64,000 nt of DNA from the NCBI GenBank assembly GCA_902809825.1, contig LR778114.1:186001-250000 (forward strand). Direction: 5' to 3'. The notes below the pieces were generated by a model that was given only the letters and a program-made list of their open reading frames with translations, was not told the DNA's origin and ran no database searches. Shown here one piece after another: positions 1-64,000 of this stretch; within the stretch, counting starts at the first letter, position 1, and each line of letters begins with the position of its first letter. This DNA is from Candidatus Hydrogenisulfobacillus filiaventi. GTDB lineage: Bacteria; Bacillota; Sulfobacillia; Sulfobacillales; R501. The position numbers and the translations under genes were made by a program.

Positions 1-843
1 ATAGAAGGGCGGCCAACCGCTGTCAGCCACTACCGCCACGGCAATCAGGACCATCAGCGGCAGGGTGGCCACCAGCAGGGCACTGCCCAGGAGGAGGTCG
101 AACAGGCGTTTCCCCCATGTCCGGGTCCAGGGGAGTGCTACCGGGGCCAGGGCCAGGTAGGGCCGTTCTCCCAGCACCGTCAGGCGGGCCTGGGCCACTA
201 GGCCGTCGTACACGGATGGTTGCCAGTAGCAAGGAATTCCCCGCGCCAAGGCCTCGATGAACAGGTGTTCCCGTAGGGACTGGGCGAGGTCGCCAGCCAG
301 CAGCAGGACGTCAGCCCGGGCCGGGGCACCCTCGGCGGCTGCCGCCGGTAGCTCCGTGAAGCGCGGGTGAGGGCCCAGTTCGGCGGGGGCCACGATGGGG
401 CCCCGATGACCGTCGGGGGAGACCTGGATCACCCGCGTCGGACGCTGCCCGAAGCGCCGTTCCTGGTAGAAACGGCGCCAGGCATAAAACAGCGGCAGCT
501 CCAGCAGCGCGGCCAGCAGGTAGACCGAGCGCGGCAGACCGATATCGGCCAGCAGGAATCCCGCCACCAGCAGGAGGGCGAACATCAGGCCCAGCCCCAG
601 CAGCAGCCGCCGTCGTAAGTCCCGCACCGGCCGCCAGCGTTCCTCGTACAGGTCGTAAGCGGCCAGCACCGCTACCGTCAGTCCGCTCAACCAAGGCGCC
701 AGGCGCAGATAGGCATCCCAGTTGTAGTCGGGGGGCAGGCCCTGGAAGCGGAGCAGGAAGGCGATCGCCACCCCGGTGTTGGCCAGGAGGATGTCGCCGG
801 CAACCAGGGCCAGACGCGACAGGGTCGCCGGCCGTCCTGTCAT
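1..843 (-). CDS. Polyprenyl-phosphate sugar-1-phosphate transferase (WbaP/EPS-type), 3' end outside window
   Basis: This is the N-terminal 281 residues of a probable initiating sugar-phosphate transferase, which would load the first sugar phosphate onto undecaprenyl phosphate at the membrane. The start is the ATG at 843, preceded by AAGGGGGAACAGC, and the frame stays open to the window edge. Visible parts are several N-terminal membrane helices (about residues 10-120), a soluble CoA-binding-like middle, and a new hydrophobic helix after W-T-R-T-W-G-K-R-L-F-D-L-L. That last string is the usual entry to the bacterial sugar transferase domain. The catalytic domain itself lies off the window. It is divergent from the O-antigen ligase-like gene at 1053, which fits an initiating enzyme at the edge of a polysaccharide locus. 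The family call rests on architecture and the K-R-x-F-D-x-x motif. Confidence 0.72.
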   Translation of the reverse strand, partial: MTGRPATLSRLALVAGDILLANTGVAIAFLLRFQGLPPDYNWDAYLRLAPWLSGLTVAVLAAYDLYEERWRPVRDLRRRLLLGLGLMFALLLVAGFLLADIGLPRSVYLLAALLELPLFYAWRRFYQERRFGQRPTRVIQVSPDGHRGPIVAPAELGPHPRFTELPAAAAEGAPARADVLLLAGDLAQSLREHLFIEALARGIPCYWQPSVYDGLVAQARLTVLGERPYLALAPVALPWTRTWGKRLFDLLLGSALLVATLPLMVLIAVAVVADSGWPPFY

Positions 844-1052
844 GCTGTTCCCCCTTCCCCGCCGCCGGTGTGCCGGGGCACATTCGTCGGTTTACCCATT
901 CGACGGGCGGGTGGAAATTCCTGTTGCGGGGCGCGGTTTTTGCCGCTTGTGGCAGGACTCCGGCAGGCGGGCCGCGAATAGGGGACATGCGAACGACTGT
1001 AGTCGACAACCGGAATGGGGGCCCGCGGGTGGCGGAACAGGAACGGCAACGT

Positions 1053-3695
1053 ATGAAACGGGATCTCGCGGGGCGCAGGGCCGCCCCCGCATCCGCCCGG
1101 GGGACGGCCTCCCGGGCACGGCTCAAGCCCCGTCCCCGGGGCGGGATTGGGCGGTACGCCGCCAGCTACGTGGTGCTGGCCCTGCTGCTGTTGGTCTGGC
1201 CTCAGGGGTTGTTCTCCCCATTGGCATTGGGGGCGCTGGCGGCGGCGGGCTTCCTGTGGGCCTTTGGCGGCTTCCTGCTAGCGGTGCTGCCGGGGCGAGC
1301 CTGGTGGGCCTTGACCCCCTGGCTGTTGGCCGGCCTGGGCTACGCGTTGGCCCTGGCCGGGCAGCCGGCGGACCTGGGCGTGGCCCAGCAGGGGGCGCTG
1401 TTGCACCTAACCCTGGTGCTGATGGCGGCGGCGGGCTGGGTGATGGTGGACGACGACGAGCGGCGCGCAGGACACCTGCTGGCCTGGGTGGGGTACATCG
1501 CCGCCCTCCTGGCCCTGGCGGTGGTCCTGTTCCAGGCCCGCTGGCTCCCGTTCCTGCAGGGGCTGCTCTTCACCGACCGCTGGGCCACCGTCTTCCAGTA
1601 CCCGGACACCGCGGGGGCGGTGTGGGGGGCCGGCTTCCTGGGTCTGGTCTTCTACCGCCCCGACACCGCCTGGGAGCGCTGGCTGGCGCGGGCGGCGCTG
1701 GTAACAGACGGCGCCGGCCTCATCCTCTCCCTCTCTCGCGGGGCCGACCTGGTCATGCCCTTGGCCCTGGCGGCGGGACTGGCGCTGGCGGCCCGGCGCG
1801 GTACCTGGACCCGCATCCTGAATCCACTGGCCCTGGGGGGCGCGGGTGCCCTACTCTTGAGCCTCGGCTGGCGCGGGCACGTGCCGGCTACCGGCTACGG
1901 CCCGCCGGTGTTCGTCGCGGCGGTGGCGGCCTGGGTGGCGGTCTGGAGCGGTCTCGAACGGTTGTGGGACCGGCTCCGGCTTTCACCCCGGGCGGCGGCA
2001 GGCCTGGCGGCCGGGGCCGGGGTGCTGCTGCTGGCTGCTCTCCTGGCGGTGGTGGTGGAGCGGGCCCACCGGCCGGTGGTCTTTACCGCTGCCGCCCCCT
2101 TTGCCATTGCCGCGCCCGATGGCGCGGCGGCGGGGGCGCAGGTGACGGTGCGGGTGACCGCCCCCGCCACCCTCGCCATCTATGCGGACAGCCGGTACGA
2201 CAACCGCACCCTGCTGGCCAGCCGGCCGGTGTCCGGTACGGCCAGGGTGGCGGTGCCGCGCTTGCCGGCGGGCGCGGCGGCGGTGCGCTTTACCCTCACC
2301 CCGGCCCATGGCGGCAGCGCCGCCCTGCTGGCCATGCGCCTCAGCGGCGGCCAGAGCGGGCCCTATGTGCTCGACCCCTGGTTCGTGCACGTGCTGCCCC
2401 GGGCGTTGTACACCCGTCTCCTGGAGGTGAACGGCCGCCAGCTCAGCATCTGGCAGCGGGCGGTGTTCGTGCATGACGGGCTGCGCATGGCCCTGGCCCG
2501 ACCGCTTCTGGGCTGGGGAGCCGGCGGCTGGGCGGCCGGGTACCGCCAGTACCAGAGCCTGCCCTACGTCTCCCGGGAGGTGCACAACGGCTGGGTGCAA
2601 TGGTGGGACGACGGAGGTATCCTGGCCGCCGCCGGCTTTGCCGGCCTCCTGGGCGGGCTGTTGTGGGCGGCCTGGCGCGGTCTGCGCGGGCGGCTGGATC
2701 CGGACCTGCGCTGGCCGGCGGCGGGGCTGGCGGCCGTCAGCACCGCCCTCCTGGCCCACAGCATCGTGGACTGGGACTTCTCCTTTTTCTGGGATGAGCT
2801 GCTGGTGGCGGCGGCCTGGACCGCCCTCATGCGGGTGACCTGGGGGGAGGGGGAAGAGGTGAGTGCCCTTACCTCCTATCCCCGGGTGTGGGCGGTGGGC
2901 CTGGCGTCTTTCGGCCTGGCGGTGCTGAGCTTCCTGCTGGCCGGGGCTCAACAGGACTTGAACCGCGCCAACCTGGCCCTCACCCGCAAGCAGCCGGCCC
3001 AGGTCATCCTGACCGACCTCAACCGGGCGCTGGCGGCCGACCCGGACTTGGGCGAAGCCGCCGCCATGAAGGCCCAGGTCCTGGGCCTGGTCCTTGCCCA
3101 GAGCAAGAGCCCGGTCACTGCCGCCACCCTGGGCAACATTGCCGGGGACTTCAACCGGGCGGTAGCCCTCAATCCTACCAACCCCAACCTGCGGGTGGCC
3201 TACGGCAACTACCTCACCCAGCAGCGGCAGTTTGCACAGGCGGTCAGCCAGTACCAGGCGGCCCAGGCCCTGGCCCCCATGAAGCTGGCCACGGTGCAGG
3301 GGGCCCTCACCGGGGACTACGATGTGCTGGCCCAGGCCCTCATCGCCGGCAACCGGGAGGGAGCGGTGCTGGGGGCAGCCGCCCTGCGCCAGGGGGTGGC
3401 GGCCTACGCCCGCACCCGGGCGGCCATTCCCGCGGGCATGGTGGCCAACCTGACCCTGCCGCCCTTAAGCGGGGCGGCGCGGCTGGCGCAGGGAGTGGCG
3501 GACCTCCTGAACGGGCGGACGGCAGCCGGCACCGTCATCCTCCAGGGCAACTTCGGCAACGCGCAGCTGAACGCCGCCGCCCGGGCCTGGCTGGCGATGG
3601 CCGGGTTTATTGCCCATCATCAGGCCGTAAAGGGGGCGACCGGGCTGCCGGGATTGGCCTACCGGCTGGTGCAGTATGGCATCTGGAAATCCTGA
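1053..3695 (+). CDS. O-antigen ligase/polymerase-like membrane protein with C-terminal TPRs
   Basis: This is a membrane protein of about 880 residues. Ten or more hydrophobic helices fill the first two thirds. A large external loop lies between about residues 360 and 470. The Wzy_C-like signature follows, with LLGWGAGGW and later REVHNGWVQWWDDGG. The C-terminal 250 residues are soluble and look like TPR helices (NRALAADPDLGEA, NRAVALNPTNPNL). Family members join or polymerise polysaccharide chains outside the membrane. The frame is open upstream to 870. I prefer the ATG at 1053 (GGAACGG upstream), with 987 as an alternative. It overlaps the next gene by 20 bases, so the two are probably cotranscribed. 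Whether it is a ligase, a polymerase or a protein O-oligosaccharyl transferase cannot be told from sequence. Confidence 0.8.
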   Translation: MKRDLAGRRAAPASARGTASRARLKPRPRGGIGRYAASYVVLALLLLVWPQGLFSPLALGALAAAGFLWAFGGFLLAVLPGRAWWALTPWLLAGLGYALALAGQPADLGVAQQGALLHLTLVLMAAAGWVMVDDDERRAGHLLAWVGYIAALLALAVVLFQARWLPFLQGLLFTDRWATVFQYPDTAGAVWGAGFLGLVFYRPDTAWERWLARAALVTDGAGLILSLSRGADLVMPLALAAGLALAARRGTWTRILNPLALGGAGALLLSLGWRGHVPATGYGPPVFVAAVAAWVAVWSGLERLWDRLRLSPRAAAGLAAGAGVLLLAALLAVVVERAHRPVVFTAAAPFAIAAPDGAAAGAQVTVRVTAPATLAIYADSRYDNRTLLASRPVSGTARVAVPRLPAGAAAVRFTLTPAHGGSAALLAMRLSGGQSGPYVLDPWFVHVLPRALYTRLLEVNGRQLSIWQRAVFVHDGLRMALARPLLGWGAGGWAAGYRQYQSLPYVSREVHNGWVQWWDDGGILAAAGFAGLLGGLLWAAWRGLRGRLDPDLRWPAAGLAAVSTALLAHSIVDWDFSFFWDELLVAAAWTALMRVTWGEGEEVSALTSYPRVWAVGLASFGLAVLSFLLAGAQQDLNRANLALTRKQPAQVILTDLNRALAADPDLGEAAAMKAQVLGLVLAQSKSPVTAATLGNIAGDFNRAVALNPTNPNLRVAYGNYLTQQRQFAQAVSQYQAAQALAPMKLATVQGALTGDYDVLAQALIAGNREGAVLGAAALRQGVAAYARTRAAIPAGMVANLTLPPLSGAARLAQGVADLLNGRTAAGTVILQGNFGNAQLNAAARAWLAMAGFIAHHQAVKGATGLPGLAYRLVQYGIWKS

Positions 3696-5121
3696 GCAGC
3701 GGGAAGTGGCCTCCCTCGGTTCCTTCCTGGGTGTGGAGGGGCTGGGAGCCTGGAGCTGGACGCTGGCCTTCACGGCGGTGCTGACCGCCCTGGGCATCGC
3801 CCGCCTACAGCTGGGCATGGCGGGGACGGAGGGCCTGGCGGGGCTGGAGCAGAGCCTGTATCTGTTGTGGACGCGGGGCGGGGGGGCCATCGCCTCCTGG
3901 ACCGGGGACCCGGTGCTGACCCAGGGCACCCCGGCCGGGCTGTGGCTGCTGGCGCCGGTGCTGGCCGCGGGCGGGACGGGGGCTCTCTTGACGCTGCAGG
4001 CCCTGGCCTTGGGCAGCGGTTATCTTTTGCTCACCCGGCTGGGCCGCCGCTGGGGGGTCCCCCCGGCCACCGCCCGTCTGGTGGGGGTGGCCTATCTGCT
4101 GTCACCCGTGGTGTGGGGGGCAGCCCTGGCTGATATGCATCCCGCGGTCCTGGCGGTGCCGTTCCTGCTGGGGGTGGTGTGGGCGGTGGCGGCCGACCGG
4201 CGGGTAGCCTTCCGGCTGCTGGCGGCCGGGTTGCTCCTCTTTCTGCCGGCGGCCCCCTTGGCCTTGGTTGGCGTGGCAGGGGTCCTGGCCCTGCACCGGC
4301 GCTGGGGCTGGGCCCTAGAGGCGGTGCTGTGGGGGGCGGCGGCTGCCGGGCTGGATGCGGCCTGGTGGGGGCGGGGCAGCCTCGACCTCCTGACCCGCAC
4401 CTGGTTTGGAGCGGATGGGGCCACGCCGGCGGCCGTGCTGCGGGCCTGGGGGGCAGACCCCGCCCGGCTCCTGGCCTGGGCGCGCTCGTTGCGGGCGTGG
4501 GAGTACCTGGTGTGGATGCTGGGGCCGCTGGCGGTCCCGCTCACGGCCGGCTGGTTGCGGGGTCGGCTCAGCGCTTGGCTGCTGCCGGCGGCTCTGCTGC
4601 TGGCGGCCAGCCTGGCCGCGACCGCCCCGGCCGCCACTTCGCCCTTCCTGCCCTGGAGCCTGCCTGCGGTGGCGTTCCTGTACGTGGCTGCCCTTTCCAT
4701 GCTGCGGGGGCTGGCGCCTGGCCGCACCGCCCCGCTGCTGGGGGGCCTTACGGCTTGCCTGTTCCTGGCCGTCTTCGGCTATCATCAACGGCAGACGGTA
4801 TGGAGCCGGCGGCCGCCAGCGGGGACGGTCCTGGCGGCGGCGGTGGCCGTGGTGCCGCCGCGGGCGCCGGTGGTCACCCAGGCCTTCCTGGCGCCCTTCT
4901 TGGCCGGCCGCGGTCGCCTCTGGCTGCCGGCGGCGGCACCAGCCCAGGTGCCGGCCGGCACCTATCTGGTGCTGGAGCCGGGCTATTCCTCCGGCAGCGA
5001 ACCGGCGGGGGCGGCCGCTGCCTGGGCGACGCAGGCTGCCACGGCGGGGGCACCGGTGGTCTTCCGGCAGGACGGACTGGTGGTCTACCGCACGGTGCGG
5101 CCGCTGGCGCGGCCAGTGTAG
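3676..5121 (+). CDS. DUF2079-like multipass membrane protein
   Basis: This 481-residue protein has around ten membrane segments. Near residue 150 the string ALADMHPAVLAVPFL resembles the conserved D-x-H-P region of DUF2079 membrane proteins, a family related to GT-C-type glycosyltransferases. The C-terminal 100 residues are an outside-facing soluble part containing V-V-T-Q-A-F-L-A-P and L-E-P-G-Y. Its start lies inside the 3' end of the ligase-like gene, and the ABC exporter follows 30 bases downstream, so it belongs to the polysaccharide operon. A lipid-linked sugar transferase role is a reasonable guess from context, but no catalytic residue is proven. Confidence 0.6.
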   Translation: MASGNPEQREVASLGSFLGVEGLGAWSWTLAFTAVLTALGIARLQLGMAGTEGLAGLEQSLYLLWTRGGGAIASWTGDPVLTQGTPAGLWLLAPVLAAGGTGALLTLQALALGSGYLLLTRLGRRWGVPPATARLVGVAYLLSPVVWGAALADMHPAVLAVPFLLGVVWAVAADRRVAFRLLAAGLLLFLPAAPLALVGVAGVLALHRRWGWALEAVLWGAAAAGLDAAWWGRGSLDLLTRTWFGADGATPAAVLRAWGADPARLLAWARSLRAWEYLVWMLGPLAVPLTAGWLRGRLSAWLLPAALLLAASLAATAPAATSPFLPWSLPAVAFLYVAALSMLRGLAPGRTAPLLGGLTACLFLAVFGYHQRQTVWSRRPPAGTVLAAAVAVVPPRAPVVTQAFLAPFLAGRGRLWLPAAAPAQVPAGTYLVLEPGYSSGSEPAGAAAAWATQAATAGAPVVFRQDGLVVYRTVRPLARPV

Positions 5122-5151
5122 CGTCCTGCAGATACGGAAGGGGGGATCGGG

Positions 5152-6006
5152 GTGCAGGTGGAAATCACGGCCGCGGGGGCGTCGCTCACCGCCGGGGTGC
5201 GGGCACGGTGGGCGCGACTGCGGCTGCGGGCCCACAGCTTGGCCGCCTGGCTGGAACTCATCCGCAACCTGGCGGTGCGGGATGTGGAGACCCGCTACAA
5301 GCATTCCCTGCTGGGTCTTTACTGGGCCCTCATCAATCCCCTCATTACGGCTGCTATCTTCAGCTTCGTGTTCGGGGTCATCTTTCACGCCAGCTCCAAG
5401 CCCATCCCCTACGTGGTCTTCCTGCTCGCTGGTCTCACCTTCTGGAACTTCTTTGCCAACGGGGTGCTCTCCGCGACGGGGTCCATCACCGGCAACGCCG
5501 CCCTTTTGGCCAAGATCTACTTTCCGCGGGTGGTGCTGCCCACGGCGGCGGTGCTCGCCCGCTTGATCGACTTTGGCTTCTCGCTGGTGGTGCTGGCGGT
5601 GTTCATCGTCTTGTACCGGGTGCCGGTGCACCTCGGGACCGCCGGAGGTCTGCTCCTGCTGATGGGCTTGGAGGTGGCCTTTACCCTGGGGATGGGGTAT
5701 CTGACCGCGGCCCTCAATGTGCTCTACCGGGATGTCGCCCAGCTCATCGGGCTGGTGCTGATGGTGTGGATGTATCTGTCCCCTGTCATGTACGCCGTGG
5801 ACGGGCTCCCCGCCGGGTTGCGGGCGGTCCTGCTCTTAAACCCGCTGGGGGCGCTGCTGGAGGCGGAGCGCGACCTGCTCTTTGCCGGGCACCTGGGGAC
5901 CAGCGGCATCGACCTGTGGGCCAGCGCGGCTTGGACGGCCCTGGTCTTTGTCGGGGGGCTGGCGGTGTTTAAACGCATCGAGCCCCTATTTGCCGAGGTG
6001 ATGTGA
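5152..6006 (+). CDS. ABC-2 type polysaccharide export permease (Wzm/TagG-like)
   Basis: This 284-residue permease starts at GTG 5152 after a GGGGGA ribosome site. A short cytoplasmic N-terminus contains NLAVRDVETRYKHSLLG, the coupling-helix region typical of Wzm/TagG permeases. About six membrane helices follow, and LMVWMYLSPVMYAVDGLP is the characteristic segment before the last helices. It should form the membrane channel that moves an undecaprenyl-linked glycan across the cytoplasmic membrane, paired with the ATPase that begins 2 bases after its stop. The order permease-ATPase-glycosyltransferases is the standard one for ABC-dependent O-antigen, teichoic acid or S-layer glycan loci. Confidence 0.9.
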   Translation: MQVEITAAGASLTAGVRARWARLRLRAHSLAAWLELIRNLAVRDVETRYKHSLLGLYWALINPLITAAIFSFVFGVIFHASSKPIPYVVFLLAGLTFWNFFANGVLSATGSITGNAALLAKIYFPRVVLPTAAVLARLIDFGFSLVVLAVFIVLYRVPVHLGTAGGLLLLMGLEVAFTLGMGYLTAALNVLYRDVAQLIGLVLMVWMYLSPVMYAVDGLPAGLRAVLLLNPLGALLEAERDLLFAGHLGTSGIDLWASAAWTALVFVGGLAVFKRIEPLFAEVM

Positions 6007-6007
6007 G

Positions 6008-7186
6008 ATGCGGGGGGTGTGGGCGGAGGGAGTCTCAAAGCGGTTCCTCCTGCGCCGGGACCGGGCCGATAGCGTCGGGCAGCTGCTGGTGCGCATGCTG
6101 CCCGGCCGGCGGCCGCCGCCGGCCGAACCCTTCTGGGCGCTCAAGGACGTCTCCTTCCGGCTCCCCCTGGGCCGGAGCCTCGGCATTGTGGGCAACAACG
6201 GCTCCGGCAAGAGCACGCTCCTAAAGATTCTAACCCGGACCATGCTGCCCACCAGCGGGCAGGTGGCGGTGGAGGGGCGGACCTCCGCCCTGATTGAGCT
6301 GGGGGCTGGCTTTCATCCCGACTTCACCGGGCGGGAGAACATCTACCTCAATGCCTCCATCCTGGGCATCCGGCGTCGTGAGGTGGACCGCCACCTGGAC
6401 GATATCATCGACTTCGCGGGCATTCGCCCCTTCATCGACACCCCGGTTAAGTATTACTCCTCCGGCATGCATGCCCGCCTGGGCTTCTCGGTCGCCATTC
6501 ACGTGGAGCCCGAGATCCTGATCGTGGACGAGGTGCTGGCAGTAGGGGATGAGGCCTTTCAACAGCAGTGTATGGACCGGATCTATGCCATGAAACGGCA
6601 GGGGGTCAGCATCCTCCTTGTCTCCCACGACCTGGGGTCGGTCGAGCGCCTGATGGACGAGGCCATCTGGCTCGACCGGGGCGTGATGCAGGCCCAGGGC
6701 CGGCCGGCCCTGGTGGTGGAGGCCTATCGGCGCTCCCACCTGGAGGCCCCGGTATCGCCAGATTCGGCTCCTGAGGCCTCGCCCGGGCTCCTGCAGGCCG
6801 CCTGGCTGGAGGTGGACGGGAGACCGGTGGAGGTGGTGCCCTCCGGGTCCGCTGTGACCGTCGTCCTGGAGTGGGACAACCCCGACCAGCCGGTGGAACG
6901 CCACTTGGTCCTTAGCCTGCGGCGGCCGGACGGGTTGGCCATCCTGGAAATCTCGAGTCTGAGGGATGGCCGGCCTCCGCTCCGGCTGGGGCTCGGGCGG
7001 GCCCGGACCCGGCTCCATATCCCGGCCCTGCAGCTGGCCAGCGGGCGGTACGAGGTACACGCCGAGGTTCTGGATGTCCAGGGCCGGCGCCTGGAGGAGC
7101 ATCATCCTCTTACAGAGGTGCGGGTGCAGAGTCTCAAGGGTGCAGGGGGCCTGCTGGTCCTGCCCCACGAATGGAGGGCGGGGTAG
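6008..7186 (+). CDS. Polysaccharide ABC transporter ATPase with Wzt-like C-terminal domain
   Basis: This 392-residue ATPase drives glycan export with the upstream permease. Walker A is GNNGSGKST (about residue 62), the signature is YSSGMHARLGF, and Walker B is ILIVDEVLAVGDEAF with a following switch His in LLVSHD. After residue 250 there is a separate beta-rich domain (HLVLSLRRPDGLAILEI), as in Wzt proteins where it recognises the modified end of the polysaccharide chain. The ATG at 6008 follows GAGGTGATGTGAG, which includes the stop of the permease gene, so translation is likely coupled. The presence of the C-terminal domain suggests that chain length or end capping is controlled before export. 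Confidence 0.93.
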   Translation: MRGVWAEGVSKRFLLRRDRADSVGQLLVRMLPGRRPPPAEPFWALKDVSFRLPLGRSLGIVGNNGSGKSTLLKILTRTMLPTSGQVAVEGRTSALIELGAGFHPDFTGRENIYLNASILGIRRREVDRHLDDIIDFAGIRPFIDTPVKYYSSGMHARLGFSVAIHVEPEILIVDEVLAVGDEAFQQQCMDRIYAMKRQGVSILLVSHDLGSVERLMDEAIWLDRGVMQAQGRPALVVEAYRRSHLEAPVSPDSAPEASPGLLQAAWLEVDGRPVEVVPSGSAVTVVLEWDNPDQPVERHLVLSLRRPDGLAILEISSLRDGRPPLRLGLGRARTRLHIPALQLASGRYEVHAEVLDVQGRRLEEHHPLTEVRVQSLKGAGGLLVLPHEWRAG

Positions 7187-7189
7187 GCG

Positions 7190-8359
7190 ATGGCGGCTCA
7201 TTTGCATCCGAACTCCGCTGCCGCCGGCGGCCGGCTGCCGGTGGTGGCGGTGGATGCCCGTTACGGTTTGCGGGCCATTCGTCGGGGTATTGGGGAGTAC
7301 GTCTACCGGCTGATGGAGGCCTTGGCCCCCCTTCCTAAGCCGTACCAGCTGGTGCTGTTCGGGGACGGCAGTGCCGACCCCGGGGTGGTGCGGTATTTCC
7401 GGCAGTGGTACCCGGTGCACATCCTGCGCGCACCTAATTTTCTGCTCTGGGAGCAGCTGGTGTGGCCGCGGGCCTTGCGGGCCCTGCCCGGTTTAGCCCT
7501 GGTGCATGGTACCGCCAATATCGGCCCCTGGGGCCGCTGGCCCCTGGTCCTCACCGTGCATGATGTCATCGAATGGCACCGGGGCCGGGATTTCCCGGGG
7601 CACCTTACGCTGCGGCATCGGCTGAGCCGGACCTACCGGATGGGGACGTTGGCGGTGCAGGCCCGCCGGGCGAGGCTGGTCCTGACGGTCTCACAGCATG
7701 CGCGTACCGATATCGGGCGGGTGCTCCGGGTCCCAGAGCGCCGGATCCGGGTGGCCCCACTGGGTTCCAAATGGGCCGACGGCGGACTTGGCTGGGCGGG
7801 CGACCGAGAGTCCCGTCCTTACCTCCTGGCCCTAGGGGCCGTGGACCCACGGAAGAACCTGGAGGGCCTCCTTCGGGCTGCGGCTGCGGTACGGGTGCCC
7901 GATTTCCGCCTCGAGGTGGTGGGGGTGGAGCCCGGCGGGCTCACGGCTGTGCGCACCCGCGTCGCCGCCCTGGGCCTGGAGAAGCGCGTAGCAGTGGAGG
8001 GGATGGTTAAGGACGCGGTCCTTCGCGAGCGGGTCCGGCGGGCTCGGGGTTTCGTGTACCCTTCGTACTACGAAGGATTCGGGCTACCGGTGCTTGACGC
8101 GATGATCCTGGGAGTGCCGGTGGTGGCCAGCCGTACCACGGCCGTGGGGGAGCTGGGGGGCTCCGCCGTGCTGGGATTTAACCCCGCCGATCCGGAAGAG
8201 ATGGCGCGGGCGCTCACCCGCCTGTGGGAGGATGCAGCCCTCCGGGCTGCACTTTCGGCTGCCGGGCGGGCACGGGCGCAGACCTTCTCCTGGGCTCGCA
8301 CCGCCGCGGCTACCCATGCTGCCTACCTCGAGGTCCTGGGCCTGGTGGCCGGGCCGTGA
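7190..8359 (+). CDS. Glycosyltransferase family 4 (GT-B fold)
   Basis: This is a 389-residue retaining glycosyltransferase of the GT4 type, expected to add a sugar from a nucleotide donor to the growing lipid-linked glycan at the inner membrane face. The N-terminal domain has RYGLRAIRRGIGEYVYRL, the acceptor-side glycine loop. The middle has LALGAVDPRKNLEGLL, and the C-terminal donor site has YPSYYEGFGLPVLDAM with the E-x7-E spacing of the family. It starts 3 bases after the ATPase gene, and its stop overlaps the GTG of the next transferase, so it is in the same operon. The donor sugar cannot be named. Confidence 0.88.
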   Translation: MAAHLHPNSAAAGGRLPVVAVDARYGLRAIRRGIGEYVYRLMEALAPLPKPYQLVLFGDGSADPGVVRYFRQWYPVHILRAPNFLLWEQLVWPRALRALPGLALVHGTANIGPWGRWPLVLTVHDVIEWHRGRDFPGHLTLRHRLSRTYRMGTLAVQARRARLVLTVSQHARTDIGRVLRVPERRIRVAPLGSKWADGGLGWAGDRESRPYLLALGAVDPRKNLEGLLRAAAAVRVPDFRLEVVGVEPGGLTAVRTRVAALGLEKRVAVEGMVKDAVLRERVRRARGFVYPSYYEGFGLPVLDAMILGVPVVASRTTAVGELGGSAVLGFNPADPEEMARALTRLWEDAALRAALSAAGRARAQTFSWARTAAATHAAYLEVLGLVAGP

Positions 8360-9438
8360 AGCGGGTGCTGGTGGTGGCGGGGGTCTGGCCCTGGCCGCCC
8401 GACCAGGGGGACCGGGTGCGGCTGGCCGGCATCCTGGGCGTGCTCACCCGGCGGGCGGCGGTCACCCTGGCCGCCCCGCCGGGCCCGGAACCGGCCCCGG
8501 TGCCCCTGGAGGTGGTGGCCCTCCCGGTACGGCGCCGGCCTCTCATGGCCCTGCTGCATGCGGGATGTCCGGCGGCGGTCGGGCTCCGGTGGGACCCGGC
8601 CCTCACCCGCCAGGTGGCGGCCCTGGCCGGGGCAGCCGACGCCGTGTGGGTGTACGGGCTCGGGGCCACGGCGTGGCTGCCCCCGAAGCCCGTGCAGGTT
8701 CCAGCGGTGGTGGACCTGGTCGACGCCCTCGACCGCTACTATCTTGGGCGGTGGCGACACACCGGGAGCCCCCTCTGGGCCTGGGAGGCCTGGAAGACCC
8801 GCCGCTGGCAGGCGCGCCTGGCCCGGCGGTGGATGCTCAATGTGGTGAGCCCGGCCGACCGCGCTGTCCTGCCCGGCTGGGCGCGGGTATGGGTGACCGG
8901 GAACGGCTGCGGGGCCGCCGGCCCGCCGGGGAGCCGGAACCCGGAGCCAGGCCGCGCGGTCACGGTGGGGCACTGGCGCTACCCGCCCAACGCCGGCGGA
9001 CTCCGCTGGTTCCTACGCGCCGTCTGGCCCCGGGTGCGCCGGCGCGTGCCCGGGGCCGTGCTCGACGTGGTGGGAAAGGGCGCGCCGGGCTGGGCGGCCG
9101 GACCGGGGGTGCGGGTGCGGGGCTGGGTGCCGGACCTGGCGGCGGTCTACGCCGCCGCCCGGGTAGCGGTGGCGCCCGTCCTGGAGGGCAGCGGGGTGAA
9201 GAACAAGGTGCTGGAGGCGCTGTGCCACGGCGTCCCGGTGGTGACCACCCCGGTGGGGGCCGAGGGTCTCCCGTCGGGGCCGGGCCTATGGGTGCGGGAA
9301 GGCACCGAAGCATGGGAGGAAGCCGTGGCCACGGCCCTGACCACGCCGGAGCTGCCCGTACCCGTGCCGCCGCCCTCCTGGGAGGCGGCCCTGGCCCCCC
9401 TGGTGGAGGCCCTCCTGGGTGCGGCCGGGGAGGGGTAA
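8356..9438 (+). CDS. Glycosyltransferase (GT4, exopolysaccharide-type)
   Basis: The start is GTG 8356, overlapping the TGA of the preceding gene (GTGA), and gives 360 residues. The N-terminus VKRVLVVAGVWPWPPDQGDRVR carries the P-P-D-x-G-D-R-x-R pattern of exopolysaccharide-associated GT4 enzymes. The donor half shows VVGKGAP, RGWVPDLAAVYAAA and EGSGVKNKVLEALCHG, a typical donor-binding helix. It lies in the operon of three transferases downstream of the ABC exporter. The frame is open further upstream, to 8224, but that part is out of register with GT4 structure and overlaps a real gene. Confidence 0.83.
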   Translation: MKRVLVVAGVWPWPPDQGDRVRLAGILGVLTRRAAVTLAAPPGPEPAPVPLEVVALPVRRRPLMALLHAGCPAAVGLRWDPALTRQVAALAGAADAVWVYGLGATAWLPPKPVQVPAVVDLVDALDRYYLGRWRHTGSPLWAWEAWKTRRWQARLARRWMLNVVSPADRAVLPGWARVWVTGNGCGAAGPPGSRNPEPGRAVTVGHWRYPPNAGGLRWFLRAVWPRVRRRVPGAVLDVVGKGAPGWAAGPGVRVRGWVPDLAAVYAAARVAVAPVLEGSGVKNKVLEALCHGVPVVTTPVGAEGLPSGPGLWVREGTEAWEEAVATALTTPELPVPVPPPSWEAALAPLVEALLGAAGEG

Positions 9439-9441
9439 GCC

Positions 9442-10539
9442 ATGCACGTGGTCCAGGTCATCACCTCCGCCGCCTGGGGCGGGGCCCAGCAGCACGTGTA
9501 CGACCTGGCCCGGGCCCTCCGGCGGCGGGGGCACTCGGTAACCGTGGTCTACGGGGTGCCGGGTCCCTTGGCGGACCGCCTGGCGGCGGCAGGGATCCCG
9601 GCCCTGTCCGAGCCGGCCCTGGGCCGGCTGCTGGTGCCTTGGCGGGACGGCCGCGCCCTGGCGGCGCTGGTCCGGCTCCTCCGGGCCCTGGCGCCCGACG
9701 TCATCCATGCCCACAGCTCCAAGGCCGGGGCGCTGGTGCGCCTGGCGGCTCCGCGCCTGCCGGCGCCGGTGGTGTATACAGTACATGGCTTGGTCTATCA
9801 AAACGCACGAATGCCGGCCTGGAAGCGGGCGTTTTACCACTCGGTCGAGGCCGCCCTCCTGCCGCGGGCGGCGGCGGTCATCGCGGTTTCCCGGGCAGAC
9901 CTGGCGGAGCTGGAGCGCCTCCAGGGCGGTCGAGACCGCCCGCTCCTCGCCTATATCCCCAACGGGATTGACCCGGCCCGGTTTCCGGTCGATCCGCCCC
10001 TTCCGGACGCGCCGGTGTTCGGCACCGTGGCCCGCTTCGTGCCCGAGAAAGCTCTGGACGTGCTGGTGGAGGCCTTTGCCCGGGTGCGGGCCCGCTGGCC
10101 GGAGGCGCGTCTCCTCCTGGTGGGGGATGGGCCGGGACGGCCTGAGCTCGAACGGCGCATCCGGCGACTCGGACTGGAGGCGGCGGTAGAATTCCCCGGC
10201 TATCAACCTGATCCCCTCCCCTGGCTCCTCCGCATGCGGGTATTTGTTCTCTCCTCGGTGAAGGAAGGCGCCCCCTATACCCTGTTGGAGGCCTTGGCCC
10301 TCCGACGCCTGGTTGTGGCCACGGCCGTTGGTGCGATCCCGGATCTTCTCCGGGGCCGGGCAGGGGCCGGCCTCGTCCCTCCCGGCGATGTTTCCGCATT
10401 GGCTGAGGCGATGTCAGAAGTGGTAGGGCTGGAGGCAAGTTGGGCATTGATGGTGCCCACAACAGACGCCATGGTTGAGGCCTGTCTGGCTATGTATCAC
10501 GCGGTAAGGGAACATACTGACATCAACCCGGGAATGTAG
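9442..10539 (+). CDS. Glycosyltransferase family 4
   Basis: This 365-residue GT4 enzyme begins VVQVITSAAWGGAQQHVYDLA, the classic N-terminal glycine-rich acceptor loop. It continues with IHAHSSKAG, VYTVHG, FVPEKALDVLVEAF, LLVGDGPGRPEL and a donor site FVLSSVKEGAPYTLLEALAL. The last 50 residues are AT-richer than the rest and show little similarity to ordinary GT4 tails. It is the last plus-strand gene before the IS-rich island. Its C-terminal half resembles the truncated GT fragment in opposite orientation at 17,814-18,250, including the shared block FVLSSVKEGAPY. Confidence 0.85.
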   Translation: MHVVQVITSAAWGGAQQHVYDLARALRRRGHSVTVVYGVPGPLADRLAAAGIPALSEPALGRLLVPWRDGRALAALVRLLRALAPDVIHAHSSKAGALVRLAAPRLPAPVVYTVHGLVYQNARMPAWKRAFYHSVEAALLPRAAAVIAVSRADLAELERLQGGRDRPLLAYIPNGIDPARFPVDPPLPDAPVFGTVARFVPEKALDVLVEAFARVRARWPEARLLLVGDGPGRPELERRIRRLGLEAAVEFPGYQPDPLPWLLRMRVFVLSSVKEGAPYTLLEALALRRLVVATAVGAIPDLLRGRAGAGLVPPGDVSALAEAMSEVVGLEASWALMVPTTDAMVEACLAMYHAVREHTDINPGM

Positions 10540-10909
10540 CATTTAGGAGAAAAAAACCCGGCGGTAACGGAACGAAGGGTTGTAGCAGGTGACTTTAGGG
10601 ATAGGCCGTACGAGGTTGGTCGTTCGAGTGGTGCGTAGCTAGGGAGCTCCACACAATATTGTCATACGACCTGGCAGATCTTAATCGGTATTGGGAAAAC
10701 CTTCTTCCGAAAGAAATTGGTAGTTAAGGGATCTCAATTTGTTTGGCGGTTTTGAGAAGGTCCGAGCTGCTGAACCAGTTTGTTATCCGTTTCTGACTCG
10801 CGTGGACGAACTTCTGTTCGAAGAACCTAGACTTATAATGGGGGAGAGCCCGCGCAGAATACGAGCTTAAACAAAAGGGCGGGTGGCGGTTGATTTTGGC
10901 CTATACAAA
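10540..10909. other. AT-rich stretch with no convincing gene
   Basis: About 370 bases, clearly poorer in G+C than the flanking operon, separate the last plus-strand transferase from the IS1182-like remnant. Short open stretches exist, for example one reading SYDLADLNRYWENLLPKE near 10,665-10,720. None has a start, ribosome site and usable length. It looks like the eroded edge of an imported segment. Confidence 0.5.
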
Positions 10910-12130
10910 GAGAAGGCTAAATAACTGACCGCGTGTCCGGGGCTGGCCTCCGGCCCGCCGGAAGGCGGGTTTTCCGGGCTCCGGACTCGGATTGGTTGCC
11001 TTTTCAGGCCTCCCGGGGCCAGTTTCCGGGGGTTCCGGGGCCGTCCGGGCAGACGGGGGCCTTCGGCGGCCGCCGGCTGGGGTGCTGGAGTCCGCAGCAG
11101 GCTGGCCCGGCGCTTCCGGTGGGCCCATGCTGCCGTCCGATACGCCTGCCGTGGCACCTTGGCCCATCCCACATACCGGGCCTGCCGGAATCCGTGCCAC
11201 CGCACCCCTTCCGCGTGCTTCCGTTCCCCCTGGGCCCGCCGGGCCCGGTCCGCCGGTTGCAGGATCCGCCCGATGACCCGTCCCCGGCCCTGGCCCTTGC
11301 GGGGCGCGACCAGCCGGATGCGCCGGTCCCGGTCCCACCGCCGGTTGCGGCGGGTGCCGTAGGCCCAGTCCCCCAAGACTTCGACCGGCGTCCCGGTCAC
11401 GCCCTCCAGCGCTGCCGGCAGGACCTGGTCGTCGGGCACGTTTCCCGGCGGGATGGGGATATTGAAGAGGAGCTCCGTGGCAGGGTCCTCGACCACGGTG
11501 GCCTTATAGCCCGTCCAGTGCCGGTTCCGGCCCTTGGCGCCCCGGCGGGCGTCGGGTTCGGTGGCGGTCACCCCCGGATCCTGGAGCTGCCCGCCGGCGT
11601 CCACCCGTTCCGCCCCGATCCGTTCCCGGCTGGCGACCGCCTCCGCCAGGGCCGGGCTCCGGTCCGTGGGCGCCGGTACGGCGCCGAGCCGGGCTGCGGC
11701 GTCGGCCACCGCCCGGTCATAGGCGGTCTGGCCCGCGGGGGGCCGGATCCCATCCCCCACCGGCGTGCAGCGGGGCGCCACGGTGGTGGCCCACCCGGGT
11801 CGTGGACGACTGGCTGGACCGTGAGGGGGTCCTGTTTCCGCCAGGCCAGCAGCACCCGCCGAAGGGCCTTCGGCACCCGGCCCGCCCGGGCAGGGACCGC
11901 CGCGGCGGTGGCATCAATGCAGGCCGTGTCCACCGCGGGGCCAGCGAGCCCTGGTCCCGGGTCGCCTGCAGCACGGCATCCAACGCGGCGCGGGCCCGGT
12001 CGTGGCGGAGTAGCCGTTTCGGGAAGACCCGAAAGGGGGTCGCATCCGGCCCAGGCTCGTCCACCCGCCGGCCCAGCAGGCACTGGGCCCGGCGGTCGTA
12101 GCGGCAGGCTGGCTCCAGCTGCCAGTCTGC
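10910..12130 (-). pseudogene. IS1182-like DDE transposase, frame-disrupted
   Basis: The longest piece (10,867-11,781 on the minus strand) contains DARRGAKGRNRHWTGYKATV and VLGDWAYGT, the DDE-domain signature of IS1182-type transposases, then a basic tail (FRQARYVGWAKV). The N-terminal part lies in two other frames: one segment reads VFPKRLLRHDRARAALDAV near 12,000 and another reads VDTACIDATAAAVP near 11,930. At least two frame changes are therefore needed to rebuild the protein, so it is not expected to be active. Base composition is as GC-rich as the host. I did not identify its terminal inverted repeats. Confidence 0.68.
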
Positions 12131-12213
12131 AGTCCTGCGTGGACTCTAACCTACCGCTAAAAGATAGCTAGACAATTGCTTTTCTTCGCACGTTTCCGTC
12201 CTAATAGGATCCA

Positions 12214-12223
12214 CGCAAGGCGG
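12214..12223. repeat. Left copy of 10-bp target-site duplication of the IS256-family element
   Basis: The sequence CGCAAGGCGG lies directly before the terminal repeat of the IS256-family element and recurs exactly at 13,610-13,619 beyond its other end. Depending on where the first base of the element is placed it is 9 or 10 bases long; IS256-family elements usually make 8-9 bp duplications. It marks this copy as a true, fairly recent insertion. Confidence 0.75.
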
Positions 12224-13609
12224 ATAGAGTCCCAGAGTGTGGTGGAAAAAGGCCGCGTTTCCTGAGGTGTTGGCCTCACCTTAGCGAGCCCCGTTAGCGG
12301 CTGTCAAGGCCGTCTGGTAGCGGGGCTGCAGCTTCTCCATCGACGTCTGGCTGAAGTACCGCCGGGGCGCGGTGGCCCACTCGTCTTGCTGCTCGAGGAG
12401 GACGGCGCCAGCCAAACGGAGCACCGCAGCGGCATTCGGGAAGATCCCGACGACGTCGCACCGCCGGGCCAGCTCCCGGTTGAGCCGCTCCAACGGATTG
12501 GTCGAGTGGAGTTGCCGCCAGTGTTCGGGCGGGAAGGCCATGTAGGCCAGGATGTCCTCAGCCGCGTCCGCGAGCAGCGTGGCCGCCGCGGGGAACCGGG
12601 AGCGCAACTGCTCGCTCACGGCCTGCCGTGGCAGTCGGGCGTCCGCCTGCGTCGCTTGGGCGAAGATCGTCCGGACGAGGGCGGCCACCATGGCCTGCGC
12701 GGAGCGGGGCACCGTGCTCAGGAGATTCCGCAGGAAATGCACGCGGCACCGCTGCCACATCACACCCTGGAACACCGTCTGGATGGCGTGCTGGAGGCCC
12801 TGGTGGGCATCGCTGATGACCAAGAGGACCCCGTTTAAGCCCCGCGCCCGGAGACGCCGCAGAAAGTCCGTCCAGAAGGCGGCCTCTTCACTCCAGCCGC
12901 AGTCGAAGCCGAGGACCGCCCGCTCACCCGTCTCGCGAATGCCGATCGCCACCACGAGCGCCATGCTGAAGACCCGGTCCCCGTCCCGGACTTTCACGTA
13001 GCGGGCATCGAGCCACACATAGGGATACCGGCCGGTGAGCGGTCGCTCCCGGAAGGCCGTGATGCGGGCATCGAGCTCCTGGGCGACCCGGGACACCGTG
13101 CTTTTGCTCACCCCCTCCAGTCCGAGCGCCTGCACCAGTTGGTCGACCTTCCGGGTGCTGACCCCGTTGACATAGGCTTCCTGGATGACCGACACCAACG
13201 CGTGTTCGCTGCGCTTCCGGGGCTCCAGGAAGCCTGGAAAATAACTTCCCTGACGCAGCTTGGGGATGGCCAGATGCAGGGTGCCAAGCCGGGTGTCCCC
13301 ATCGCGGGGCCGATGCCCATTCCGGTACGTGGTGCGGTCGGGGGTGCGGTCATAGCGGTCCGCGCCAATCCGCTCGCGAACCTCGACCTCCATGAGTTGC
13401 TGCAGGAGCCATTCGAGCGTTTGCCGCAAAAACTCGGGGTCCGCGCCCATCTTGCGCACCAACTCATCCAGATCCACACTAACAGCAGCCATGGTTGCAC
13501 TCCTTCCTGATTGTGTGGGACACCCTCAGGAAACGCGACCATGGCGTTGCTGTCCAGGAAGATCCTGGATTCACCTCTGAACAATTTCCACCAAACTTCG
13601 GGACTCAGG
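12224..13609 (-). mobile_element. Complete IS256-family insertion sequence
   Basis: The element is about 1,386 bp with one transposase gene. Its outer ends match as inverted repeats: at 12,225 the strand reads TAGAGTCCCAGAGTGTGG and continues TGGAAAAA. The opposite end (13,585-13,607 read on the minus strand) is TGAGTCCCGAAGTTTGG followed by TGGAAA, with three mismatches in 22. Both ends are flanked by the duplication CGCAAGGCGG. Decayed relatives with the same ends occur at 57,137-58,373 and 60,884-61,438. Confidence 0.82.
12281..13492 (-). CDS. IS256-family (Mutator-type) transposase
   Basis: This intact 403-residue transposase moves the surrounding IS by a copy or cut mechanism with a DDE active site. 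The first Asp is D162 in YVWLDARYVKV, the second D228 in VISDAHQG, and the Glu lies in HSTNPLERLNRE, all at the usual family spacing. The conserved C/H region WQRCRVHFLRNLL is present. ATG 13,492 is preceded by AGGAAGGAG at 7 bases. No frameshift or stop interrupts it, so it may still be active and could act in trans on the decayed copies further right. Confidence 0.93.
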   Translation of the reverse strand: MAAVSVDLDELVRKMGADPEFLRQTLEWLLQQLMEVEVRERIGADRYDRTPDRTTYRNGHRPRDGDTRLGTLHLAIPKLRQGSYFPGFLEPRKRSEHALVSVIQEAYVNGVSTRKVDQLVQALGLEGVSKSTVSRVAQELDARITAFRERPLTGRYPYVWLDARYVKVRDGDRVFSMALVVAIGIRETGERAVLGFDCGWSEEAAFWTDFLRRLRARGLNGVLLVISDAHQGLQHAIQTVFQGVMWQRCRVHFLRNLLSTVPRSAQAMVAALVRTIFAQATQADARLPRQAVSEQLRSRFPAAATLLADAAEDILAYMAFPPEHWRQLHSTNPLERLNRELARRCDVVGIFPNAAAVLRLAGAVLLEQQDEWATAPRRYFSQTSMEKLQPRYQTALTAANGAR

Positions 13610-13619
13610 CGCAAGGCGG
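13610..13619. repeat. Right copy of the IS256-family target-site duplication
   Basis: CGCAAGGCGG here repeats the bases at 12,214-12,223 and directly abuts the terminal repeat of the element, confirming the insertion boundaries. Confidence 0.75.
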
Positions 13620-13736
13620 GATTACGCGTATGCGTCGACCATCCACCCGAAAATGTTCTCGAATTTCTCTTGCAACAAGTGGCGACACCGCTATTACTGC
13701 TGTTCCGGTCCATACAGCAAAGGGAATCATATTCCG

Positions 13737-13762
13737 TTTTTCCACCACACCCTGGGACTCTA
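13737..13762. repeat. Solitary IS256-type terminal repeat
   Basis: The 26 bases starting TTTTTCCACCACACCCTGGG and ending ACTCTA are the same terminal repeat found at the 3' end of the IS256 copy at 58,348-58,373, and match the inverse of 12,225-12,250 with one difference. No transposase is attached. It lies about 125 bp beyond the right duplication of the intact IS, so it is a leftover end of another copy. Confidence 0.7.
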
Positions 13763-13925
13763 TCAAAGGCAGGAATATATAACTTATTATCAACGCCAGT
13801 ATCAATAGAACACAGGTAACCTCACCGCCCTTTCTGCGGACCCGGACCTAGTAAGCCAAGTCGGTCCAACACGCCGACTCGACCCAGTGTTCCAGGAACC
13901 CTGCAGCCGGGTCCGTGACCGTAAG

Positions 13926-15020
13926 TCACCAACCCTCAGCTCTCAGGGCCCGAAAGCCCTCAAGTGCCTCGGCGACAACCTGATCCATGTTAAAATACCG
14001 ATACTGGCCCAAGCGCCCGAAAAATCTAACAGCACTTAGATGGGAGGCTTCAGCGAGGTACCGGGCCCGGCGGTCATTGGTGTCAGGAGCCGGAATGGGA
14101 TAATAGGGGTCGCCGTCAGCGGCAGGTATTTCAGCCACGACCGTAGTGCCCGGATGCACCTGTCCTGTCATATGCTTAAATTCCGTAGTGCGGGTAAAAA
14201 CCGGATGGGCGGGCTCATTGATGGTGGCCACCGGTTGCACCGTCGGCTCTTCATGGTGTTTCCATTGGAACTTCAGTGAGCGGTATGGTAGCGGGCCAAA
14301 GATGTGGTCGAAGAAGGCATCAATAGGACCTGTGTAAATCAGGCGCCGAAAGTGTACTTCTTCGGACACGTCGTTCCATGAAGTGTTCAGCCATACCGTA
14401 ATGTTCGGATGGTCAAATAGCCGTCGAAACATCGCATGATAGCCTTCTGCAGGCATGGCCTGAAACCGGTCCGTGAAATAACGGTCGTCATCATTGTCGC
14501 GAACTGGGATCCGGGCCGTCACCAAAGGAGAGAGATCACGCGGCAACCGTCCCCACTGTTTCCGGGTGTAGTCCCGGAAAAACCACTCATAAAGTTCCGG
14601 CCCGACAGCCGCCAACACTTGTTCCTCCGCATTGCGGGGATGCGCTAATGGGATACGGCGGGCATCCAGAAAGGCCTTAACGCCTTTATTGAGAGCCTCT
14701 TCCCCGTAAAGCATGACAAGCGTACGCCGATTTATCGGAAAGGGTACAAGCCGATCCTGGACCCTGGCCAGCACCCGGTGAGTGTACGGCCGCCAACGGG
14801 TAAACCGGGACAGAAACTTCCAAACCGCTTCATCGTTGGTGTGAAAAATATGGGGACCGTAACGATGCACAAGAACACCATGATCGTCTGCCTCGTCGTA
14901 CGCATTTCCCCCGATGTGAGACCGCTTTTCAACCACCAAGACGCGTCTCCCAGCCTCGGCAAAGCATCGAGCCAGGGTGCCTCCCGTGAGCCCGGCTCCA
15001 ACTATGACCAGATCGTACAC
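13926..15020 (-). CDS. glf: UDP-galactopyranose mutase
   Basis: This flavoenzyme interconverts UDP-galactopyranose and UDP-galactofuranose, the donor of galactofuranose residues in surface glycans. The N-terminal FAD site is DLVIVGAGLTGGTLA, followed by VVEKRSHIGGNAYD and the substrate region GPHIFHTND. FRDYTRKQWGRLP, RDNDDDRYF and GRLGQYRYFNMDQV are characteristic Glf motifs. I place the start at GTG 15,020, which follows AGGAGG by 6 bases, giving 364 residues, the normal size; the frame is open to 15,107. G+C is visibly lower than in the flanking rml and ligase genes, suggesting acquisition with the neighbouring GlfT-like gene. Confidence 0.95.
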   Translation of the reverse strand: MYDLVIVGAGLTGGTLARCFAEAGRRVLVVEKRSHIGGNAYDEADDHGVLVHRYGPHIFHTNDEAVWKFLSRFTRWRPYTHRVLARVQDRLVPFPINRRTLVMLYGEEALNKGVKAFLDARRIPLAHPRNAEEQVLAAVGPELYEWFFRDYTRKQWGRLPRDLSPLVTARIPVRDNDDDRYFTDRFQAMPAEGYHAMFRRLFDHPNITVWLNTSWNDVSEEVHFRRLIYTGPIDAFFDHIFGPLPYRSLKFQWKHHEEPTVQPVATINEPAHPVFTRTTEFKHMTGQVHPGTTVVAEIPAADGDPYYPIPAPDTNDRRARYLAEASHLSAVRFFGRLGQYRYFNMDQVVAEALEGFRALRAEGW

Positions 15021-15143
15021 CGTATGCCTCCTCTTCCCGCCGCGCAGCCCTGCTAGCACGTGGCGCACACAGCCGATGGTGCCTCTCCTTTCGGTTGACT
15101 CCGACAACGCCAGAAATTGGTACCCGAGCGCGTCCGGCCCATA

Positions 15144-16505
15144 TTATTCCCCAAATCGGTTCGACCACCGAATACCTATGACTGGTGCATGGGAGAGCAC
15201 GCGCCGGAATGCCTTCAACATGACTCCTGGCCCTCCAAATATTGTCCGAGACAAAAACGTTAGCCCATTTCGATAAAAAGAAGGCAGATCAAGGAATTGG
15301 TTTCCCCACCATACTATCGCAGCGTCCCCGAGAACATGCCAGGCAGTAATACCGCCTCGCGGGACGATAATCGCCACCCGTGCCACTCTTTTACGTGCGC
15401 GTCTCACGGCGGTCCATGCCCTCAAGTGCTTACGGCCGTCCTCGCCCACTACCATGCAACGCGCACGGGTATATTGGCTCACCTTGTCTGGATTCCCGAT
15501 AACCATTTTCTCAAGCTCAGGCCATTGCCGATTCAAATCCTTTATCAGTTCATCCAGCACGCTTCCAGTCCAAAAAGGCGGAACCAATAACAGCCAGTCC
15601 CTACCCATTATCGGGGGTTGAGGAAAGGAGGCAATCGGCTGGTGCCTCGAGCCATCCCGCAAAGCCAGCTCAATAACTGCAGCCTCGGCCACATCTCCGA
15701 ATAACGCATGATATCTCCAGTAATGGCGTTTCTGCGTGCGGATAGCCCGTAGCTGCCCTGCCGCCCATTTTTCAGCAAACCAGAGACTATTGCGCTCATC
15801 CAGGTATCGTTGGAAGGGAGACGGTTCCCGGCTACCTGGGCGTGGATGGCTGGCCACGCACGATGTAAGAATGTGAAGTTTCCACCCACGCTCACGAATA
15901 CGAAAAGACCATTCAATATCGTCCCAGTGGAGAAAATACTCCGGATCCATGGTACCCGCGTCCGCGAGACATGATCCCCGGACTACGACACACTGGGTAG
16001 CAATGTATTCGGGCTGATAAACTTCTCCGGGAGGCCGCCGCTTATCGCCGACAAAGGCAGGACGAACCCCTAGCGGGTCGTAGGAGACATAGGCCCCACA
16101 TTCGACTATTCTATCGAGGTTTTCCCGGGCCAGAACTTGACCACCTACAACGCCCACGGATGGCTGCTGTTCCATGTACTCTACCGCGCGTCGGAGAAAG
16201 GTGCGACCCGGAAGGGCGTCATTATCCATCATCATCAAATAATCAACCTGACGCCGTATCGCTTCTGACTGAAGCGCAGCAAATCCCCCAGCTCCTCCGA
16301 CATTTCGGGGTAAATATCGGACTTCGATATCACGTTGTTCTTTGAGAAACTTTTGTGTACGATACTCGGAATCGTTGTCTACAACTAGAATCCCTATGTC
16401 CGCTCCATTCTTAATATGCATGTCTCGAATCTTCCGCAGACGTGGAAGCAGCAGCTTTAGGTCACTCAAGCGATTGTAATTAACCACTCCCATCAAAATC
16501 TTCAT
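15144..16505 (-). CDS. GlfT-like family 2 glycosyltransferase (probable galactofuranosyltransferase)
   Basis: This 453-residue GT-A enzyme has the family 2 core: VVNYNR at the N-terminus, LVVDNDS, RNVGGAGGF, the metal-binding MMDNDALPG and the acidic WDDIEWSFR. The motifs NVGGAGGF and WDDIEW are those of galactofuranosyltransferases such as the mycobacterial GlfT group. The UDP-galactopyranose mutase gene lies 123 bases downstream. The C-terminal 170 residues are an extra domain also seen in GlfT-like enzymes. ATG 16,505 has GGGAGGTTAAGC upstream. Together the pair suggests galactofuranose in the exported glycan. Linkage and acceptor are unknown. G+C is lower than the genome norm. Confidence 0.82.
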   Translation of the reverse strand: MKILMGVVNYNRLSDLKLLLPRLRKIRDMHIKNGADIGILVVDNDSEYRTQKFLKEQRDIEVRYLPRNVGGAGGFAALQSEAIRRQVDYLMMMDNDALPGRTFLRRAVEYMEQQPSVGVVGGQVLARENLDRIVECGAYVSYDPLGVRPAFVGDKRRPPGEVYQPEYIATQCVVVRGSCLADAGTMDPEYFLHWDDIEWSFRIRERGWKLHILTSCVASHPRPGSREPSPFQRYLDERNSLWFAEKWAAGQLRAIRTQKRHYWRYHALFGDVAEAAVIELALRDGSRHQPIASFPQPPIMGRDWLLLVPPFWTGSVLDELIKDLNRQWPELEKMVIGNPDKVSQYTRARCMVVGEDGRKHLRAWTAVRRARKRVARVAIIVPRGGITAWHVLGDAAIVWWGNQFLDLPSFYRNGLTFLSRTIFGGPGVMLKAFRRVLSHAPVIGIRWSNRFGE

Positions 16506-16590
16506 GCTTAACCTCCCGTATTCTCAGAACTGCTGAAATCCCGGTACTTATGGTGCCAACTACCTTTAATAGTAGTAACGCTGAACTAAC

Positions 16591-17706
16591 TCATCGTCCG
16601 GGTCGATCTCTTGCCGACGAAACAATTTCCTCAAACATTGTCGCAAGCAGATCCCCGACTGGTCGCGTTTTAAATTGGGAGGCCCACTGCCGGGCCACGT
16701 GGGTCATCTTCATCTGGCCTTCATAGCATGTAACAGCCAGCTTAAGGCCCGACACTATTTCCTGGATGCTAGCGGTGTCCTGCAAACAATAGTAACTGCC
16801 GGGAGGAGCGTTTTTTAAAATGCCAACTCGATGAGACAAAACGGGTACTCCAGCCTGCATGGCCTCTACAACAGGCATCAGAAATCCTTCATACAAAGAA
16901 GTTGACACCACGACAGAAGCCCGGTTGAGCAAGGCCAGTTTCTCCGTTTCCGGGACATACCCGGCGAGTACGATGTCCGCTTTGTGTCGAGCTTGGACAA
17001 TTGCATCCTCCACTCGGCGAGTATCTGCGCCAAGTCTACCCGCCAGGACCAATTTTACTGGAACATCGACCTGAGTGGCGAACTGGTCAAATGCCTGGAT
17101 AAGACGAACCAGATTTTTTCTAGGCTCCACCGATGCCAGGCTAAGGATCAGCCGTTGGTGGCAATCCGGCTTGCGGGATATATCATCCGGCAACTCGATC
17201 ACAGGTGGAATTACAGTAACCTTGGTGGGCCTAATGTTAAACCGCGATACCACCTCTGCCGCTATATCCGGAGACACTGTCACAACTTTATGCGCGCGGC
17301 GGATAGCTGATGGAATCATTGTTTTCAGATATCGGCGGGTAGCCTCATTCATAGCACATTCTGGATGAAAAGGCGTAAGGTCGTGAATCGTAACGGCCGA
17401 AGGCGTCTTTCCCCACCAAGGCAGGACAAAAGCCGGCCCTAGGAAGGCATCCAATTGGAATTTCGCGAGCCAGGCTGGTAAGGCCGTCTGTTGCCAGGGA
17501 AGCGACAGAAATGGCGGGACAATGGTCAGGGGCCATAGATGATTTAGATGGTCCGGATAGAAACCTCGCGTATCTGCAACAGGGACCGCTGTGATACGTT
17601 CACGGACCGACGCAAGGGCCTTTAATAATCCAATTATGTATTGGCCAACTCCGCTGGGATAGGCGTCGTGGGTTAGTACCCGAACATCGATCGCCACCCG
17701 GATCAT
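16591..17706 (-). CDS. Glycosyltransferase family 4
   Basis: This is a GT4 enzyme of 371 residues from ATG 17,706; a GTG 24 bases upstream (17,730) is an alternative start. It shows IDVRVLTHDAYPSGVGQYI (acceptor loop), TIHDLTPFHPE, SLASVEPRKNLVRLIQAF and a donor site STSLYEGFLMPVVEAMQAG. It sits in the lower-GC island with glf and the GlfT-like gene on the same strand, so it probably acts on the same galactofuranose-containing glycan. The donor sugar is not predictable. Confidence 0.85.
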   Translation of the reverse strand: MIRVAIDVRVLTHDAYPSGVGQYIIGLLKALASVRERITAVPVADTRGFYPDHLNHLWPLTIVPPFLSLPWQQTALPAWLAKFQLDAFLGPAFVLPWWGKTPSAVTIHDLTPFHPECAMNEATRRYLKTMIPSAIRRAHKVVTVSPDIAAEVVSRFNIRPTKVTVIPPVIELPDDISRKPDCHQRLILSLASVEPRKNLVRLIQAFDQFATQVDVPVKLVLAGRLGADTRRVEDAIVQARHKADIVLAGYVPETEKLALLNRASVVVSTSLYEGFLMPVVEAMQAGVPVLSHRVGILKNAPPGSYYCLQDTASIQEIVSGLKLAVTCYEGQMKMTHVARQWASQFKTRPVGDLLATMFEEIVSSARDRPGR

Positions 17707-17813
17707 TTGACTTTTCCCGGTCCGTTCCACCCCGACACCACCATCCTGAAGACTTCAAGGGACCTGTACAACGCCTCTTGACTACTGAGCATTGGCGGAA
17801 AGGGCCCCTTCGG

Positions 17814-18250
17814 CTAGCCAATCCGTAGTGCGAACTTCAGGCTGACCGTGAGGCCTCTCACATCATCAGGAGGCACGACCAAAGCCGCCGGATACCCACA
17901 CAGCTGCTCCTTCACGGTTCTGACGTCGGTGGCTGAAATGATTCTCCCCAGCGCAATCGCCTCCAGCACACTATAGGGCGCACCTTCCTTGACTGAGGAA
18001 AGCACGAATATCCGCATACGCGCAAGCCAGGGCCTGGGGTCGTCCTGGTGGCCCGCGAAGACTACGGACGACGCAACTTGCAGATGTTGGGCCAGCCTCT
18101 TTAACTGGCCTCGTTCGGGACCATCGCCAACCATAACCAGACGTACACCCGGCAACTCAGTGTGTAACAACGCGAAAGCGCGAAGCAAACGATCCAGACC
18201 TTTTTCCGGCACGAGCCTCGCTACCGTTCCGATACCCGGCCCTCTTGGAT
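17814..18250 (-). pseudogene. GT4 glycosyltransferase, N-terminal half deleted
   Basis: Only the C-terminal donor half remains: GIGTVARLVPEKGLDRLL, RLVMVGDGPERGQL, FVLSSVKEGAPYSVLEAI and a short tail. The reading frame enters at about 18,250 with no plausible start, and upstream sequence (18,251-18,342) does not encode the missing acceptor domain. The remaining residues align well with the second half of the intact GT4 gene at 9,442-10,539, which points the other way. The break coincides with the change from lower-GC island sequence to GC-rich rml sequence, so it probably marks the island junction. Confidence 0.78.
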
Positions 18251-18312
18251 CGTGAGCGTTGTTTTGTGAAGGTCATGCGAGTTCATGCGCGGGGAGAGGC
18301 GGTTCGAGGGGG

Positions 18313-18333
18313 GCTCTCAGCTTCAATGAGAGC
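18313..18333 (-). terminator. Hairpin downstream of rmlB
   Basis: GCTCTCA and TGAGAGC form a perfect 7-bp stem around a 7-base loop, 10 bases after the rmlB stop. There is no T-run, so it is either a weak terminator or an mRNA end stabiliser for the rml operon. Confidence 0.4.
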
Positions 18334-18342
18334 GGAGGCATG

Positions 18343-19350
18343 CTAGCCGTACTGCTGTTGGTAGTAGTTCTGGTAGTCCTCCCGTTCCCGGATAGCGCGC
18401 CACCAGGCAGTGTGCTGGTGGTACCAGGCAATGGTCTGCCGGAGGCCCTCCCGCCAGGGGATGCGGGGGGCGAAGCCCAGCTCCTGTTCCGCTCGGCTGG
18501 GGTCCAGGGCATAGCGGCGGTCATGGCCGGGGCGGTCCCGTACGGTCCGGAGCAGGGCCGGATCCGCCCCCAGCAGCGCCAGGATGGTCTCGGCCACGGC
18601 CCGGTTGGGCTGTTCGTTGCGGGCGCTCAGGTTGTAGACTCGGCCCGGGGTGCCGCGGGTGAGCGCCGGCCAGAGGCCCCGCACGTGATCCTCTACGTGG
18701 ATCCAGTCCCGGACCTGCTGGCCATCGCCGTACAGGGGGATGGGCTGGCCTTCGAGGGCGTTCAGGATCACCAGGGGGATGAACTTCTCCGGATACTGAT
18801 AGGGCCCGTAATTGTTGGAACACCGGGTGATGATCACCGGCTGCCGCCAGGTGTGGTAGGCCGCCTGGGCCAGCAGGTCCCCCGCCGCCTTGCTCACGGC
18901 ATAGGGGCTGCGGGGGGCGAGGGGGCTGGTCTCGGTGAACACCCCCGTCGGGCCCAGGCTGCCGTAGACCTCGTCGGTGGACACGTAGACAAACCGCCCC
19001 ACCCCCGTCTCCCGGGCGGCGTCTAGCAGCACCTGGGTGCCCTCCACGTTGGTGCGCAGGAAGGGGGTGGCATCCTGGAGGCTCCGGTCGACATGGGATT
19101 CCGCCGCCAGGTGGACCACCGCCTCCGGGTGCCAGTCGTGGAAGAGGGCCCGCATGGTTGCCCGGTCCGCCACGTCCGCCCGGACGCCGCGGTACCGGGG
19201 ATGGGGCAGGAGGTCCGCCAGGTTGGCGGGGTTGCCGGCATAGGTCTCCGCATCCACGTTGACCAGCTCGACGTCGGGGTGTTGCTGGAGGATCCAGCGC
19301 ACCAGATTACTGCCGATGAATCCGAGCCCGCCGGTGACCAACAACCGCAT
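18343..19350 (-). CDS. rmlB: dTDP-glucose 4,6-dehydratase
   Basis: This enzyme converts dTDP-glucose to dTDP-4-keto-6-deoxyglucose, the second step of dTDP-rhamnose synthesis. It is an extended short-chain dehydrogenase of 335 residues. The NAD site is VTGGLGFIGSN, the catalytic region is STDEVYG, YAVSKAAGD supplies the YxxxK pair, and TRCSNNYGPYQYPEK is highly diagnostic. It follows rmlC by about 25 bases on the same strand, forming an rmlA-rmlC-rmlB operon. Its GC-rich composition matches the host, unlike the genes on the other side of the truncated GT4. Confidence 0.95.
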   Translation of the reverse strand: MRLLVTGGLGFIGSNLVRWILQQHPDVELVNVDAETYAGNPANLADLLPHPRYRGVRADVADRATMRALFHDWHPEAVVHLAAESHVDRSLQDATPFLRTNVEGTQVLLDAARETGVGRFVYVSTDEVYGSLGPTGVFTETSPLAPRSPYAVSKAAGDLLAQAAYHTWRQPVIITRCSNNYGPYQYPEKFIPLVILNALEGQPIPLYGDGQQVRDWIHVEDHVRGLWPALTRGTPGRVYNLSARNEQPNRAVAETILALLGADPALLRTVRDRPGHDRRYALDPSRAEQELGFAPRIPWREGLRQTIAWYHQHTAWWRAIREREDYQNYYQQQYG

Positions 19351-19374
19351 GTGTGTTCCGCTCCTTTGCCGGGC

Positions 19375-19845
19375 TTACCGGAATTGGGTGCGCCAGTCGA
19401 AGCCGATGGCGGGGTCATCCCAGGGGATGCGGTGCTCATCGGGGTCCTGGGGATTATAGGGCTCGGTGGTAAGGTACACGATGCAGAGGGGTGTGGGCCC
19501 CAGCACCCGGTAGCCGTGAGCCACCCCGATAGGAATGCGGATGACCACCGGGACGTCCTCCCCGGCGTACAGCACCTGGGTCACGCCCTGGGTGGGGGAC
19601 CCGGGGCGGCGGTCGTAGAGCACCACCTGGGCATGCCCCACCGGGAAGAACCAGAGGTCCTCCTGGCGGGCGTGCCAGTGGAAGGCCTTGATGACGCCGG
19701 GATAGGTCCAGGCTGCCGACAGCTGGCCGAAACGGGACAGCAGGCCCTCGTCGGCCCGCACCACCTCCTCGAAGAAGCCGCGGTCGTCGGGATGGCGGAC
19801 CAGGGGTTTGACCTGGACCCCGGCAATGGTGCCGAAGGTGCTCAC
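19375..19845 (-). CDS. rmlC: dTDP-4-dehydrorhamnose 3,5-epimerase family protein
   Basis: This cupin-fold protein of 156 residues starts at GTG 19,845, with AAAGGAG further upstream. It contains HPDDRGFFEEVVRADE, the RmlC-family N-terminal region, then VIKAFHWHARQEDLWFF, where the usual catalytic H-x-H-x-x-x-x-Q-x-K region is recognisable, and IPIGVAHGYRVLG. It is shorter than classical RmlC enzymes (about 180), so it could be a 3,5-epimerase or a mono-epimerase variant. It sits between rmlA and rmlB in a tight operon. The epimerase role is strongly supported by context but the exact product is not fixed. Confidence 0.83.
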   Translation of the reverse strand: MSTFGTIAGVQVKPLVRHPDDRGFFEEVVRADEGLLSRFGQLSAAWTYPGVIKAFHWHARQEDLWFFPVGHAQVVLYDRRPGSPTQGVTQVLYAGEDVPVVIRIPIGVAHGYRVLGPTPLCIVYLTTEPYNPQDPDEHRIPWDDPAIGFDWRTQFR

Positions 19846-19873
19846 GCGAGGCGGGTCTCCTTTCGCAAGGGGA

Positions 19874-20956
19874 TTAGAGTTCAGCCTGGCTGCGGTCGCC
19901 CAGCACCAGCCGCACCGCCCGCGGGCGATGGGGCCGGCCGGTGAGGACCACGTCCCGGCCCAAGAGGCTCTGGTCAATGCGGGCAGGGACGTCCTCGATG
20001 CGGCAGCCGGGCAGGACCACGCTGTGCTCGATTTCGCTGTTGCGGAGCACACAGCCGTCGCCGAGGGCGGTGTAGGGCCCGATATAGGCGTGCTCCACCA
20101 CCACGTCCGCGCCCAGCACCGCAGGCCCGCGGAGGACGCTGTCCACCACCCGGCTACCGGGGCCCAGGGCTACCCGTCCGGTCACCTGGCTGTCGGCGCT
20201 GACCGTCCCCTCCAGCCGGAATTCCGTGCGGTCCTCCAGGACCAGGCGGTTGGCCTCCAGGATGTCCTCCGGCCGGCCGGTGTCCTTCCACCAGCCCTCT
20301 ACCACCGCCGCATCCACGGGCAGGCCCCGGTCGACCAGGCCCTGGATGGCGTCGGTGATTTCATATTCACCCCGGGGGGACGGCTGCAGGTCGGCAATCA
20401 CGGTGTGCACCAGGGGGTCGAAGCAGTAGGCGCCCACCAGGGCCAGGCGCGAGGGCGGGTCCCGGGGCTTTTCCACCAGGCGGACCACCCGGCCGGCGGG
20501 GTCCAGCACCGCCACCCCGAAGGCCTGGGGGCGGTCCACCGGGCTAACCAGGATGGCAGCCGCCCAGGGGCCGGCGCGGAAGCGCTCGACCAGGGAGCCG
20601 TAGCCGCCGCGGAGGAGGTTGTCGCCCAGCACCATCAGGAAGGGGGCGTCGCCCAGCACCGGCTGCGCGGTGCGCACGGCATCGGCCAGGCCCAGGGGGC
20701 GGGCCTGGGGCACATAGGTCAGGGTGGCCCCGAAGCGGCGGCCGTCGCCCAGTGCGGCCTCCACCTCCGCCCGCGTGTCCCCCACCACCACCGCAATCTC
20801 CCGCACCCCGGCCGCGACCATGGCCTCCACCACGTAGAAGAGGATGGGCTTGTTGGCCACCGGCAGGAGCTGCTTGGCCCCGGTATAGGTGAGGGGCCGC
20901 AGCCGGGAGCCGGTGCCACCGGCCAGCAGGAGGCCCCGGAGGGGTTCTTGGCGCAT
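19874..20956 (-). CDS. rmlA: Glucose-1-phosphate thymidylyltransferase (long form)
   Basis: This enzyme makes dTDP-glucose from dTTP and glucose 1-phosphate, the first step of dTDP-deoxysugar synthesis. The nucleotidyltransferase signature LLLAGGTGSRLRPLTYTGAK is at the N-terminus, with VLGDNLLRGGY for the metal site and EGWWKDTGRPEDIL. The protein has 360 residues because of a C-terminal left-handed beta-helix (repeated V-x-G, I-G-P-Y-T motifs), the long RmlA form. The ATG at 20,956 has GGAGGGAGGG 7 bases upstream. It heads the rmlA-C-B operon. No rmlD is present nearby, so the last step must be encoded elsewhere, or the product is not rhamnose. Confidence 0.93.
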   Translation of the reverse strand: MRQEPLRGLLLAGGTGSRLRPLTYTGAKQLLPVANKPILFYVVEAMVAAGVREIAVVVGDTRAEVEAALGDGRRFGATLTYVPQARPLGLADAVRTAQPVLGDAPFLMVLGDNLLRGGYGSLVERFRAGPWAAAILVSPVDRPQAFGVAVLDPAGRVVRLVEKPRDPPSRLALVGAYCFDPLVHTVIADLQPSPRGEYEITDAIQGLVDRGLPVDAAVVEGWWKDTGRPEDILEANRLVLEDRTEFRLEGTVSADSQVTGRVALGPGSRVVDSVLRGPAVLGADVVVEHAYIGPYTALGDGCVLRNSEIEHSVVLPGCRIEDVPARIDQSLLGRDVVLTGRPHRPRAVRLVLGDRSQAEL

Positions 20957-21042
20957 GCTGGTTCCCTCCCTCCGGACTCCGTTTGCCTCCCATACCCTAT
21001 TCGGGCCGGGATCCGAAAGTCCTGCTGGCTGACCGGTCGGCG

Positions 21043-21834
21043 TTACCCTTCCTCCAGGAGGCGCCGACACTGGCGGGCTACGGCAACAGCGATGGCGGCC
21101 TGCATTTCGGGCTGCCCCTCAGCCCGGCCTAGGTTCCGGGCCCATAGCTGCAGGTGGCGGGCGGATTGGAGGTGGATATCCGCCTGCTGCCGGATGGTCA
21201 GCGACCCGTCCCGAATCCGGTACACCCCTAACGGTTCGGGCACAAAGCGCGGACGGATGCCTCGTAACAACAGCCGCACCCACAGGTCCCAGTCCTCGAG
21301 CCCGGGCAAGACGGCTGCATCGAAGCGCTCCAGGTCCAGCACCGGACGGGCTACGAAGGCAAACACGTCGATGTAGTTGCGGAGCAAGATGACTTCCGGT
21401 TGGCTGGCCAGCAGTGCCGCCGGGTCCAGGCGCTGGACATCCCGGTAGTACCAAGCCCCGGTGAGGGTACTGCCTTCGGCCACCAGCATTTCCGAGAACA
21501 CCATCGGGGCCTGCTGGCTGTCCAAGGTGCGGGAGAAGGGCCGGATGGCCGGCAGTACCCAATTGTCCGCGTCCAGAAACAGGACCCAGTCGCCGCGAGC
21601 GGCGGCGATCCCGCGGTTGCGCGCAGCAGCAGGGCCCAGGTTGTCCGCATTCCGGAGGAGGGTTACGCCCTCGCGGGGACGGGATGCCAGGTAGGCCTCT
21701 AGCCGGGCGGCGGTGTCGTCAACCGAAGCATCGTCCACGATCACAATCTCCGCCTCTTCCCAGGGCCACACACTGTCAAGGCAGGCGGTAATCCAGGGGC
21801 CGGCGTTAAAGGCGGGGATGATGACGGAAATCAT
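21043..21834 (-). CDS. Glycosyltransferase family 2
   Basis: This 263-residue inverting GT-A transferase has MISVIIPAFNAGPWI, IVIVDDASVDDT, GPAAARNRGIAAARGDWVLFLDADN (nucleotide and metal binding) and the acceptor-side LEDWDLWVRLL. The ATG overlaps the stop of the upstream methyltransferase by 4 bases (ATGA), so the two are translationally coupled. The D-x-D-type LDADN and E-D-W are intact. The acceptor and sugar are unknown, but the location next to rmlA suggests a deoxysugar glycan. Confidence 0.88.
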   Translation of the reverse strand: MISVIIPAFNAGPWITACLDSVWPWEEAEIVIVDDASVDDTAARLEAYLASRPREGVTLLRNADNLGPAAARNRGIAAARGDWVLFLDADNWVLPAIRPFSRTLDSQQAPMVFSEMLVAEGSTLTGAWYYRDVQRLDPAALLASQPEVILLRNYIDVFAFVARPVLDLERFDAAVLPGLEDWDLWVRLLLRGIRPRFVPEPLGVYRIRDGSLTIRQQADIHLQSARHLQLWARNLGRAEGQPEMQAAIAVAVARQCRRLLEEG

Positions 21835-22544
21835 GCGCCTTCACCTCCTGGGGCCGTTCGGCGGTAAAAGACCAGGCGCCGGTAGGCGGAGGCGCCTGGG
21901 CGAGTATCTGCCCGGAGGCGGTTGGCCCAATCCAGGATCCGGGCTTTGAGCACCGGGTCCCGCACCAGGGTCGGATTGGTGGCGGAAAGCAGGTGCAGGA
22001 GAGCCGGCTCGTGCGGCTCCTCATGAAACTTTTGTAGGGTGAACCCTGGTACCTCGTCTGCCGGCAATGCGTGCCGGAAGTGCTGCCAGAGCCAATCCGG
22101 CACCTGGGGATAGGTGAGGAGAAAGGTCGCGGCGTCCAGCTCCTGCGCGACCGGGCCGGCCGGATAGGAAACCAGCAGGAAACGCCGGGCGCGACGGCTC
22201 AGGAGTGCCGCCACGTCCGCACGTTCCGGCCAGGGCAGATGCTCGAACACATCCAGGGCGATGACCACGTCGGCATCCACCTCCTGCTGCCGGAAGGCCT
22301 CCCAGGTCATCCGGGCCATCTGGGGTGGCGGCGGGTGGTGAAACACGGTGTCGACCCCGATGAAGGGAAGATTAAGGACCCCGCCCAGGCCGGTATCACC
22401 GCTACCGAAATCGATGATGCGGGTTCCCAGCAGGTCCTGCCAAACTAGGAACGCCACCACCGGCTCGTACCGGATCAGCCAATCCAGGCGGACAGGGACG
22501 TCCGAAAAGAGCGGCAGGATCTGCCGAAATGAGGCCAACTGCAT
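21831..22544 (-). CDS. Class I SAM-dependent methyltransferase-like protein
   Basis: I take the start at ATG 22,544 (AGGAG, 7 bases upstream), giving 237 residues; the longer frame to 22,712 lacks support. The string RIIDFGSGDTGLGGVL resembles motif I of Rossmann methyltransferases, and DVVIALDVFEHLPW is a typical motif IV for this class. The C-terminal half has FHEEPHEPALLHLL. It is coupled to the GT2 gene and lies within the glycan locus. It could methylate a sugar or simply be a methyltransferase-fold protein; the substrate is not evident. Confidence 0.65.
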   Translation of the reverse strand: MQLASFRQILPLFSDVPVRLDWLIRYEPVVAFLVWQDLLGTRIIDFGSGDTGLGGVLNLPFIGVDTVFHHPPPPQMARMTWEAFRQQEVDADVVIALDVFEHLPWPERADVAALLSRRARRFLLVSYPAGPVAQELDAATFLLTYPQVPDWLWQHFRHALPADEVPGFTLQKFHEEPHEPALLHLLSATNPTLVRDPVLKARILDWANRLRADTRPGASAYRRLVFYRRTAPGGEGA

Positions 22545-22615
22545 CGTTTTCTCCTCTCTCCTCCCGCCCGTGGGAGGGTCCGTTGCCTTCCCGGCCGCGG
22601 AGCTGCCCGGGGGTG

Positions 22616-25090
22616 TTAGGTCCGGTGCCACCGGCGGCGGGGAGCGGCCGGCCCCTGGGGGGGTTCCGCTTCTAAACGGCTGCCGGGCGGCAGGCGCCGG
22701 GCCTGCCGCCAAAGGGCACTCAAACCCAGGCTAGCCGGCAGGTCCAGGTGCACTTCCACCTGCACGGCGTGGGAAGGGATCGCATCACAGTCCCTTCCCG
22801 CCAGGCGGACCTGGTCGGGCCGATAGTGGCGGGCAAGGCGGAAGAGGTCGGCGGTCCCGTCTGCCGACGTCCCGGCGTCCAGGATCAGGAGGTCGCCGTC
22901 CTCCCAGAGGCGGGTGGCCGCCACCAGGGTCTGATAGGCCGGCAGCAAGGCATTATCGGCCTGCAGCCGGAAGACGATGCGGGACCCCGCACCGCGGGGC
23001 CGGGGCGGGGCCAGGCCGGGCAGGGTGGCCAGCCGGGGCAGCCACTTGCGTTGCAGGGCCAGCAGGTTGCGCAGGTCGCGGGCATGGCGCAAGGGGGTGA
23101 GGGCTCGGGTGCGGCTCTCGGCATGAATGAGCTGGGCGTCGGCGGCATACCAGACGCGATAGCCCCGCTCGGTGGCGGCCAGGCAGAGGTCGGTGTCCTC
23201 GTAGGACAGCAGGAACTGTTCGTCAAACCCGCCCAGCTCCTGAAAGCGTGCCCGTGGCAGCAGCATGCAGGCCCCGGTGACGGCCGGCACCGGTCCCGAC
23301 ACTTGGGTGGGGTCGGGACCGCCGCCCGCCGGCGGCTGGCGGTGGGCCGGCGCCAAGGGCGCCATGCCGGGGGCGTAGAACTCTACCCCGCCGTGCTGCA
23401 GGGTGCCGTCGGGGTACCAGAGGCGGGCCCCTACCACCGCTACCCGGGGATCCCGCTCGGCCGCCGCCAGGAGAGGAGTCAGCCAGTCCCCGGTGGTACG
23501 GGTGTCGTTATTGAGGAACACCAAGTAACGGCCTCGCGCGTGGGCGGCCCCCAGGTTACAGGCCACGGCGAAGCCGCTGTTGACGGGGACGGCGACCACC
23601 GTGACCCAGCTGCCGAAGGCGTCGGCGATGGTGCGGGCGGCAGGGTCGGGTGACCCGTCGTCCACCACGATCACCTCCAGCGCATGGCGGGGCCGCAGGA
23701 CACGGTCGATATCCTCCAGGCACCGGGCGGTGAGGGCGGCCTGCCCGTACTGAGGGATGATGACCGATACCGCCGGTTCCGGTAGGGCAGGGCGGGTGAG
23801 CACCAGGCCGGCACCGGCCGTACGGAGCCCATCCGCCAGCAGGCGCCGGACCTGGCGGCGGAAGTAACCACTTTCCCAGAGATCGGGCGGATTCCCCTCA
23901 CGGTTCTCGAGGCCGGCGGCCAGGGTCAGGAGGCCCTTCCGCGCCGGCGGCAGGCGGTACGCCAGCCAGCGCGCCAGCAGGGCAGCGCTGACCCGGTCGC
24001 CGACCGCAGCGAGGATCTCTACCGCTTCCAGTAGCCGCTGGGGGTCCTCGCCGGCAGTCAGGGTGTCGAGGGCCCGGGCGGCCCGATCCAATGCGTCCGG
24101 GTCCGGGGACACAGCCGGGGACGGGCATACGCCCAGGCGGGCCAAGGCCAGCCGGGCCTGTTCCCCGGCGGTTTCCCAGCCATGGCCATCCGCCAGGGCC
24201 GCGGCCCGGGTGCGGGCGGCTTCGGTCCAGGACGCGGGCCGGGCCAGGAAGTCCGCCAGCTGGTTGCGCAGGGCTTCTGGGTCGGGGCGGAACGTATACC
24301 CGGCCCCTGCCAGCGGCCAGAGGTCGTGGCCCGTGGTCGGGGGCAGCAGGGCGATTCGGCCGGGGAGCCGCCAGGCGGGGGCGAGGTCCCACTCCCGGGG
24401 CCCGCCCCAGTCGCTGGCCAGCACCGGCAGGCCGGCAGCGGCCGCCAGGGCGGCGGCGTAGGCGAAGGAAGCAGTGTGATGGGGACTGACTACCAGGCCG
24501 CCCCGGTGCAGGAGCGCACGCAGGCCGGCCAGGGGACGGGTGCCCGGACGGGCCCCCGGTGGTTCCGGCCAGCGGTCGGGCAGGTCGCCGGGGTCCAGCC
24601 GGTAGACAGGCACCCGCCATCCACGCACGGAGGCCAGAAGGTCCTCCCAGCCCGCCATGGCATCGGGCGGTCCCAGGAACAGGATTCGGCGGGCGGGGGG
24701 AGCGGCTGCTGTCAGGGCAGGGAGACCCCACGGCACTACCTGCACCCGGCGGGGATCCAGCCCGCTTTGCACCCAGGCTAGCTTGGCCGTCAGCAGGGGG
24801 ACCCAGATGGCGTCGGCCTGCTGGGCGCCCCACAGCCAGCGGTCAGGCACTGGGCCGAGGCCCCACGGCTGGAGCACCACCAACCGGCCCGGGGCGGGGG
24901 GACGGGACCAGTCGGGCGGCCAGGCGGCGCGGAGATGGATGGGGGCGGTCCCTGCCGCCGGGAGTGCCGCCAGCTCCGGGCAGCGGGTTCGGAGTTCCCG
25001 TGCCAGCCGGGCCACCAGCCACTGGGCCAGGGGGAAGCCCGGGAGCCGGACATCCATGTGCAGGCGGGCAGCGGCCGCTTCAGGGGGCAT
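22616..25090 (-). CDS. Bimodular glycosyltransferase: GT4-like N-terminal half plus GT2 C-terminal half
   Basis: This is an 824-residue protein from ATG 25,090, which overlaps the end of the upstream transferase gene by 11 bases. Residues 1-330 form a GT-B-like module with LVVLQPWGLGPVP, ADAIWVPLLTAKLAWVQSGL, VQVVPWGLPAL and SDWGGPREWD. Residues about 400-650 form a family 2 module with AVSVIIPQYGQAALTARCLED, VIVVDDGSPDP, FLNNDTRTTGDWL, PAVTGACMLLPR and FLLSYEDTDLCLAATERGY. The last 150 residues hold a degenerate second GT-A-like segment (LLILDAGTSADGTADL). The N-terminal module is clearly paralogous to that of the next gene upstream (27,700-28,000). Such fusions usually build repeated oligosaccharide units. 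Confidence 0.85.
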   Translation of the reverse strand: MPPEAAAARLHMDVRLPGFPLAQWLVARLARELRTRCPELAALPAAGTAPIHLRAAWPPDWSRPPAPGRLVVLQPWGLGPVPDRWLWGAQQADAIWVPLLTAKLAWVQSGLDPRRVQVVPWGLPALTAAAPPARRILFLGPPDAMAGWEDLLASVRGWRVPVYRLDPGDLPDRWPEPPGARPGTRPLAGLRALLHRGGLVVSPHHTASFAYAAALAAAAGLPVLASDWGGPREWDLAPAWRLPGRIALLPPTTGHDLWPLAGAGYTFRPDPEALRNQLADFLARPASWTEAARTRAAALADGHGWETAGEQARLALARLGVCPSPAVSPDPDALDRAARALDTLTAGEDPQRLLEAVEILAAVGDRVSAALLARWLAYRLPPARKGLLTLAAGLENREGNPPDLWESGYFRRQVRRLLADGLRTAGAGLVLTRPALPEPAVSVIIPQYGQAALTARCLEDIDRVLRPRHALEVIVVDDGSPDPAARTIADAFGSWVTVVAVPVNSGFAVACNLGAAHARGRYLVFLNNDTRTTGDWLTPLLAAAERDPRVAVVGARLWYPDGTLQHGGVEFYAPGMAPLAPAHRQPPAGGGPDPTQVSGPVPAVTGACMLLPRARFQELGGFDEQFLLSYEDTDLCLAATERGYRVWYAADAQLIHAESRTRALTPLRHARDLRNLLALQRKWLPRLATLPGLAPPRPRGAGSRIVFRLQADNALLPAYQTLVAATRLWEDGDLLILDAGTSADGTADLFRLARHYRPDQVRLAGRDCDAIPSHAVQVEVHLDLPASLGLSALWRQARRLPPGSRLEAEPPQGPAAPRRRWHRT

Positions 25091-26734
25091 GACGGACTCC
25101 CTTCTGCGCTGGAGCCGGCGGTGGGGAGGCCGGCACGGGCAGCCCCAGCTGCTGCCATTCCTGCGCCAGCCGCCGGTAGGCGGCTTCCCGGGTGTACTGC
25201 TGGGCCGTGTGCCAGCCGGCTTCCGCCCGCGCCTGCCGGTCTGTTTCCGAGGCTGCCGCCTGCCGCAGGGTCTCCACCCAGGCCTCGAAATCGACCTGGT
25301 ACCAGTAGGCCCCGGCGTAGGCCGGCTCTCCGGCCTGGCCTGGTACCGGCTCCCGTCGGGCGGGGACCAGAAAGGCGTTGGCGGCGGTGAGGAAGGCCGC
25401 CTGGCCCCCCTGGTCGGGGGCCACCACCGGGGTGCGGCGGGCCAGGGCTTCCAGAAAGCCCAGACCCAGGCCGTCGCCGCGGGTGGGCAGCGCGAAGAGG
25501 TCGGCGGCCTCGTACTGGGAGCCCAGGTCGGCCGGCGGGAGAGGCCGGGTGAGGAGGGTGATGCGGCGGTCCCCCAGCAGGGCCTCCAGGCCGCGTCCCT
25601 TGAGCCAGTGCGCGTAGCGGTCGGGGGCGAGGCCGGGGCTGTAGATGACCAGGCGCACGTCCTCCCGCCCGGGAAAGGCGGCCGCGAACCCGGCCAAGAG
25701 GGTGGCGGGGTCGTGGCGCTCCTCCCAGGTGAGCACTGCCAGTAGCGTGAACGGCCGCCCGGGAGGCCGGGGGCCGGGGGCCGGCGGGTAGCAGGATCCC
25801 GGGGGGCAGCACGGCCACCCGGCCGGCCTCCAGGCCGGATTCCAGCAGGAGGTTGCGCACAAAGGGGGAGGGGACCCACACCCGGTCGAAGGCCGCCAGG
25901 CGGCCGGTGCCCGCCACCGGACCGGCGATGAGGGCGGTGCGGGCGATGCGCAGGCGGCCCCCCCAACCGGTGCCGGTGTGGAGCAGGGTCCAGGGCAGAT
26001 GGGTGATGGATACCGCCGGGGGGTCCGGCGGCGGGGTCCAAGGGTCGGCCAGGTCGAGGGCGTTCTCCCCCGGCCCCTCCGGCCGGGCCGCAGCGTCCAC
26101 CCGCAGCAGGTGGTATCCGACCGGGAGCGGGCCCGCGGACAGGGTGCGGGCATCGGTCCCCCAGTCGGCCGCGGATTGGAAGAGCCCCACCCAGGCGATC
26201 CGAGGCGGGACGGCGGGAGTGGATCCGGCCGGAACGGCGGGCAGCCGCTGGCCGAAGACCACCGCCGCCAGGACCCGGCCTTCCCAACTGACGGCCTGGG
26301 TGATGCCCGGTACCAGGGCCACCCCGGCCGCGTCCAGGGCCCGGCGCCACCGGGCCCAGCGGCGGGCGCCGGGGCCCTGCTGCCAGGCGTCCTCGAGGGG
26401 CGGATCCGGTTCCTCAGCGTAGACCAGTACCGGCGCCTCGGGGGGCAGGGCGGCCGCCAGCGCCGCCGTCCGGGCGAGGGGGACCGGTTCCGGGCCCAGG
26501 TCCACCACCAAACCGTCGGCGGGCTCGGGTGGCCGATCGCGTCCGCCGCCTTCTGGGCCGGTAAGCGGTAGCACCGTCACCCGGGGCAGGACCTCCGCCA
26601 GCACAGGGCCCAGGCGCGCGGGGTCGCTGGTGAGGAGCCACACCTGGCGGCAGCCGCTGAGGAGCTGCGGCAGACTCCGGCGCAGGGCCGCCAGGCGGGC
26701 GCGGAGGGTGCGGGAGGGCCCGGGCGGCGGGGGG
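25080..26734 (-). pseudogene. Glycosyltransferase module B, separated from upstream and split by frame changes
   Basis: Coding signal runs through two frames. From about 26,730 to 25,765 the frame contains CRQVWLLTSDPARLGPVL, GRVLAAVVFGQRLP, RIAWVGLFQSAADWGTDAR, FDRVWVPSPFVRNLLLESG and AVLPPGILLPAG. It then loses sense, and the good signal continues at about 25,760 in another frame with FTLLAVLTWEERHDPATLL, RLVIYSPGLAPD, LFALPTRGDGLGLGFLEALA and the tail to 25,080. The switch lies in a repetitive CCGGCCCCCGG tract. The segment also lacks its own start and appears to continue module A (26,577-28,070) across a second switch near 26,735. The intact ancestor would be a roughly 1,000-residue two-domain GT4 protein. 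Sequencing error in G/C runs is an alternative. Confidence 0.65.
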
Positions 26735-28070
26735 CCAGGGCCGCCTCCACCCGCAGGCGGTGGGGGCTGCGCGCCCAGCGGTCGGGTTCGCGGGCGGCGG
26801 CCTGGGCCATCTGGTCGCTCAACCGGGCCAGGGCCAGGGGCTGCTGGCCGGAACGCCGGGCGTGCCACTCCAGCAGGCGCAGCGCCGAGCCGGGGTCCTC
26901 CACCGCCACCAGGCGGGAGACCGCCTCCACCAGCCGGCCGGTTTCACCATCGGCGAGGGCGGCGTCCACGGCCCGGTTCGCCTCTGAGACCGGGTCGCGC
27001 GGGGGACGCCCCTCGGCGAGGTCTCCCAGTGCTTCCCAGGCCAGCCGGCCCACCGCGGGCCACAAGTAATGGCGGGCGGTGGCCAGAGCCCGTTCGCGGA
27101 GGGGGGTGTAGCGCCCGGGGTCGCGGGCCACCTCCTGCAGGAGGCGGGCCAGTGCGGCGGGGTCGGGTTCGAAGAGGTAACCCAAGGCGGCCAGCCACTC
27201 GTCGCCGCTGCGGGTGAAATACCGGAGGTGTCCAGGGATCAGGAGCGCGGTGTCGGGGGTGGCGAAGTCGCGGGTGGCGCCGCGGGCGCTGGTCACCACC
27301 AGGGTCCCGGCTGCCATGGCCTCCAGCACCGGCAGCCCGAACCCCTCCCCCCGGTAGGGCAGCACCAGCGCCGATGCCTGTTGCAGGAGGGCATCCCGTT
27401 CGGCGGGAGGAAGAAAGCGGTCCAGCACCCGGACGCGGGGCCAGATGCGGGGATAGCGCTGCTCCAGCTGGGGCAGCAGACTTTGGCCGGCATAGAAGGT
27501 GTCGAGGCCGGTAACCTTCAGCACCAGCTCCGCCGGCGCCGACGGCTCCCCGCCGAAGGCGCGGTCGAAGGCGTCCACCAGGATGTCGATCCCCTTGCGG
27601 TAGATGGGACCGCCGAGAAAGAGAAAGCGGGCCGGCCCCGGCGCGGGGGGCAGCAAGCGGGCGGCCGTCTGCGGGATGCCGTTGGGGACTACCCGGATGC
27701 GGTCCGGGTCCAGGCCGCTCTGCACCCACCCCGCCTTGCAGGCCAGGGAGGGCACCCAGATGGTGTCCGCCTGCCGGGCAGGTCCTACCCAGGCTGCCGG
27801 CACCGGCCCGCTCTCCCAGGGCTGGATGACCACCAGCCGGCCATGCGGCGGCCGGTCCCAGACCGGCGGCCAGATCTGGCGGATGGTGACGTCGGCCGCT
27901 CCCCAGGCGGGGGTGCGCCGGGGCAGGTCGGCGGGCGGGGTGCCCTCCCAGGCCTCTACCGCCACTGCCGCGCCGGCCGGTGCGGTGGCCAGCAGGGCCC
28001 GGGCCAGGTCCCGGTTGACCATACCGTAACTGCCCTCCTGGAAGAAGGAGCCTTGAATGAGGACGCGCAT
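26577..28070 (-). CDS. Glycosyltransferase family 4, module A (C-terminus out of frame)
   Basis: The N-terminal 440 residues form a complete GT4 enzyme: VLIQGSFFQEGSYGMVNRDL, GRLVVIQPWESGPVP, DTIWVPSLACKAGWVQSGL, VVPNGIP, FLGGPIYRKGIDILVDAF, LVLPYRGEGFGLPVLEAM and a helical tail. I favour ATG 28,070; ATG 28,100 and 28,124 are possible in the same frame. After about 26,735 the frame becomes Cys/Ser/Arg-rich nonsense up to its stop at 26,577, while sensible sequence continues in another frame (module B). The change falls at a GGGGGG run. Either the gene is broken or two transferases were fused in the ancestor. The GT4 domain itself looks functional. Confidence 0.72.
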   Translation of the reverse strand: MRVLIQGSFFQEGSYGMVNRDLARALLATAPAGAAVAVEAWEGTPPADLPRRTPAWGAADVTIRQIWPPVWDRPPHGRLVVIQPWESGPVPAAWVGPARQADTIWVPSLACKAGWVQSGLDPDRIRVVPNGIPQTAARLLPPAPGPARFLFLGGPIYRKGIDILVDAFDRAFGGEPSAPAELVLKVTGLDTFYAGQSLLPQLEQRYPRIWPRVRVLDRFLPPAERDALLQQASALVLPYRGEGFGLPVLEAMAAGTLVVTSARGATRDFATPDTALLIPGHLRYFTRSGDEWLAALGYLFEPDPAALARLLQEVARDPGRYTPLRERALATARHYLWPAVGRLAWEALGDLAEGRPPRDPVSEANRAVDAALADGETGRLVEAVSRLVAVEDPGSALRLLEWHARRSGQQPLALARLSDQMAQAAAREPDRWARSPHRLRVEAALAPRRPGPPAPSAPAWRPCAGVCRSSSAAAARCGSSPATPRAWALCWRRSCPG

Positions 28071-28153
28071 GGCGTTGTCCCAGCCTCCTGCCGCGGTCAT
28101 CGTTTCCCCGACAGGATTCGCCACCGGGCGCGGAATGCCTGCCGGAAGCGGGT

Positions 28154-29011
28154 TTAAGCGCGGCCGGGCGGTAGGGCCAGGGCCTGGCGGAGGATGGCGG
28201 CCTCATCCCGGGCTTGCATGACGGCCAGGCCGGCTTCCTCCCGACGCCGCCGGGCAGGGGGGTGGTCCACCAGTTCCCGCACCGCATCCACCAGGTCCTC
28301 GTAACGCGCGAAGCGCACCGCCCCCCGGAGGTCGGGGTCGAGGTCGGCGGGTGCGCTCACTTCCGACACCACCGCCTTGCGGTTGGCCAGGAGGTAGAAC
28401 ACCCGCACGAACTCGAAGATGGCGGCGGGGTAATAGTGGACGTTGAGTACCACCTTGCTGCGGGCGATCACGGCGTCGCGGGCCGTCCCATACACCCCGA
28501 AGAGCTGCGCTACCCGCAGGCCGTTGCGGCGCAGGGCTTCCAGCACTGCCATCCGGCGCGGGTTCAAGGAGCCGTAGAAAAGGACATCGATGTCCGGGTC
28601 AGGGCAGACGGGGATGCGGGTCAGTTCGGGTACGTAGCCCAGGGGTACGTGGCGGACGCGGAGAGCCGGGGTATAGCCAGCCAGGCGGCGGAGGTTCTCG
28701 CGGCTGTAGTCCCACACCGGGCGGGTGGCGGCCACGGCCAGGGTGCGCCGGAACCAAACCGAGGCGGGGTCCAGCTGCTCCAGGTTGTAGACAATGGCGG
28801 TCGGAGGCAGGCGGGCAATGAGGGGATCTGGCAGCAGCTGCGCCCCCAGCAGGATGACGGGCATGCCTGGCGGCAGCCGGTTCTCCCCCCGGGTGACTGC
28901 CACATCCAAGCGGCGGAGGCCGCCCTCCAGCAGGTCGGCCACCTCGGCGAAGGCGTCGGCGTGGACATAGCCTGGCGGCCGGATGATGGTGATGTGGCAG
29001 GCCTGCCCCAC
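28154..29011 (-). CDS. Glycosyltransferase-like protein (CgeB/GT1-type fold)
   Basis: This 285-residue protein has AIVYNLEQLDPASVWF, VWDYSRENLRRL, RVRHVPLGYVPEL, DIDVLFYGSLNPRRMAVLEAL, GVYGTARDAVIARSKVVLNVHYYP and EFVRVFYLLANRKAVVSE. This series is common to glycosyltransferase-like proteins of spore-coat and polysaccharide loci, where the donor pocket is formed by the N-V-H-Y and E-x-V-R segments. It is the first gene of the minus-strand transferase run and lies just upstream of module A. Substrate unknown; the enzymatic role is inferred from fold-like motifs and neighbours. Confidence 0.65.
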   Translation of the reverse strand: MGQACHITIIRPPGYVHADAFAEVADLLEGGLRRLDVAVTRGENRLPPGMPVILLGAQLLPDPLIARLPPTAIVYNLEQLDPASVWFRRTLAVAATRPVWDYSRENLRRLAGYTPALRVRHVPLGYVPELTRIPVCPDPDIDVLFYGSLNPRRMAVLEALRRNGLRVAQLFGVYGTARDAVIARSKVVLNVHYYPAAIFEFVRVFYLLANRKAVVSEVSAPADLDPDLRGAVRFARYEDLVDAVRELVDHPPARRRREEAGLAVMQARDEAAILRQALALPPGRA

Positions 29012-29138
29012 CCCGGTGCCTCCTTCCGTGCGCCCTTCCCGCAGCCTTCCCTCAGGTATACGTATGCACGGTAGGGGCGGTGACTACCGGAGTAAGCGAG
29101 GAGGGCCCTCGGTGGCCGGCGCCGGGGGCCGGATGTGG

Positions 29139-30752
29139 TTAGGACTCGGCTGTGCGCCGCGCCTGGCCGTTGGCCAGGGCGCGGGTGTCGGCCTGAGCGT
29201 AGAGGCTATCCAGGTCGTGCCCGTTGCCCAGCGCCGCCAGGCCCCAGCGGACGTGCAGGACCGGGGTGGTGGCGGCCAGGGCCTGGACCGCCCCGGTCAG
29301 CTGCCGCCGGGCCCGGGCCGGCGGCAGCGGCAGCACCACGCCGAAACCGGCGCCGCTCAGGCGGCCGACCAGCACTCCCCGGGCCAGCCAGCCGGACAGG
29401 GTGCGCCCGACTTCCCCTAGGAGGTGGTCGGCGGCCCGTTGCCCGCGGGCGGCAGCCACGGCCTCCAGGCCATCCAGCGCCAGCACTCCCAGGCAGAAAG
29501 GACGCCCTTCGTGGCGGGCGGTGCCCAGTTCATGGGTGGCCCGGGCCCAGAAGGCCCCCCGCGTGAGCACGCCGGTGACGGGGTCGATATCCAGTAGCTG
29601 TTGGGTGGCGTCCACGGTCTGGTCGAGGTCCCAGGCCATTACGTCCTCGACAATGGGGACCAGGTCCTCCCCGCCGGTGGCCCGGAGCTGGCGGGCGAGG
29701 TCGGCCGTGAGGCGGCGGTGGGCGGAGACATACCAGGCCAGGTTGACGCCCCAGGCCTGATGCACCGTCGCCACGCGTTCCGCCGCTCGCACGTCGCTGA
29801 TGTCCAGCCGACCCCGCAGGAGGTTGCCCAGGTGGGCCCGGACGGCGGTCCGTAGCTCCCGGGCGGTGGCGGCATCGGTGACCACGGCGTTGAACGGCGG
29901 CTCGGTCAGACGGGCCAGAAAGGCGTCGAGGGCGGGTTCCATCGCGCCCGCCAGGAGTTCCTGACGGGACTCCAGGCGGGAGAGGCGGGCGTCGCGGAGG
30001 GATTCCGCCACCGCCTGCGCCAGGGGGCGGTGGTGGAGCCCGGCCAAGCGGTGGCCGTCGGGGTCGGGGACGGGAACGTAGGTCCGCCACCCGGCCTCCG
30101 GCGCCGCCAGCCCGAAGCCCTGCCCGTAGCGGATGCCGAGCCGGAGCAGGGTTTCCGCCTGGGCGGGCAGTTCCACCCCTTCCGCCACTAGCCGCACCGC
30201 CGTCGGGGCGGTCCACCGCACCAGCAGCTCCAACAGGCGGTCGGCGGCGGGATCGTGGCCGACGCCCTGGACCAGGGCCCGGTCGATCTTGATCCACTCC
30301 GGTTCCAGCCGCAGCAGGCGCAGGGGGTCGGCCTGCCCGACCCCCCAGTCGTCGAGGGCGACGGCGGCCCCCAGCTTCCGGGCCTGGCGGGCCCGGTCGG
30401 CCCAGGTGGCGAAGTCGGCTTCCGACTCCGGGATCTCCAGCACCAGGTCGCGCCAGGCGAGCCCGGCCGGCAGCCCCTCGGTCAGCAGGGCGGTGAAGAG
30501 GGCGGGATTGACGTTCAGGAACAGCAGGGTGCCCCCCGGGCGGGCGGGGGCTGCCTGCAGCGCCAGGCGCTGCGCCTCCTCCAGCACCGCCGGCAGCTGG
30601 CGGGCCCGCTGCGCGGCCCGTTTCAGGGGCAGGAACCCGTCCGCCTCCCGCCCCCGGCGGCGGGCTAGGGCTTCGTGGCCCAAGACCCGTCCCGACCACA
30701 GGTCCACCACCGGCTGAAACACCACCGCAATCTCCTCCCGGATGTCCGTCAT
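29139..30752 (-). CDS. EAL - globin sensor - degenerate GGDEF protein
   Basis: A 537-residue signalling protein. Residues 7-225 are an EAL phosphodiesterase domain with the catalytic set visible: E27-A-L, N80 in FLNVNP, E106 in LEIPE, D134-D135 in ALDDWG, K155 in IKID, E191 in VAEGVE. Residues 268-360 match a globin-coupled sensor: TVHQAWGVNLAWYVSAHRRL aligns with the proximal-histidine helix of HemAT-type sensors, making H331 the likely haem ligand. Residues 385-530 are GGDEF-like, but the active-site loop reads SGAGF (466-470), so cyclase activity is unlikely. It probably hydrolyses c-di-GMP in response to oxygen or another haem ligand. It is the nearest regulator to the polysaccharide locus. 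Confidence 0.85.
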   Translation of the reverse strand: MTDIREEIAVVFQPVVDLWSGRVLGHEALARRRGREADGFLPLKRAAQRARQLPAVLEEAQRLALQAAPARPGGTLLFLNVNPALFTALLTEGLPAGLAWRDLVLEIPESEADFATWADRARQARKLGAAVALDDWGVGQADPLRLLRLEPEWIKIDRALVQGVGHDPAADRLLELLVRWTAPTAVRLVAEGVELPAQAETLLRLGIRYGQGFGLAAPEAGWRTYVPVPDPDGHRLAGLHHRPLAQAVAESLRDARLSRLESRQELLAGAMEPALDAFLARLTEPPFNAVVTDAATARELRTAVRAHLGNLLRGRLDISDVRAAERVATVHQAWGVNLAWYVSAHRRLTADLARQLRATGGEDLVPIVEDVMAWDLDQTVDATQQLLDIDPVTGVLTRGAFWARATHELGTARHEGRPFCLGVLALDGLEAVAAARGQRAADHLLGEVGRTLSGWLARGVLVGRLSGAGFGVVLPLPPARARRQLTGAVQALAATTPVLHVRWGLAALGNGHDLDSLYAQADTRALANGQARRTAES

Positions 30753-30992
30753 GGGCGACGCCTCCTTTCCGTGACGCGCCTGGCTGCGGGGCCGGGGGCC
30801 CCGGCGGCCTGCACCCCTGGTTGCCCGTTCCGCGGGGACTTACCGGAAGCATTCGCCTTTGAGGGACGGCATCCTTTTCCGGGCCCTTTCCCGTCGCCAA
30901 TAGGGGATGCGGCGGTAGCGAAGGGGATGTCCCCGCGGTCGGTTCGTGGTACGAGATGAACCAGGGACAGGCAGGGAAAGGGGGCGGCCGGC

Positions 30993-33302
30993 ATGGGAGC
31001 CAACCCGATCTGGCAGGCGGAGGAGCTGGCGCGGTTTCTGCACTGTCCCCGGCGGGTCTACCTGGACCGCCGGGCCGGGAGGCATCCGGCGGGGCCGGAG
31101 CTGGCGGCCCGGGCGGCGGAGACCCGTGCCCGCCTGCAGGCGGGGGCGGCGGTGGTGGAGGAGGCGGTGCTGACGGACGGCCGGCTGACGGCCCGTTTTC
31201 CCTGCTTGGAACGGGAGGCCGGCGCTTCCCGCCTGGGGTCCTTCCGCTACCGGCCGCGGGTGGCGGCGGCGGACGGGCGGGATCTGGTGGACGGCCTGCT
31301 GACCGCCCTGGCCGGGCTGCCCCTGCTGACGGCGCTGCAAGGGGCGGAGCCCGCCATCCGTCTGGCCGGGGCGGGCGGCGGGGAGGTGGACTTCGATCCC
31401 GCTCGGGGCCGCGCCTTCGTTCACTGGGCCCGCCAGCGGTTGGAGGCCTTCCTGGCCGCGGGGGAGGAGCCCTATCCCCACCCGGTGGCGGCCTGTGCTG
31501 CCTGCCCTTGGCAGGCGGCCTGCCGGGCGCGGCGGGAGGGGGATGACCACCTGAGCCTGGTGGCCGGCATCCGCCCCCGCCAGATCCGGCTCCTGGAGGT
31601 GGCCGGCATCCGCACCGTGGCCGGCCTGGCGGCCAGCGGGCCGGAGACGCGGGTGCCCGGCCTGGGCCGGGCCACCCTGGAGCGGTTGCGCCTACAGGCC
31701 CGCCTGCAGCTGGAGGCCCGCCGCCGCGGCTCCCCGGTGACGGTGGTGCTGCCGGCGGAGCCCGGGCGCGGCTTGGCCCGGCTGCCGGCGCCCGCGCCCG
31801 GAGACCTGGGGGCGGGGGTGGAGGAGCAGCCGGGGGCTGACGGCGGGGTGCGGGTGACGGCCGTATGGTGGGGTCGACTGAACGCCCCCGCGCAGGTGTC
31901 CCGGACCGCCGGGGAGGAGGGGCACCTCTTCCGGGTGCTGGCGGAGGCCCTGGCCGGGCTGGCCGCCGCCGGCGGGGACCTGGCCCGCCGCCACCCGGCG
32001 TTGTGGGCGGTGCTGACCCGGCAGGAGCCGCGCTTCCGGGGCCTGGTGCCCGGGCAGCCCCTGCTGCAGCCGGGGGAGAGCCCGCAGGCGGCAGCCCGCC
32101 GGCTGGCCCTGCTGCTGGATCACTCCTACCTGGTGGTGCAGGGGCCGCCGGGCACCGGCAAGACCTGGACCGGGGCCGCGCTGGTGGTGGACCTGCTGCG
32201 GGCGGGGCGGCGGGTGGGGGTGATGGCGCACAGCCACCAGGTGGTGGCCCATCTGTTGGAGGGGGTGGCGGCCGCGGCTGCCGGGGCCGGGCTGTCCGTA
32301 CCCATGCTGCAGAAGGTAAGCGGTCCCGGGCAGGCGGCGCGGGTGCCGGACCTGCAGGTGGTGACCGCAGCCCGCCGGGTGGAGCGGGCGCTTCGGGACC
32401 GGCAGCCGGTGCTGGTAGGCGGGACCGCCTGGCTGTTCGCGCGCCGGGCGCTGACGGGGAAGCTGGATGTGCTGGTGATGGACGAAGCCGGCCAGCTCAG
32501 CCTCGCCGACGCCCTGGCGGCCGGACAGGCGGCGGATGCCCTCATCCTGCTGGGGGACCCCCGTCAGCTCAACCAGCCGGTGCAGGGTTCGCATCCGCCG
32601 GGGGCGGCGGTGTCGGTGCTGGAGCACCTGCTGGAGGGGCGGCCCATCGTGCCGCCGGAGCGGGGCATCTTTCTGGACGAGAGCCGGCGCCTGCATCCCG
32701 ACCTGGCCGGCTTCCTTTCCCGCTGGGTATACGAGGGCCGGCTGCGCGCCCATCCCGCCTGCGCCGGGCAGGCGGTGGGCGGCGGGAAACCCTGGGCGGG
32801 CACCGGGCTCCGCTTTGTGCCGGTTGCCCACCATGGCCGCCGCACCGCCTCCCCCGAGGAGGGGGAAGTGGTGGCCCGCCTCTGGCAGGCGCTGGTGGGA
32901 CGGCCCTGGCGGGGCCGCAGCGGACGCCTGCGCCGCCTGGGACCCGAGGATGTGCTGGTGGTGGCCCCCTTCAACGCCCAGGTCACCCTGCTCCAGCACC
33001 TCCTGCCGCCGGGGGCGCGGGTGGGCACGGTGGACAAGTTCCAGGGCCAGGAGGCCCCGGTGGTCCTCTACAGCCTGGCTGCCTCCTCCCTGGAGGACCT
33101 GCCGCGGGGGGCGGAGTTCCTCTTCAGTCTCAACCGCCTCAACGTGGCGGTATCCCGCGCCCAGGCCCTGGCGGTGCTGGTGGCCAACCCGGGCCTCCTT
33201 ACCGCCGCCCCGCCGGGGCTGGAGGCCCTGGCGCTGATGAACACCGTGGCGGCGCTGGTGCTGGAGGCCACGGTGGTGCCGCCGGAGGCCACGGGGCCTT
33301 AA
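30993..33302 (+). CDS. TM0106-like RecB-type iron-sulfur protein fused to a Dna2/UPF1-type SF1 helicase
   Basis: This 769-residue protein starts at ATG 30,993. The N-terminus carries a Cas4/AddB-like cysteine set: C18 in FLHCPRR and C168, C171, C177 in CAACPWQAAC, expected to hold a 4Fe-4S cluster. A helix-hairpin-helix-like segment (residues 190-240) follows. The SF1 helicase has Walker A GPPGTGKT (384-391), MDEAGQLS, LLGDPRQLNQPV, VDKFQGQEAPVV and LNVAVSRAQ. Usual TM0106-family proteins exceed 1,000 residues and carry a nuclease Lys motif and an RNase H-like middle. I see neither here, so this may be a helicase that has lost nuclease function. It converges with the tusA-like gene, overlapping by 4 bases. 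Confidence 0.82.
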   Translation: MGANPIWQAEELARFLHCPRRVYLDRRAGRHPAGPELAARAAETRARLQAGAAVVEEAVLTDGRLTARFPCLEREAGASRLGSFRYRPRVAAADGRDLVDGLLTALAGLPLLTALQGAEPAIRLAGAGGGEVDFDPARGRAFVHWARQRLEAFLAAGEEPYPHPVAACAACPWQAACRARREGDDHLSLVAGIRPRQIRLLEVAGIRTVAGLAASGPETRVPGLGRATLERLRLQARLQLEARRRGSPVTVVLPAEPGRGLARLPAPAPGDLGAGVEEQPGADGGVRVTAVWWGRLNAPAQVSRTAGEEGHLFRVLAEALAGLAAAGGDLARRHPALWAVLTRQEPRFRGLVPGQPLLQPGESPQAAARRLALLLDHSYLVVQGPPGTGKTWTGAALVVDLLRAGRRVGVMAHSHQVVAHLLEGVAAAAAGAGLSVPMLQKVSGPGQAARVPDLQVVTAARRVERALRDRQPVLVGGTAWLFARRALTGKLDVLVMDEAGQLSLADALAAGQAADALILLGDPRQLNQPVQGSHPPGAAVSVLEHLLEGRPIVPPERGIFLDESRRLHPDLAGFLSRWVYEGRLRAHPACAGQAVGGGKPWAGTGLRFVPVAHHGRRTASPEEGEVVARLWQALVGRPWRGRSGRLRRLGPEDVLVVAPFNAQVTLLQHLLPPGARVGTVDKFQGQEAPVVLYSLAASSLEDLPRGAEFLFSLNRLNVAVSRAQALAVLVANPGLLTAAPPGLEALALMNTVAALVLEATVVPPEATGP

Positions 33303-33586
33303 AACAGCCGGATACCGGCTACCCGGTCGCCGTCAAGACCGCGGCCCCCCAGCCGGCTGCCGGGCCCGCGCCGCAGGCGCACCGCCCAGCCCCCGGGGCC
33401 TTCCTCCACCCCGGTCACCTCCACCGCCACCATCCGCGCCCAGGCCTGGAGGTCGGCGGCCACTGCCGAGCGGTCGGTCAGGATCGTCAGGGTCCCACCG
33501 GCATCCAGCCGGCGCATCGCCTCCCGTGCGGCGATGATCGGGGGGGCTCACCCGAAGCCGCGCACGTCGAGCACCCGGTCGCTCAT
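33299..33586 (-). CDS. TusA/SirA-family sulfur carrier with UGA at the catalytic cysteine position
   Basis: From ATG 33,586 (GGGAGGG, 7 bases upstream) the frame reads MSDRVLDVRGFG, then TGA at 33,550-33,548, then APPIIAAREAMRRLDAGG and on to the stop at 33,299. Read through, it gives 95 residues. TusA proteins have the pattern L-D-x-R-G-x-x-C-P-x-P; here the UGA falls exactly on the Cys. The rest (TLTILTD, WARMVAVEVTGVEE) matches the TusA beta-alpha fold. A hairpin suited to a bacterial SECIS follows the UGA. So this is either a selenocysteine-containing TusA-like protein or a gene killed by a Cys-to-stop mutation. TusA proteins relay persulfide sulfur. SelA/B/C/D are not in the window. Confidence 0.6.
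33515..33536 (-). promoter_or_regulatory. Candidate bacterial SECIS hairpin
   Basis: Eleven bases after the in-frame TGA of the tusA-like gene, CATCGCC and GGCGATG form a perfect 7-bp stem around the 8-base loop GCACGGGA. The loop opens with G and begins 18 bases after the TGA, within the spacing and loop rules accepted for bacterial selenocysteine insertion elements. The hairpin lies inside coding sequence, as bacterial SECIS elements do. In a GC-rich genome short stems are common, so alone it is only suggestive. Confidence 0.45.
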
Positions 33587-33711
33587 TGGCCTACCCTCCC
33601 CTTGCGGCCGCTAGGGGCGGCCCGTCTGGCGCCAGCATAGCCGGGGCGGGCGCGACTGCCCACGGGCGGAAGCCGCACCGGCCGGGGGCCGGCGGGGCCG
33701 GCCGGCGCCAT

Positions 33712-33739
33712 CCCGGGTGCAGTTCCCGCTGCACCCGGG
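33712..33739. promoter_or_regulatory. Perfect inverted repeat upstream of mtnA
   Basis: CCCGGGTGCAG and CTGCACCCGGG form a perfect 11-bp inverted repeat with 6 bases between. It sits in the 220-base divergent region between the tusA-like gene and mtnA, just before a possible -10 (TATGCT at 33,757). It may be an operator or a terminator-like hairpin. Confidence 0.4.
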
Positions 33740-33808
33740 TCGCGGCCCCGGCGTGCTATGCTGTGGACGGCGGTCCGGTACCGCACGAATCCGGTGTGGA
33801 GGGAAGCC

Positions 33809-34876
33809 ATGCAGACCGTCCCCGCTCCCGCGACCTGGTTCAGCGTGCGTTGGCAGGAGGGGCGCCTGGTCATCCTGGACCAGCGCCGGCTGCCCCTGGA
33901 GGAGGTCTATGTAGCCCTGGAGAGCCCGGGGGATGTGTTTCAGGCCATTCGCGACCTGATGGTGCGGGGGGCGCCCGCCATCGGGCTGGTGGCGGCCTGG
34001 GGCCTGGTGCTGGCGGCGGAGGGCAGTGCCGCCCCCGACGGGCCGGCGCTGGTGGCGGAGCTGGAGGCGGTGGCGGCGGAGCTGGCCACCGCCCGTCCCA
34101 CCGCCGTCAACCTGAGCTGGGCCCTGACCCGCATGCTGGCGCGGGCCCGGGCGGCCGGCGCGGGCGGGCCGGCGGCGGTCCGGGCTGCCCTGGCGGCGGA
34201 GGCGGCGGCCATCCAGGCCGAGGATGAGGCGGCGGGCCGGGCCATGGGCGAGCACCTGCTGGCCCTGCTGCCCGAGGGGGAGGCCGGCATCCTGACCCAC
34301 TGCAACGCGGGGCAGCTGGCGACCAGCCGCTACGGCACCGCGCTGGCCCCCATCTACCTGGGGGTGGAACGCGGGCGCCGTTTCCGGGTCTACGCCGACG
34401 AGACCCGACCGGTATTGCAGGGGGCCCGCCTCACCGCCTGGGAGCTGGCGCGCCTGGGGGTGGACACCACCCTCATCTGTGACGACATGGCCGCCAGCGT
34501 CCTGCAGCAGGGGAAGGTGGACGCCGTCATCGTAGGGGCCGACCGCATTGCCGCCAACGGGGATACGGCCAACAAGATCGGGACCCTGGGGGTGGCCCTC
34601 ATGGCCCGCTATTTCGGGGTCCCCTTTTATGTGGCCGCCCCCTTGTCCACGGTGGACTTCGCCCTGCCCGACGGGCGGGCTATCCCCATTGAGGAGCGGC
34701 CGCCGGAGGAGGTGACCGAGGGCCTGGGCCGCCGCATCGCCCCGCCGGGGGTGAAGGTCTACAATCCCGCCTTCGACGTGACGCCGCACGACCTCATCAC
34801 CGCCATCGTCACCGAGCGGGGGGTGGCGCGCCCGCCCTTGGGGGCGGCGCTGGCCCGCCTGGCGGGGCGGGGCTAG
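33809..34876 (+). CDS. mtnA: S-methyl-5-thioribose-1-phosphate isomerase
   Basis: The enzyme isomerises methylthioribose 1-phosphate to methylthioribulose 1-phosphate in the methionine salvage pathway. The 355-residue protein has the family motifs MVRGAPAIG, LTHCNAGQLATSRYGTALAP with the catalytic Cys, and VIVGADRIAANGDTANKIGT with the catalytic Asp. The start is ATG 33,809 after GGAGGG; the frame is open to 33,758. It overlaps the stop of the opposing LuxR-type gene by 4 bases. No other salvage genes are nearby, so it works as a lone gene here. It could alternatively act on a ribose 1,5-bisphosphate-type substrate, as some relatives do. Confidence 0.92.
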   Translation: MQTVPAPATWFSVRWQEGRLVILDQRRLPLEEVYVALESPGDVFQAIRDLMVRGAPAIGLVAAWGLVLAAEGSAAPDGPALVAELEAVAAELATARPTAVNLSWALTRMLARARAAGAGGPAAVRAALAAEAAAIQAEDEAAGRAMGEHLLALLPEGEAGILTHCNAGQLATSRYGTALAPIYLGVERGRRFRVYADETRPVLQGARLTAWELARLGVDTTLICDDMAASVLQQGKVDAVIVGADRIAANGDTANKIGTLGVALMARYFGVPFYVAAPLSTVDFALPDGRAIPIEERPPEEVTEGLGRRIAPPGVKVYNPAFDVTPHDLITAIVTERGVARPPLGAALARLAGRG

Positions 34877-35853
34877 CCGACGGGGTCGTCCTCCAACAGG
34901 CGCAGGCGCCGGGCCCATTCTACGGTTTCGGCCCGGGTGTGGGTGCCGGCCTTGCGCATGATGGCGGCGGCGTGGGCGCGCACGGTGCCGGGGGAGACTA
35001 CCAGCCGCTGGGCGATGGTCTGGTAGCTGAGGCCGGTGGCCAGCCAGGGCAGGATCTCCCGTTCGCGGTCGGTCAGCAGGGTGCGGCGGAGGTGTTCCTC
35101 CTCCACCAGCCGGGCCAAGCGGTCCGCAGCTTCCGCGCAGCGGGCCCGGTCGCCGATCTGCTCGCAGACCGCATCCAGGAGGGCCGGCACCCCCTCGGCC
35201 TCCGCCCCTTCGCGGGCGATGCCGTTGGCGGCCAGCAGGCGGCCAATGACCAGCTGCATGGCCTCCCGCACCTGGCGGCGGCGGGCGGCCACGGTGGCGT
35301 CAAGCTCCCGCTGGCGCCAGAGGTTGCGGCCGGCCCACACCGCCCCCGCCAGGGCCAGCAGCACCGCCGCCACCCAGGCGGGATGGCCCAAGTAGCCGGC
35401 GGGGCGGCCGTGCCAGGCCATCAGCACGCGCAGGCCCAGGCCCGCCAGGCCGGCGGCCAGCAGCCGGGGCCATACCCGCGGGCCCTGCACCACCAGGGCT
35501 TCCACCACGACCACCGGCCACAGCAGCAGGGCCGCCACTCGGAAGTTGTGCAGGTAGGCCAGGTAGAAGCCGAGGGCGTAGAGCCCATCGCGGTAAAGAG
35601 CCGCCGCCGGGCGGGGCCGGAGCGAACGGCGGATCAGCCCGGCGGCCAGGTCCAGGGCGGCCGCCAGCGCGATGATCAGGGCCGCCGTCGCATGTGGCGG
35701 GTCCGACAAAGCCCCCACCAGGGCGGCGGCCGCAATGCCGGCCCGCACCGCGGCGGGCAGGGCCTCGCCGGCCGCCCGCGGATCCTCCGCCAAAGGGGGA
35801 AGAGGAGGTTCAAGCACGCTGTTCGCCCCTTTTCGCGCTGCCGTCCCACTCAT
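34873..35853 (-). CDS. Membrane-anchored LuxR-type response regulator
   Basis: This 326-residue protein has about six hydrophobic segments in its first 200 residues, then a helical linker. The C-terminal LuxR/GerE helix-turn-helix is LTDREREILPWLATGLSYQTIAQRLVVSPGTVRAHAAAIMRK. No receiver Asp or kinase domain is seen, so it would be a one-component sensor that binds DNA from the membrane. The signal is unknown. It converges with mtnA. It could autoregulate or act on the divergent surface-protein genes, but no target is visible. Confidence 0.8.
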   Translation of the reverse strand: MSGTAARKGANSVLEPPLPPLAEDPRAAGEALPAAVRAGIAAAALVGALSDPPHATAALIIALAAALDLAAGLIRRSLRPRPAAALYRDGLYALGFYLAYLHNFRVAALLLWPVVVVEALVVQGPRVWPRLLAAGLAGLGLRVLMAWHGRPAGYLGHPAWVAAVLLALAGAVWAGRNLWRQRELDATVAARRRQVREAMQLVIGRLLAANGIAREGAEAEGVPALLDAVCEQIGDRARCAEAADRLARLVEEEHLRRTLLTDREREILPWLATGLSYQTIAQRLVVSPGTVRAHAAAIMRKAGTHTRAETVEWARRLRLLEDDPVG

Positions 35854-35977
35854 CTACTTTGGATGTACTAGTTCGTACGGCGCATGACAAGACCACAAAA
35901 AGCCGGCATCCGGGAGGAAAAGGGGGTGTTTCCTGTCAGGATCGGGTGTCCACGGGCGGGCCGGGCCGGGCTGGGGG

Positions 35978-36373
35978 CTAGCGGTGATCGAGGGCGCGCA
36001 GGTAGGCCACGTCCTCCAGAAGCACGCGGATGGAGGCGTCGGAAAGGCCCAGCCGGCGCAGGAGGGCTTCCAGTTCCGCAGTGGCGGGCAGGGAGCCGCC
36101 CGGGGCGTAGGCCAGGTCGGTCACCGCCAGTCCCAGGGCGCGCGCCACGAAGTCCAGGCGGGCGAGGTTGACGGAGCGCAGCTGGCGCCCGGACTCCAGC
36201 ATCTGCAGCCAGCGTTCGCTGATGGGGCGCTGATGGGGATAGGCCTTGAGCCACAGGCGGTTGATCTCCCGGGTCAGTTCAGCCTGGGTCCATCCCGCCC
36301 GCTTGCGGGCTACCGCCACCCGCCGGCCCACCTGGACCGGGTCGACCGCCGGATCGTGCGCGAAGCGTCCCAT
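35978..36373 (-). CDS. XRE-family helix-turn-helix regulator
   Basis: This 131-residue protein has an N-terminal Cro/CI-type HTH: VGRRVAVARKRAGWTQAEL, then a slightly enlarged turn (NRLWLKAYPHQRPISERWLQMLESG), and SVNLARLDFVARALGL. The C-terminal 45 residues (ELEALLRRLGLSDASIRVLLEDV) form another helical pair, perhaps for dimerisation. It lies between the LuxR-type gene and the divergent sigma-factor gene, so it may regulate one of them. No recognisable operator is assigned. Confidence 0.75.
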   Translation of the reverse strand: MGRFAHDPAVDPVQVGRRVAVARKRAGWTQAELTREINRLWLKAYPHQRPISERWLQMLESGRQLRSVNLARLDFVARALGLAVTDLAYAPGGSLPATAELEALLRRLGLSDASIRVLLEDVAYLRALDHR

Positions 36374-36655
36374 CTCTTAACCCCCGGATGACGAAACATT
36401 AGCCAGATGCATAAACCGGCAGCAATTCCCCGGAAATGAGCGGACAAGCAAATCCTTCGGGAAATTTCGTGTTTGATCCCTCCGGCCCCGTCCGGGAGGA
36501 TAGTACCGTCGGACGTTCCGCGGCCGTCTCTGTATTTGTACTACTTAAGGGTACGGGACGGCGTCGATTCGTCGTGGCGGCAGAGGATTTTCTCCTCCCG
36601 GCCGGCCGCGGTCCGCGTCCGGCGCGGCGGCCCGCAGGGAAAGGAGCGTGACCCC
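36374..36655. promoter_or_regulatory. Divergent intergenic region between XRE and sigma-factor genes
   Basis: About 280 bases hold the promoters for both divergent genes. It is richer in A+T than the genes (for example TTCGTGTTTGATCCC and TGTATTTGTACTACTTAAGG). A short palindrome GGCCCCGTCCGGG is present near 36,485. No sigma-A consensus promoter is clear enough to assign. Confidence 0.35.
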
Positions 36656-37318
36656 GTGACCGATATGCCTCCCGTCCCTGCCGATGGCAACCGGGTCCCC
36701 GATGAGGAGCTGGTGGATCGGGCCCGCAATGGGGACAGCGGGGCCTGGGAAGTGCTGCTGGCCCGCTACCAGCCGCTGGTCCGGGCCCGCGCCCGTCATT
36801 ACTATCTCCCCGGCGCTGAGCATGAGGACCTCATTCAGGAGGGGCGCATCGGCCTCTACAAGGCCATCCGGGACTTCAACCCCGGCCGGTCCCCGGCCTT
36901 CCGCACCTTTGCCGACCTGTGTGTGACCCGCCAGATCCTGGCCGCGGTCAAACAGGCCGCTCGCCTCAAGCATGTCCCCCTCAACAGCAGCGTGTCCCTC
37001 GACACGCCCCTTACGCCGGCCGGCGAAGGGGCAGTGCGGACCCTCCTGGATGTGCTGGGCGGATCCAACGGCCTCGCCGGGTCTGATCCCCTGGACCAGA
37101 TGGTGGAGGAGGAGGAGCTGGAGGCCATCGCCACGCTCCTGGCCGGCCGTTTGACCGACCTCGAATGGCGGGTGCTGATGGACCATATTTCGGGAATTTC
37201 CCGACCGGAAATCGCGCGCCGCATCCACGGCTCCCCTAAAATGGTGGACAATGCCCTGCAGCGGGTCAAGCGGAAGCTGCTGGCAAGCCTGTCGCCCGAC
37301 CGCCGTCAGGCCCCCTGA
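36656..37318 (+). CDS. SigH-like RNA polymerase sigma-70 family factor
   Basis: This 220-residue alternative sigma factor starts at GTG 36,656, with AAGGAG 9 bases upstream. Region 2 is EVLLARYQPLVRARARHYYLPGAEHEDLIQEGRIGLYKAIRDFNP with the core-binding and -10 recognition helices, followed by FRTFADLCVTRQI. Region 4 is AGRLTDLEWRVLMDHISG and PEIARRIHGSPKMVDNALQRVKRK. Size and lack of an extended region 1 resemble SigH/Spo0H of sporulating Firmicutes, which is suggestive, not proof. It faces the CAP-CWB2 gene with only 5 bases between stops. Regulation may involve the upstream XRE gene. Confidence 0.85.
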   Translation: MTDMPPVPADGNRVPDEELVDRARNGDSGAWEVLLARYQPLVRARARHYYLPGAEHEDLIQEGRIGLYKAIRDFNPGRSPAFRTFADLCVTRQILAAVKQAARLKHVPLNSSVSLDTPLTPAGEGAVRTLLDVLGGSNGLAGSDPLDQMVEEEELEAIATLLAGRLTDLEWRVLMDHISGISRPEIARRIHGSPKMVDNALQRVKRKLLASLSPDRRQAP

Positions 37319-37323
37319 CCGCC

Positions 37324-39066
37324 TCACGACCCGGAGCCGGCCAGGGCGGCGATCCGGGCGCCGGTGCCGGCGGGGATGGAGGCAGGACCGCCCAGGACCC
37401 GCACGGGCGGGTCGGCGCTGATGCTGCCCAGGTAGCCGGCGGTGGAGGCCGGGATGGTGCCGTTGTCCACCAGCACCAGCGCCCCGCCCCGGGACGCCAC
37501 CCAGGGGGCGGCGGTGAGGGCGTCCACCAGGTGGGAGGAGGTGCCGTTCGCCACCACCAGCAGGCGAGGATCGGGGAAGAAGGTGCGGTCCACCAGGGCC
37601 GCAGTCTGGAAGCGGTTGTTGCCGGCCAGGGCCACCGGGAAGGTGGCCGGCGGCAGGCCCGCCACGTAGCCGTAGGCGGCGCGTCCCACCTGGTAGACGG
37701 TGGTGGTGCTGCTGACATAAGGCCGCTCGGGGGCGGGCAGGGTCCAGCTGCCGTTCCCGGCCGGCACCACCGGCAGGATGGGGGTGCCGAGGGCGGCGGC
37801 CGCCGGCCCCGCCGCCAGGGCGTCCACCAGGTGGGCGGGGCTGCTGTCGACCAGGAAGGCGGCGTGGAAGGCCTGGCCGCCTTCCTGCTGCTGCAGCAGG
37901 CCAGCCACCGCGCCCGCGGTGGTGTAGGGGCTGGTGTCCCCCACCTCCCGCACCTGGTAGCCGAGGCGATGGAGCGTGCCGGCCAGGACGGGGTTGGCGT
38001 CCGCCCCCACCAGGTAGACCCGCGTCACCCCCAGCGTGCTCAGTCCGGCCGCGGCCGAGGGATTGAGGCGGCCGGGGCTGTCGGTGAGCAGGATGGGGGC
38101 CTGGAGGGCGGCGGCCAGCGGACCCGCCACCAGGGCGTCCAGCAGGTCGGCGTTGTCCCCGGGGGCCAGCACGGCGGTCGCAGCCCCGGCGGGGAAGGCG
38201 CGTTGGGCCAGGGCCAAGGCGGTGGCGGCGCGGTCGGCACCGGCTACCCGCCCGGGACCGGCGGGGGGTACGGTCACCGCCACCGGGTCCCAGCCCTGGG
38301 GGCTGGCAGCCCCCGCCGCCAGGGCCTGGGCCCAGGTGTAGACGTAGGCGGGGTGGGGCGGGGTGGCCACCGCGAACAGCTGGGTGAAAGAGGGACCGGC
38401 GGGGAGGGTGGCGGCCCCCGCGCCCATAGCCAGGCGGTAAGGGCCATAGCCGGCCATCACTTGCGACCAGCGGGTGAGGATGTTGTTGCGGTGGCCCCAG
38501 CAGCCGTCGGCCCCGGGACTGGTGCAATCGATGTTAAAGGTGTTGCCCGGTCCCCCGTAGCCGTCATCGTACATCCAGTAGTAGTCCGCGATGAGCGGGG
38601 TGGGGGCCTGGGCCCAGTTGGAGGCCCAGGCCTCCACCGTCTGCCCCTGACTGAGCTGACCGGGGCCCTGGGGGTCGGTGCCGGCGGCGGCGCCGGCCTG
38701 GGCCGCCTGGTCGAGGGTGGCGGACAGGCCTGGGACCGGCGTGAGCCCCCGCGCCACCCGCTCCAGGTTGGCCAGCACGAACAACTGCTGCACCGGGTCC
38801 AGCGCCGCCCAGTTGCGCGGCAGCACCAGCGGTCCCAGCCCTTCCGCAGCGCGGGCGTGGTCGATGGCCGCGGTGGTGGCGGCGGTGCAGCCGGTGCTGT
38901 TCCAGCCGTCCTGTTCGCAGACCGGCCAGAAGTCGGGGTCGGGGGCCAGATTGGCGGCGGGGTCGGGCAGGTGGGCCAGGCCGGCCGCCAGCACGGGCGC
39001 CGGCAGCAGGAGGGCGGCCAGGACCGCGGCCGCGACGGTGAGGGGGCGGGTGCGCCGGGGGGCCAT
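37324..39066 (-). CDS. Secreted CAP-domain protein with CWB2 cell-wall-binding repeats
   Basis: This 580-residue surface protein has an N-terminal signal peptide (RRTRPLTVAAAVLAALLLPAPVLAAG). Residues about 40-230 are a CAP/SCP-like domain (HARAAEGLGPLVLPRNW, DDGYGG, GCWGHRNNIL). Three CWB2 units follow, recognisable by AGADRAATALALAQRAFP, LVDALVAGPLAAAL and GGPASIPA. CWB2 domains bind anionic wall polymers, so the protein should be anchored at the surface, possibly with the glycan made by the left-hand locus. Upstream is a 10-bp inverted repeat. The CAP domain may bind or cut a ligand; its activity is unknown. Confidence 0.88.
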   Translation of the reverse strand: MAPRRTRPLTVAAAVLAALLLPAPVLAAGLAHLPDPAANLAPDPDFWPVCEQDGWNSTGCTAATTAAIDHARAAEGLGPLVLPRNWAALDPVQQLFVLANLERVARGLTPVPGLSATLDQAAQAGAAAGTDPQGPGQLSQGQTVEAWASNWAQAPTPLIADYYWMYDDGYGGPGNTFNIDCTSPGADGCWGHRNNILTRWSQVMAGYGPYRLAMGAGAATLPAGPSFTQLFAVATPPHPAYVYTWAQALAAGAASPQGWDPVAVTVPPAGPGRVAGADRAATALALAQRAFPAGAATAVLAPGDNADLLDALVAGPLAAALQAPILLTDSPGRLNPSAAAGLSTLGVTRVYLVGADANPVLAGTLHRLGYQVREVGDTSPYTTAGAVAGLLQQQEGGQAFHAAFLVDSSPAHLVDALAAGPAAAALGTPILPVVPAGNGSWTLPAPERPYVSSTTTVYQVGRAAYGYVAGLPPATFPVALAGNNRFQTAALVDRTFFPDPRLLVVANGTSSHLVDALTAAPWVASRGGALVLVDNGTIPASTAGYLGSISADPPVRVLGGPASIPAGTGARIAALAGSGS

Positions 39067-39086
39067 GGGGAGGACCTCCTTGGTCC

Positions 39087-39118
39087 GACACCGTCCCGCC
39101 CGGGCGGGGGACGGTGTC
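39087..39118. promoter_or_regulatory. Inverted repeat upstream of the CAP-CWB2 gene
   Basis: GACACCGTCC and GGACGGTGTC form a perfect 10-bp inverted repeat with a 12-base GC spacer, 20 bases upstream of the start codon. It could be an operator or a 5' leader hairpin overlapping the ribosome site region. Confidence 0.4.
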
Positions 39119-39209
39119 CGGGAAAATTCCTACACAGTAGGTAGCACAAATTCCCTCCGTTCTCTTCTTTCCTGTCGGGTTCTATCGGGAGGGACCCGGG
39201 AAACGGGCA

Positions 39210-39241
39210 TAAAAAGACCGGGCCGGCGGCCGGCCCGGGTC
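39210..39241 (-). terminator. Rho-independent terminator after the 102-residue hypothetical gene
   Basis: On the minus strand a GC-rich stem (GACCCGGGCCGGC against GCCGGCCCGGTC, one bulge) is followed by TCTTTTTATG. It begins 17 bases after the stop of the gene at 39,258-39,566 and separates it from the downstream CAP-CWB2 gene. Confidence 0.75.
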
Positions 39242-39257
39242 CCGGGAGGGCGGACGC

Positions 39258-39566
39258 TCAGCGGGCGGGGAGCATGTGGGCGCTTTCTACAGCGTCCGCC
39301 AGGTCTTCCGCCAAGTCGCCCGCTTCCAGCCACAGCTCCTCCCAGCGGCTCAGGCGTTGCATGGCTCGGCAGAACTCCGCCGCCGCGCGGGCGCGGCGGG
39401 CCAACCGGTCCCAGTCCGGGTGCTCGCGGCCCGGCTCCGCCATCAGCGCGGCCAGTTCGTCCAGCCAGCCCTCGGTTTCCCCGGCCCAGCGCCGGCACTG
39501 GTGGACCACCTCCGCCAGCGCGTTCAGGGTAAAGCCAGCCGTCTTTTTCCACTCCTCGTCGTGCAT
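39258..39566 (-). CDS. Small helical hypothetical protein
   Basis: This 102-residue protein starts at ATG 39,566, with AAGGAG 8 bases upstream. It is acidic, Trp-rich and almost wholly helical (KKTAGFTLNALAEVVHQCRRW, LARRARAAAEFCRAMQRLSRWEELWLEAGDLAEDLADAV). There is no signal peptide, membrane segment or recognised domain. It is flanked by two CWB2 surface genes on the same strand and ends at a strong terminator. I do not recognise the family. Confidence 0.6.
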   Translation of the reverse strand: MHDEEWKKTAGFTLNALAEVVHQCRRWAGETEGWLDELAALMAEPGREHPDWDRLARRARAAAEFCRAMQRLSRWEELWLEAGDLAEDLADAVESAHMLPAR

Positions 39567-39746
39567 CAGAGGGGCTCCTTTCTGGGGTCGCGAACCGGCC
39601 GCCGCCGGCGGGCGGACCTCGAGCGGCATCCGGGCCGGTAAAGGCCGCTATAGATGGATTCCATCGGATCCGGCGTCAGCCGGTATAGTTTCCCGCAGCC
39701 GGGCAAAAGTCTTCCCGGCGGCCTGCCGGCTTGTCCCTGGCCGGGA

Positions 39747-40937
39747 TCAGGACCCGCCGCCGTCGCCGCTGTCACTGCTGTCTCCGCTGTCGCCGGTGTT
39801 GTCCCCGGGATCCTGCTCCGGGTGGTGGTGCTCATGCTCGCGGCGGGCATGGTCGGTCCGCTCCACCTCGCGGGTTACGGTGGAGGGGATGGAGGCGGGG
39901 CCGCCGATGACCACGTACTGCACCGCCGAGGCGGCCAGTTCCTGCAGGTAGCTCCGTCCGGACGGGGTGACCCGGCCATCGTTCACCAGCAGCAGGGGGG
40001 CATCCAGCCGGGCCGCCCAGGGGGTGGCGGTGAGGGCGTCCACCAGATGGTCCTCGCTGCCGTTGGCGATGAAGACGGTGGAGGGATGGGGGAAGAAGCG
40101 CTGGTCGATGGCCAGGGCGGTGGCGAAGCGGCTGGGGCCGGCGATGCGGACCACCCGGGTGCCCGGGCTAAGGCCCTTCAGCCGGTACCGGCCGGCGGCA
40201 CCGATGACATAGGCGGTGGAGGCGCCGTACACCCAGGCCTGTTCGGAGGTGGGCAGGGCGCTCACCCGTTCCTCCCCCCGCGGCAGCAGCAGGATGGGCA
40301 CCCCCAGGTGGGCGGCGGCCGGGCCGGCGGAGAGGGCGTCCACCAGGTGATCCTGGTCGGCCGAGGTCAGGAAGACCTGGCCGAACCGGCTTACCCCTTC
40401 CGCCGCGGCCAGGGCTGCCGCCACCTTGGCTGCGGTGCGGAAGCGGCTGGAGCCCCGGTAGACCGCCGCCACCGTGACCCCCGCCGGCAGGCGCGCCTCC
40501 AGGGTGGGGTTGGCGGTGCTGCCCACCAGGATTACGCGGTCGACATGCAGGGCGGCCAGCCCGGCGGTCAGGGTGCGGCCCGGGGTGTGGGCGCTGCGGG
40601 TGAGGAGGATGGGCACGTGGAGCGCGGCCGCCAGCGGGCCGGCGGTGAGGGCGTCTACCAGGTCGCGGTTGCGGCCCGCGGTCAGGATGGCGGTACCGGA
40701 AGGCACCCCCTGGGGGAAGGCCTGTTCGGCAAGGGCCAGGGCGGTGGCCTGGCGGGATTCGCCGTAAACCCGGGTAATGGTCGACGTGCTGCTGCCGCCC
40801 GGGATGGCGGGCGGCGCGCCGCCGTCCGCCCGGGCGGGGGTGGCGGATGCCGCCCCCAGCACCGGCAGGGCGGCCAGCCAGAAGGCTGTCAAACGGATGG
40901 AGGCGGAGCGGATGCGCCGCCGCCAGCGGCTGTCCAT
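39747..40937 (-). CDS. Secreted CWB2 cell-wall-binding repeat protein
   Basis: This 396-residue protein starts at ATG 40,937 (AGGAGG, 9 bases upstream). The signal peptide runs to about residue 37 (RLTAFWLAALPVLGAASATPARA). The whole mature part is three CWB2 units with the usual R-x-A-T-A-L-A-x-x-x-F, HLVDALSAGPAAAHL and VIGGPASIPS motifs. There is no separate enzymatic domain. The tail is low-complexity, with EHEHHHPEQDPGDN and DSG repeats that could bind metal. It is likely a surface scaffold protein held by wall polymers. It is paralogous to the CWB2 part of the CAP protein downstream. Confidence 0.88.
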   Translation of the reverse strand: MDSRWRRRIRSASIRLTAFWLAALPVLGAASATPARADGGAPPAIPGGSSTSTITRVYGESRQATALALAEQAFPQGVPSGTAILTAGRNRDLVDALTAGPLAAALHVPILLTRSAHTPGRTLTAGLAALHVDRVILVGSTANPTLEARLPAGVTVAAVYRGSSRFRTAAKVAAALAAAEGVSRFGQVFLTSADQDHLVDALSAGPAAAHLGVPILLLPRGEERVSALPTSEQAWVYGASTAYVIGAAGRYRLKGLSPGTRVVRIAGPSRFATALAIDQRFFPHPSTVFIANGSEDHLVDALTATPWAARLDAPLLLVNDGRVTPSGRSYLQELAASAVQYVVIGGPASIPSTVTREVERTDHARREHEHHHPEQDPGDNTGDSGDSSDSGDGGGS

Positions 40938-41083
40938 GGCGCAGAACCTCCTCGGGCGGCCCGCTGCTGCGGGCGGACCGCAGGCGAGGCCGGATGATTT
41001 CTTCGACATGGTTCGCGCACCAGGTCCAAACTCCTATTTTTCGGGCCCGGAATTTTTGCGGAGGGAACCCCTACAAACAGCAG

Positions 41084-41120
41084 CGCCCGCCGCACCCTGC
41101 CCGGCAGGGAACGGCGGGCG
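41084..41120 (-). terminator. Hairpin after the DUF2249 gene
   Basis: CGCCCGCCG and CGGCGGGCG form a perfect 9-bp stem about 17 bases downstream of the DUF2249 stop. On the minus strand it is followed by CTGCTGTTTG. It probably ends that transcript and insulates the downstream CWB2 gene. Confidence 0.6.
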
Positions 41121-41136
41121 GACCTGCACCCGGGGC

Positions 41137-41367
41137 CTAGAGCTTGGTCACGCGCACGTCGTAGACCCGGTAGTTCTGCTCGAAGGTGATGCTGTCAAAG
41201 CGCACCTGGCCGGCGAAGCCCTCGATGGTCTTGGGGATGGCCCCCCAGAAGTCCTCGTGCTCGATCACCAGCACCGCGCTGTCGCCCGGGGCCATGCCCG
41301 CCACCGCCTCCGCGATGCGCGGGCGCCGTTCGGCGGCCGGGAGGCCGCGCAGATCCAGAACCGTCAT
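41137..41367 (-). CDS. DUF2249 domain protein
   Basis: This 76-residue protein starts at ATG 41,367 (AAAGGGG upstream). TVLDLRGLPAAERRPRIAEAVAGMAPGDSAVLVIEHEDFWGAIP and the end YDVRVTKL match small DUF2249 proteins, which are structurally related to TusA but lack the sulfur-carrying Cys, as here. They are often found near nitrogen-oxide or sulfur redox genes. It is divergent from a rhodanese gene with about 360 bases between. Function unknown. Confidence 0.7.
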   Translation of the reverse strand: MTVLDLRGLPAAERRPRIAEAVAGMAPGDSAVLVIEHEDFWGAIPKTIEGFAGQVRFDSITFEQNYRVYDVRVTKL

Positions 41368-41728
41368 GGGCTGTCCCCTTTCTGTACACGCGGGATCCGG
41401 CGCTCCCGGTTCAGGATGCCCCGTCCGGGCCGGCGCCGTGCATCCGGGGACCAGCCTACCAGGCCGGCGATGCAGCGGCAATGACGATACCGGACGCTTT
41501 TGATGGACTTGAAAAAACATCAGATCCTCAAAAAGAACTATCCGGCGGCGCCGGCCGGGGCGGTAGGGGTTAGCGGGACTCGCCTTGCGGATCCGGTTCC
41601 GCCAGTCTGCGCGGTCCGCCTGGACGCGGCCGCCACCGCCCTTGCCCCTGGTCGGGGCGACCGCAGGGGGGCTAGGCTGAAGACAGCCCTGCAACGGCAG
41701 GGAGGCTGAACCGGGAGGGAGTGCCCGC
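41368..41728. promoter_or_regulatory. Divergent region between DUF2249 and rhodanese genes
   Basis: No gene is seen in these 361 bases. An AT-rich patch at 41,495-41,545 (GATGGACTTGAAAAAACATC) stands out from GC-rich surroundings and probably holds the promoters. A clear consensus pair could not be fixed. Confidence 0.4.
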
Positions 41729-42187
41729 ATGGCGGTGTATCCGGTGGAATTAGCCCCGGCGGTGGCGGAACAGGTGGAGGCGTTGGCAGCGGCGCGCGGG
41801 CAGCGCCCGGAGGCGGTTCTGGCCCTGGCGGCCACGGTTTATACCACCCTGTTGACCACCGTTCAGGTGCCAGGGGTGGTCTTTCTCACCCCTGGGGAAT
41901 TGGCGGAGCGTTTGGCTCGCGGCTGGGCGCCGACGATGGTGGATGTTGACCAACCGGCAGAATACGCCGCCCTGCACCTGGTCGGCAGCCGTAATCTGCC
42001 CTTGACTGAACTGCTGGTGCGGCAGCAGGAACTGGCAGATGCAGGCGACCTGCTGCTGCTGTGCAAGGCCGGCATCCGCAGTGGCCTGGCGGCGGCACAG
42101 CTGAGCTGCCAGCGGGGCCGGCTGTTTGTCTTGGCCGGGGGCTTGGCGGCCTGGATGGCGGAAGGCCGGCCCCTGGGCCGGGATTAA
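41729..42187 (+). CDS. Rhodanese-domain protein
   Basis: This 152-residue protein starts at ATG 41,729. An N-terminal helical extension of about 50 residues precedes a rhodanese domain: LTPGELAERLARGWAPTMVDVDQPAEY, HLVGSRNLPLTEL, and the active-site loop LLCKAGIRSGLAA with the catalytic Cys. The C-terminus is VLAGGLAAWMAEGRPLGR. Single-domain rhodaneses transfer sulfane sulfur and commonly work with TusA-type carriers. It may help to handle sulfane sulfur in this organism. It converges with the GATase gene, overlapping by 4 bases. Confidence 0.85.
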   Translation: MAVYPVELAPAVAEQVEALAAARGQRPEAVLALAATVYTTLLTTVQVPGVVFLTPGELAERLARGWAPTMVDVDQPAEYAALHLVGSRNLPLTELLVRQQELADAGDLLLLCKAGIRSGLAAAQLSCQRGRLFVLAGGLAAWMAEGRPLGRD

Positions 42188-42915
42188 CTCCCCTGCTCTA
42201 CCCAACGGGCGCTGACGGCGGCCAACAGTCGGTCCAGGGTCTGGGTAAGCGCCCGGAAGCGGCGCCGGTCGGCCAGCATGGCGGCCGGATGTTGCACATA
42301 GGGACCGGGTGCCAGGTCGCCGGGGCTGTGGTCAATGAGGCGCGCCACCCCCTCCGGGGTGACCTCGAGGTGAAACTGCACACCGACCACCCCCCGGCCC
42401 CAGACGAATCCCTGCAGGCGGGTGGCGACGCTGCGCCCGAAGGGCCGGGCGCCGGGCGGGAGGGTGAAGGTCTCCCCGTGCCAGTGGAAGGCTTCGAACC
42501 GGGCGGGCAGGCCGGCCAGCAGGGGGTCCTCCGCGGCGGCCGGATCCAGAGTGACCGGGAACCAGCCGATCTCCCGTTCCGGGTTGGGTCCCACCGTTCC
42601 CCCCAGCACCAGCGCCAGCTGCTGTGCCCCCAGGCAGACCCCCAGCACCCCCTTGCCGTCGGCCACCAGCCGCTCCAGCCAGCGGTGCTCGTCCGCCAGC
42701 CAGGGATAGCGGGCCGTGTCGTGCACGCTCATGGGTCCCCCCATCACCACCGCCGCGTCCACGGTTTCCGGGCCGGGCAGCGCCTCGCCGGCGTAAAAGC
42801 GGGTCCAGGCCAGCTGATGCCCGTGCGCGCGCAGCCAGGGTTCCAGGTTGCCGGCGTCCTCGAAAGGGACATGCTGCAGGATGCGGATCCGCATAACCAC
42901 CCGGCTTTCTGCCAT
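42184..42915 (-). CDS. Class I glutamine amidotransferase-like protein
   Basis: This 243-residue protein starts at ATG 42,915; ATG 42,894 is another possible start and neither has a strong ribosome site. The triad is visible: Cys in GVCLGAQQLA, His in VGVQFHLEVTPE and the following Glu. Also present are AAVVMGGPMSVHD and FHWHGETFTLP. This is the stand-alone GuaA-like GATase family (often annotated as GMP synthase glutamine amidotransferase domain protein), whose partner is usually unknown. It is too short to be GMP synthase itself. Confidence 0.8.
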   Translation of the reverse strand: MAESRVVMRIRILQHVPFEDAGNLEPWLRAHGHQLAWTRFYAGEALPGPETVDAAVVMGGPMSVHDTARYPWLADEHRWLERLVADGKGVLGVCLGAQQLALVLGGTVGPNPEREIGWFPVTLDPAAAEDPLLAGLPARFEAFHWHGETFTLPPGARPFGRSVATRLQGFVWGRGVVGVQFHLEVTPEGVARLIDHSPGDLAPGPYVQHPAAMLADRRRFRALTQTLDRLLAAVSARWVEQGS

Positions 42916-43146
42916 GTAGACGGCCTTTATTGCTGGTATCCTAACCCTACCCTCACACCTCGACAAGCCCCGGTGCCCTCTCCCCGCCGGCGGCAGGCTT
43001 GGGCTACCATGGGGCCGGATGGGGTTCTGCCGGAAAATGGCCGGCCCGGATGGTTCTGGCCGCCGTCCCCGTGGCGTTTCTATCCATGGTGGCTCCATGG
43101 AGGACGGGGCCGGACTGCGGGCCGGCCGGGGAAAGGGTGAGGCGGC

Positions 43147-43836
43147 ATGAGTCAGGCCAAGTGGGCGTATCTGGGCGCGATCGTGCTGGCGCTGGTGGTG
43201 GCGGTGATGGTGGTGCTGGCCGTCCGCACGGTGGCGTTGGGCGACGGCTATCACACGGTGACGGTGGTGGCGCAGGCGGCGGCCCCCTCCGCCAGCGACG
43301 AGGTCATCACCCTCAACTTCGGCCACGGGGCCTCCTCCATCCCGGACGGGCTGGCGGCCATGGGCCGGGATGTGGCCCTCATCCGGCGCACCATCGCCGC
43401 GCTGGGCGTGCCGGCCTCGGCGGTGGTGGTCACGGACCAGAACCTGTACTCCAGCCAGAGCCTGGGCACGGCCCCGGGAGTGGCCGGCGCCACCTACACC
43501 GTCAATGTGGGCATGACCATTACCGTCCCCGCCGGCCAGGTGAGTTCCGTGGTGAAGGCGGTGTCGGGCGACCTCAATCTGCTGGACGTGTCCACCTTCA
43601 CCCTCTACACCGCCCCCGGGGCCGGACCCGGCGGGGCGGTGGGGGCCGCCGCCTACCGCTCGGCCCTGGCGGTGGCACATAGCGAGGCCGCTGCCCTGGC
43701 CGCCCGCCTGGGCATGCACCTGGGGCCGGTGCTCGCGGTGCATCAGCTGCCGCCGGCGGCTTCCGCCGCCGGCTCCGGCAGCGGTGGCGCCGGGTCCGGG
43801 CTTCTGAGCCTGGAGGTCACGTACGGGCTGCGGTGA
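43147..43836 (+). CDS. SIMPL (DUF541) domain protein, membrane anchored
   Basis: This 229-residue protein starts at ATG 43,147, with GGGTGAGGCGGC before it. An N-terminal helix (YLGAIVLALVVAVMVVLAV) anchors it or acts as a signal peptide. The outside part shows DVALIRRTIAALGVPASAVVVTDQNLY, a YTVNVGMTITV strand and SALAVAHSEAAALAARLGM, the SIMPL repeat pattern. The family is widespread, periplasmic or surface located, and poorly understood; some members respond to oxidative stress. It converges with the SIS gene with 6 bases between the two stops. Confidence 0.8.
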   Translation: MSQAKWAYLGAIVLALVVAVMVVLAVRTVALGDGYHTVTVVAQAAAPSASDEVITLNFGHGASSIPDGLAAMGRDVALIRRTIAALGVPASAVVVTDQNLYSSQSLGTAPGVAGATYTVNVGMTITVPAGQVSSVVKAVSGDLNLLDVSTFTLYTAPGAGPGGAVGAAAYRSALAVAHSEAAALAARLGMHLGPVLAVHQLPPAASAAGSGSGGAGSGLLSLEVTYGLR

Positions 43837-43842
43837 GGCCGC

Positions 43843-44799
43843 TCACTCCCGGGTGACCTTTCCGGGCAGGCGCCCGGGCTCGAGGCCCTGGGCGGCGGCC
43901 CAGGCCACCGCCAGGTGCTGCACCGGTACAATCTCGGCCAGGGGGGCGAGGGAGGCCGGCAGGGGGGGTAGCGCCACGTCCCCCTCCCCCAGCCCGATGG
44001 TCAGCAGGCGGTTGCCGCGGGCGGTCAGCTCCACCGCCAGCCGGCTCTGCAGCTCCCGGTGCACGCCCCGGCCCAGGAACACCACCAGGGAGCGGTCGCG
44101 GGCCCATTCCCAGGCCCCGTGGCGGAAGCCCGCGCCCGAAAACCCGGAGGCGGTGACGTGCGCCGCCTGGCGCAGGAGGAGCGCCCCTTCCAGGGCTGAG
44201 GCCAGGGAGGGCCCGCGGGCGACAAAGGTCACTTCCGGCGGCACCGGCCCGGGGTCGTCGAAGGGCTGGTCCACCAGCCGTTGCAGAAGGTCGGGCAGGG
44301 GCCGTAGGAAGCCGACCGGGTCGCCGCCCAGCAGGGCCAGCACGGCCAGGGTATTGATGTAGGTTTTGGAGCTGGTGCCCTCCTCAGGGGCGGCCTTTAA
44401 GGGCAGCAGGGGCATCCCGCTCCGGCCCAGGCTGCTGGCCTCGTCGTTGGTGATGCCCAGCAGCTGGTGGCCTTCAGCCTGGGCCAGGTCGAGTACCTCG
44501 GGGGTCTCCCCCGACTGGGAGAGCAGGATCCAGGTCGGGGCGGCCTTGAGCAGGGCGGCATGATCCGCCAGCGCCAGCGAGGCCTCCAGGGCCACCGCCG
44601 GCACCCCCCGCTGGTTGAGGCGGTAGGCGGCGTAGACGGCCGCAATGTAGGACGGGCCCATGCCCAGCAGCACCACCGGTCCCGTCGCCAGAAGGCGACG
44701 GGCCGCCTGCAGGCGGGAACGGCCCTCGGCGCCGGCGTAATAGTCCAACAGCCGGGACAGGGCCGTCGGTTGTTCCCGCATTTCCTCCATGAATCCCAT
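43843..44799 (-). CDS. SIS-domain sugar isomerase-like protein
   Basis: This 318-residue protein starts at ATG 44,799 (GGGGCGGGATT upstream). It contains two SIS folds: VVLLGMGPSYIAAVYAAYRL and WILLSQSGETPEVLDLAQAEG in the first, VTFVARGPSLASALEGALLLRQ in the second. This matches the isomerase half of glucosamine-fructose-6-phosphate aminotransferase (GlmS) and AgaS/FrlB-like deglycases, without the glutaminase domain. The S-Q-S-G-E-T phosphosugar loop is intact. It probably acts on an amino sugar phosphate; the substrate is uncertain. Confidence 0.82.
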   Translation of the reverse strand: MGFMEEMREQPTALSRLLDYYAGAEGRSRLQAARRLLATGPVVLLGMGPSYIAAVYAAYRLNQRGVPAVALEASLALADHAALLKAAPTWILLSQSGETPEVLDLAQAEGHQLLGITNDEASSLGRSGMPLLPLKAAPEEGTSSKTYINTLAVLALLGGDPVGFLRPLPDLLQRLVDQPFDDPGPVPPEVTFVARGPSLASALEGALLLRQAAHVTASGFSGAGFRHGAWEWARDRSLVVFLGRGVHRELQSRLAVELTARGNRLLTIGLGEGDVALPPLPASLAPLAEIVPVQHLAVAWAAAQGLEPGRLPGKVTRE

Positions 44800-44906
44800 A
44801 ATCCCGCCCCTTGTCCCCTTACCCTTAATCCTTTCCGGTTCAAAGTGCAACTCCCGAAGGTTCCTTCCCCGGGGCGGGAAGGGCGCCGGCAGGGGCGGGC
44901 GGCCGC

Positions 44907-45326
44907 TTAGCGGGCCGGGGGATGCGGACGGAGGTGGTCCCCGCTGCGGGCCTCGGCCCACATCCAGAGGGCGCGGCCGGCTAGCAGCACCGCCAGGGCC
45001 GCCACCTCCAGCAGGAGGGGGGTGGGGGATTCGGTGAGGGCGATCTTGCGGGCGACGAAGGTACCCACCAGGTCGAGGAGGCGCAGGGGCCGCAGGGTCT
45101 TGAGCAGGTCGCGCACCTCCAGTAGCACCACCACCGCGAACAGGTCCTCCACCACCGCCCGGAAGTGGTTGACGAAGTAGGGGGGGTCGGGAACATGCGG
45201 TGCCCAGCTGATGAGGAGGCCCAGCACGGTGAGCACAATCACGGCCAGGATGAGGCCGTCGGCGGTCCAGCGGATGTACTGGGCGATGCGGGCGAAGGCG
45301 GCGGAGGGATTGGGCTGTTCGTCCAT
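44907..45326 (-). CDS. PsiE-like small membrane protein
   Basis: This protein of about 139 residues has four hydrophobic segments (ADGLILAVIVLTVLGLLI, AVVEDLFAVVVLLEVRDLL, LLLEVAALAVLLAGRALW). The order and the V-R-D-L-L segment resemble phosphate-starvation-inducible PsiE proteins, whose function is unknown. I use ATG 45,326; a TTG two codons earlier is possible. It is on the minus strand upstream of the SIS gene with about 107 bases between, so may be cotranscribed. Confidence 0.65.
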   Translation of the reverse strand: MDEQPNPSAAFARIAQYIRWTADGLILAVIVLTVLGLLISWAPHVPDPPYFVNHFRAVVEDLFAVVVLLEVRDLLKTLRPLRLLDLVGTFVARKIALTESPTPLLLEVAALAVLLAGRALWMWAEARSGDHLRPHPPAR

Positions 45327-45526
45327 GGGCAAACGGTGGTCCCGTCCTTTCGGGGGCCGGGGGGCCCGGGATAACGGGGGATTCGCCGCCGGGGCCGGCG
45401 TTCCTGCCGCACGACGGCCGACCCCGGCTTAAAAGCGCCTTATTCCGTGGCCCCGGCCCGGCCGGGGCGGCATACTCGCGGTAGGTAAAAACGGAATCAC
45501 CCTGCACAAGGGAAAGGGGGGAGACG

Positions 45527-47017
45527 GTGGCGGGCGCGATGTTGGTCCAGGCGGCCGGCCTGGGCGGTCTCTGGGGGCTGGCGCTGACGGGAGCCTGGCA
45601 GCTGGGATCGGGCCTGGACGGAGCCGCCGGCGCGCGGCCCTGGCCGGTGCTGCTGGTGGCGGCGATGCTGGCGCCGGCGGCCGCAGTGCCGGGCGCGCCG
45701 GTGTGGACCCTGGCCTGGGTCCTGGCGGGCGGCGGTATGGCCCTTTACGACCGGCGGTTCCATCGCCTGCTGACGTCGCTTCTGACGGTGGCCTGGCTGG
45801 CGGGCAGCGGGGTGGCCGGCTGGCCGCCGGGGGTGGCGGCGGGGGCGCTGCTGTTCCCGCTGTGGGCGGCCGCGGCGCCCCGCCTGGGCGGGCCCTGGAG
45901 TGCGGCCGGCGCCTGGGCGGGGGGCGGCCTCCTCCTCACCCTGGCTGGGGGCCCTGCGGTGGCAGCGGCCCTGCCGGCCCAGCTGGCGGCTGCACCCCTG
46001 GCGGCGGCCCCGGCCGTGCTGTGGGTCTGCCGGCGCCGCCGGCTCGACCAGGCCCTCGATGACCAGCGCTTTCGTGTGGAGCACGACGCCCTCACCGGGG
46101 CCCTCTCCCGGACCGGGCTGGAACGCTGGCTGGCCGCCCATAACCGGGTGCCGGGGATGGTGGTGGCCATCGACCTCGACGACTTCAAATGGATCAATGA
46201 CACCTACGGTCACCAGGCGGGCGACGCAGTGTTGCGGGAGGTGGTGGAGCGCCTGCAGCCGGTGCTGCGGGCGGGGGACGCCGTGGTGCGCATGGGCGGG
46301 GACGAGTTCACCGTCTGGCTGCCGGGGCCGGGACCGGCCGACGGGGCCGACCTGGCCGAACGCCTGCACACCGTCCTGACCGTGAGCCCGTTTGTGCTGC
46401 CGCCCCTGCCCCCCTTGATGCTGGGGGCATCCATGGGCTGGGTGGCCGGCCCGCTGAGCTGGAACCTGGCGGAGGCGGCGGACGCGGCCCTTTTGCGCGC
46501 TAAGCGGGCGGGCAAGAACCGTGTGGCCGGCGAGGGACCGGGGACGGCTCCGGCCGCCGCGGTCCCGGTGAGCCTGCGCTGGCTGGTGGACGCCTGCGAG
46601 GCCCTCTGGGAGCACTGGGATACCGCGGCGGTGCTGGCGGACCGCCAGGGTCGCATCGTGGCCGCCAACCCGGCCTACCAGGCCCTGACCGGCTACCACC
46701 TGGATGAGCTGCGGGGCCGGTCGCCGGCCATGCTGTCCGCCGGCAACACCGACGCCGGGGTCTACGATGCCCTGTGGGGGGCGCTAACCGCCCGCCGCCC
46801 CTGGCACGGCTGCCTGCAGAACCGCCGCAAGGACGGGAGCCTATGGTGGGAGGCGCTCTCCATCTACCCGGTGGTGATGGCCGGCCATACGGTCGGCTTC
46901 TGGGCGGTGGTGCGGGAGGTGCCGGCCCCGGCCGCCTCGGAAGCGGCAGCGGCGGTGCCGGTGCCGCCGGGGACCGGCCGGGCGCAGCCGGTGGATGACG
47001 ACGGGGGGCGGGTGTGA
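45527..47017 (+). CDS. Membrane-bound GGDEF diguanylate cyclase with C-terminal PAS
   Basis: This 496-residue protein has about six membrane helices in its first 165 residues. A GGDEF domain follows (residues about 180-335): DALTGALSRTGLERW, VAIDLDDFKWINDTYGH and an intact active site RMGGDEF. The inhibitory site is also present (RAGD, five residues before GGDEF), so it is a credible c-di-GMP synthase with product feedback. A PAS domain follows (residues about 360-470: VLADRQGRIVAANPAYQALTGY). PAS after GGDEF is the reverse of the usual order. Its stop overlaps the ATG of a broken paralogue by one base. Confidence 0.87.
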   Translation: MAGAMLVQAAGLGGLWGLALTGAWQLGSGLDGAAGARPWPVLLVAAMLAPAAAVPGAPVWTLAWVLAGGGMALYDRRFHRLLTSLLTVAWLAGSGVAGWPPGVAAGALLFPLWAAAAPRLGGPWSAAGAWAGGGLLLTLAGGPAVAAALPAQLAAAPLAAAPAVLWVCRRRRLDQALDDQRFRVEHDALTGALSRTGLERWLAAHNRVPGMVVAIDLDDFKWINDTYGHQAGDAVLREVVERLQPVLRAGDAVVRMGGDEFTVWLPGPGPADGADLAERLHTVLTVSPFVLPPLPPLMLGASMGWVAGPLSWNLAEAADAALLRAKRAGKNRVAGEGPGTAPAAAVPVSLRWLVDACEALWEHWDTAAVLADRQGRIVAANPAYQALTGYHLDELRGRSPAMLSAGNTDAGVYDALWGALTARRPWHGCLQNRRKDGSLWWEALSIYPVVMAGHTVGFWAVVREVPAPAASEAAAAVPVPPGTGRAQPVDDDGGRV

Positions 47018-49101
47018 TGCCGGTGCTGCGGGTGGGCATGGACGCGGTGGTGGTAGCCGCCACCCTGGTGGGCTTGTGCGAGGCCACCGCCTTCACCCGC
47101 TCCGCCTGGCCCGCCCGGCCTGGCTGGGGGACTGGCTGATGGCCCTGCTGCCGCCCCTCATGCTGACGGCCATGGCCCGGGTCGGCGGGTTTCCCCTCCC
47201 CTGGGGGCTGTGGCCGACGGTGACGGTGGCGCAGAGCTACTGGCTGGACTGGCCGCTGTACGCGGCCGCCACCGTGGCCGCCATGGCCGCTTGGGCCGTC
47301 TCCGGCGGATCGGCCCTCCCGGGGGCGCTGGCGCTGGGGGTGGTGGCCGCCCTGGCCGCCTGGTCACCCATCCGCCGGCGGGCGGCGCGGGTGGGGCTGC
47401 TGCTGGCTTCCGGCTGGGGCATCGCGGCGGCCGCCGGCTGGCCGGGCGCGGGGACCCGGCTGGCCCCGGGGCCGGCCCTGGGGGAGGAGCTGCTGGCCGG
47501 GGCCCTGCTGGCGGGCTACGTCCTCAGCCATCGCGAGCGCACCCAGGCCTTGAGCGCGGCCGTGGAGGCGGTGGCCCGCGACCATCTCACCGGGGCCCTT
47601 ACCCCGGAGGGGCTGGAGACCTGGCTAGAGAGCTGGGCGCGCCCGCCCCGCGGGCTGGTCGCGATCGTCGATCTCAACGACTTCAAGGCGGTGAACGACA
47701 CCTACGGCCATCCGGTCGGGGACCAGCTGCTGAGCGCGCTGGCCCGCCGCCTGCGGCAGGGATTGCGCAACGGGGATGTGGTGGCGCGGGTGGGCGGGGA
47801 CGAGATCGCCTGCTGGTGTCCCGGGGCGGAGGAGGAAGGGGCGGCCCAGCTGGCAGAACGTCTGTACCATGCCGTGATTGCCGACCCGGTGTCCACCAGC
47901 GCCGGGCCCATCCGACTGGATGCCTGCCCTGGGCTGGGCGGTGGGTCCCCTGGGGCCCGAAACCGCCGCCCGTGCCGAGCGGGCGCTGCTGCGGGCCAAG
48001 CGGCCGGGGGCGCCGCCGGTAGCGGGCCCGGAGGCCCTGCAGGAACCGGAAAGCCTGCCCGTGCCCGGCGGACCCCGCTGGCTGATGGATGCGGTGCAGC
48101 GGCTGTGGAGCGCCTGGGAGGAGCCGGCGGTGCTGGTGGACCCTGACGGCCGCATCCTCACCGCCAACGGGGCCTTCCGGCGCTGGGCGGGCAAGCCCTG
48201 GCCGCAGCTGGTGGGGCAGGGCCTGCCGGAGCTGCCGCCCGGGGCAGGGTCGGTGCCGGTGGAGGTGGGTGGACGGCTGGCCGCCTACTGGCTGCACCTG
48301 CCGGGGGTGCGGCTGCCGGGGGAGACCGCTCAGGGGCTCCCGGGATGGGTGGTCACCCCCGGCTTCACCCGCGACCGCCGCTGGGCCGTGGCCCCGGTCT
48401 TTCAGCCGATCGTGGCCCTGCCGGGCGGGGAGGTGCTGGGCTATGAGGCCTTAAGCCGCCCCTCCTGGGAAGGGCGGCCGGTGGATCCCGAGACCCTGTT
48501 TCACGCCGCCGCCGCGGCCGGCACCACCCTGGAAGCCGATCTGGCCTGCTTCGCGGCGGTGGCGCGGGCGGTGCTGGCCGCCCCCTGGCCGGCGGGGGCG
48601 CTGCTGTTTGTCAACGTGAGCCCGCGCAGCCTGATGACCCCGGACCGCCTGCATCCGGTCCTGGACCCGCTGGTGGCGGCCCTCCCGCCCGGACGGGTGG
48701 TGCTGGAGATCTCGGAGCATGTCCCGGAGGACATCCCCTACAGCCTCTGGGAGGAGCTGCCGCGGGTCTACCCCGGGGTGCAGTGGGCGCAGGACGATTA
48801 CGGTCTGGGTAATGCCGACCCCTCCCGCATGCTGGCGGTCCGTCCCCAGTGGCTGAAGTTGGACCGCACCTTGATGCTGCAGGCCCTAGCGGATGCGGCG
48901 GGCCGCACCTGGCTGCGGCGGTTTGCGGCCTGGGCCTAGGGGGAGTTCGGGATGCGGCTGGTAGTGGAAGGGGTGGAGACGGCGGAGCAGGCGGACGCCC
49001 TGGCCGCCTTGGGCCTCACGGCGGCCCAGGGCTATCTGTTCGGGCGGCCAATGGCCACGCCGGCCTTGGCGACCCCGCCGGCCGCCGGGGATCCGGCCTA
49101 G
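47017..49101 (+). pseudogene. GGDEF-PAS-EAL protein, broken by two frame changes and a stop
   Basis: This paralogue of the preceding gene starts at ATG 47,017. The N-terminus (VVVAATLVGLCEATAFT) is in one frame. From about 47,105 the signal moves to a second frame with the membrane part and GGDEF (AIVDLNDFKAVNDTYGH, RVGGDEI). Near 47,920 it returns to the first frame (LGWAVGPLGPE, RALLRAKRPG), with PAS (VLVDPDGRILTANGAF) and EAL (FQPIVALPGGEVLGYEALSR, FVNVSPRS, LEISE, QDDYGLGNAD, LKLDR). A TAG at 48,937 then cuts EAL before its last motifs, which continue in frame (VVEGVETAEQADA, QGYLFGRP) to 49,101. The EAL active-site residues before the stop are intact, so decay is recent. Confidence 0.8.
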
Positions 49102-49173
49102 GCCGGGGTTGACAACCGGCAGGGGGTGGCCTAGGGTGGCCTTGGGGACCCACCCCCCGGGGGGAGGGGTAGC

Positions 49174-49572
49174 GTGGAAGCCGGGCTGAAGAAACAGGCC
49201 GCCCTACGCCTGAAGATGGCGGCCGGGCACCTGGAAAGCGTCCGCCGCATGGTGGATCAGGATGTGTACTGTGTCAACATCATGCGGCAGGTGGCCGCGG
49301 TCCAGGCCAGCCTGGAGGAGGTGCAGCGCATCCTCCTCCGCAACCATCTCCTGACCTGCGTGGCCGACGCCATGCGCCAGGGCCTGGGGCAGGAGATCGT
49401 GGACGAGCTGATGGATGCTATGAAGTACATGCCCTTCAACGCTGGCGAGGCCATCGCGCCGGATGCCCCCTTGCATTCGCTGGTGCATGAGCCGGTGTGC
49501 GCGTGTCATCGCCCGGCGCCGCCTGCGGACGGGCTGGCACCGGACCCGGGAACGGGGAGGGAGCAGCCGTGA
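49174..49572 (+). CDS. csoR: CsoR-family copper-sensing repressor
   Basis: This 132-residue all-helical DUF156 protein starts at GTG 49,174 (GGGGGGAGGGGTAGC upstream). The metal-site pattern of CsoR is visible: Cys in [20 protein letters not shown] and His-x3-Cys in [13 protein letters not shown]. Such proteins release DNA on binding Cu(I). It overlaps copA by 4 bases and is likely to control that operon. The C-terminal 40 residues are longer than in typical CsoR proteins and include another Cys pair (VCACH), which might add metal affinity. Confidence 0.88.
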
Positions 49573-51980
49573 GTCAGTTGAAGCCGGATTTCCATCTGCC
49601 AGGGGACGAGGGCAGCCCCGAGGCCGCCCAGCTGGAGATCGGCGGCATGACCTGCGCCACCTGCGCCCTGAAGGTGGAGAAGTCGCTCAACGGCCTGGAA
49701 GGGGTCTCCCGGGCCGATGTCAATCTGGCGCTGGAGAAGGCCAGCATCGTGTTCGACCCCGCCCGGGTCCGGACCCGCGACCTGGTGGAGGCGGTGACCT
49801 CCATCGGCTACCGGGTGCGCACCGACCAGGTGTTGTACTACCTGCCCGGCCTGGACGAGGAGCCGTTGCGCGCCCGGGCCCAGGCGGCGGCCGAGGCGGT
49901 GCCGGGCGTGGTGGCGGTGCGGGCCAATCCCGCCCAGGGCAGTCTGGCGGTGGAACTGGCCCGGGGGCTGGGCGACCCGGCGGCGGTGCGCGCCGCTCTG
50001 GAGCAGGCGGGGTTCGCGGTGCGCATGGCGGCCGCCGGCGGGCCCGACCCGCGGGTGCTGGAGATGCGGGAGGCGCGCCGGCGGCTGGCGGTGGCCGCGG
50101 CGGCCACGGTGCCCATCTGGCTGGGGATGCTCTGGCAGTACCTGCACGTGGGCTGGAGCGGGCTCGACAACCCGTGGCTCCTGCTGGTGCTGGGGAGCGT
50201 GGTGCAGTGGGGACCGGGTTTCAGCTTCACCCGGCGGGCCTGGCTCAATCTTTCCCACGGCAACGCCAACATGGACGTGCTGGTGGCCTCCGGCACCCTT
50301 TCCGCCTGGCTGTTGTCCGTGATCGACCTCTTCCGGGGCGGGCCGATGTTCTTCGATAGCTCCGCCACCGTCATCACCTTGGTCCTGGTCGGCAAGTACC
50401 TGGAGGCGGTGGCCAAGGGCCGCACCAGCGATGCCATTGCCCAACTGCTGGCCCTGCGGCCGCGTCAGACCCGGCGTCGGGTGCCGGATGGCAGCTGGGA
50501 GGTGGTGGACGCGACCGCGGTGCAGCCCGGTGACCGCCTGCAGGTGCTGCCGGGGGAGCGAGTGCCGGCCGACGGGACGGTGGCGGCGGGCCCGGCCCTG
50601 GTGGATGAGTCCATGCTGACCGGGGAACCGCTGCCGGTGGAGCGGGCAGTAGGGGAGCCGGTGGTGGGCGGCACCGTCAACGCCGGCAGCCAGGCCTTTG
50701 AGATGACGGCCGGGCACATCGGGCAGGACACGGTGCTGGCCCAGATCGTGCGGGCGGTGGAGGAGGCCCAGGCCACCAAGGCGCCCGTGCAGCGGCTGGC
50801 CGACCGGGTGGCCAACGTGTTCGTTCCCGTGATCGTGGCCATCGCCGTCCTCGCCACCCTGGGCTGGGGCCTGGCGGACGGCGACTGGATCGCGGCCATC
50901 CTCAAAGGGGTAGCGGTGCTGGTGGTGGCTTGCCCCTGCGCGCTGGGCCTGGCGACCCCCACGGCGGTGATGGTGGGGTCGGGCGCCGGGGCCCAGCAGG
51001 GGGTGCTCTACCGGTCGGGCGCCACCCTGGAGGCGGCGGCGGGGGTCAACCTGGTGGCGTTTGACAAGACCGGTACCCTGACGGAAGGCCGGCCGGTGGT
51101 GACGGCGGTGTGGCCGGCGCCGGGGGTGGCGGAAGCCGAGCTGCTGGCCACGGCGGCGGCGGTGGAGGCGGAGTCCACCCACCCCCTGGCCCGCGCCCTG
51201 CGCGAGCGGGCGCAGGGCCTGGCCGTGCCGCCGGCGGAGGACACCTACACCGAGCCCGGGCAGGGCATGGTGGGCACGGTGGCGGGGGAGGAGGTCCTGG
51301 TCGGCAACCCCGACCTGCTGGAGGCTTACGGGGTCCATCCGGATGCCGGCCTGGCCCGGCGCGTGGAGGCGGCGGAGGCGGAGGGGGCCACCGGGGTGTG
51401 GGTGGCGCGCGGCGGCCAGGTGCTGGGAGTGCTGGCCGTCAGCGACCCGGTGCAGCCCACCGCTGCGGAGGCGGTGCGCCGGCTGCGCCGGATGGGCGTG
51501 GACGTCGCCCTGCTGACCGGGGACCGGCCCGCCACCGCCCAGGCCGTTGCCCGCCGCCTCGGCATCCGCCGCGTGTTCGCCGGCCTGAAGCCGGAGGAGA
51601 AGGGCCGGGTGGTGCAGGACCTGCATCGGCAGGGGTTCCGGGTGGCGATGGTAGGAGACGGCATCAATGACGCCCCCGCCCTGGCCGCCGCCGACGTGGG
51701 GATGGCGGTGGCCCAGGGCACCGAGATCGCCATCGAGTCCGCCGGGGTGACCCTGATGCGGTCCGATCCCCTGCAGGCCGTGCATGCCCTGGAAGTGGGC
51801 CGCAAGAGCATGGGGAAGATCCGCCAGAACCTCTTCTGGGCCTTCGGTTACAACGTGGTGGGCGTGCCCCTGGCCGCGTTTGGCATCATCTCCCCCGCGG
51901 TCGCCGGGGCGGCCATGGCCGCCAGCTCGGTGACCGTGGTCACCAATTCCCTGCTGCTGCGGCGCATGCGCCTGTCCTGA
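49569..51980 (+). CDS. copA: Copper-exporting P1B-type ATPase
   Basis: This 803-residue pump ejects Cu(I) across the cytoplasmic membrane. It starts at GTG 49,569, overlapping the csoR stop. The N-terminal heavy-metal domain has GGMTCATC (C29, C32). A second, degenerate metal domain without Cys follows ([20 protein letters not shown]). Eight membrane segments contain the ion path [16 protein letters not shown]. The phosphorylation site is DKTGTLTEG, with STHPLARAL for nucleotide binding and [20 protein letters not shown] at the hinge. The chain ends soon after the last helix pair. Copper resistance fits life in acidic metal-rich water. Confidence 0.95.
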
Positions 51981-52122
51981 GCCGCCGCGCCGGAAGGGGG
52001 GTGAGGCCGGGCCCGGGTGCCGGGCCGGAACCGCAGCCGGTCAACCGCAGCAGGCCACGACCGGACCGTGGCCCGTCGCCTCCGGCCCCAAGGCCGGAGC
52101 GTCCCGAGGAGGAGGGTGTCCC

Positions 52123-52326
52123 ATGCAGGTTGTGGATGTGGTGTGCCACATGACGGTGGACAGCGAGACCGCCATCCGCCGCGAGTACCAGGGCCAGGCG
52201 TATTACTTCTGCGCCGAGGGCTGTGCGCGCGCCTTCGAGCAGAACCCGGAGGCCTATCTGGGCCAGGAGGGCGGCCACGGCGGCCACCATCACCATCATC
52301 ATCACGGGATGCACCATTCCGAATGA
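52123..52326 (+). CDS. YHS-domain protein with His-rich tail
   Basis: This 67-residue protein starts at ATG 52,123 (GAGGAGGGTGTCCC upstream). The YHS core is VVDVVCHMTVDSETAIRREYQGQAYYFCAEGCARAFEQNPEAYL, with Cys residues that could bind metal. The tail is GGHGGHHHHHHHGMHHSE, with eleven His. YHS domains are often fused to or encoded next to copper ATPases. Placed 143 bases after copA, it is probably a cytoplasmic copper buffer or a chaperone delivering metal to CopA. The metal is inferred from context. Confidence 0.82.
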   Translation: MQVVDVVCHMTVDSETAIRREYQGQAYYFCAEGCARAFEQNPEAYLGQEGGHGGHHHHHHHGMHHSE

Positions 52327-52788
52327 GGGGTGGGCAGGCCGGGGCCGCTCCGTGCCGGCCCCGGCGCCGCCTGCCGGCGCCCGTTAGGGCCAGCACCCCG
52401 CATCCCCCCACGGCCCCGCTCCCGTCCCCTCCCTTTTTTCCGGATTCCCCGTCCCCGCCTTGCTCCGCTTAGTGTGCCCCGGAGAACGGCCCATGCCGGC
52501 GCGATCCGCCCGCCGGCGGTTGGCTCTCGCTGGCTTCATGCCCGCCTCCGGACCCGGGCCGGTGTCGGGGGCCGCCAGGCTGGCACCGGTCCCCGGCGGC
52601 CGCCAGGTCTAGGGCGGTTTTTTCCCGACGGGGATGCCGGTCCCGGACCGGACCGCCCGTTGTCCCCCCGCCGGCGGATCCGGCTCCTCCCCGCGGACGC
52701 GGGAGTGGCGGCGGCCCGGAACGGTCATGCTAAGCCGGGGCGGCCTCACCGCCCTCAACCGGCCTCGAAGGGAGGACGTACCCCTAGC
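52327..52788. other. Gene-free GC-rich gap
   Basis: About 460 bases between the YHS and SDR genes. The frame of the SDR gene is open through it, but the translation is Pro/Arg-rich and not protein-like. A CCTTTTTTCC tract at 52,432 could end the copper operon. Nothing else is recognised. Confidence 0.45.
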
Positions 52789-53646
52789 ATGAGCCGCACA
52801 CAGACCCTGCCGCCGCAGCATCAGGACCGCCAGCCGGGACGGCAGGAGCCCATGCATCCCCAGCCCCGTACCGAGGACCCGGCCTACAAGGCGGCCGGCA
52901 AGCTGCAGGGCAAGGTGGCCCTCATCACCGGCGGCGACAGCGGGATCGGGCGGGCGGTGGCCGTGGCCTTCGCCCGGGAAGGGGCGGAGGTGGCCTTCGT
53001 CTATCTGGATGAGGAGCACGATGCCGGGCAGGCCCGGGCAGCCATCGCCGCCCACGGCCGGGAGGCCCTGGCCATGGCGGGGGATGTCGGCGACGCCGAC
53101 TTCTGCCGGCGGGCGGTGGACCGGGTGCTGGAGCGTTTCGGCCATCTCGACATCCTGGTCAACAATGCCGGCGAGCAGCATCTCCGAAACCGCATCGAGG
53201 ACATCAGCCCGGACCAGCTGTACCGCACCTTCAGCACCAATTTCTTCGGCCTCTTCTTCCTCACCCAGGCCGCAGTGCCCCGCCTGCGCCCCGGCGCCGC
53301 CATCATCAACACCGCCTCCGTCACCGCCTATCTGGGCAGCCCCAGCCTCCTCGACTACAGCGCCAGCAAGGGGGCGGTGGTGGCCTTCACCCGCTCCCTG
53401 GCCCTGCAGCTGGTGAGCCGCGGGATCCGGGTCAACGCGGTGGCGCCGGGGCCGATCTGGACCCCGCTCATTCCCTCCACCTTCCCGGCGGAGGAGGTGA
53501 GCCGGTTCGGGGCGGATACCCCCATGGGCCGTCCCGGCCAGCCGGAGGAGGTGGCCCCGGCCTATGTCTTCCTGGCCTCCGATGATGCCTCCTACATCAC
53601 CGGGCAGGTGCTGCACGTCAACGGCGGCCAGGTCCTGAACGGCTGA
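52789..53646 (+). CDS. Short-chain dehydrogenase/reductase (general stress protein 39-like)
   Basis: This 285-residue NAD(P)-dependent oxidoreductase has an N-terminal extension of about 45 residues (RQPGRQEPMHPQPRTEDP) before the SDR core, as in the GSP39/YghA family of Bacillus and enterobacteria. The cofactor site is LITGGDSGIGRAVAVAFA, DILVNNAGEQH follows, and YSASKGAVVAF supplies Tyr and Lys with the preceding Ser in NTASVTAYLG. VNAVAPGPIWTPL ends the core. Substrate unknown. It starts at ATG 52,789 with GGGAGG about 14 bases upstream, a long spacing. Confidence 0.88.
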   Translation: MSRTQTLPPQHQDRQPGRQEPMHPQPRTEDPAYKAAGKLQGKVALITGGDSGIGRAVAVAFAREGAEVAFVYLDEEHDAGQARAAIAAHGREALAMAGDVGDADFCRRAVDRVLERFGHLDILVNNAGEQHLRNRIEDISPDQLYRTFSTNFFGLFFLTQAAVPRLRPGAAIINTASVTAYLGSPSLLDYSASKGAVVAFTRSLALQLVSRGIRVNAVAPGPIWTPLIPSTFPAEEVSRFGADTPMGRPGQPEEVAPAYVFLASDDASYITGQVLHVNGGQVLNG

Positions 53647-53657
53647 CCGGACCGGAA

Positions 53658-53687
53658 CCGGCAGGCCGTCGCCCGGGGGCCTGCCGG
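53658..53687. terminator. Bidirectional terminator between SDR and Dabb genes
   Basis: CCGGCAGGCC and GGCCTGCCGG form a perfect 10-bp stem around a 10-base loop, between two convergent genes. It lacks a clear T-run but its placement supports transcription termination. Confidence 0.55.
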
Positions 53688-53714
53688 GACGGCGGCCTCC
53701 GTGCTGTCCGGAAC

Positions 53715-54017
53715 CTACCCGGGCAGCGGGAAATCGAAGGCCAGGATCTCCCCCTGATGGGCATTGAGCCACGCCACCACCCGCTGGTGCACCGGATGGG
53801 GGAGGTAGGCGGCCAAGGCCTCCGCGGATTCGAACTCCATCACCAGCCCCAGCTGATAGCCCCGGCTGCGGCCGCTGACATCCCACCCCCAGTGCAGGCG
53901 GCGGATGCCGGGGATGGACGCCGGCAAGGCGTCCACCAGGCGGGCCAGTTCGGCCTGGTCCGCCTCCCCCGGCCGCTCCGGCAGCCGGATGAGGACCACA
54001 TGCTGCATCGCGGGCAT
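53715..54017 (-). CDS. Dabb-family (stress-responsive alpha-beta barrel) protein
   Basis: This 100-residue protein starts at ATG 54,017 (GGGAG, 8 bases upstream). QHVVLIRLPERPGEADQAELARLVDALPASIPGIRRLHWGWDVSGRSRGYQLGLVMEF matches the dimeric ferredoxin-like Dabb barrel, and HPVHQRVVAWLNAH is the family's C-terminal helix. Members are implicated in stress response or as small enzymes; the role here is unknown. Confidence 0.82.
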   Translation of the reverse strand: MPAMQHVVLIRLPERPGEADQAELARLVDALPASIPGIRRLHWGWDVSGRSRGYQLGLVMEFESAEALAAYLPHPVHQRVVAWLNAHQGEILAFDFPLPG

Positions 54018-54257
54018 GGGCACCGCTCCCTCTTCCCGTGGATTAGACGATACCGGGTACCAGTCTGCCGTAACCGGCGGCGCAAGGCGAGGGGTCCCCG
54101 GCCGGCGCCGGGCGGGGACCCGCCGCCGTTCAGACCGGATAGCAGGACCAGGCCGGTCCGGGTTCGCGGGCTGTAGAGCGGTGACCACTTCGGCCCCGGG
54201 GGGCTCCTCGTCCGCCACGGCAGAGGGCCCCTGTGCGCAGCGGCCGAATCCCCTGCG

Positions 54258-54503
54258 TCATTGTCTGCACCATCCCTCCTGGTTTGTGCTGGTTCTTTCG
54301 CGGCAGCCTGGCATTAGCCAGATGCCCAAAAAACCCGGGCGGCGGTGGGGGCGGTCGGAATGTGCACGGCTGGCCAGCCCCCGCCATCCGTAGGTGCTCA
54401 TCCCGATGGCGGCGGTCCGGGCGGCCGCCGCCGTGCGGCTCACCGGGTCCAGCGTGAGCCGGCAGCCCATGACGGCCAAGCCCAGCACCGCCCAGAGGAC
54501 CAC
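54258..54503 (-). CDS. Possible small one-helix membrane protein
   Basis: From GTG 54,503 the frame reads VVLWAVLGLAVMGCRLTL, a convincing membrane helix, followed by a basic tail (RTAAIGMSTYGWRGLASRAHS). Sense extends upstream in the same frame (KRWRPKGGLVDNPADPWG) without a start codon. A well-placed AAGGAGCATG ribosome site at 54,585 belongs to another frame. So the gene may be frameshifted near its start. Low confidence; no family recognised. Confidence 0.3.
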   Translation of the reverse strand: MVLWAVLGLAVMGCRLTLDPVSRTAAAARTAAIGMSTYGWRGLASRAHSDRPHRRPGFLGIWLMPGCRERTSTNQEGWCRQ

Positions 54504-54630
54504 ACTGCCCCAGGGGTCGGCCGGATTGTCGACCAGGCCGCCTTTCGGCCGCCAGCGTTTCCGTGTGATGGGGTCATGCTCATGCTCCTTTCCCTACTGG
54601 GTCTGGCAACCTGCTCCACAAAAAGCAGGG

Positions 54631-54654
54631 GCGGCTTCCCGCAAGGGAAGCCGC
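54631..54654 (-). terminator. Rho-independent terminator after the DUF6516 gene
   Basis: GCGGCTTCCC and GGGAAGCCGC form a perfect 10-bp stem with a GCAA tetraloop (TTGC on the other strand). On the minus strand it is followed by CCCTGCTTTTTG. It lies about 75 bases after the DUF6516 stop, and A/T runs on both sides might let it work in both directions. Confidence 0.75.
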
Positions 54655-54729
54655 TGCCAAAAAGAGGATGGCGAACCGCGCCGGCCGCGCGGGACCCGGG
54701 GACCGGCGGCCCCGTTGCGGCACCGCGGC

Positions 54730-55071
54730 TTAGTCGCCCTCGATTTGGGACTGGATGAACCGGAGCACCTGCCGCACGTCCTGTTCGCTTACGCCCCGGA
54801 CAGGACTGGCCCGCACCTCCTGGCCGATGTGCAGATGATGCAGCGCGGTGTCGATGTGGTTGAAGTGCGGGGCGTTGTTGCGGCGCACCGTCTCGCCCGG
54901 TCGTTGCCAGTGGTAGGAGTAGCGGTCCGCCCCCAGTTGATGTGCATCGAGGTAGGTGCCGTCCCGTAAGGCAAGCCGCATGCGTCCCCGCCGCGGATCC
55001 ACCATCCAGGCCCGTACCACCAACCTGGGAGATTCCGCCGCGCACAACCGGCCAATCTCCTCCAGGGTCAC
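54730..55071 (-). CDS. DUF6516-like protein, toxin-like partner of a small two-gene module
   Basis: This 113-residue protein has YLDAHQLGADRYSYHWQRPG, VRRNNAPHFNHIDTALHHLHIG and a C-terminal helix (EQDVRQVLRFIQSQI). The R-Y-S-Y-H-W and His-rich N-A-P-H-x-x-H region resembles DUF6516 proteins, which are commonly encoded beside small DNA-binding or helical antitoxin-like proteins. The conserved His/Tyr cluster suggests a nuclease-like site, but activity is unproven. Its start overlaps the upstream gene stop by 4 bases. A terminator follows. Confidence 0.6.
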   Translation of the reverse strand: MTLEEIGRLCAAESPRLVVRAWMVDPRRGRMRLALRDGTYLDAHQLGADRYSYHWQRPGETVRRNNAPHFNHIDTALHHLHIGQEVRASPVRGVSEQDVRQVLRFIQSQIEGD

Positions 55072-55349
55072 GGGCGGGAGCCTGCCATCCCCACAAGCCG
55101 CTCCCGGTACACTAGCAGATTGCCCCAGTCCAGCCGATCCTCCCAGGCCGGGTGACCGTCAATACGGCCTGACGCGATGAGGCGCTCCAACCCGTCGGGA
55201 TGCGGGACGCCGTATCGCTCGGCATACGCGGCGAGTTCGCGGTCCACCGTCGACAGCTCACGCTCCACCCAGGCTCGGGCGGCCTCGTGTTCGATGGCCG
55301 TCTTGTCCAGATGCGCGGCCGCCGCCGGTTGATCCCACACGTCCAGCAT
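55068..55349 (-). CDS. Small helical protein paired with the DUF6516 gene
   Basis: This 93-residue protein starts at ATG 55,349 (GGGGGAGGG upstream). It is strongly charged and helical: DKTAIEHEAARAWVERELSTVDRELAAYAERYGV, then DGLERLIASGRIDGHPAWEDRLDWGNLLVYRERL. It has no recognised DNA-binding motif. The 4-base overlap and conserved order suggest a toxin-antitoxin-like pair in which this would be the antitoxin, an inference from arrangement only. Confidence 0.55.
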   Translation of the reverse strand: MLDVWDQPAAAAHLDKTAIEHEAARAWVERELSTVDRELAAYAERYGVPHPDGLERLIASGRIDGHPAWEDRLDWGNLLVYRERLVGMAGSRP

Positions 55350-55419
55350 GACGCGGCCCTCCCCCTTGTTCCGGTCGAGGGTTCTCCACCCGGCACGGCC
55401 TGACCTCTCATTACCTGTG

Positions 55420-55613
55420 GTTGGGAGTCCGGCAATGGCTTTCCTGGATCGGCCAGGTCATCCAGCATTAGTGCGATGACCTCCCCCTGCATTGGCCAGG
55501 GCCTCATCCAACGTCTATCCCTGACTCACGGCGCCCGGCAAGGCCGGGACCCGCACCACATAGCCGCCGGCTTCCCGATCTGGCTCCAGGATGACCTGGA
55601 ATGCGCGTCGCAT
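55420..55613 (-). pseudogene. HicB-like antitoxin remnant
   Basis: From ATG 55,613 the frame reads AFQVILEPDREAGGYVVRVPALPGAVSQG, the HicB N-terminal strand-helix, then a TAG at 55,517. The usual continuation follows in frame (TLDEALANA), and after a frame change VIALMLDDLADPGKPLPDSQP. So both a stop and a frameshift break it. No HicA toxin gene is found next to it. It suggests repeated turnover of toxin-antitoxin modules at this site. Confidence 0.68.
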
Positions 55614-56380
55614 AGAACCTTCTGCCTCCCGAGACCAACCGGGCACCGTTTCCCCGGCCCTGCTGCCCACTACCCTAAGCACAGCAGGGCAGAGGCGCCC
55701 GCAGTCCCTGCCGTCTGCCACGTCTGGCGCCTGCGGGGCCCGCCTTGTCACCCGCCGGAGCGGACCGACAAATCGGCCCATCGCGAGGGGTCTGCGGCAG
55801 GGGAGGCGAGCAATCTATCCGCACTGCCAGTGAAGGCCCTCTTCTCCCGGGGACCCTGTTCCGTAGCCGCAGGCGTGGCGCAGGTCCATCGCGCCATCTT
55901 CGCTTGCTCTCCGTTCCTGGTGGGAACAGCCGTTTGTGTTCCGCAATGACTGAAGTCTTATCGGGCTGGTTCTGGTCTGAGCCGATGGTCGGGATCCAGC
56001 CACACCACGTAAAAGGTGTTCTCAGTGAGGAAACCATGGATCCGGCCGTGCGCATTGGCACTGACGACGATTTGCCAGGCGTTCTCGTCTGCACCAGGCA
56101 GAGAACGGCCAAAATCCGCCCGGACAAGTGGATTGAGTCCCGGTGTGTGGTGTAAAAAATCCCGTCTCCTGGCTGCACCATTGGCATCGCGACCGCCGGT
56201 TCAGCACTACTGCCTGGGAGGACATGGGAACCCCGAAGGGGTGTCCAGACGGCCAGTCCGGCCCCGGAGAGGGCGAGGCGGCGGGCATGGCTGCAACCGC
56301 GGAAAAAGGCGGTTAGCAGTGGCCATTCCGGCGCGCGATTCGGTACCATCGGCCCGAAGCCGGTCGGGAGGTGAAGGCGG
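55614..56380. other. Remnant-rich region without an intact gene
   Basis: About 770 bases hold only short broken frames on both strands. It includes a solitary IS256-type terminal repeat (56,133-56,161). Base composition is mixed and lower in G+C than conserved genes. It looks like degraded mobile sequence. Confidence 0.45.
56133..56161. repeat. Solitary IS256-type terminal repeat
   Basis: TTGAGTCCCGGTGTGTGG followed by TGTAAAAAATC is a close match to the ends of the IS256-family element in this window (12,225-12,250). It is unattached to a transposase and points toward the EAL gene that follows. Confidence 0.55.
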
Positions 56381-57115
56381 ATGGGCATACCAGGGATTGG
56401 CAGCGCGGGGGGGGCATTCCCTGACAGCCTTTGCAGCATCCTCCAGTCCGGAGCCCTGACGGTGGCGTTGCAGCCGGTGGTCGCGCTGCGCACCGGACAG
56501 GTGATCGGGTATGAAAGTCTGTTGCGCGGGCCGGCGGGGACAGCGTGGGAGGCGCCGGGGCGGCTGTTCCAGGCGGCACGGGCGGAAGGGCTCCTGGCGG
56601 CGCTGGAAGCCGCGGCCCGCCGGTTGGGGTGGGCGGCGGCGGCACGTCTCGACCCCGGGCAGGTCCTGTTTCTCAACCTGGGGTGGGTCGACGGGCCGAT
56701 TGCCCTCAACCCGGACCGGGTGCCGGTGGACCCGCGCCGGGTGATTTTGGAGGTGCCGGAAACGGCCCCAGGGGTCCACGACGCCTGTTTCCTCGCCGCG
56801 CTCGACCGGTGGCGTCGGGCGGGGCACCCCATTGCCTTGGACGATTACGGGGCCGGCTGTGCGACCGTGGAGCGCTTGCTGACCTTACGGCCGGACTGGA
56901 TCAAACTGGCCGGGCCGTGGGTACGGGGTGTGGCGCGGGACCGGTGGCGGGTGGCCGTGATTCAGGGCGTACTGGGGGCGGCCCGGGAGGTGGGGGCACA
57001 GGTCGTGGCCGAAGGCTGCGAGACGGCGGAGGACGCCGCCTGCCTGGCGGCGCTCGGGGTGCCGTTCGGGCAAGGGTTCTGGTGGGGACGTCCCCAGCGC
57101 CTCGATTCGGAATAG
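56381..57115 (+). CDS. Stand-alone EAL-domain protein, active site partly altered
   Basis: This 244-residue protein (ATG 56,381, CGGGAGGTGAAGGCGG upstream) is almost only an EAL domain. QPVVALRTGQVIGYESLLRGP holds E-S-L in place of E-A-L. LFLNLGWVD lacks the usual N-x-N-P. LEVPETA, ALDDYGAGCA, WIKLAGPW (Lys kept, next Asp replaced) and VAEGCET are near normal. Loss of the Asn and of the Asp after Lys suggests weak or no phosphodiesterase activity; it may bind c-di-GMP or a protein. It is flanked by an isolated IS256 end and a decayed IS256 copy. Confidence 0.78.
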   Translation: MGIPGIGSAGGAFPDSLCSILQSGALTVALQPVVALRTGQVIGYESLLRGPAGTAWEAPGRLFQAARAEGLLAALEAAARRLGWAAAARLDPGQVLFLNLGWVDGPIALNPDRVPVDPRRVILEVPETAPGVHDACFLAALDRWRRAGHPIALDDYGAGCATVERLLTLRPDWIKLAGPWVRGVARDRWRVAVIQGVLGAAREVGAQVVAEGCETAEDAACLAALGVPFGQGFWWGRPQRLDSE

Positions 57116-57136
57116 GTTCACAACCCGACCGTGCCT

Positions 57137-58373
57137 ACGAGGGGCTCGGGGAATTTCTTGAAGGCCTAAGCCAGGCTCCCTAGACAAGAACGCCATGGTT
57201 GCGTTTCCCCAGGATGTTCAAGCCGAATCAGGAAGGAGTGCAACCATGACCGACGGTTCGTGTGAACCTGGATGAGCTCGTCCGCAAGATGGGCGCGGAC
57301 CCCGAGATTTTGCGGCAAACGCTCGAACGGCTGTTGCAGCATTTGGATGAAAGCGCGAGGTCACGGATCACGTGGGGGCCGAGCGGTATGCCGACCCGGA
57401 CCACCTAACGGTGTCAGGACCCGGAAAGTCGCCCCACGGGTGCAGGCGCTCGGGCTGGAGGGGACGAGCAAGCGCACGGTGTCCCGGGTCGCCCAGGAGC
57501 TCGATGCCCGCATCACGGCGTTCCGGGAGCGCCCGCTCGAGGGCCGTATCCCTACGGGTGGCTGGGCGCCCGGTCTAGGGAAAGTCCGGGACGGGGACCG
57601 GGTCTTCAGCACGGCCCTCGTGGTCGGGGTGCGCGAGACGGGCGAGCCGGAGGGCCTCGGCTTCGACGGCGGCTGGAGTGAAGCAGCCGCCTTCTGGACG
57701 GGCTTTTTCCGGCGTCTCCGGGCACGGGGTGCTCCTGGTCATCAGCGACGCCTACCAGGGCCTCCAGAAGCCACCCAGACGGTGTTTCCAGGGGCGTCGT
57801 GTGGCAGCGGTGCCGCGTGCATTTCCTGCGGCATCTGCTGAGCACGGTACCCCGCTCCGCGCAGGCCATGGTGGCCGCCCTCCTCCGGACGATCTTCGCC
57901 CCAGCGACGCAGGCGGGCACTCGACCGCCACGGCAGGCCGTCAGTGAGCAACTGCACTCCCGGTTTTCCCGCAGCGGGCGCGTTGCTCGATGGCGCGGCC
58001 GAGGACATCCTGGTCTATATGGCCGTCCCGACGAAGCACGGGCGGCAACTCCACTCGACCAACCCGTTGGAGCGGCTCAACCGGGAGCTGGCCCGACGGT
58101 GCGACGTCATCGGGATCTTCCCGAATGCCGCGACGGTGCTCCGGCTGGCGGGGGCTGTGCTCCTCGAGCAGCAGGACGAGTGGGCCACCGTGCCCCGGCG
58201 GTCCTGCAAGCCAGACGAGGCCGCGACTAGCGGTCACAAAGGCGCGAGCGAAGTCGATGGAGAAGCTCCAAGCCCGCTACCCGGCGGCCTTGACAGCTGC
58301 TCTCGGGGTTCGCTAAGGGTGAGGGCAACACCGCGGGAAGCGCGCCGTTTTTCCACCACACCCTGGGACTCTA
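57137..58373 (+). mobile_element. Decayed IS256-family element
   Basis: This copy is a relative of the intact IS at 12,224-13,609. The leader (CAAGAACGCCATGGTTGCG, and AATCAGGAAGGAGTGCAACC) matches that element's leader. The right terminal repeat at 58,348-58,373 is intact, while the left repeat near 57,137-57,160 is eroded. I saw no target duplication. Confidence 0.72.
57246..58316 (+). pseudogene. IS256-family transposase, multiply frameshifted
   Basis: Pieces of the transposase are spread over three frames. The N-terminal region near 57,270-57,350 reads VNLDELVRKMGADPE, followed by a deletion. RTVSRVAQELDARITAFRERPLEG and KVRDGDRVFSTALVV lie at 57,470-57,630, WQRCRVHFLRHLLSTVPRSAQ at 57,800, and HSTNPLERLNRELARRCDVIGIF at 58,050-58,130. 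The first catalytic Asp region is changed (GGWAPGLGKV for the normal W-L-D-A-R-Y). It cannot make a working enzyme. Confidence 0.82.
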
Positions 58374-58672
58374 CCACGCTCCGAACACCCTGAAGCGTGT
58401 GCCGATAAGAACCGGAATGGAGATCGCCAGAATGTAGCTCCCTATTTCCGCGCATCGGGGGCTGCCATGCCACCAGAGGCAATGCCCAAGCGCCAGCCTG
58501 ACAAAACTAGCCGCACGACCACGGTAGACCACCGGCGTGCAGAGGAGGCTGGAGACCGCCATCCCCATAACAGAGCGACGGGAATTGTCCACCCCGGATA
58601 GGAGGTTACCAGCTCCATAACCAAAGCCACCAGAGCGAGAATAAACAGAACAATGAATACCCCCAATATCAT
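58371..58672 (-). pseudogene. Small membrane protein, frameshifted and cut by the IS end
   Basis: From ATG 58,672 the frame gives a membrane helix (GVFIVLFILALVALVMELV) and GWTIPVALLWG. Near 58,560 the sense passes to another frame: MAVSSLLCTPVVYRGRAASF, then IGSYILAISIPVLIGTRFRVF, a last membrane helix. Its stop codon TAG is the first three bases of the IS256 terminal repeat (TAGAGTCCC), so the IS insertion truncated it. The intact protein would have had at least three helices. Family unknown. Confidence 0.5.
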
Positions 58673-58759
58673 TCGATTAATCAGATGCCCCCAGCATCAG
58701 TTGCGAGAATATCGGTCACCAATCCTGCGGCCGCGCGCGGTCAGGCGGCGAACCCAAGG

Positions 58760-58990
58760 TCAGCTATTCAGCCTACGCTCCTCGGCCGTCACGGATGGAG
58801 GATGCAACCATAAGCCAAGCAGGAGTCCCACCGAGAGCACCGCAATGAATACCACAGGGAGAAAAGCCGCTTTCGGCGACAACGCATGATGACTCTGGCC
58901 GATGAGATAGGCGGGTACATAGGGGACCGAAATCCCAATAAGCCGTATCTGAATGACGAGAGCAACCAAGCCTTTCCACCGATGGTTCAT
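58760..58990 (-). CDS. Small membrane protein with two helices
   Basis: This 76-residue protein starts at ATG 58,990, with AAGGAGGG 4 bases upstream, a strong ribosome site. Two hydrophobic segments are present: LVALVIQIRLIGISVPYVPAYLI and AAFLPVVFIAVLSVGLLLGLWL. A short basic/acidic tail follows (TAEERRLNS). G+C is lower than in core genes. It is upstream of and on the same strand as the truncated membrane gene at 58,371-58,672, and divergent from the sulfur oxygenase reductase gene. Function unknown. Confidence 0.6.
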   Translation of the reverse strand: MNHRWKGLVALVIQIRLIGISVPYVPAYLIGQSHHALSPKAAFLPVVFIAVLSVGLLLGLWLHPPSVTAEERRLNS

Positions 58991-59421
58991 CAAACCCTCC
59001 TTCGGAGAAGGTTGCATAACTGATATCGCGGGACGCGGTTCCCCCGGGGCACAATAGATTCGGGTCGCCCGGGACTATCGATTCGGTGACCGGTCGGTTC
59101 AACCTACCCGGGAATCCGCCCGGCTGTTTACCCCTCTAGCCTGCACTTTGTCGTCCAGATCGTGCAGTCATTCAATGTAACTAGTTCTTATTTCGTAAGG
59201 TTTTGTTGGCCCGTTTGGGAATAGTAAGGGTGACAATTGACCTAATTACAGATAGCACCCGGCCCGTTATAGTGACGTTGCACGACAGCACCGGCGTTTT
59301 AAAATATACCGCATAGGCTAAACAGTGGCGGTATTGACGTTATCGTACGTCCCTGCGGGGAATGTCCAGGCCGGGCTGGCGAGCAATCCCAGGTTGCGAC
59401 TACGGGAAAGGAGAGCCCATC
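58991..59421. promoter_or_regulatory. AT-rich divergent control region upstream of the sulfur oxygenase reductase gene
   Basis: About 430 bases with no gene, among the most AT-rich in the window (for example AGTTCTTATTTCGTAAGG). The best promoter pair is TTGCAC at 59,278-59,283 and TAAAAT at 59,300-59,305, with 16 bases between. It leaves a leader of about 110 bases before the ATG. Confidence 0.5.
59278..59305 (+). promoter_or_regulatory. Probable sigma-A-type promoter of sor
   Basis: TTGCAC and TAAAAT lie 16 bases apart within an AT-rich stretch, pointing at the sulfur oxygenase reductase gene 117 bases downstream. This is one base from ideal spacing, with four of six and five of six matches to TTGACA/TATAAT. 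No transcription data exist here. Confidence 0.5.
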
Positions 59422-60342
59422 ATGCCTAAGCCTTACATCGCCGTGAATGAAGTACGCCTGGTCAACGGCCCTGAGAGCTTCCGCCGGTTTGAGATCATCG
59501 GGCCCAAGATGTGCATGGCCACGGCCAACCACGGAGGCTTCGTCGGCTTCCAGAACCACTTCCCGATCGGGGTGTTTCCCATGGGCGGCCGCTATGGTGG
59601 CGCCAAGCTCGACATGCGCGAAAGCCTTAATCCGTTACCCGTGCGCCAATATACCTTCTGGAAGGACTGGCGGGACCATGATCAAATGCACGTGGACAAC
59701 TTCGATACTATTTTCCGGCTTTGCTCGGGATGCCTCGATCTCATGATCGATGGCCCTTGGGAACCGATTTATGAGATCGTCAGTCACGACCTGCCGGAGA
59801 ACATCGGATTAACCGACGTCCCCGCCAAGCTGGGGGCCGCTTTCATGGCGGGACAGGCGGTACCTTCGGTAGCCCTTCCCTACGGCCAGAGGGTGGTAGC
59901 CACTTCCGACCACACCATCATCCCGGGACGTGAGCAGGACTTTGAGACAGCCATCGAACAGCTCATGCAGGCGTTCAAGGAGGCGCCCGGTTTTCTGGGC
60001 TACATGGTGTTGCGCCAGATGGGGGTCTCGGCTATCGGTAGCCTGCAATTAAAGCCCGCTGCCCTGCACCAGGCATTGCAGACCACCGGGGATTACCCGC
60101 CCCGGATCAAGGAAGGCAACTTCGCGACCCCGGAGGGGAAAGCCACGCCGGCCCAGTATGTGGTGCACATGGAATGGGCCGACATGAACACCGCCGTGAT
60201 GGGCATCTCTCGCGTGGTTATCAACACCCGCTTCCGGGCCCTGCATGATCCGGTGTTGGATACGCTGCTCAAGGGCCCGTACATCCAACTGTGGAGTCCA
60301 CAAATGGAGGATACCTCCTGGCGCCAGTACCTCCATGCCTGA
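59422..60342 (+). CDS. sor: Sulfur oxygenase reductase
   Basis: This cytoplasmic non-haem iron enzyme disproportionates elemental sulfur with oxygen to sulfite, thiosulfate and sulfide, giving thermoacidophiles their first step of sulfur oxidation. The 306-residue protein starts at ATG 59,422, after AAGGAGAGCCCATC. All key residues fall at the positions known from Acidianus ambivalens: C31 in KMCMATANHGGF (persulfide cysteine), H86 and H90 in DHDQMH, E114 in WEPIYE (iron ligands), and C101 and C104 in RLCSGC. VVATSDHTIIPG and YIQLWSPQMEDTSWRQYL are family strings. It is a single-gene unit with its own promoter and hairpin, set in an IS-rich accessory region. Confidence 0.97.
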   Translation: MPKPYIAVNEVRLVNGPESFRRFEIIGPKMCMATANHGGFVGFQNHFPIGVFPMGGRYGGAKLDMRESLNPLPVRQYTFWKDWRDHDQMHVDNFDTIFRLCSGCLDLMIDGPWEPIYEIVSHDLPENIGLTDVPAKLGAAFMAGQAVPSVALPYGQRVVATSDHTIIPGREQDFETAIEQLMQAFKEAPGFLGYMVLRQMGVSAIGSLQLKPAALHQALQTTGDYPPRIKEGNFATPEGKATPAQYVVHMEWADMNTAVMGISRVVINTRFRALHDPVLDTLLKGPYIQLWSPQMEDTSWRQYLHA

Positions 60343-60366
60343 ATGGCTCCCCCTCTCCGCCGTTCT

Positions 60367-60391
60367 GGCGGCTTCCGACGCGGAAGCCGCC
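60367..60391 (+). terminator. Hairpin downstream of sor
   Basis: GGCGGCTTCC and GGAAGCCGCC form a perfect 10-bp stem with a 5-base loop, 24 bases after the sor stop. There is no T-run, so it could stop transcription weakly or protect the mRNA end. Confidence 0.55.
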
Positions 60392-60883
60392 TCGGCGGCG
60401 GGTGAGCCGTGTGACGGCGGCAAGCCCTAAAACACGTCCTGGCCGTGTGGCATCCCCGCCCGGATGCGCCTGAACAGCCGCCATGACGCCCACCCGGTCA
60501 GCGCTCCACACCTGGCCACGGCCCCCGGGAATAACCGGCATGATTGCGGGCGCCGGCAAGGGGCGCCGGACCGGGCAAATCGGGTACCGCGCCCGTTATG
60601 GCCTTTTGCGCAACGCCAACTCCGCCGTTCCAAGCGCAAAAACGGGAACGGCCCCCCGGGCCTACAGGATATCGAAGACCCTACCTTTTCTGCAGGCCCC
60701 CATCCCAGCGGACCCAGGTTGCCATCCTCCTGCCCAGCTTCGCCTCGGCGGACTTCCGACCCCCGTAACTCGTGATTCCGGGCTGCGGCCGCCGGCTGGG
60801 ACCGGAACCTTAAGCTTCGGGCGCGCCGCCGCTGGGAGGCCTGACCGGCGGCGTGGCATCGGCGCAACTGACCTTGGGGTTGG
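60392..60883. other. Gene-free region between sor and the IS256 derivative
   Basis: About 490 bases; short frames on both strands do not resemble proteins or have ribosome sites. No tRNA, repeat or clear remnant is recognised. Confidence 0.45.
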
Positions 60884-61438
60884 TAGAGTCTCATAGCGTG
60901 GTGGAAATTCCGGGGAGTCTGGTTTCCAGGATGTTGTCACCCACGGTCGCGTTTCCTGGAGGGGTCAACCGCAACCCCGGAAGGTGTGCGACCGGGGCGG
61001 ACTGTAGGGTGGGCCACGAGACACGCGTGCGCCAGAGGGGAGCCAATCCGGCGTTCCTGCGCAGCACGGTGGAGTGGCTGCTGCCGCGGTGGAGGGAGGC
61101 GGCAGTCACGGAGCGGATCGGGGCCAGCTGATACGACCAGACGGCGGACCAGACCGCCACCCGCAACGGCAGCCGGCCTCGGGACTGGGGCACCTGCCTC
61201 GGGACCCTGCACCTGGCCCTCCCGAAACGCCGGCAGGGCCGCGACTTCCCGGGATTTTGGAGCCCCGCAAGCGCCGTGAGCAGGCCCTGGTGTCTGGGAC
61301 GCCAGGGGCCGAGATCCCGGGCGTCCGCACCCGCAAGCTCACCCAGTGGGGCCAGGCCCTCGGCTGGGAAGGGGTCAGCCGGAGCACCGTCTGGCAGGAA
61401 GCCCTGGACTTCGATCTACACCACGCTAGGCGACTCTA
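60884..61438 (+). mobile_element. Internally deleted IS256-family derivative
   Basis: This 555-bp unit begins with a terminal repeat (TAGAGTCTCATAGCGTGG and TGGAAATT) and ends with its inverse (CACCACGCTAGGCGACTCTA). Between them are only N-terminal transposase fragments: FLRSTVEWLLPRW, a TGA, YDQTADQT, then LGTLHLALPKRRQGRDFPGF in shifted frame. The catalytic half is missing. It could in principle be moved in trans by the intact transposase at 12,281, as MITE-like derivatives are. Confidence 0.65.
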
Positions 61439-61864
61439 GCCCGTTGTGTCCATCGGGAACCGGCTCTCCATTTCCCGGGCCTGTATTCCAAAGAAGCTGA
61501 GCGGGTCTTTGAGACTGCCGACGGCTTGATCGACGAGGCGGTAACCATTGTGGGCGAATGGATTGTATCTGCCGGTTGGTTGGTTGCGCTAGTCTGAGCT
61601 GATGCCAGAACAGTTTTTCCGTCTACGGGGCTGGCTGTAAAACCGGGAGGTCGGAACCGGACGGTTTTGGCCTCCGGTTTTTTGCTGAAATCTGAAGAAC
61701 TTATGTGCTGGGAAAAGGAAACCCCCAGAATACCCATCAAGGACCTCGAGTGGCAAGGGTGTATATCACTCGTCTGAACGCATAGGTGTTGTTACAACAA
61801 GGAGACATTTGGGGGAGCAAACGTCTATCTTTAACGCCCGCCACCCGGTTCGCCCGGGGTTCGC
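61439..61864. other. Gap with a gene 3' remnant and terminator
   Basis: About 425 bases. A plus-strand open stretch (YSKEAERVFETADGLIDEAVTIVGEW, ending at 61,597) looks like the 3' end of a lost gene cut by the IS256 derivative. The strong hairpin terminator at 61,641-61,683 follows it. Confidence 0.45.
61641..61683 (+). terminator. Rho-independent terminator
   Basis: AACCGGGAGG pairs with CCTCCGGTT (one bulge) and is followed directly by TTTTTTG. A second nested pair (GGAACCGG) lies in the loop. It lies 44 bases after the remnant frame ending at 61,597, which implies that a real plus-strand gene once ended there. Confidence 0.7.
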
Positions 61865-62422
61865 CTAATGCCAGAGGAAAGGGAAGACCAAGCCCAACAG
61901 CGCCCCTGCCGCCACCTGGGCCGGGGTATGGCGCTGCAGCACCAGCCGTGACCAGCCCACCGCCAGGGCCGGGATGCCCAGCAGCATCCAGGCCGGCTGC
62001 CGGAAGTGCAGCCACAGGAACACGGTGAGGCCGGCGGCACCGGCGGCGTGGAAGCTGATCTGCCACCAGCGGGTAATCACCGTGAAGCTGAGGGTCCAGG
62101 CCGCCGCCACCAGGGCCAGGTGCCGGGTGAGGGTCGTGGCCGGCATGCGGGTCAGCAGGGCGGCCACGACCAGGGTGACCAGCGCCACCGGAATCAGAAA
62201 GCGCAGGCGGGCTGCCCGGTCCGCCACGTCCGGGTCGCGCCACCAGCCGGCGTGGAGGCCCCAGGCCAGCCAGAGGCCCGGGAGCCCGAAGTCCCCCACC
62301 GCCAGCACCAGCCAGGCGTCGGGATCCTGGGGGCGGACGGCCGCCAGGGCCGCGCTGGCTGCGGCCAGCAGCAGGAAGGGATGCCCCAGGCGGGAGAGGA
62401 GCTGCGCCGTCCGCTGGTTCAC
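61865..62422 (-). CDS. PAP2-superfamily membrane phosphatase-like protein
   Basis: This 185-residue protein has about five membrane helices. The C-terminal half has SFHAAGAAGL (corresponding to the S-x-H of PAP2 motif 2) and WSRLVLQRHTPAQVAAGALLG (S-R-x-x-x-x-x-H of motif 3). Motif 1 (K-x6-R-P) is not obvious. Such enzymes dephosphorylate undecaprenyl diphosphate or lipid phosphates and would recycle the carrier lipid used by polysaccharide synthesis. Start at ATG 62,422 (GGAAGGAGGCGGTAACC upstream). Confidence 0.75.
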   Translation of the reverse strand: MNQRTAQLLSRLGHPFLLLAAASAALAAVRPQDPDAWLVLAVGDFGLPGLWLAWGLHAGWWRDPDVADRAARLRFLIPVALVTLVVAALLTRMPATTLTRHLALVAAAWTLSFTVITRWWQISFHAAGAAGLTVFLWLHFRQPAWMLLGIPALAVGWSRLVLQRHTPAQVAAGALLGLVFPFLWH

Positions 62423-62492
62423 GGTTACCGCCTCCTTCCGGGGATGCGGCCGGCCCGGTTCTCATCATAACCGGTCCGGCCGCGGGCAGGGT

Positions 62493-63527
62493 TCAGGCGG
62501 TGCGTCCGCCGGGGGCGTAGCGGACGCGGTCGCCCGGCCACAGCCGCAGACGGTGGGGCCGGCCGCCCGGGACCTGGACGGTGACGGTCAGGGGGCCGTC
62601 CCGGGCCGGGCGCGGGATCACGACCTGCCTCCGTTCTACGGTCAACCGCCGGCCGCCGGCCCGCACGCGGGTGCCGGGCGGCAGGCCGACCAGGCGGACG
62701 GTGCGGCCCTGCACCGCCGCGTAACGGGCGTAGGCCACGGCATAGGCGGTGCCCCGGGCCTGCACCTCCAGGTAGGGCTCAAAGGGGGGCGTCACCGCCA
62801 GATGCAGGCCGCGCGCCCGCAGCAGGCAACGGCCGTTCACGTACACGCTGAGGCGGTGGCGGCCGTCGGTGCGGATCGCCAGCCGGTTGAGGACGCCGGC
62901 CGGGGGCGGGAAGCGGGCGACCGCGACCTTGGCCAGGCGCCGTTCGTGGGCGTTGCGGATGCGGCCCCGGGCGTCGCCCGCCTCCCACCAGCGGCCACGG
63001 GGGGTGACCAGCTGGGCGACCCAGACATAATTGATGAGGCCGGTGCGGGTGGTGGAGGCGGTCTGCAGCGCAAACACCAGCTCTCCGACGCCCTGTCGTA
63101 CCGGCGGGGGCGGGGTGGCCCAGGCCTCAAAGGTGTAGGCGGGGGGCAGGGCATGGGTGGCTGTCAGGAAGAAGCCGCGGAAGCGGGCATGGGGATGGGC
63201 GACGCCAACCCGGAGGAAGCCCCCGGCGACCCGCACCCGGCCGTCGGCGCCGGCACTGCCGTTGGCTTCCCAGCCCGGATAAGGGGCCAGGACCAGGGAG
63301 GTGTTTCCTTGCAGCGGCCGCGGCCGCCGGGCCGGGACGCGGAAGGTGGTGATGCGGGCGCTGCGGCGGGTGAGGAGCCAGCGGCCGTGGGGGCCGGCGG
63401 CCAGCACCCGGATGGGGGCCGGGGCAGGGGCGGCGAGGTAGCCCCAGAACATCAGGGCCAAGGCCGCCCCCAGCATGAGGAGGGCGGGCCCGGGCCCGCC
63501 TTCCCGCCGGCGGCTAAAAGGCTGCAT
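62493..63527 (-). CDS. Secreted or membrane-anchored protein of unknown function
   Basis: This 344-residue protein has one N-terminal hydrophobic segment (ALLMLGAALALMFWGYLAAPAPAP) after a basic start, so it is exported and may stay anchored. The rest is beta-rich with FEAWATPPPPVRQGVGELVFAL, WVAQLVTPRGRWWEAGD and LAIRTDGRHRLSVYVNGRCLL. That pattern is reminiscent of lectin/LamG-type jelly rolls, but no family is certain. Its ATG overlaps the 3' end of the upstream membrane gene by 14 bases, so the two are coupled. It may act on the product of that system. Confidence 0.55.
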   Translation of the reverse strand: MQPFSRRREGGPGPALLMLGAALALMFWGYLAAPAPAPIRVLAAGPHGRWLLTRRSARITTFRVPARRPRPLQGNTSLVLAPYPGWEANGSAGADGRVRVAGGFLRVGVAHPHARFRGFFLTATHALPPAYTFEAWATPPPPVRQGVGELVFALQTASTTRTGLINYVWVAQLVTPRGRWWEAGDARGRIRNAHERRLAKVAVARFPPPAGVLNRLAIRTDGRHRLSVYVNGRCLLRARGLHLAVTPPFEPYLEVQARGTAYAVAYARYAAVQGRTVRLVGLPPGTRVRAGGRRLTVERRQVVIPRPARDGPLTVTVQVPGGRPHRLRLWPGDRVRYAPGGRTA

Positions 63528-64000
63528 AGTACGTTTCCTCCCCGCGGGCCAGGCTCCACCAGGCGGCGGCGGCCGTGCCGGCCGTGAAGACCAGGCTGCC
63601 CGCCAACAGGCCCCGGACGGCGTGCGCGTCCCCGCCCCCCAACGCCCACGCCCCTACCCCCAGATTGACCAGGGTGCCGAGAACGGCCGCGGCCAGGGGA
63701 GGCCGGGGCCGGCCCAGGAAGAACAGGTACTGGCTGGCCAGGAGTCCTGCCGGCAGCAGGCCGTAGGCCAGGGCCGCCTGCGCCAGCGCCCGGCGGAAGG
63801 GCGCCGCGGTGGGGCCCAGCAGCGGGCCGGTGAGGGCCGGTGGCAGGGCGGTGAGCAGCAGGCCCGGCAGCAGGTGGGCGGTGAGGAGGCCGGCCGCGGT
63901 CAGGACCAGGAGCTCCCCCGCGAAGCGGCGGGCCAGCTGGCGGCGCAGCCCGCGGTAGCGGTGCAGGGGGGTCTGCCGGGCGAGGGCGGGGAAGCGGCGG
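63514..64000 (-). CDS. Multipass membrane protein, 5' end outside window (possible polysaccharide flippase or export protein)
   Basis: The last 161 residues of a membrane protein are present, with at least four hydrophobic helices (LLVLTAAGLLTAHLLPGLLL, GLLPAGLLASQYLFFLG, AAAVLGTLVNLGVGAWALGG, LLAGSLVFTAGTAAAAW). The helix spacing fits the C-terminal part of MOP-superfamily flippases or PelG-like export proteins. The 5' end lies outside, so this remains open. It overlaps the unknown exported-protein gene and ends at TAG 63,516. Confidence 0.5.
   Translation of the reverse strand, partial: RRFPALARQTPLHRYRGLRRQLARRFAGELLVLTAAGLLTAHLLPGLLLTALPPALTGPLLGPTAAPFRRALAQAALAYGLLPAGLLASQYLFFLGRPRPPLAAAVLGTLVNLGVGAWALGGGDAHAVRGLLAGSLVFTAGTAAAAWWSLARGEETYYAAF

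Follow-up and report, generated by a model that had tools for sequence, protein, structure and literature searches.

The Sec-TusA locus

The gene described here, Sec-TusA, lies within a 64,000-nucleotide stretch of the genome of Candidatus Hydrogenisulfobacillus filiaventi, referred to below as the window. It occupies positions 33299–33586 on the minus strand and is predicted to encode a 95-residue selenoprotein of TusA fold with selenocysteine (Sec) as residue 13; homologues with a UGA were found in 14 other genomes. The reading frame opens with an ATG at 33586 and runs through 12 codons, an in-frame TGA at 33550–33548 and 82 further sense codons to a TAA stop. A purine-rich, Shine-Dalgarno-like stretch, AAGGGGAGGG, was read directly from the sequence upstream of the ATG, at about 33594–33603 on the same strand. 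This arrangement of start codon, ribosome site, 12 codons, TGA and 82 sense codons had been described in the initial annotation and was confirmed base for base. The third-position GC of the frame was still high past the TGA, at 0.88, as expected for a frame that remains under selection.

The intergenic region at 33587–33757, the presumed promoter side, separates Sec-TusA from a divergent mtnA-like gene at 33758–34876 on the plus strand. On the other side a predicted helicase gene (30993–33302, plus strand) is convergent to Sec-TusA and shares 4 bases with its stop region. The helicase contains AAA_12 and AAA_30 domains, a weak PDDEXK_1 match and a possible N-terminal nuclease-like and HhH region. 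Elsewhere in the window two neighbouring minus-strand genes at 37324–39066 and 39747–41009 were recognised by eye as encoding cell-wall-binding repeat 2-like proteins, the former with a possible CAP-like N-terminus.

Selenocysteine machinery of the genome

The genome, a single contig of 2,570,337 bases (2.57 Mb), was searched for selA, selB, selC and selD, and the complete set was found. A tRNA-Sec with the anticodon UCA scored 74.8 bits and was also called by ARAGORN, SelA was matched with an E-value of 8.8e-145, and SelB exceeded its curated cut-off and contained the GTPase, SelB beta-barrel, wing_2 and wing_3 domains. The host therefore has what it needs to decode UGA as Sec. The selD gene contains an in-frame UGA itself, within the motif SGUGCK, which gives at least one further predicted selenoprotein in this genome. 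This gene (G000:C1:633392-634324, plus strand), predicted to encode a selenoprotein in its own right, has a 7-bp hairpin behind the UGA, CUAGGUC-CGGGU-GACCUAG. Neighbouring predicted genes also use UGA as their normal stop codon, so that recoding must depend on context.

The same genome encodes three ordinary Cys-TusAs, and Sec-TusA is thus an addition to this set and not a replacement. By eye, one of them, at 755881, is followed by a YeeE/TsuA-type transporter-like gene and preceded by DsrE-like small open reading frames (L176:2283-3881), and another, at 47199, lies near a gene resembling a sulfide:quinone-type flavoprotein (L174:506-1645).

A second tRNA of related shape was observed at G000:C1:364062-364151 on the minus strand. 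This selC-like tRNA-Cys has the anticodon GCA, U73, a SelC-like D arm and a long variable arm, and scored 56 bits against the tRNA-Sec model; an ordinary tRNA-Cys(GCA) is also present near position 828,700. Weaker second matches to the tRNA-Sec model, of a similar kind, were seen in about a dozen genomes of the class. Such selC* tRNA-Cys molecules are a known class, some members of which carry a UCA anticodon in other organisms (PMC7609411).

TusA fold and active site

With the TGA translated as a residue, the protein matched the Pfam TusA family (PF01206) with an E-value of 2.2e-12 and 47.1 bits, over a gathering cut-off of 28.6. Alignment to the E. coli TusA structures (PDB ids 1dcj and 3lvj) placed the TGA in the column of the catalytic cysteine, which bears out the earlier placement of the UGA at the reactive Cys of the family. 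Together with the Sec machinery of the genome, this alignment is the basis for reading the codon at 33548–33550 (minus strand) as a predicted Sec in the TusA active site.

An AlphaFold2 model, calculated with Cys in place of Sec, gave the two-layer alpha/beta fold of TusA with a pLDDT of 83. The Sec position falls at the N-terminus of helix 1, the site of the sulfur-accepting thiol of TusA. When the model was compared with known structures using Foldseek, the top matches were YeeE(TsuA)-YeeD(TsuB) entries, the E. coli TusA-IscS complex and the SirA-like protein 3hz7, with a TMt of 0.83 to 3lvj.

The sequence around Sec13, D-V-R-G-F-G-U-A-P-P-I-I, departs from ordinary TusA proteins in one conserved feature. 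The CPxP motif is absent from the protein of the window, which reads U-A-P-P at this point; the first Pro of the motif follows the reactive Cys in every Cys-TusA collected and is replaced throughout the Sec clade. The residue before Sec is Cys in 14 of the 15 genomes that carry the gene, forming a CU pair. It is Gly in the protein of the window, which departs from its family both in this Gly-Sec pair and in a diverged C-terminal tail. Models of narrower families were not matched above their cut-offs: the score against the NCBIfam TusA equivalog NF001423 was 25.5 bits (cut-off 78) and that against the YedF model TIGR03527 was 22 bits (cut-off 110), and no DsrE domain was found.

Distribution and phylogeny

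Of 154 genomes of the class, 15, including the present one, carry a TusA homologue in which this active-site codon is UGA, and the carriers are spread over several families. When the proteins of 150 relatives were searched, each of the eight top matches outside the host genome was a gene with UGA at the active-site codon. Scanning the 154 class genomes with the motif D-x-R-G-x-x-UGA-x-x-P-[IV]-I gave ten matches, all of them homologues, and none for the reversed-pattern controls; profile searches added five more carriers (G004, whose genome is nearly complete, G036, G008, G020 and G140). In the family the UGA is located at codon 11–15 and the proteins are about 80–95 residues long.

When one genome for each of about 85,000 species was scanned with a strict DNA motif, six loci were returned, all on MAG contigs labelled Bacillota or Clostridia that have the same sizes as contigs in genomes already counted; the motif was strict, and its empty result elsewhere is no proof of absence. 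Among the matches examined from 398 sampled genomes of the phylum, only those of the present genome and of G004, both members of this class, had UGA at the active site.

The phylogenetic tree placed 14 Sec rows in a single clade against 37 Cys rows, with a support of 100/96 and in 200 of 200 bootstrap trees. The Sec column was masked, and the clade was therefore judged without it. No member with Cys (TGC or TGT) at the active site was found within this clade among the class genomes sampled. A genome lacking Sec machinery, or related strains with TGC or TGT at this codon and further decay in this copy, had been named as the case against recoding; the machinery is complete, no such strain was found in the subfamily as sampled, and 14 other genomes have UGA there. 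Downstream of the UGA, dN/dS was 0.10–0.20 in four close pairs, indicating purifying selection. The deep pair G077/G057 gave a value above 1, probably owing to saturation or GC bias. Third-codon conservation near the UGA relative to the rest of the gene was suggestive in close pairs only and was left out of the argument.

SelA was present in all nine carriers with a completeness of at least 90%, and the four carriers lacking a SelA match are drafts of 63–84% completeness. For nine carriers a tRNA-Sec scoring above the cut-off was listed; at the stricter filter setting used, none was listed for G015 and G140, which are drafts with SelA.

The hairpin behind the UGA

A bSECIS-like hairpin is located at 33515–33536 on the minus strand, where CATCGCC (33536–33530) and GGCGATG (33521–33515) form a perfect 7-bp stem around the 8-nt loop GCACGGGA. 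The stem begins 11 bases after the TGA and the loop 18 nt after it, the geometry that had been described earlier. The published bSECIS model specifies a stem of 4–16 bp, a loop of 3–9 nt with G in the first two positions, a distance of 16–37 nt from the UGA and a minimum free energy (MFE) of at most -7.5 (PMC13188914). With 7 bp, an 8-nt loop, a distance of 18 nt and an MFE of -17.4 for the 45-nt region, the hairpin of the window conforms to this model.

Taken by itself this hairpin is weak to modest evidence: compared with synonymous recoding of the same peptide it gave P = 0.14, and 1.8% of the TGAs in the window are followed, within the permitted distance, by a stem of 7 bp or longer whose loop start contains a G. 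Its significance therefore comes from the family rather than from the single gene. A hairpin with its loop 17–22 nt after the UGA was found in 14 of 14 genes tested, the fifteenth carrier (G535) being identical here to G149. Hairpin strength was compared with synonymous recodings that retained each gene's own third-position GC, and pooling 11 representative genes gave a Fisher P of 1.3e-7. Four of the genes came to light only once the test had been fixed, and three representatives of these gave P = 9e-5. No signal (P = 0.95) emerged when 30 Cys-TusA genes of relatives were put through the same test. As the genes are related, these P values are approximate. The folding energy of the whole region was also tried as evidence for a SECIS element and proved uninformative at 70% GC (z -0.6), which is why the hairpin score against synonymous recoding, with the Cys-TusA controls, was used instead.

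The centre of the stem shifts slightly across the family, and covariation was therefore analysed in an eight-gene subgroup. Seven of the eight share the stem YATCAGN-GUN-NCUGAUG, with a three-base GUN loop that starts exactly 18 nt past the UGA. Four of these seven close the loop with C-G, two with U-A and one with A-U; in G004 another stem pair is switched from A-U to G-C. Pairing was observed in 98.2% of the cells of the subgroup alignment, compared with 16–64% in slid versions, and the covariation score was reached by none of 500 shuffles. Related sequences can beat shuffles without a structure, and the covariation is accordingly supporting rather than decisive. As scored, G was absent from the first two loop positions in 4 of the 14 hairpins (G040, G033, G015 and G057), the first three of which come from mutually related genomes. 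A subset of bacterial SECIS elements is known to depart from the bSECIS model (PMC13188914).

Decoding of the UGA

The shared UGA and the complete machinery strongly support the earlier reading of this TusA-like gene as a selenoprotein, and Sec-TusA is very probably a selenoprotein of the TusA (SirA/UPF0033) sulfur-carrier fold. The gene anatomy, the machinery and the conservation are shown; the Sec insertion event is what we infer. Guided by the hairpin 18 nt downstream, SelB with Sec-tRNA-Sec(UCA) would decode the UGA of codon 13 and insert selenocysteine at the position of the sulfur-carrying cysteine of TusA.

The simple alternative named in the initial annotation was a pseudogene, an ordinary TusA in which a point mutation had turned Cys into a stop; a sequencing error would have the same appearance, and the hairpin would then be a coincidence. 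A single base separates TGC or TGT from TGA, three ordinary Cys-TusAs are retained in the genome, and the hairpin of this gene alone is unexceptional at P = 0.14. The identical UGA in 14 other genomes, from several families of the class and in one clade, nevertheless excludes a chance mutation or a sequencing error. Purifying selection past the UGA and the covarying hairpins argue the same way, and the clade-wide replacement of the Pro after the reactive Cys places the Sec genes more than one mutation from an ordinary TusA. The alternative is thereby refuted at the level of the family, and we regard it as highly improbable. Decoding of the UGA as another amino acid, either Cys by a special tRNA or Trp, is scarcely credible: the genome does contain a selC-like tRNA-Cys, of a class with some UCA-anticodon members elsewhere (PMC7609411), but its anticodon here is GCA and an ordinary tRNA-Cys(GCA) accompanies it. 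The tRNA-Trp seen has the anticodon CCA, UGA is a stop in neighbouring predicted genes, and among the tRNAs examined, which are not all those of the genome, the sole one with UCA was tRNA-Sec. There is also an ATG at 33517, from which a 72-residue product without the active site could be translated. The chance that this internal frame is the true product is negligible: several relatives have Val or another residue in place of this Met (GTA in G040, for example), and in every member conservation of the protein already begins before the UGA (DxR-x-x-C-U).

Function of the Sec site

In bacteria and archaea TusA holds a central place in the sulfur relay. Judged by its fold, its reactive residue and the chemistry known for TusA, the Sec protein would function as a sulfane-sulfur carrier or reductase whose selenolate forms a Se-S bond. 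Most likely a donor would hand sulfane sulfur to the selenolate, where a labile Se-S bond would hold it until it is passed on or released as sulfide. The Cys next to Sec in most members could resolve this bond, and the Gly-Sec protein of the window would act as a one-residue carrier. Taken alone, the sulfur-carrier role is rather likely. The persulfide-carrier role suggested previously is likewise inferred, as is the 'sulfur-oxidising thermoacidophile' character of the host.

No conserved neighbours or operon, of a sulfur pathway or otherwise, were seen across the carriers, and the gene mostly stands alone; the function is thus deduced solely from fold and residue. The neighbours vary from mtnA and the helicase-nuclease gene in the window to tsaD, nusB/spoIIIA, rsfS or pfk-like genes elsewhere (by eye).

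The main functional rival is a selenoprotein whose Cys-Sec or Gly-Sec site binds metals or metalloids (for example Hg or As) or reacts with peroxides or disulfides. Adjacent Cys-Sec pairs occur in the known metal- or mercury-related selenoproteins HgcA, SaoL, SaoC and MbdU of the 2026 catalogue (PMC13188914), a heavy-metal ATPase-like gene was noticed by eye about 3 kb from Sec-TusA in G004, and the loss of the CPxP Pro suggests that the chemistry has been altered. Against this, the fold and the residue position are those of a sulfur carrier, metal-resistance neighbours are not consistent across the carriers, and the loss of the vicinal Cys from the protein of the window argues mildly against metal binding. 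Such a role is accordingly possible but doubtful. If selenium does occupy the carrier atom, the family would be a natural experiment on why the sulfur relay uses Cys, in which a selenenyl-sulfide should form and break faster.

Relation to known selenoproteins

Sec-TusA shares with TusA and SirA (PF01206; E. coli TusA, 1dcj and 3lvj) the fold, the length, the motif D-x-x-G-x-x-[C/U] and the position of the reactive residue. It differs in having Sec for Cys and in the replaced first Pro of CPxP, and it is about 26% identical to E. coli TusA when the structures are aligned. YedF (TIGR03527) also contains a SirA/TusA domain, at its N-terminus, but has in addition a C-terminal DsrE domain and a selD gene neighbourhood, while Sec-TusA has a single domain and stands alone. 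Other sulfur-handling families with Sec members, the rhodanese-like, DsrE-like and YeeE/YedE selenoproteins (PMC13188914), have different folds and none belongs to PF01206. HgcA, SaoL, SaoC, KCU-star and MbdU display a CU motif like that of 14 of the 15 genomes here, but in other folds and contexts, and the copy in the window is Gly-Sec.

The initial annotation had taken SirA/TusA-like selenoproteins to be already known in bacteria, which the catalogues do not bear out. The SirA-like YedF was tied to selenium through its association with selD and is not listed as containing Sec (PMC2432076, PMC5322559). The May 2026 catalogue of 119 prokaryotic selenoprotein families has no entry for TusA, SirA or PF01206 in its table or text (PMC13188914). 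No TusA/SirA selenoprotein was found in the 2022 review or in the deep-Sep, Sargasso Sea, GOS and 2006 surveys, and no NCBIfam selenoprotein model of June 2026 matches Sec-TusA. It is therefore likely that Sec-TusA is a new, lineage-restricted selenoprotein subfamily of TusA, and priority is likely, judged from the catalogues and surveys covered here. The fuller description is on balance probable: a TusA subfamily with obligate Sec, found in a single class of Bacillota and lacking any Cys counterpart within its clade, in which selenium carries or reduces sulfane sulfur.

The missing Cys counterpart leaves standard searches for Cys/UGA pairs with only distant TusAs for pairing. With the UGA at codon 11–15, automatic annotation is expected to call a fragment or to miss the gene.
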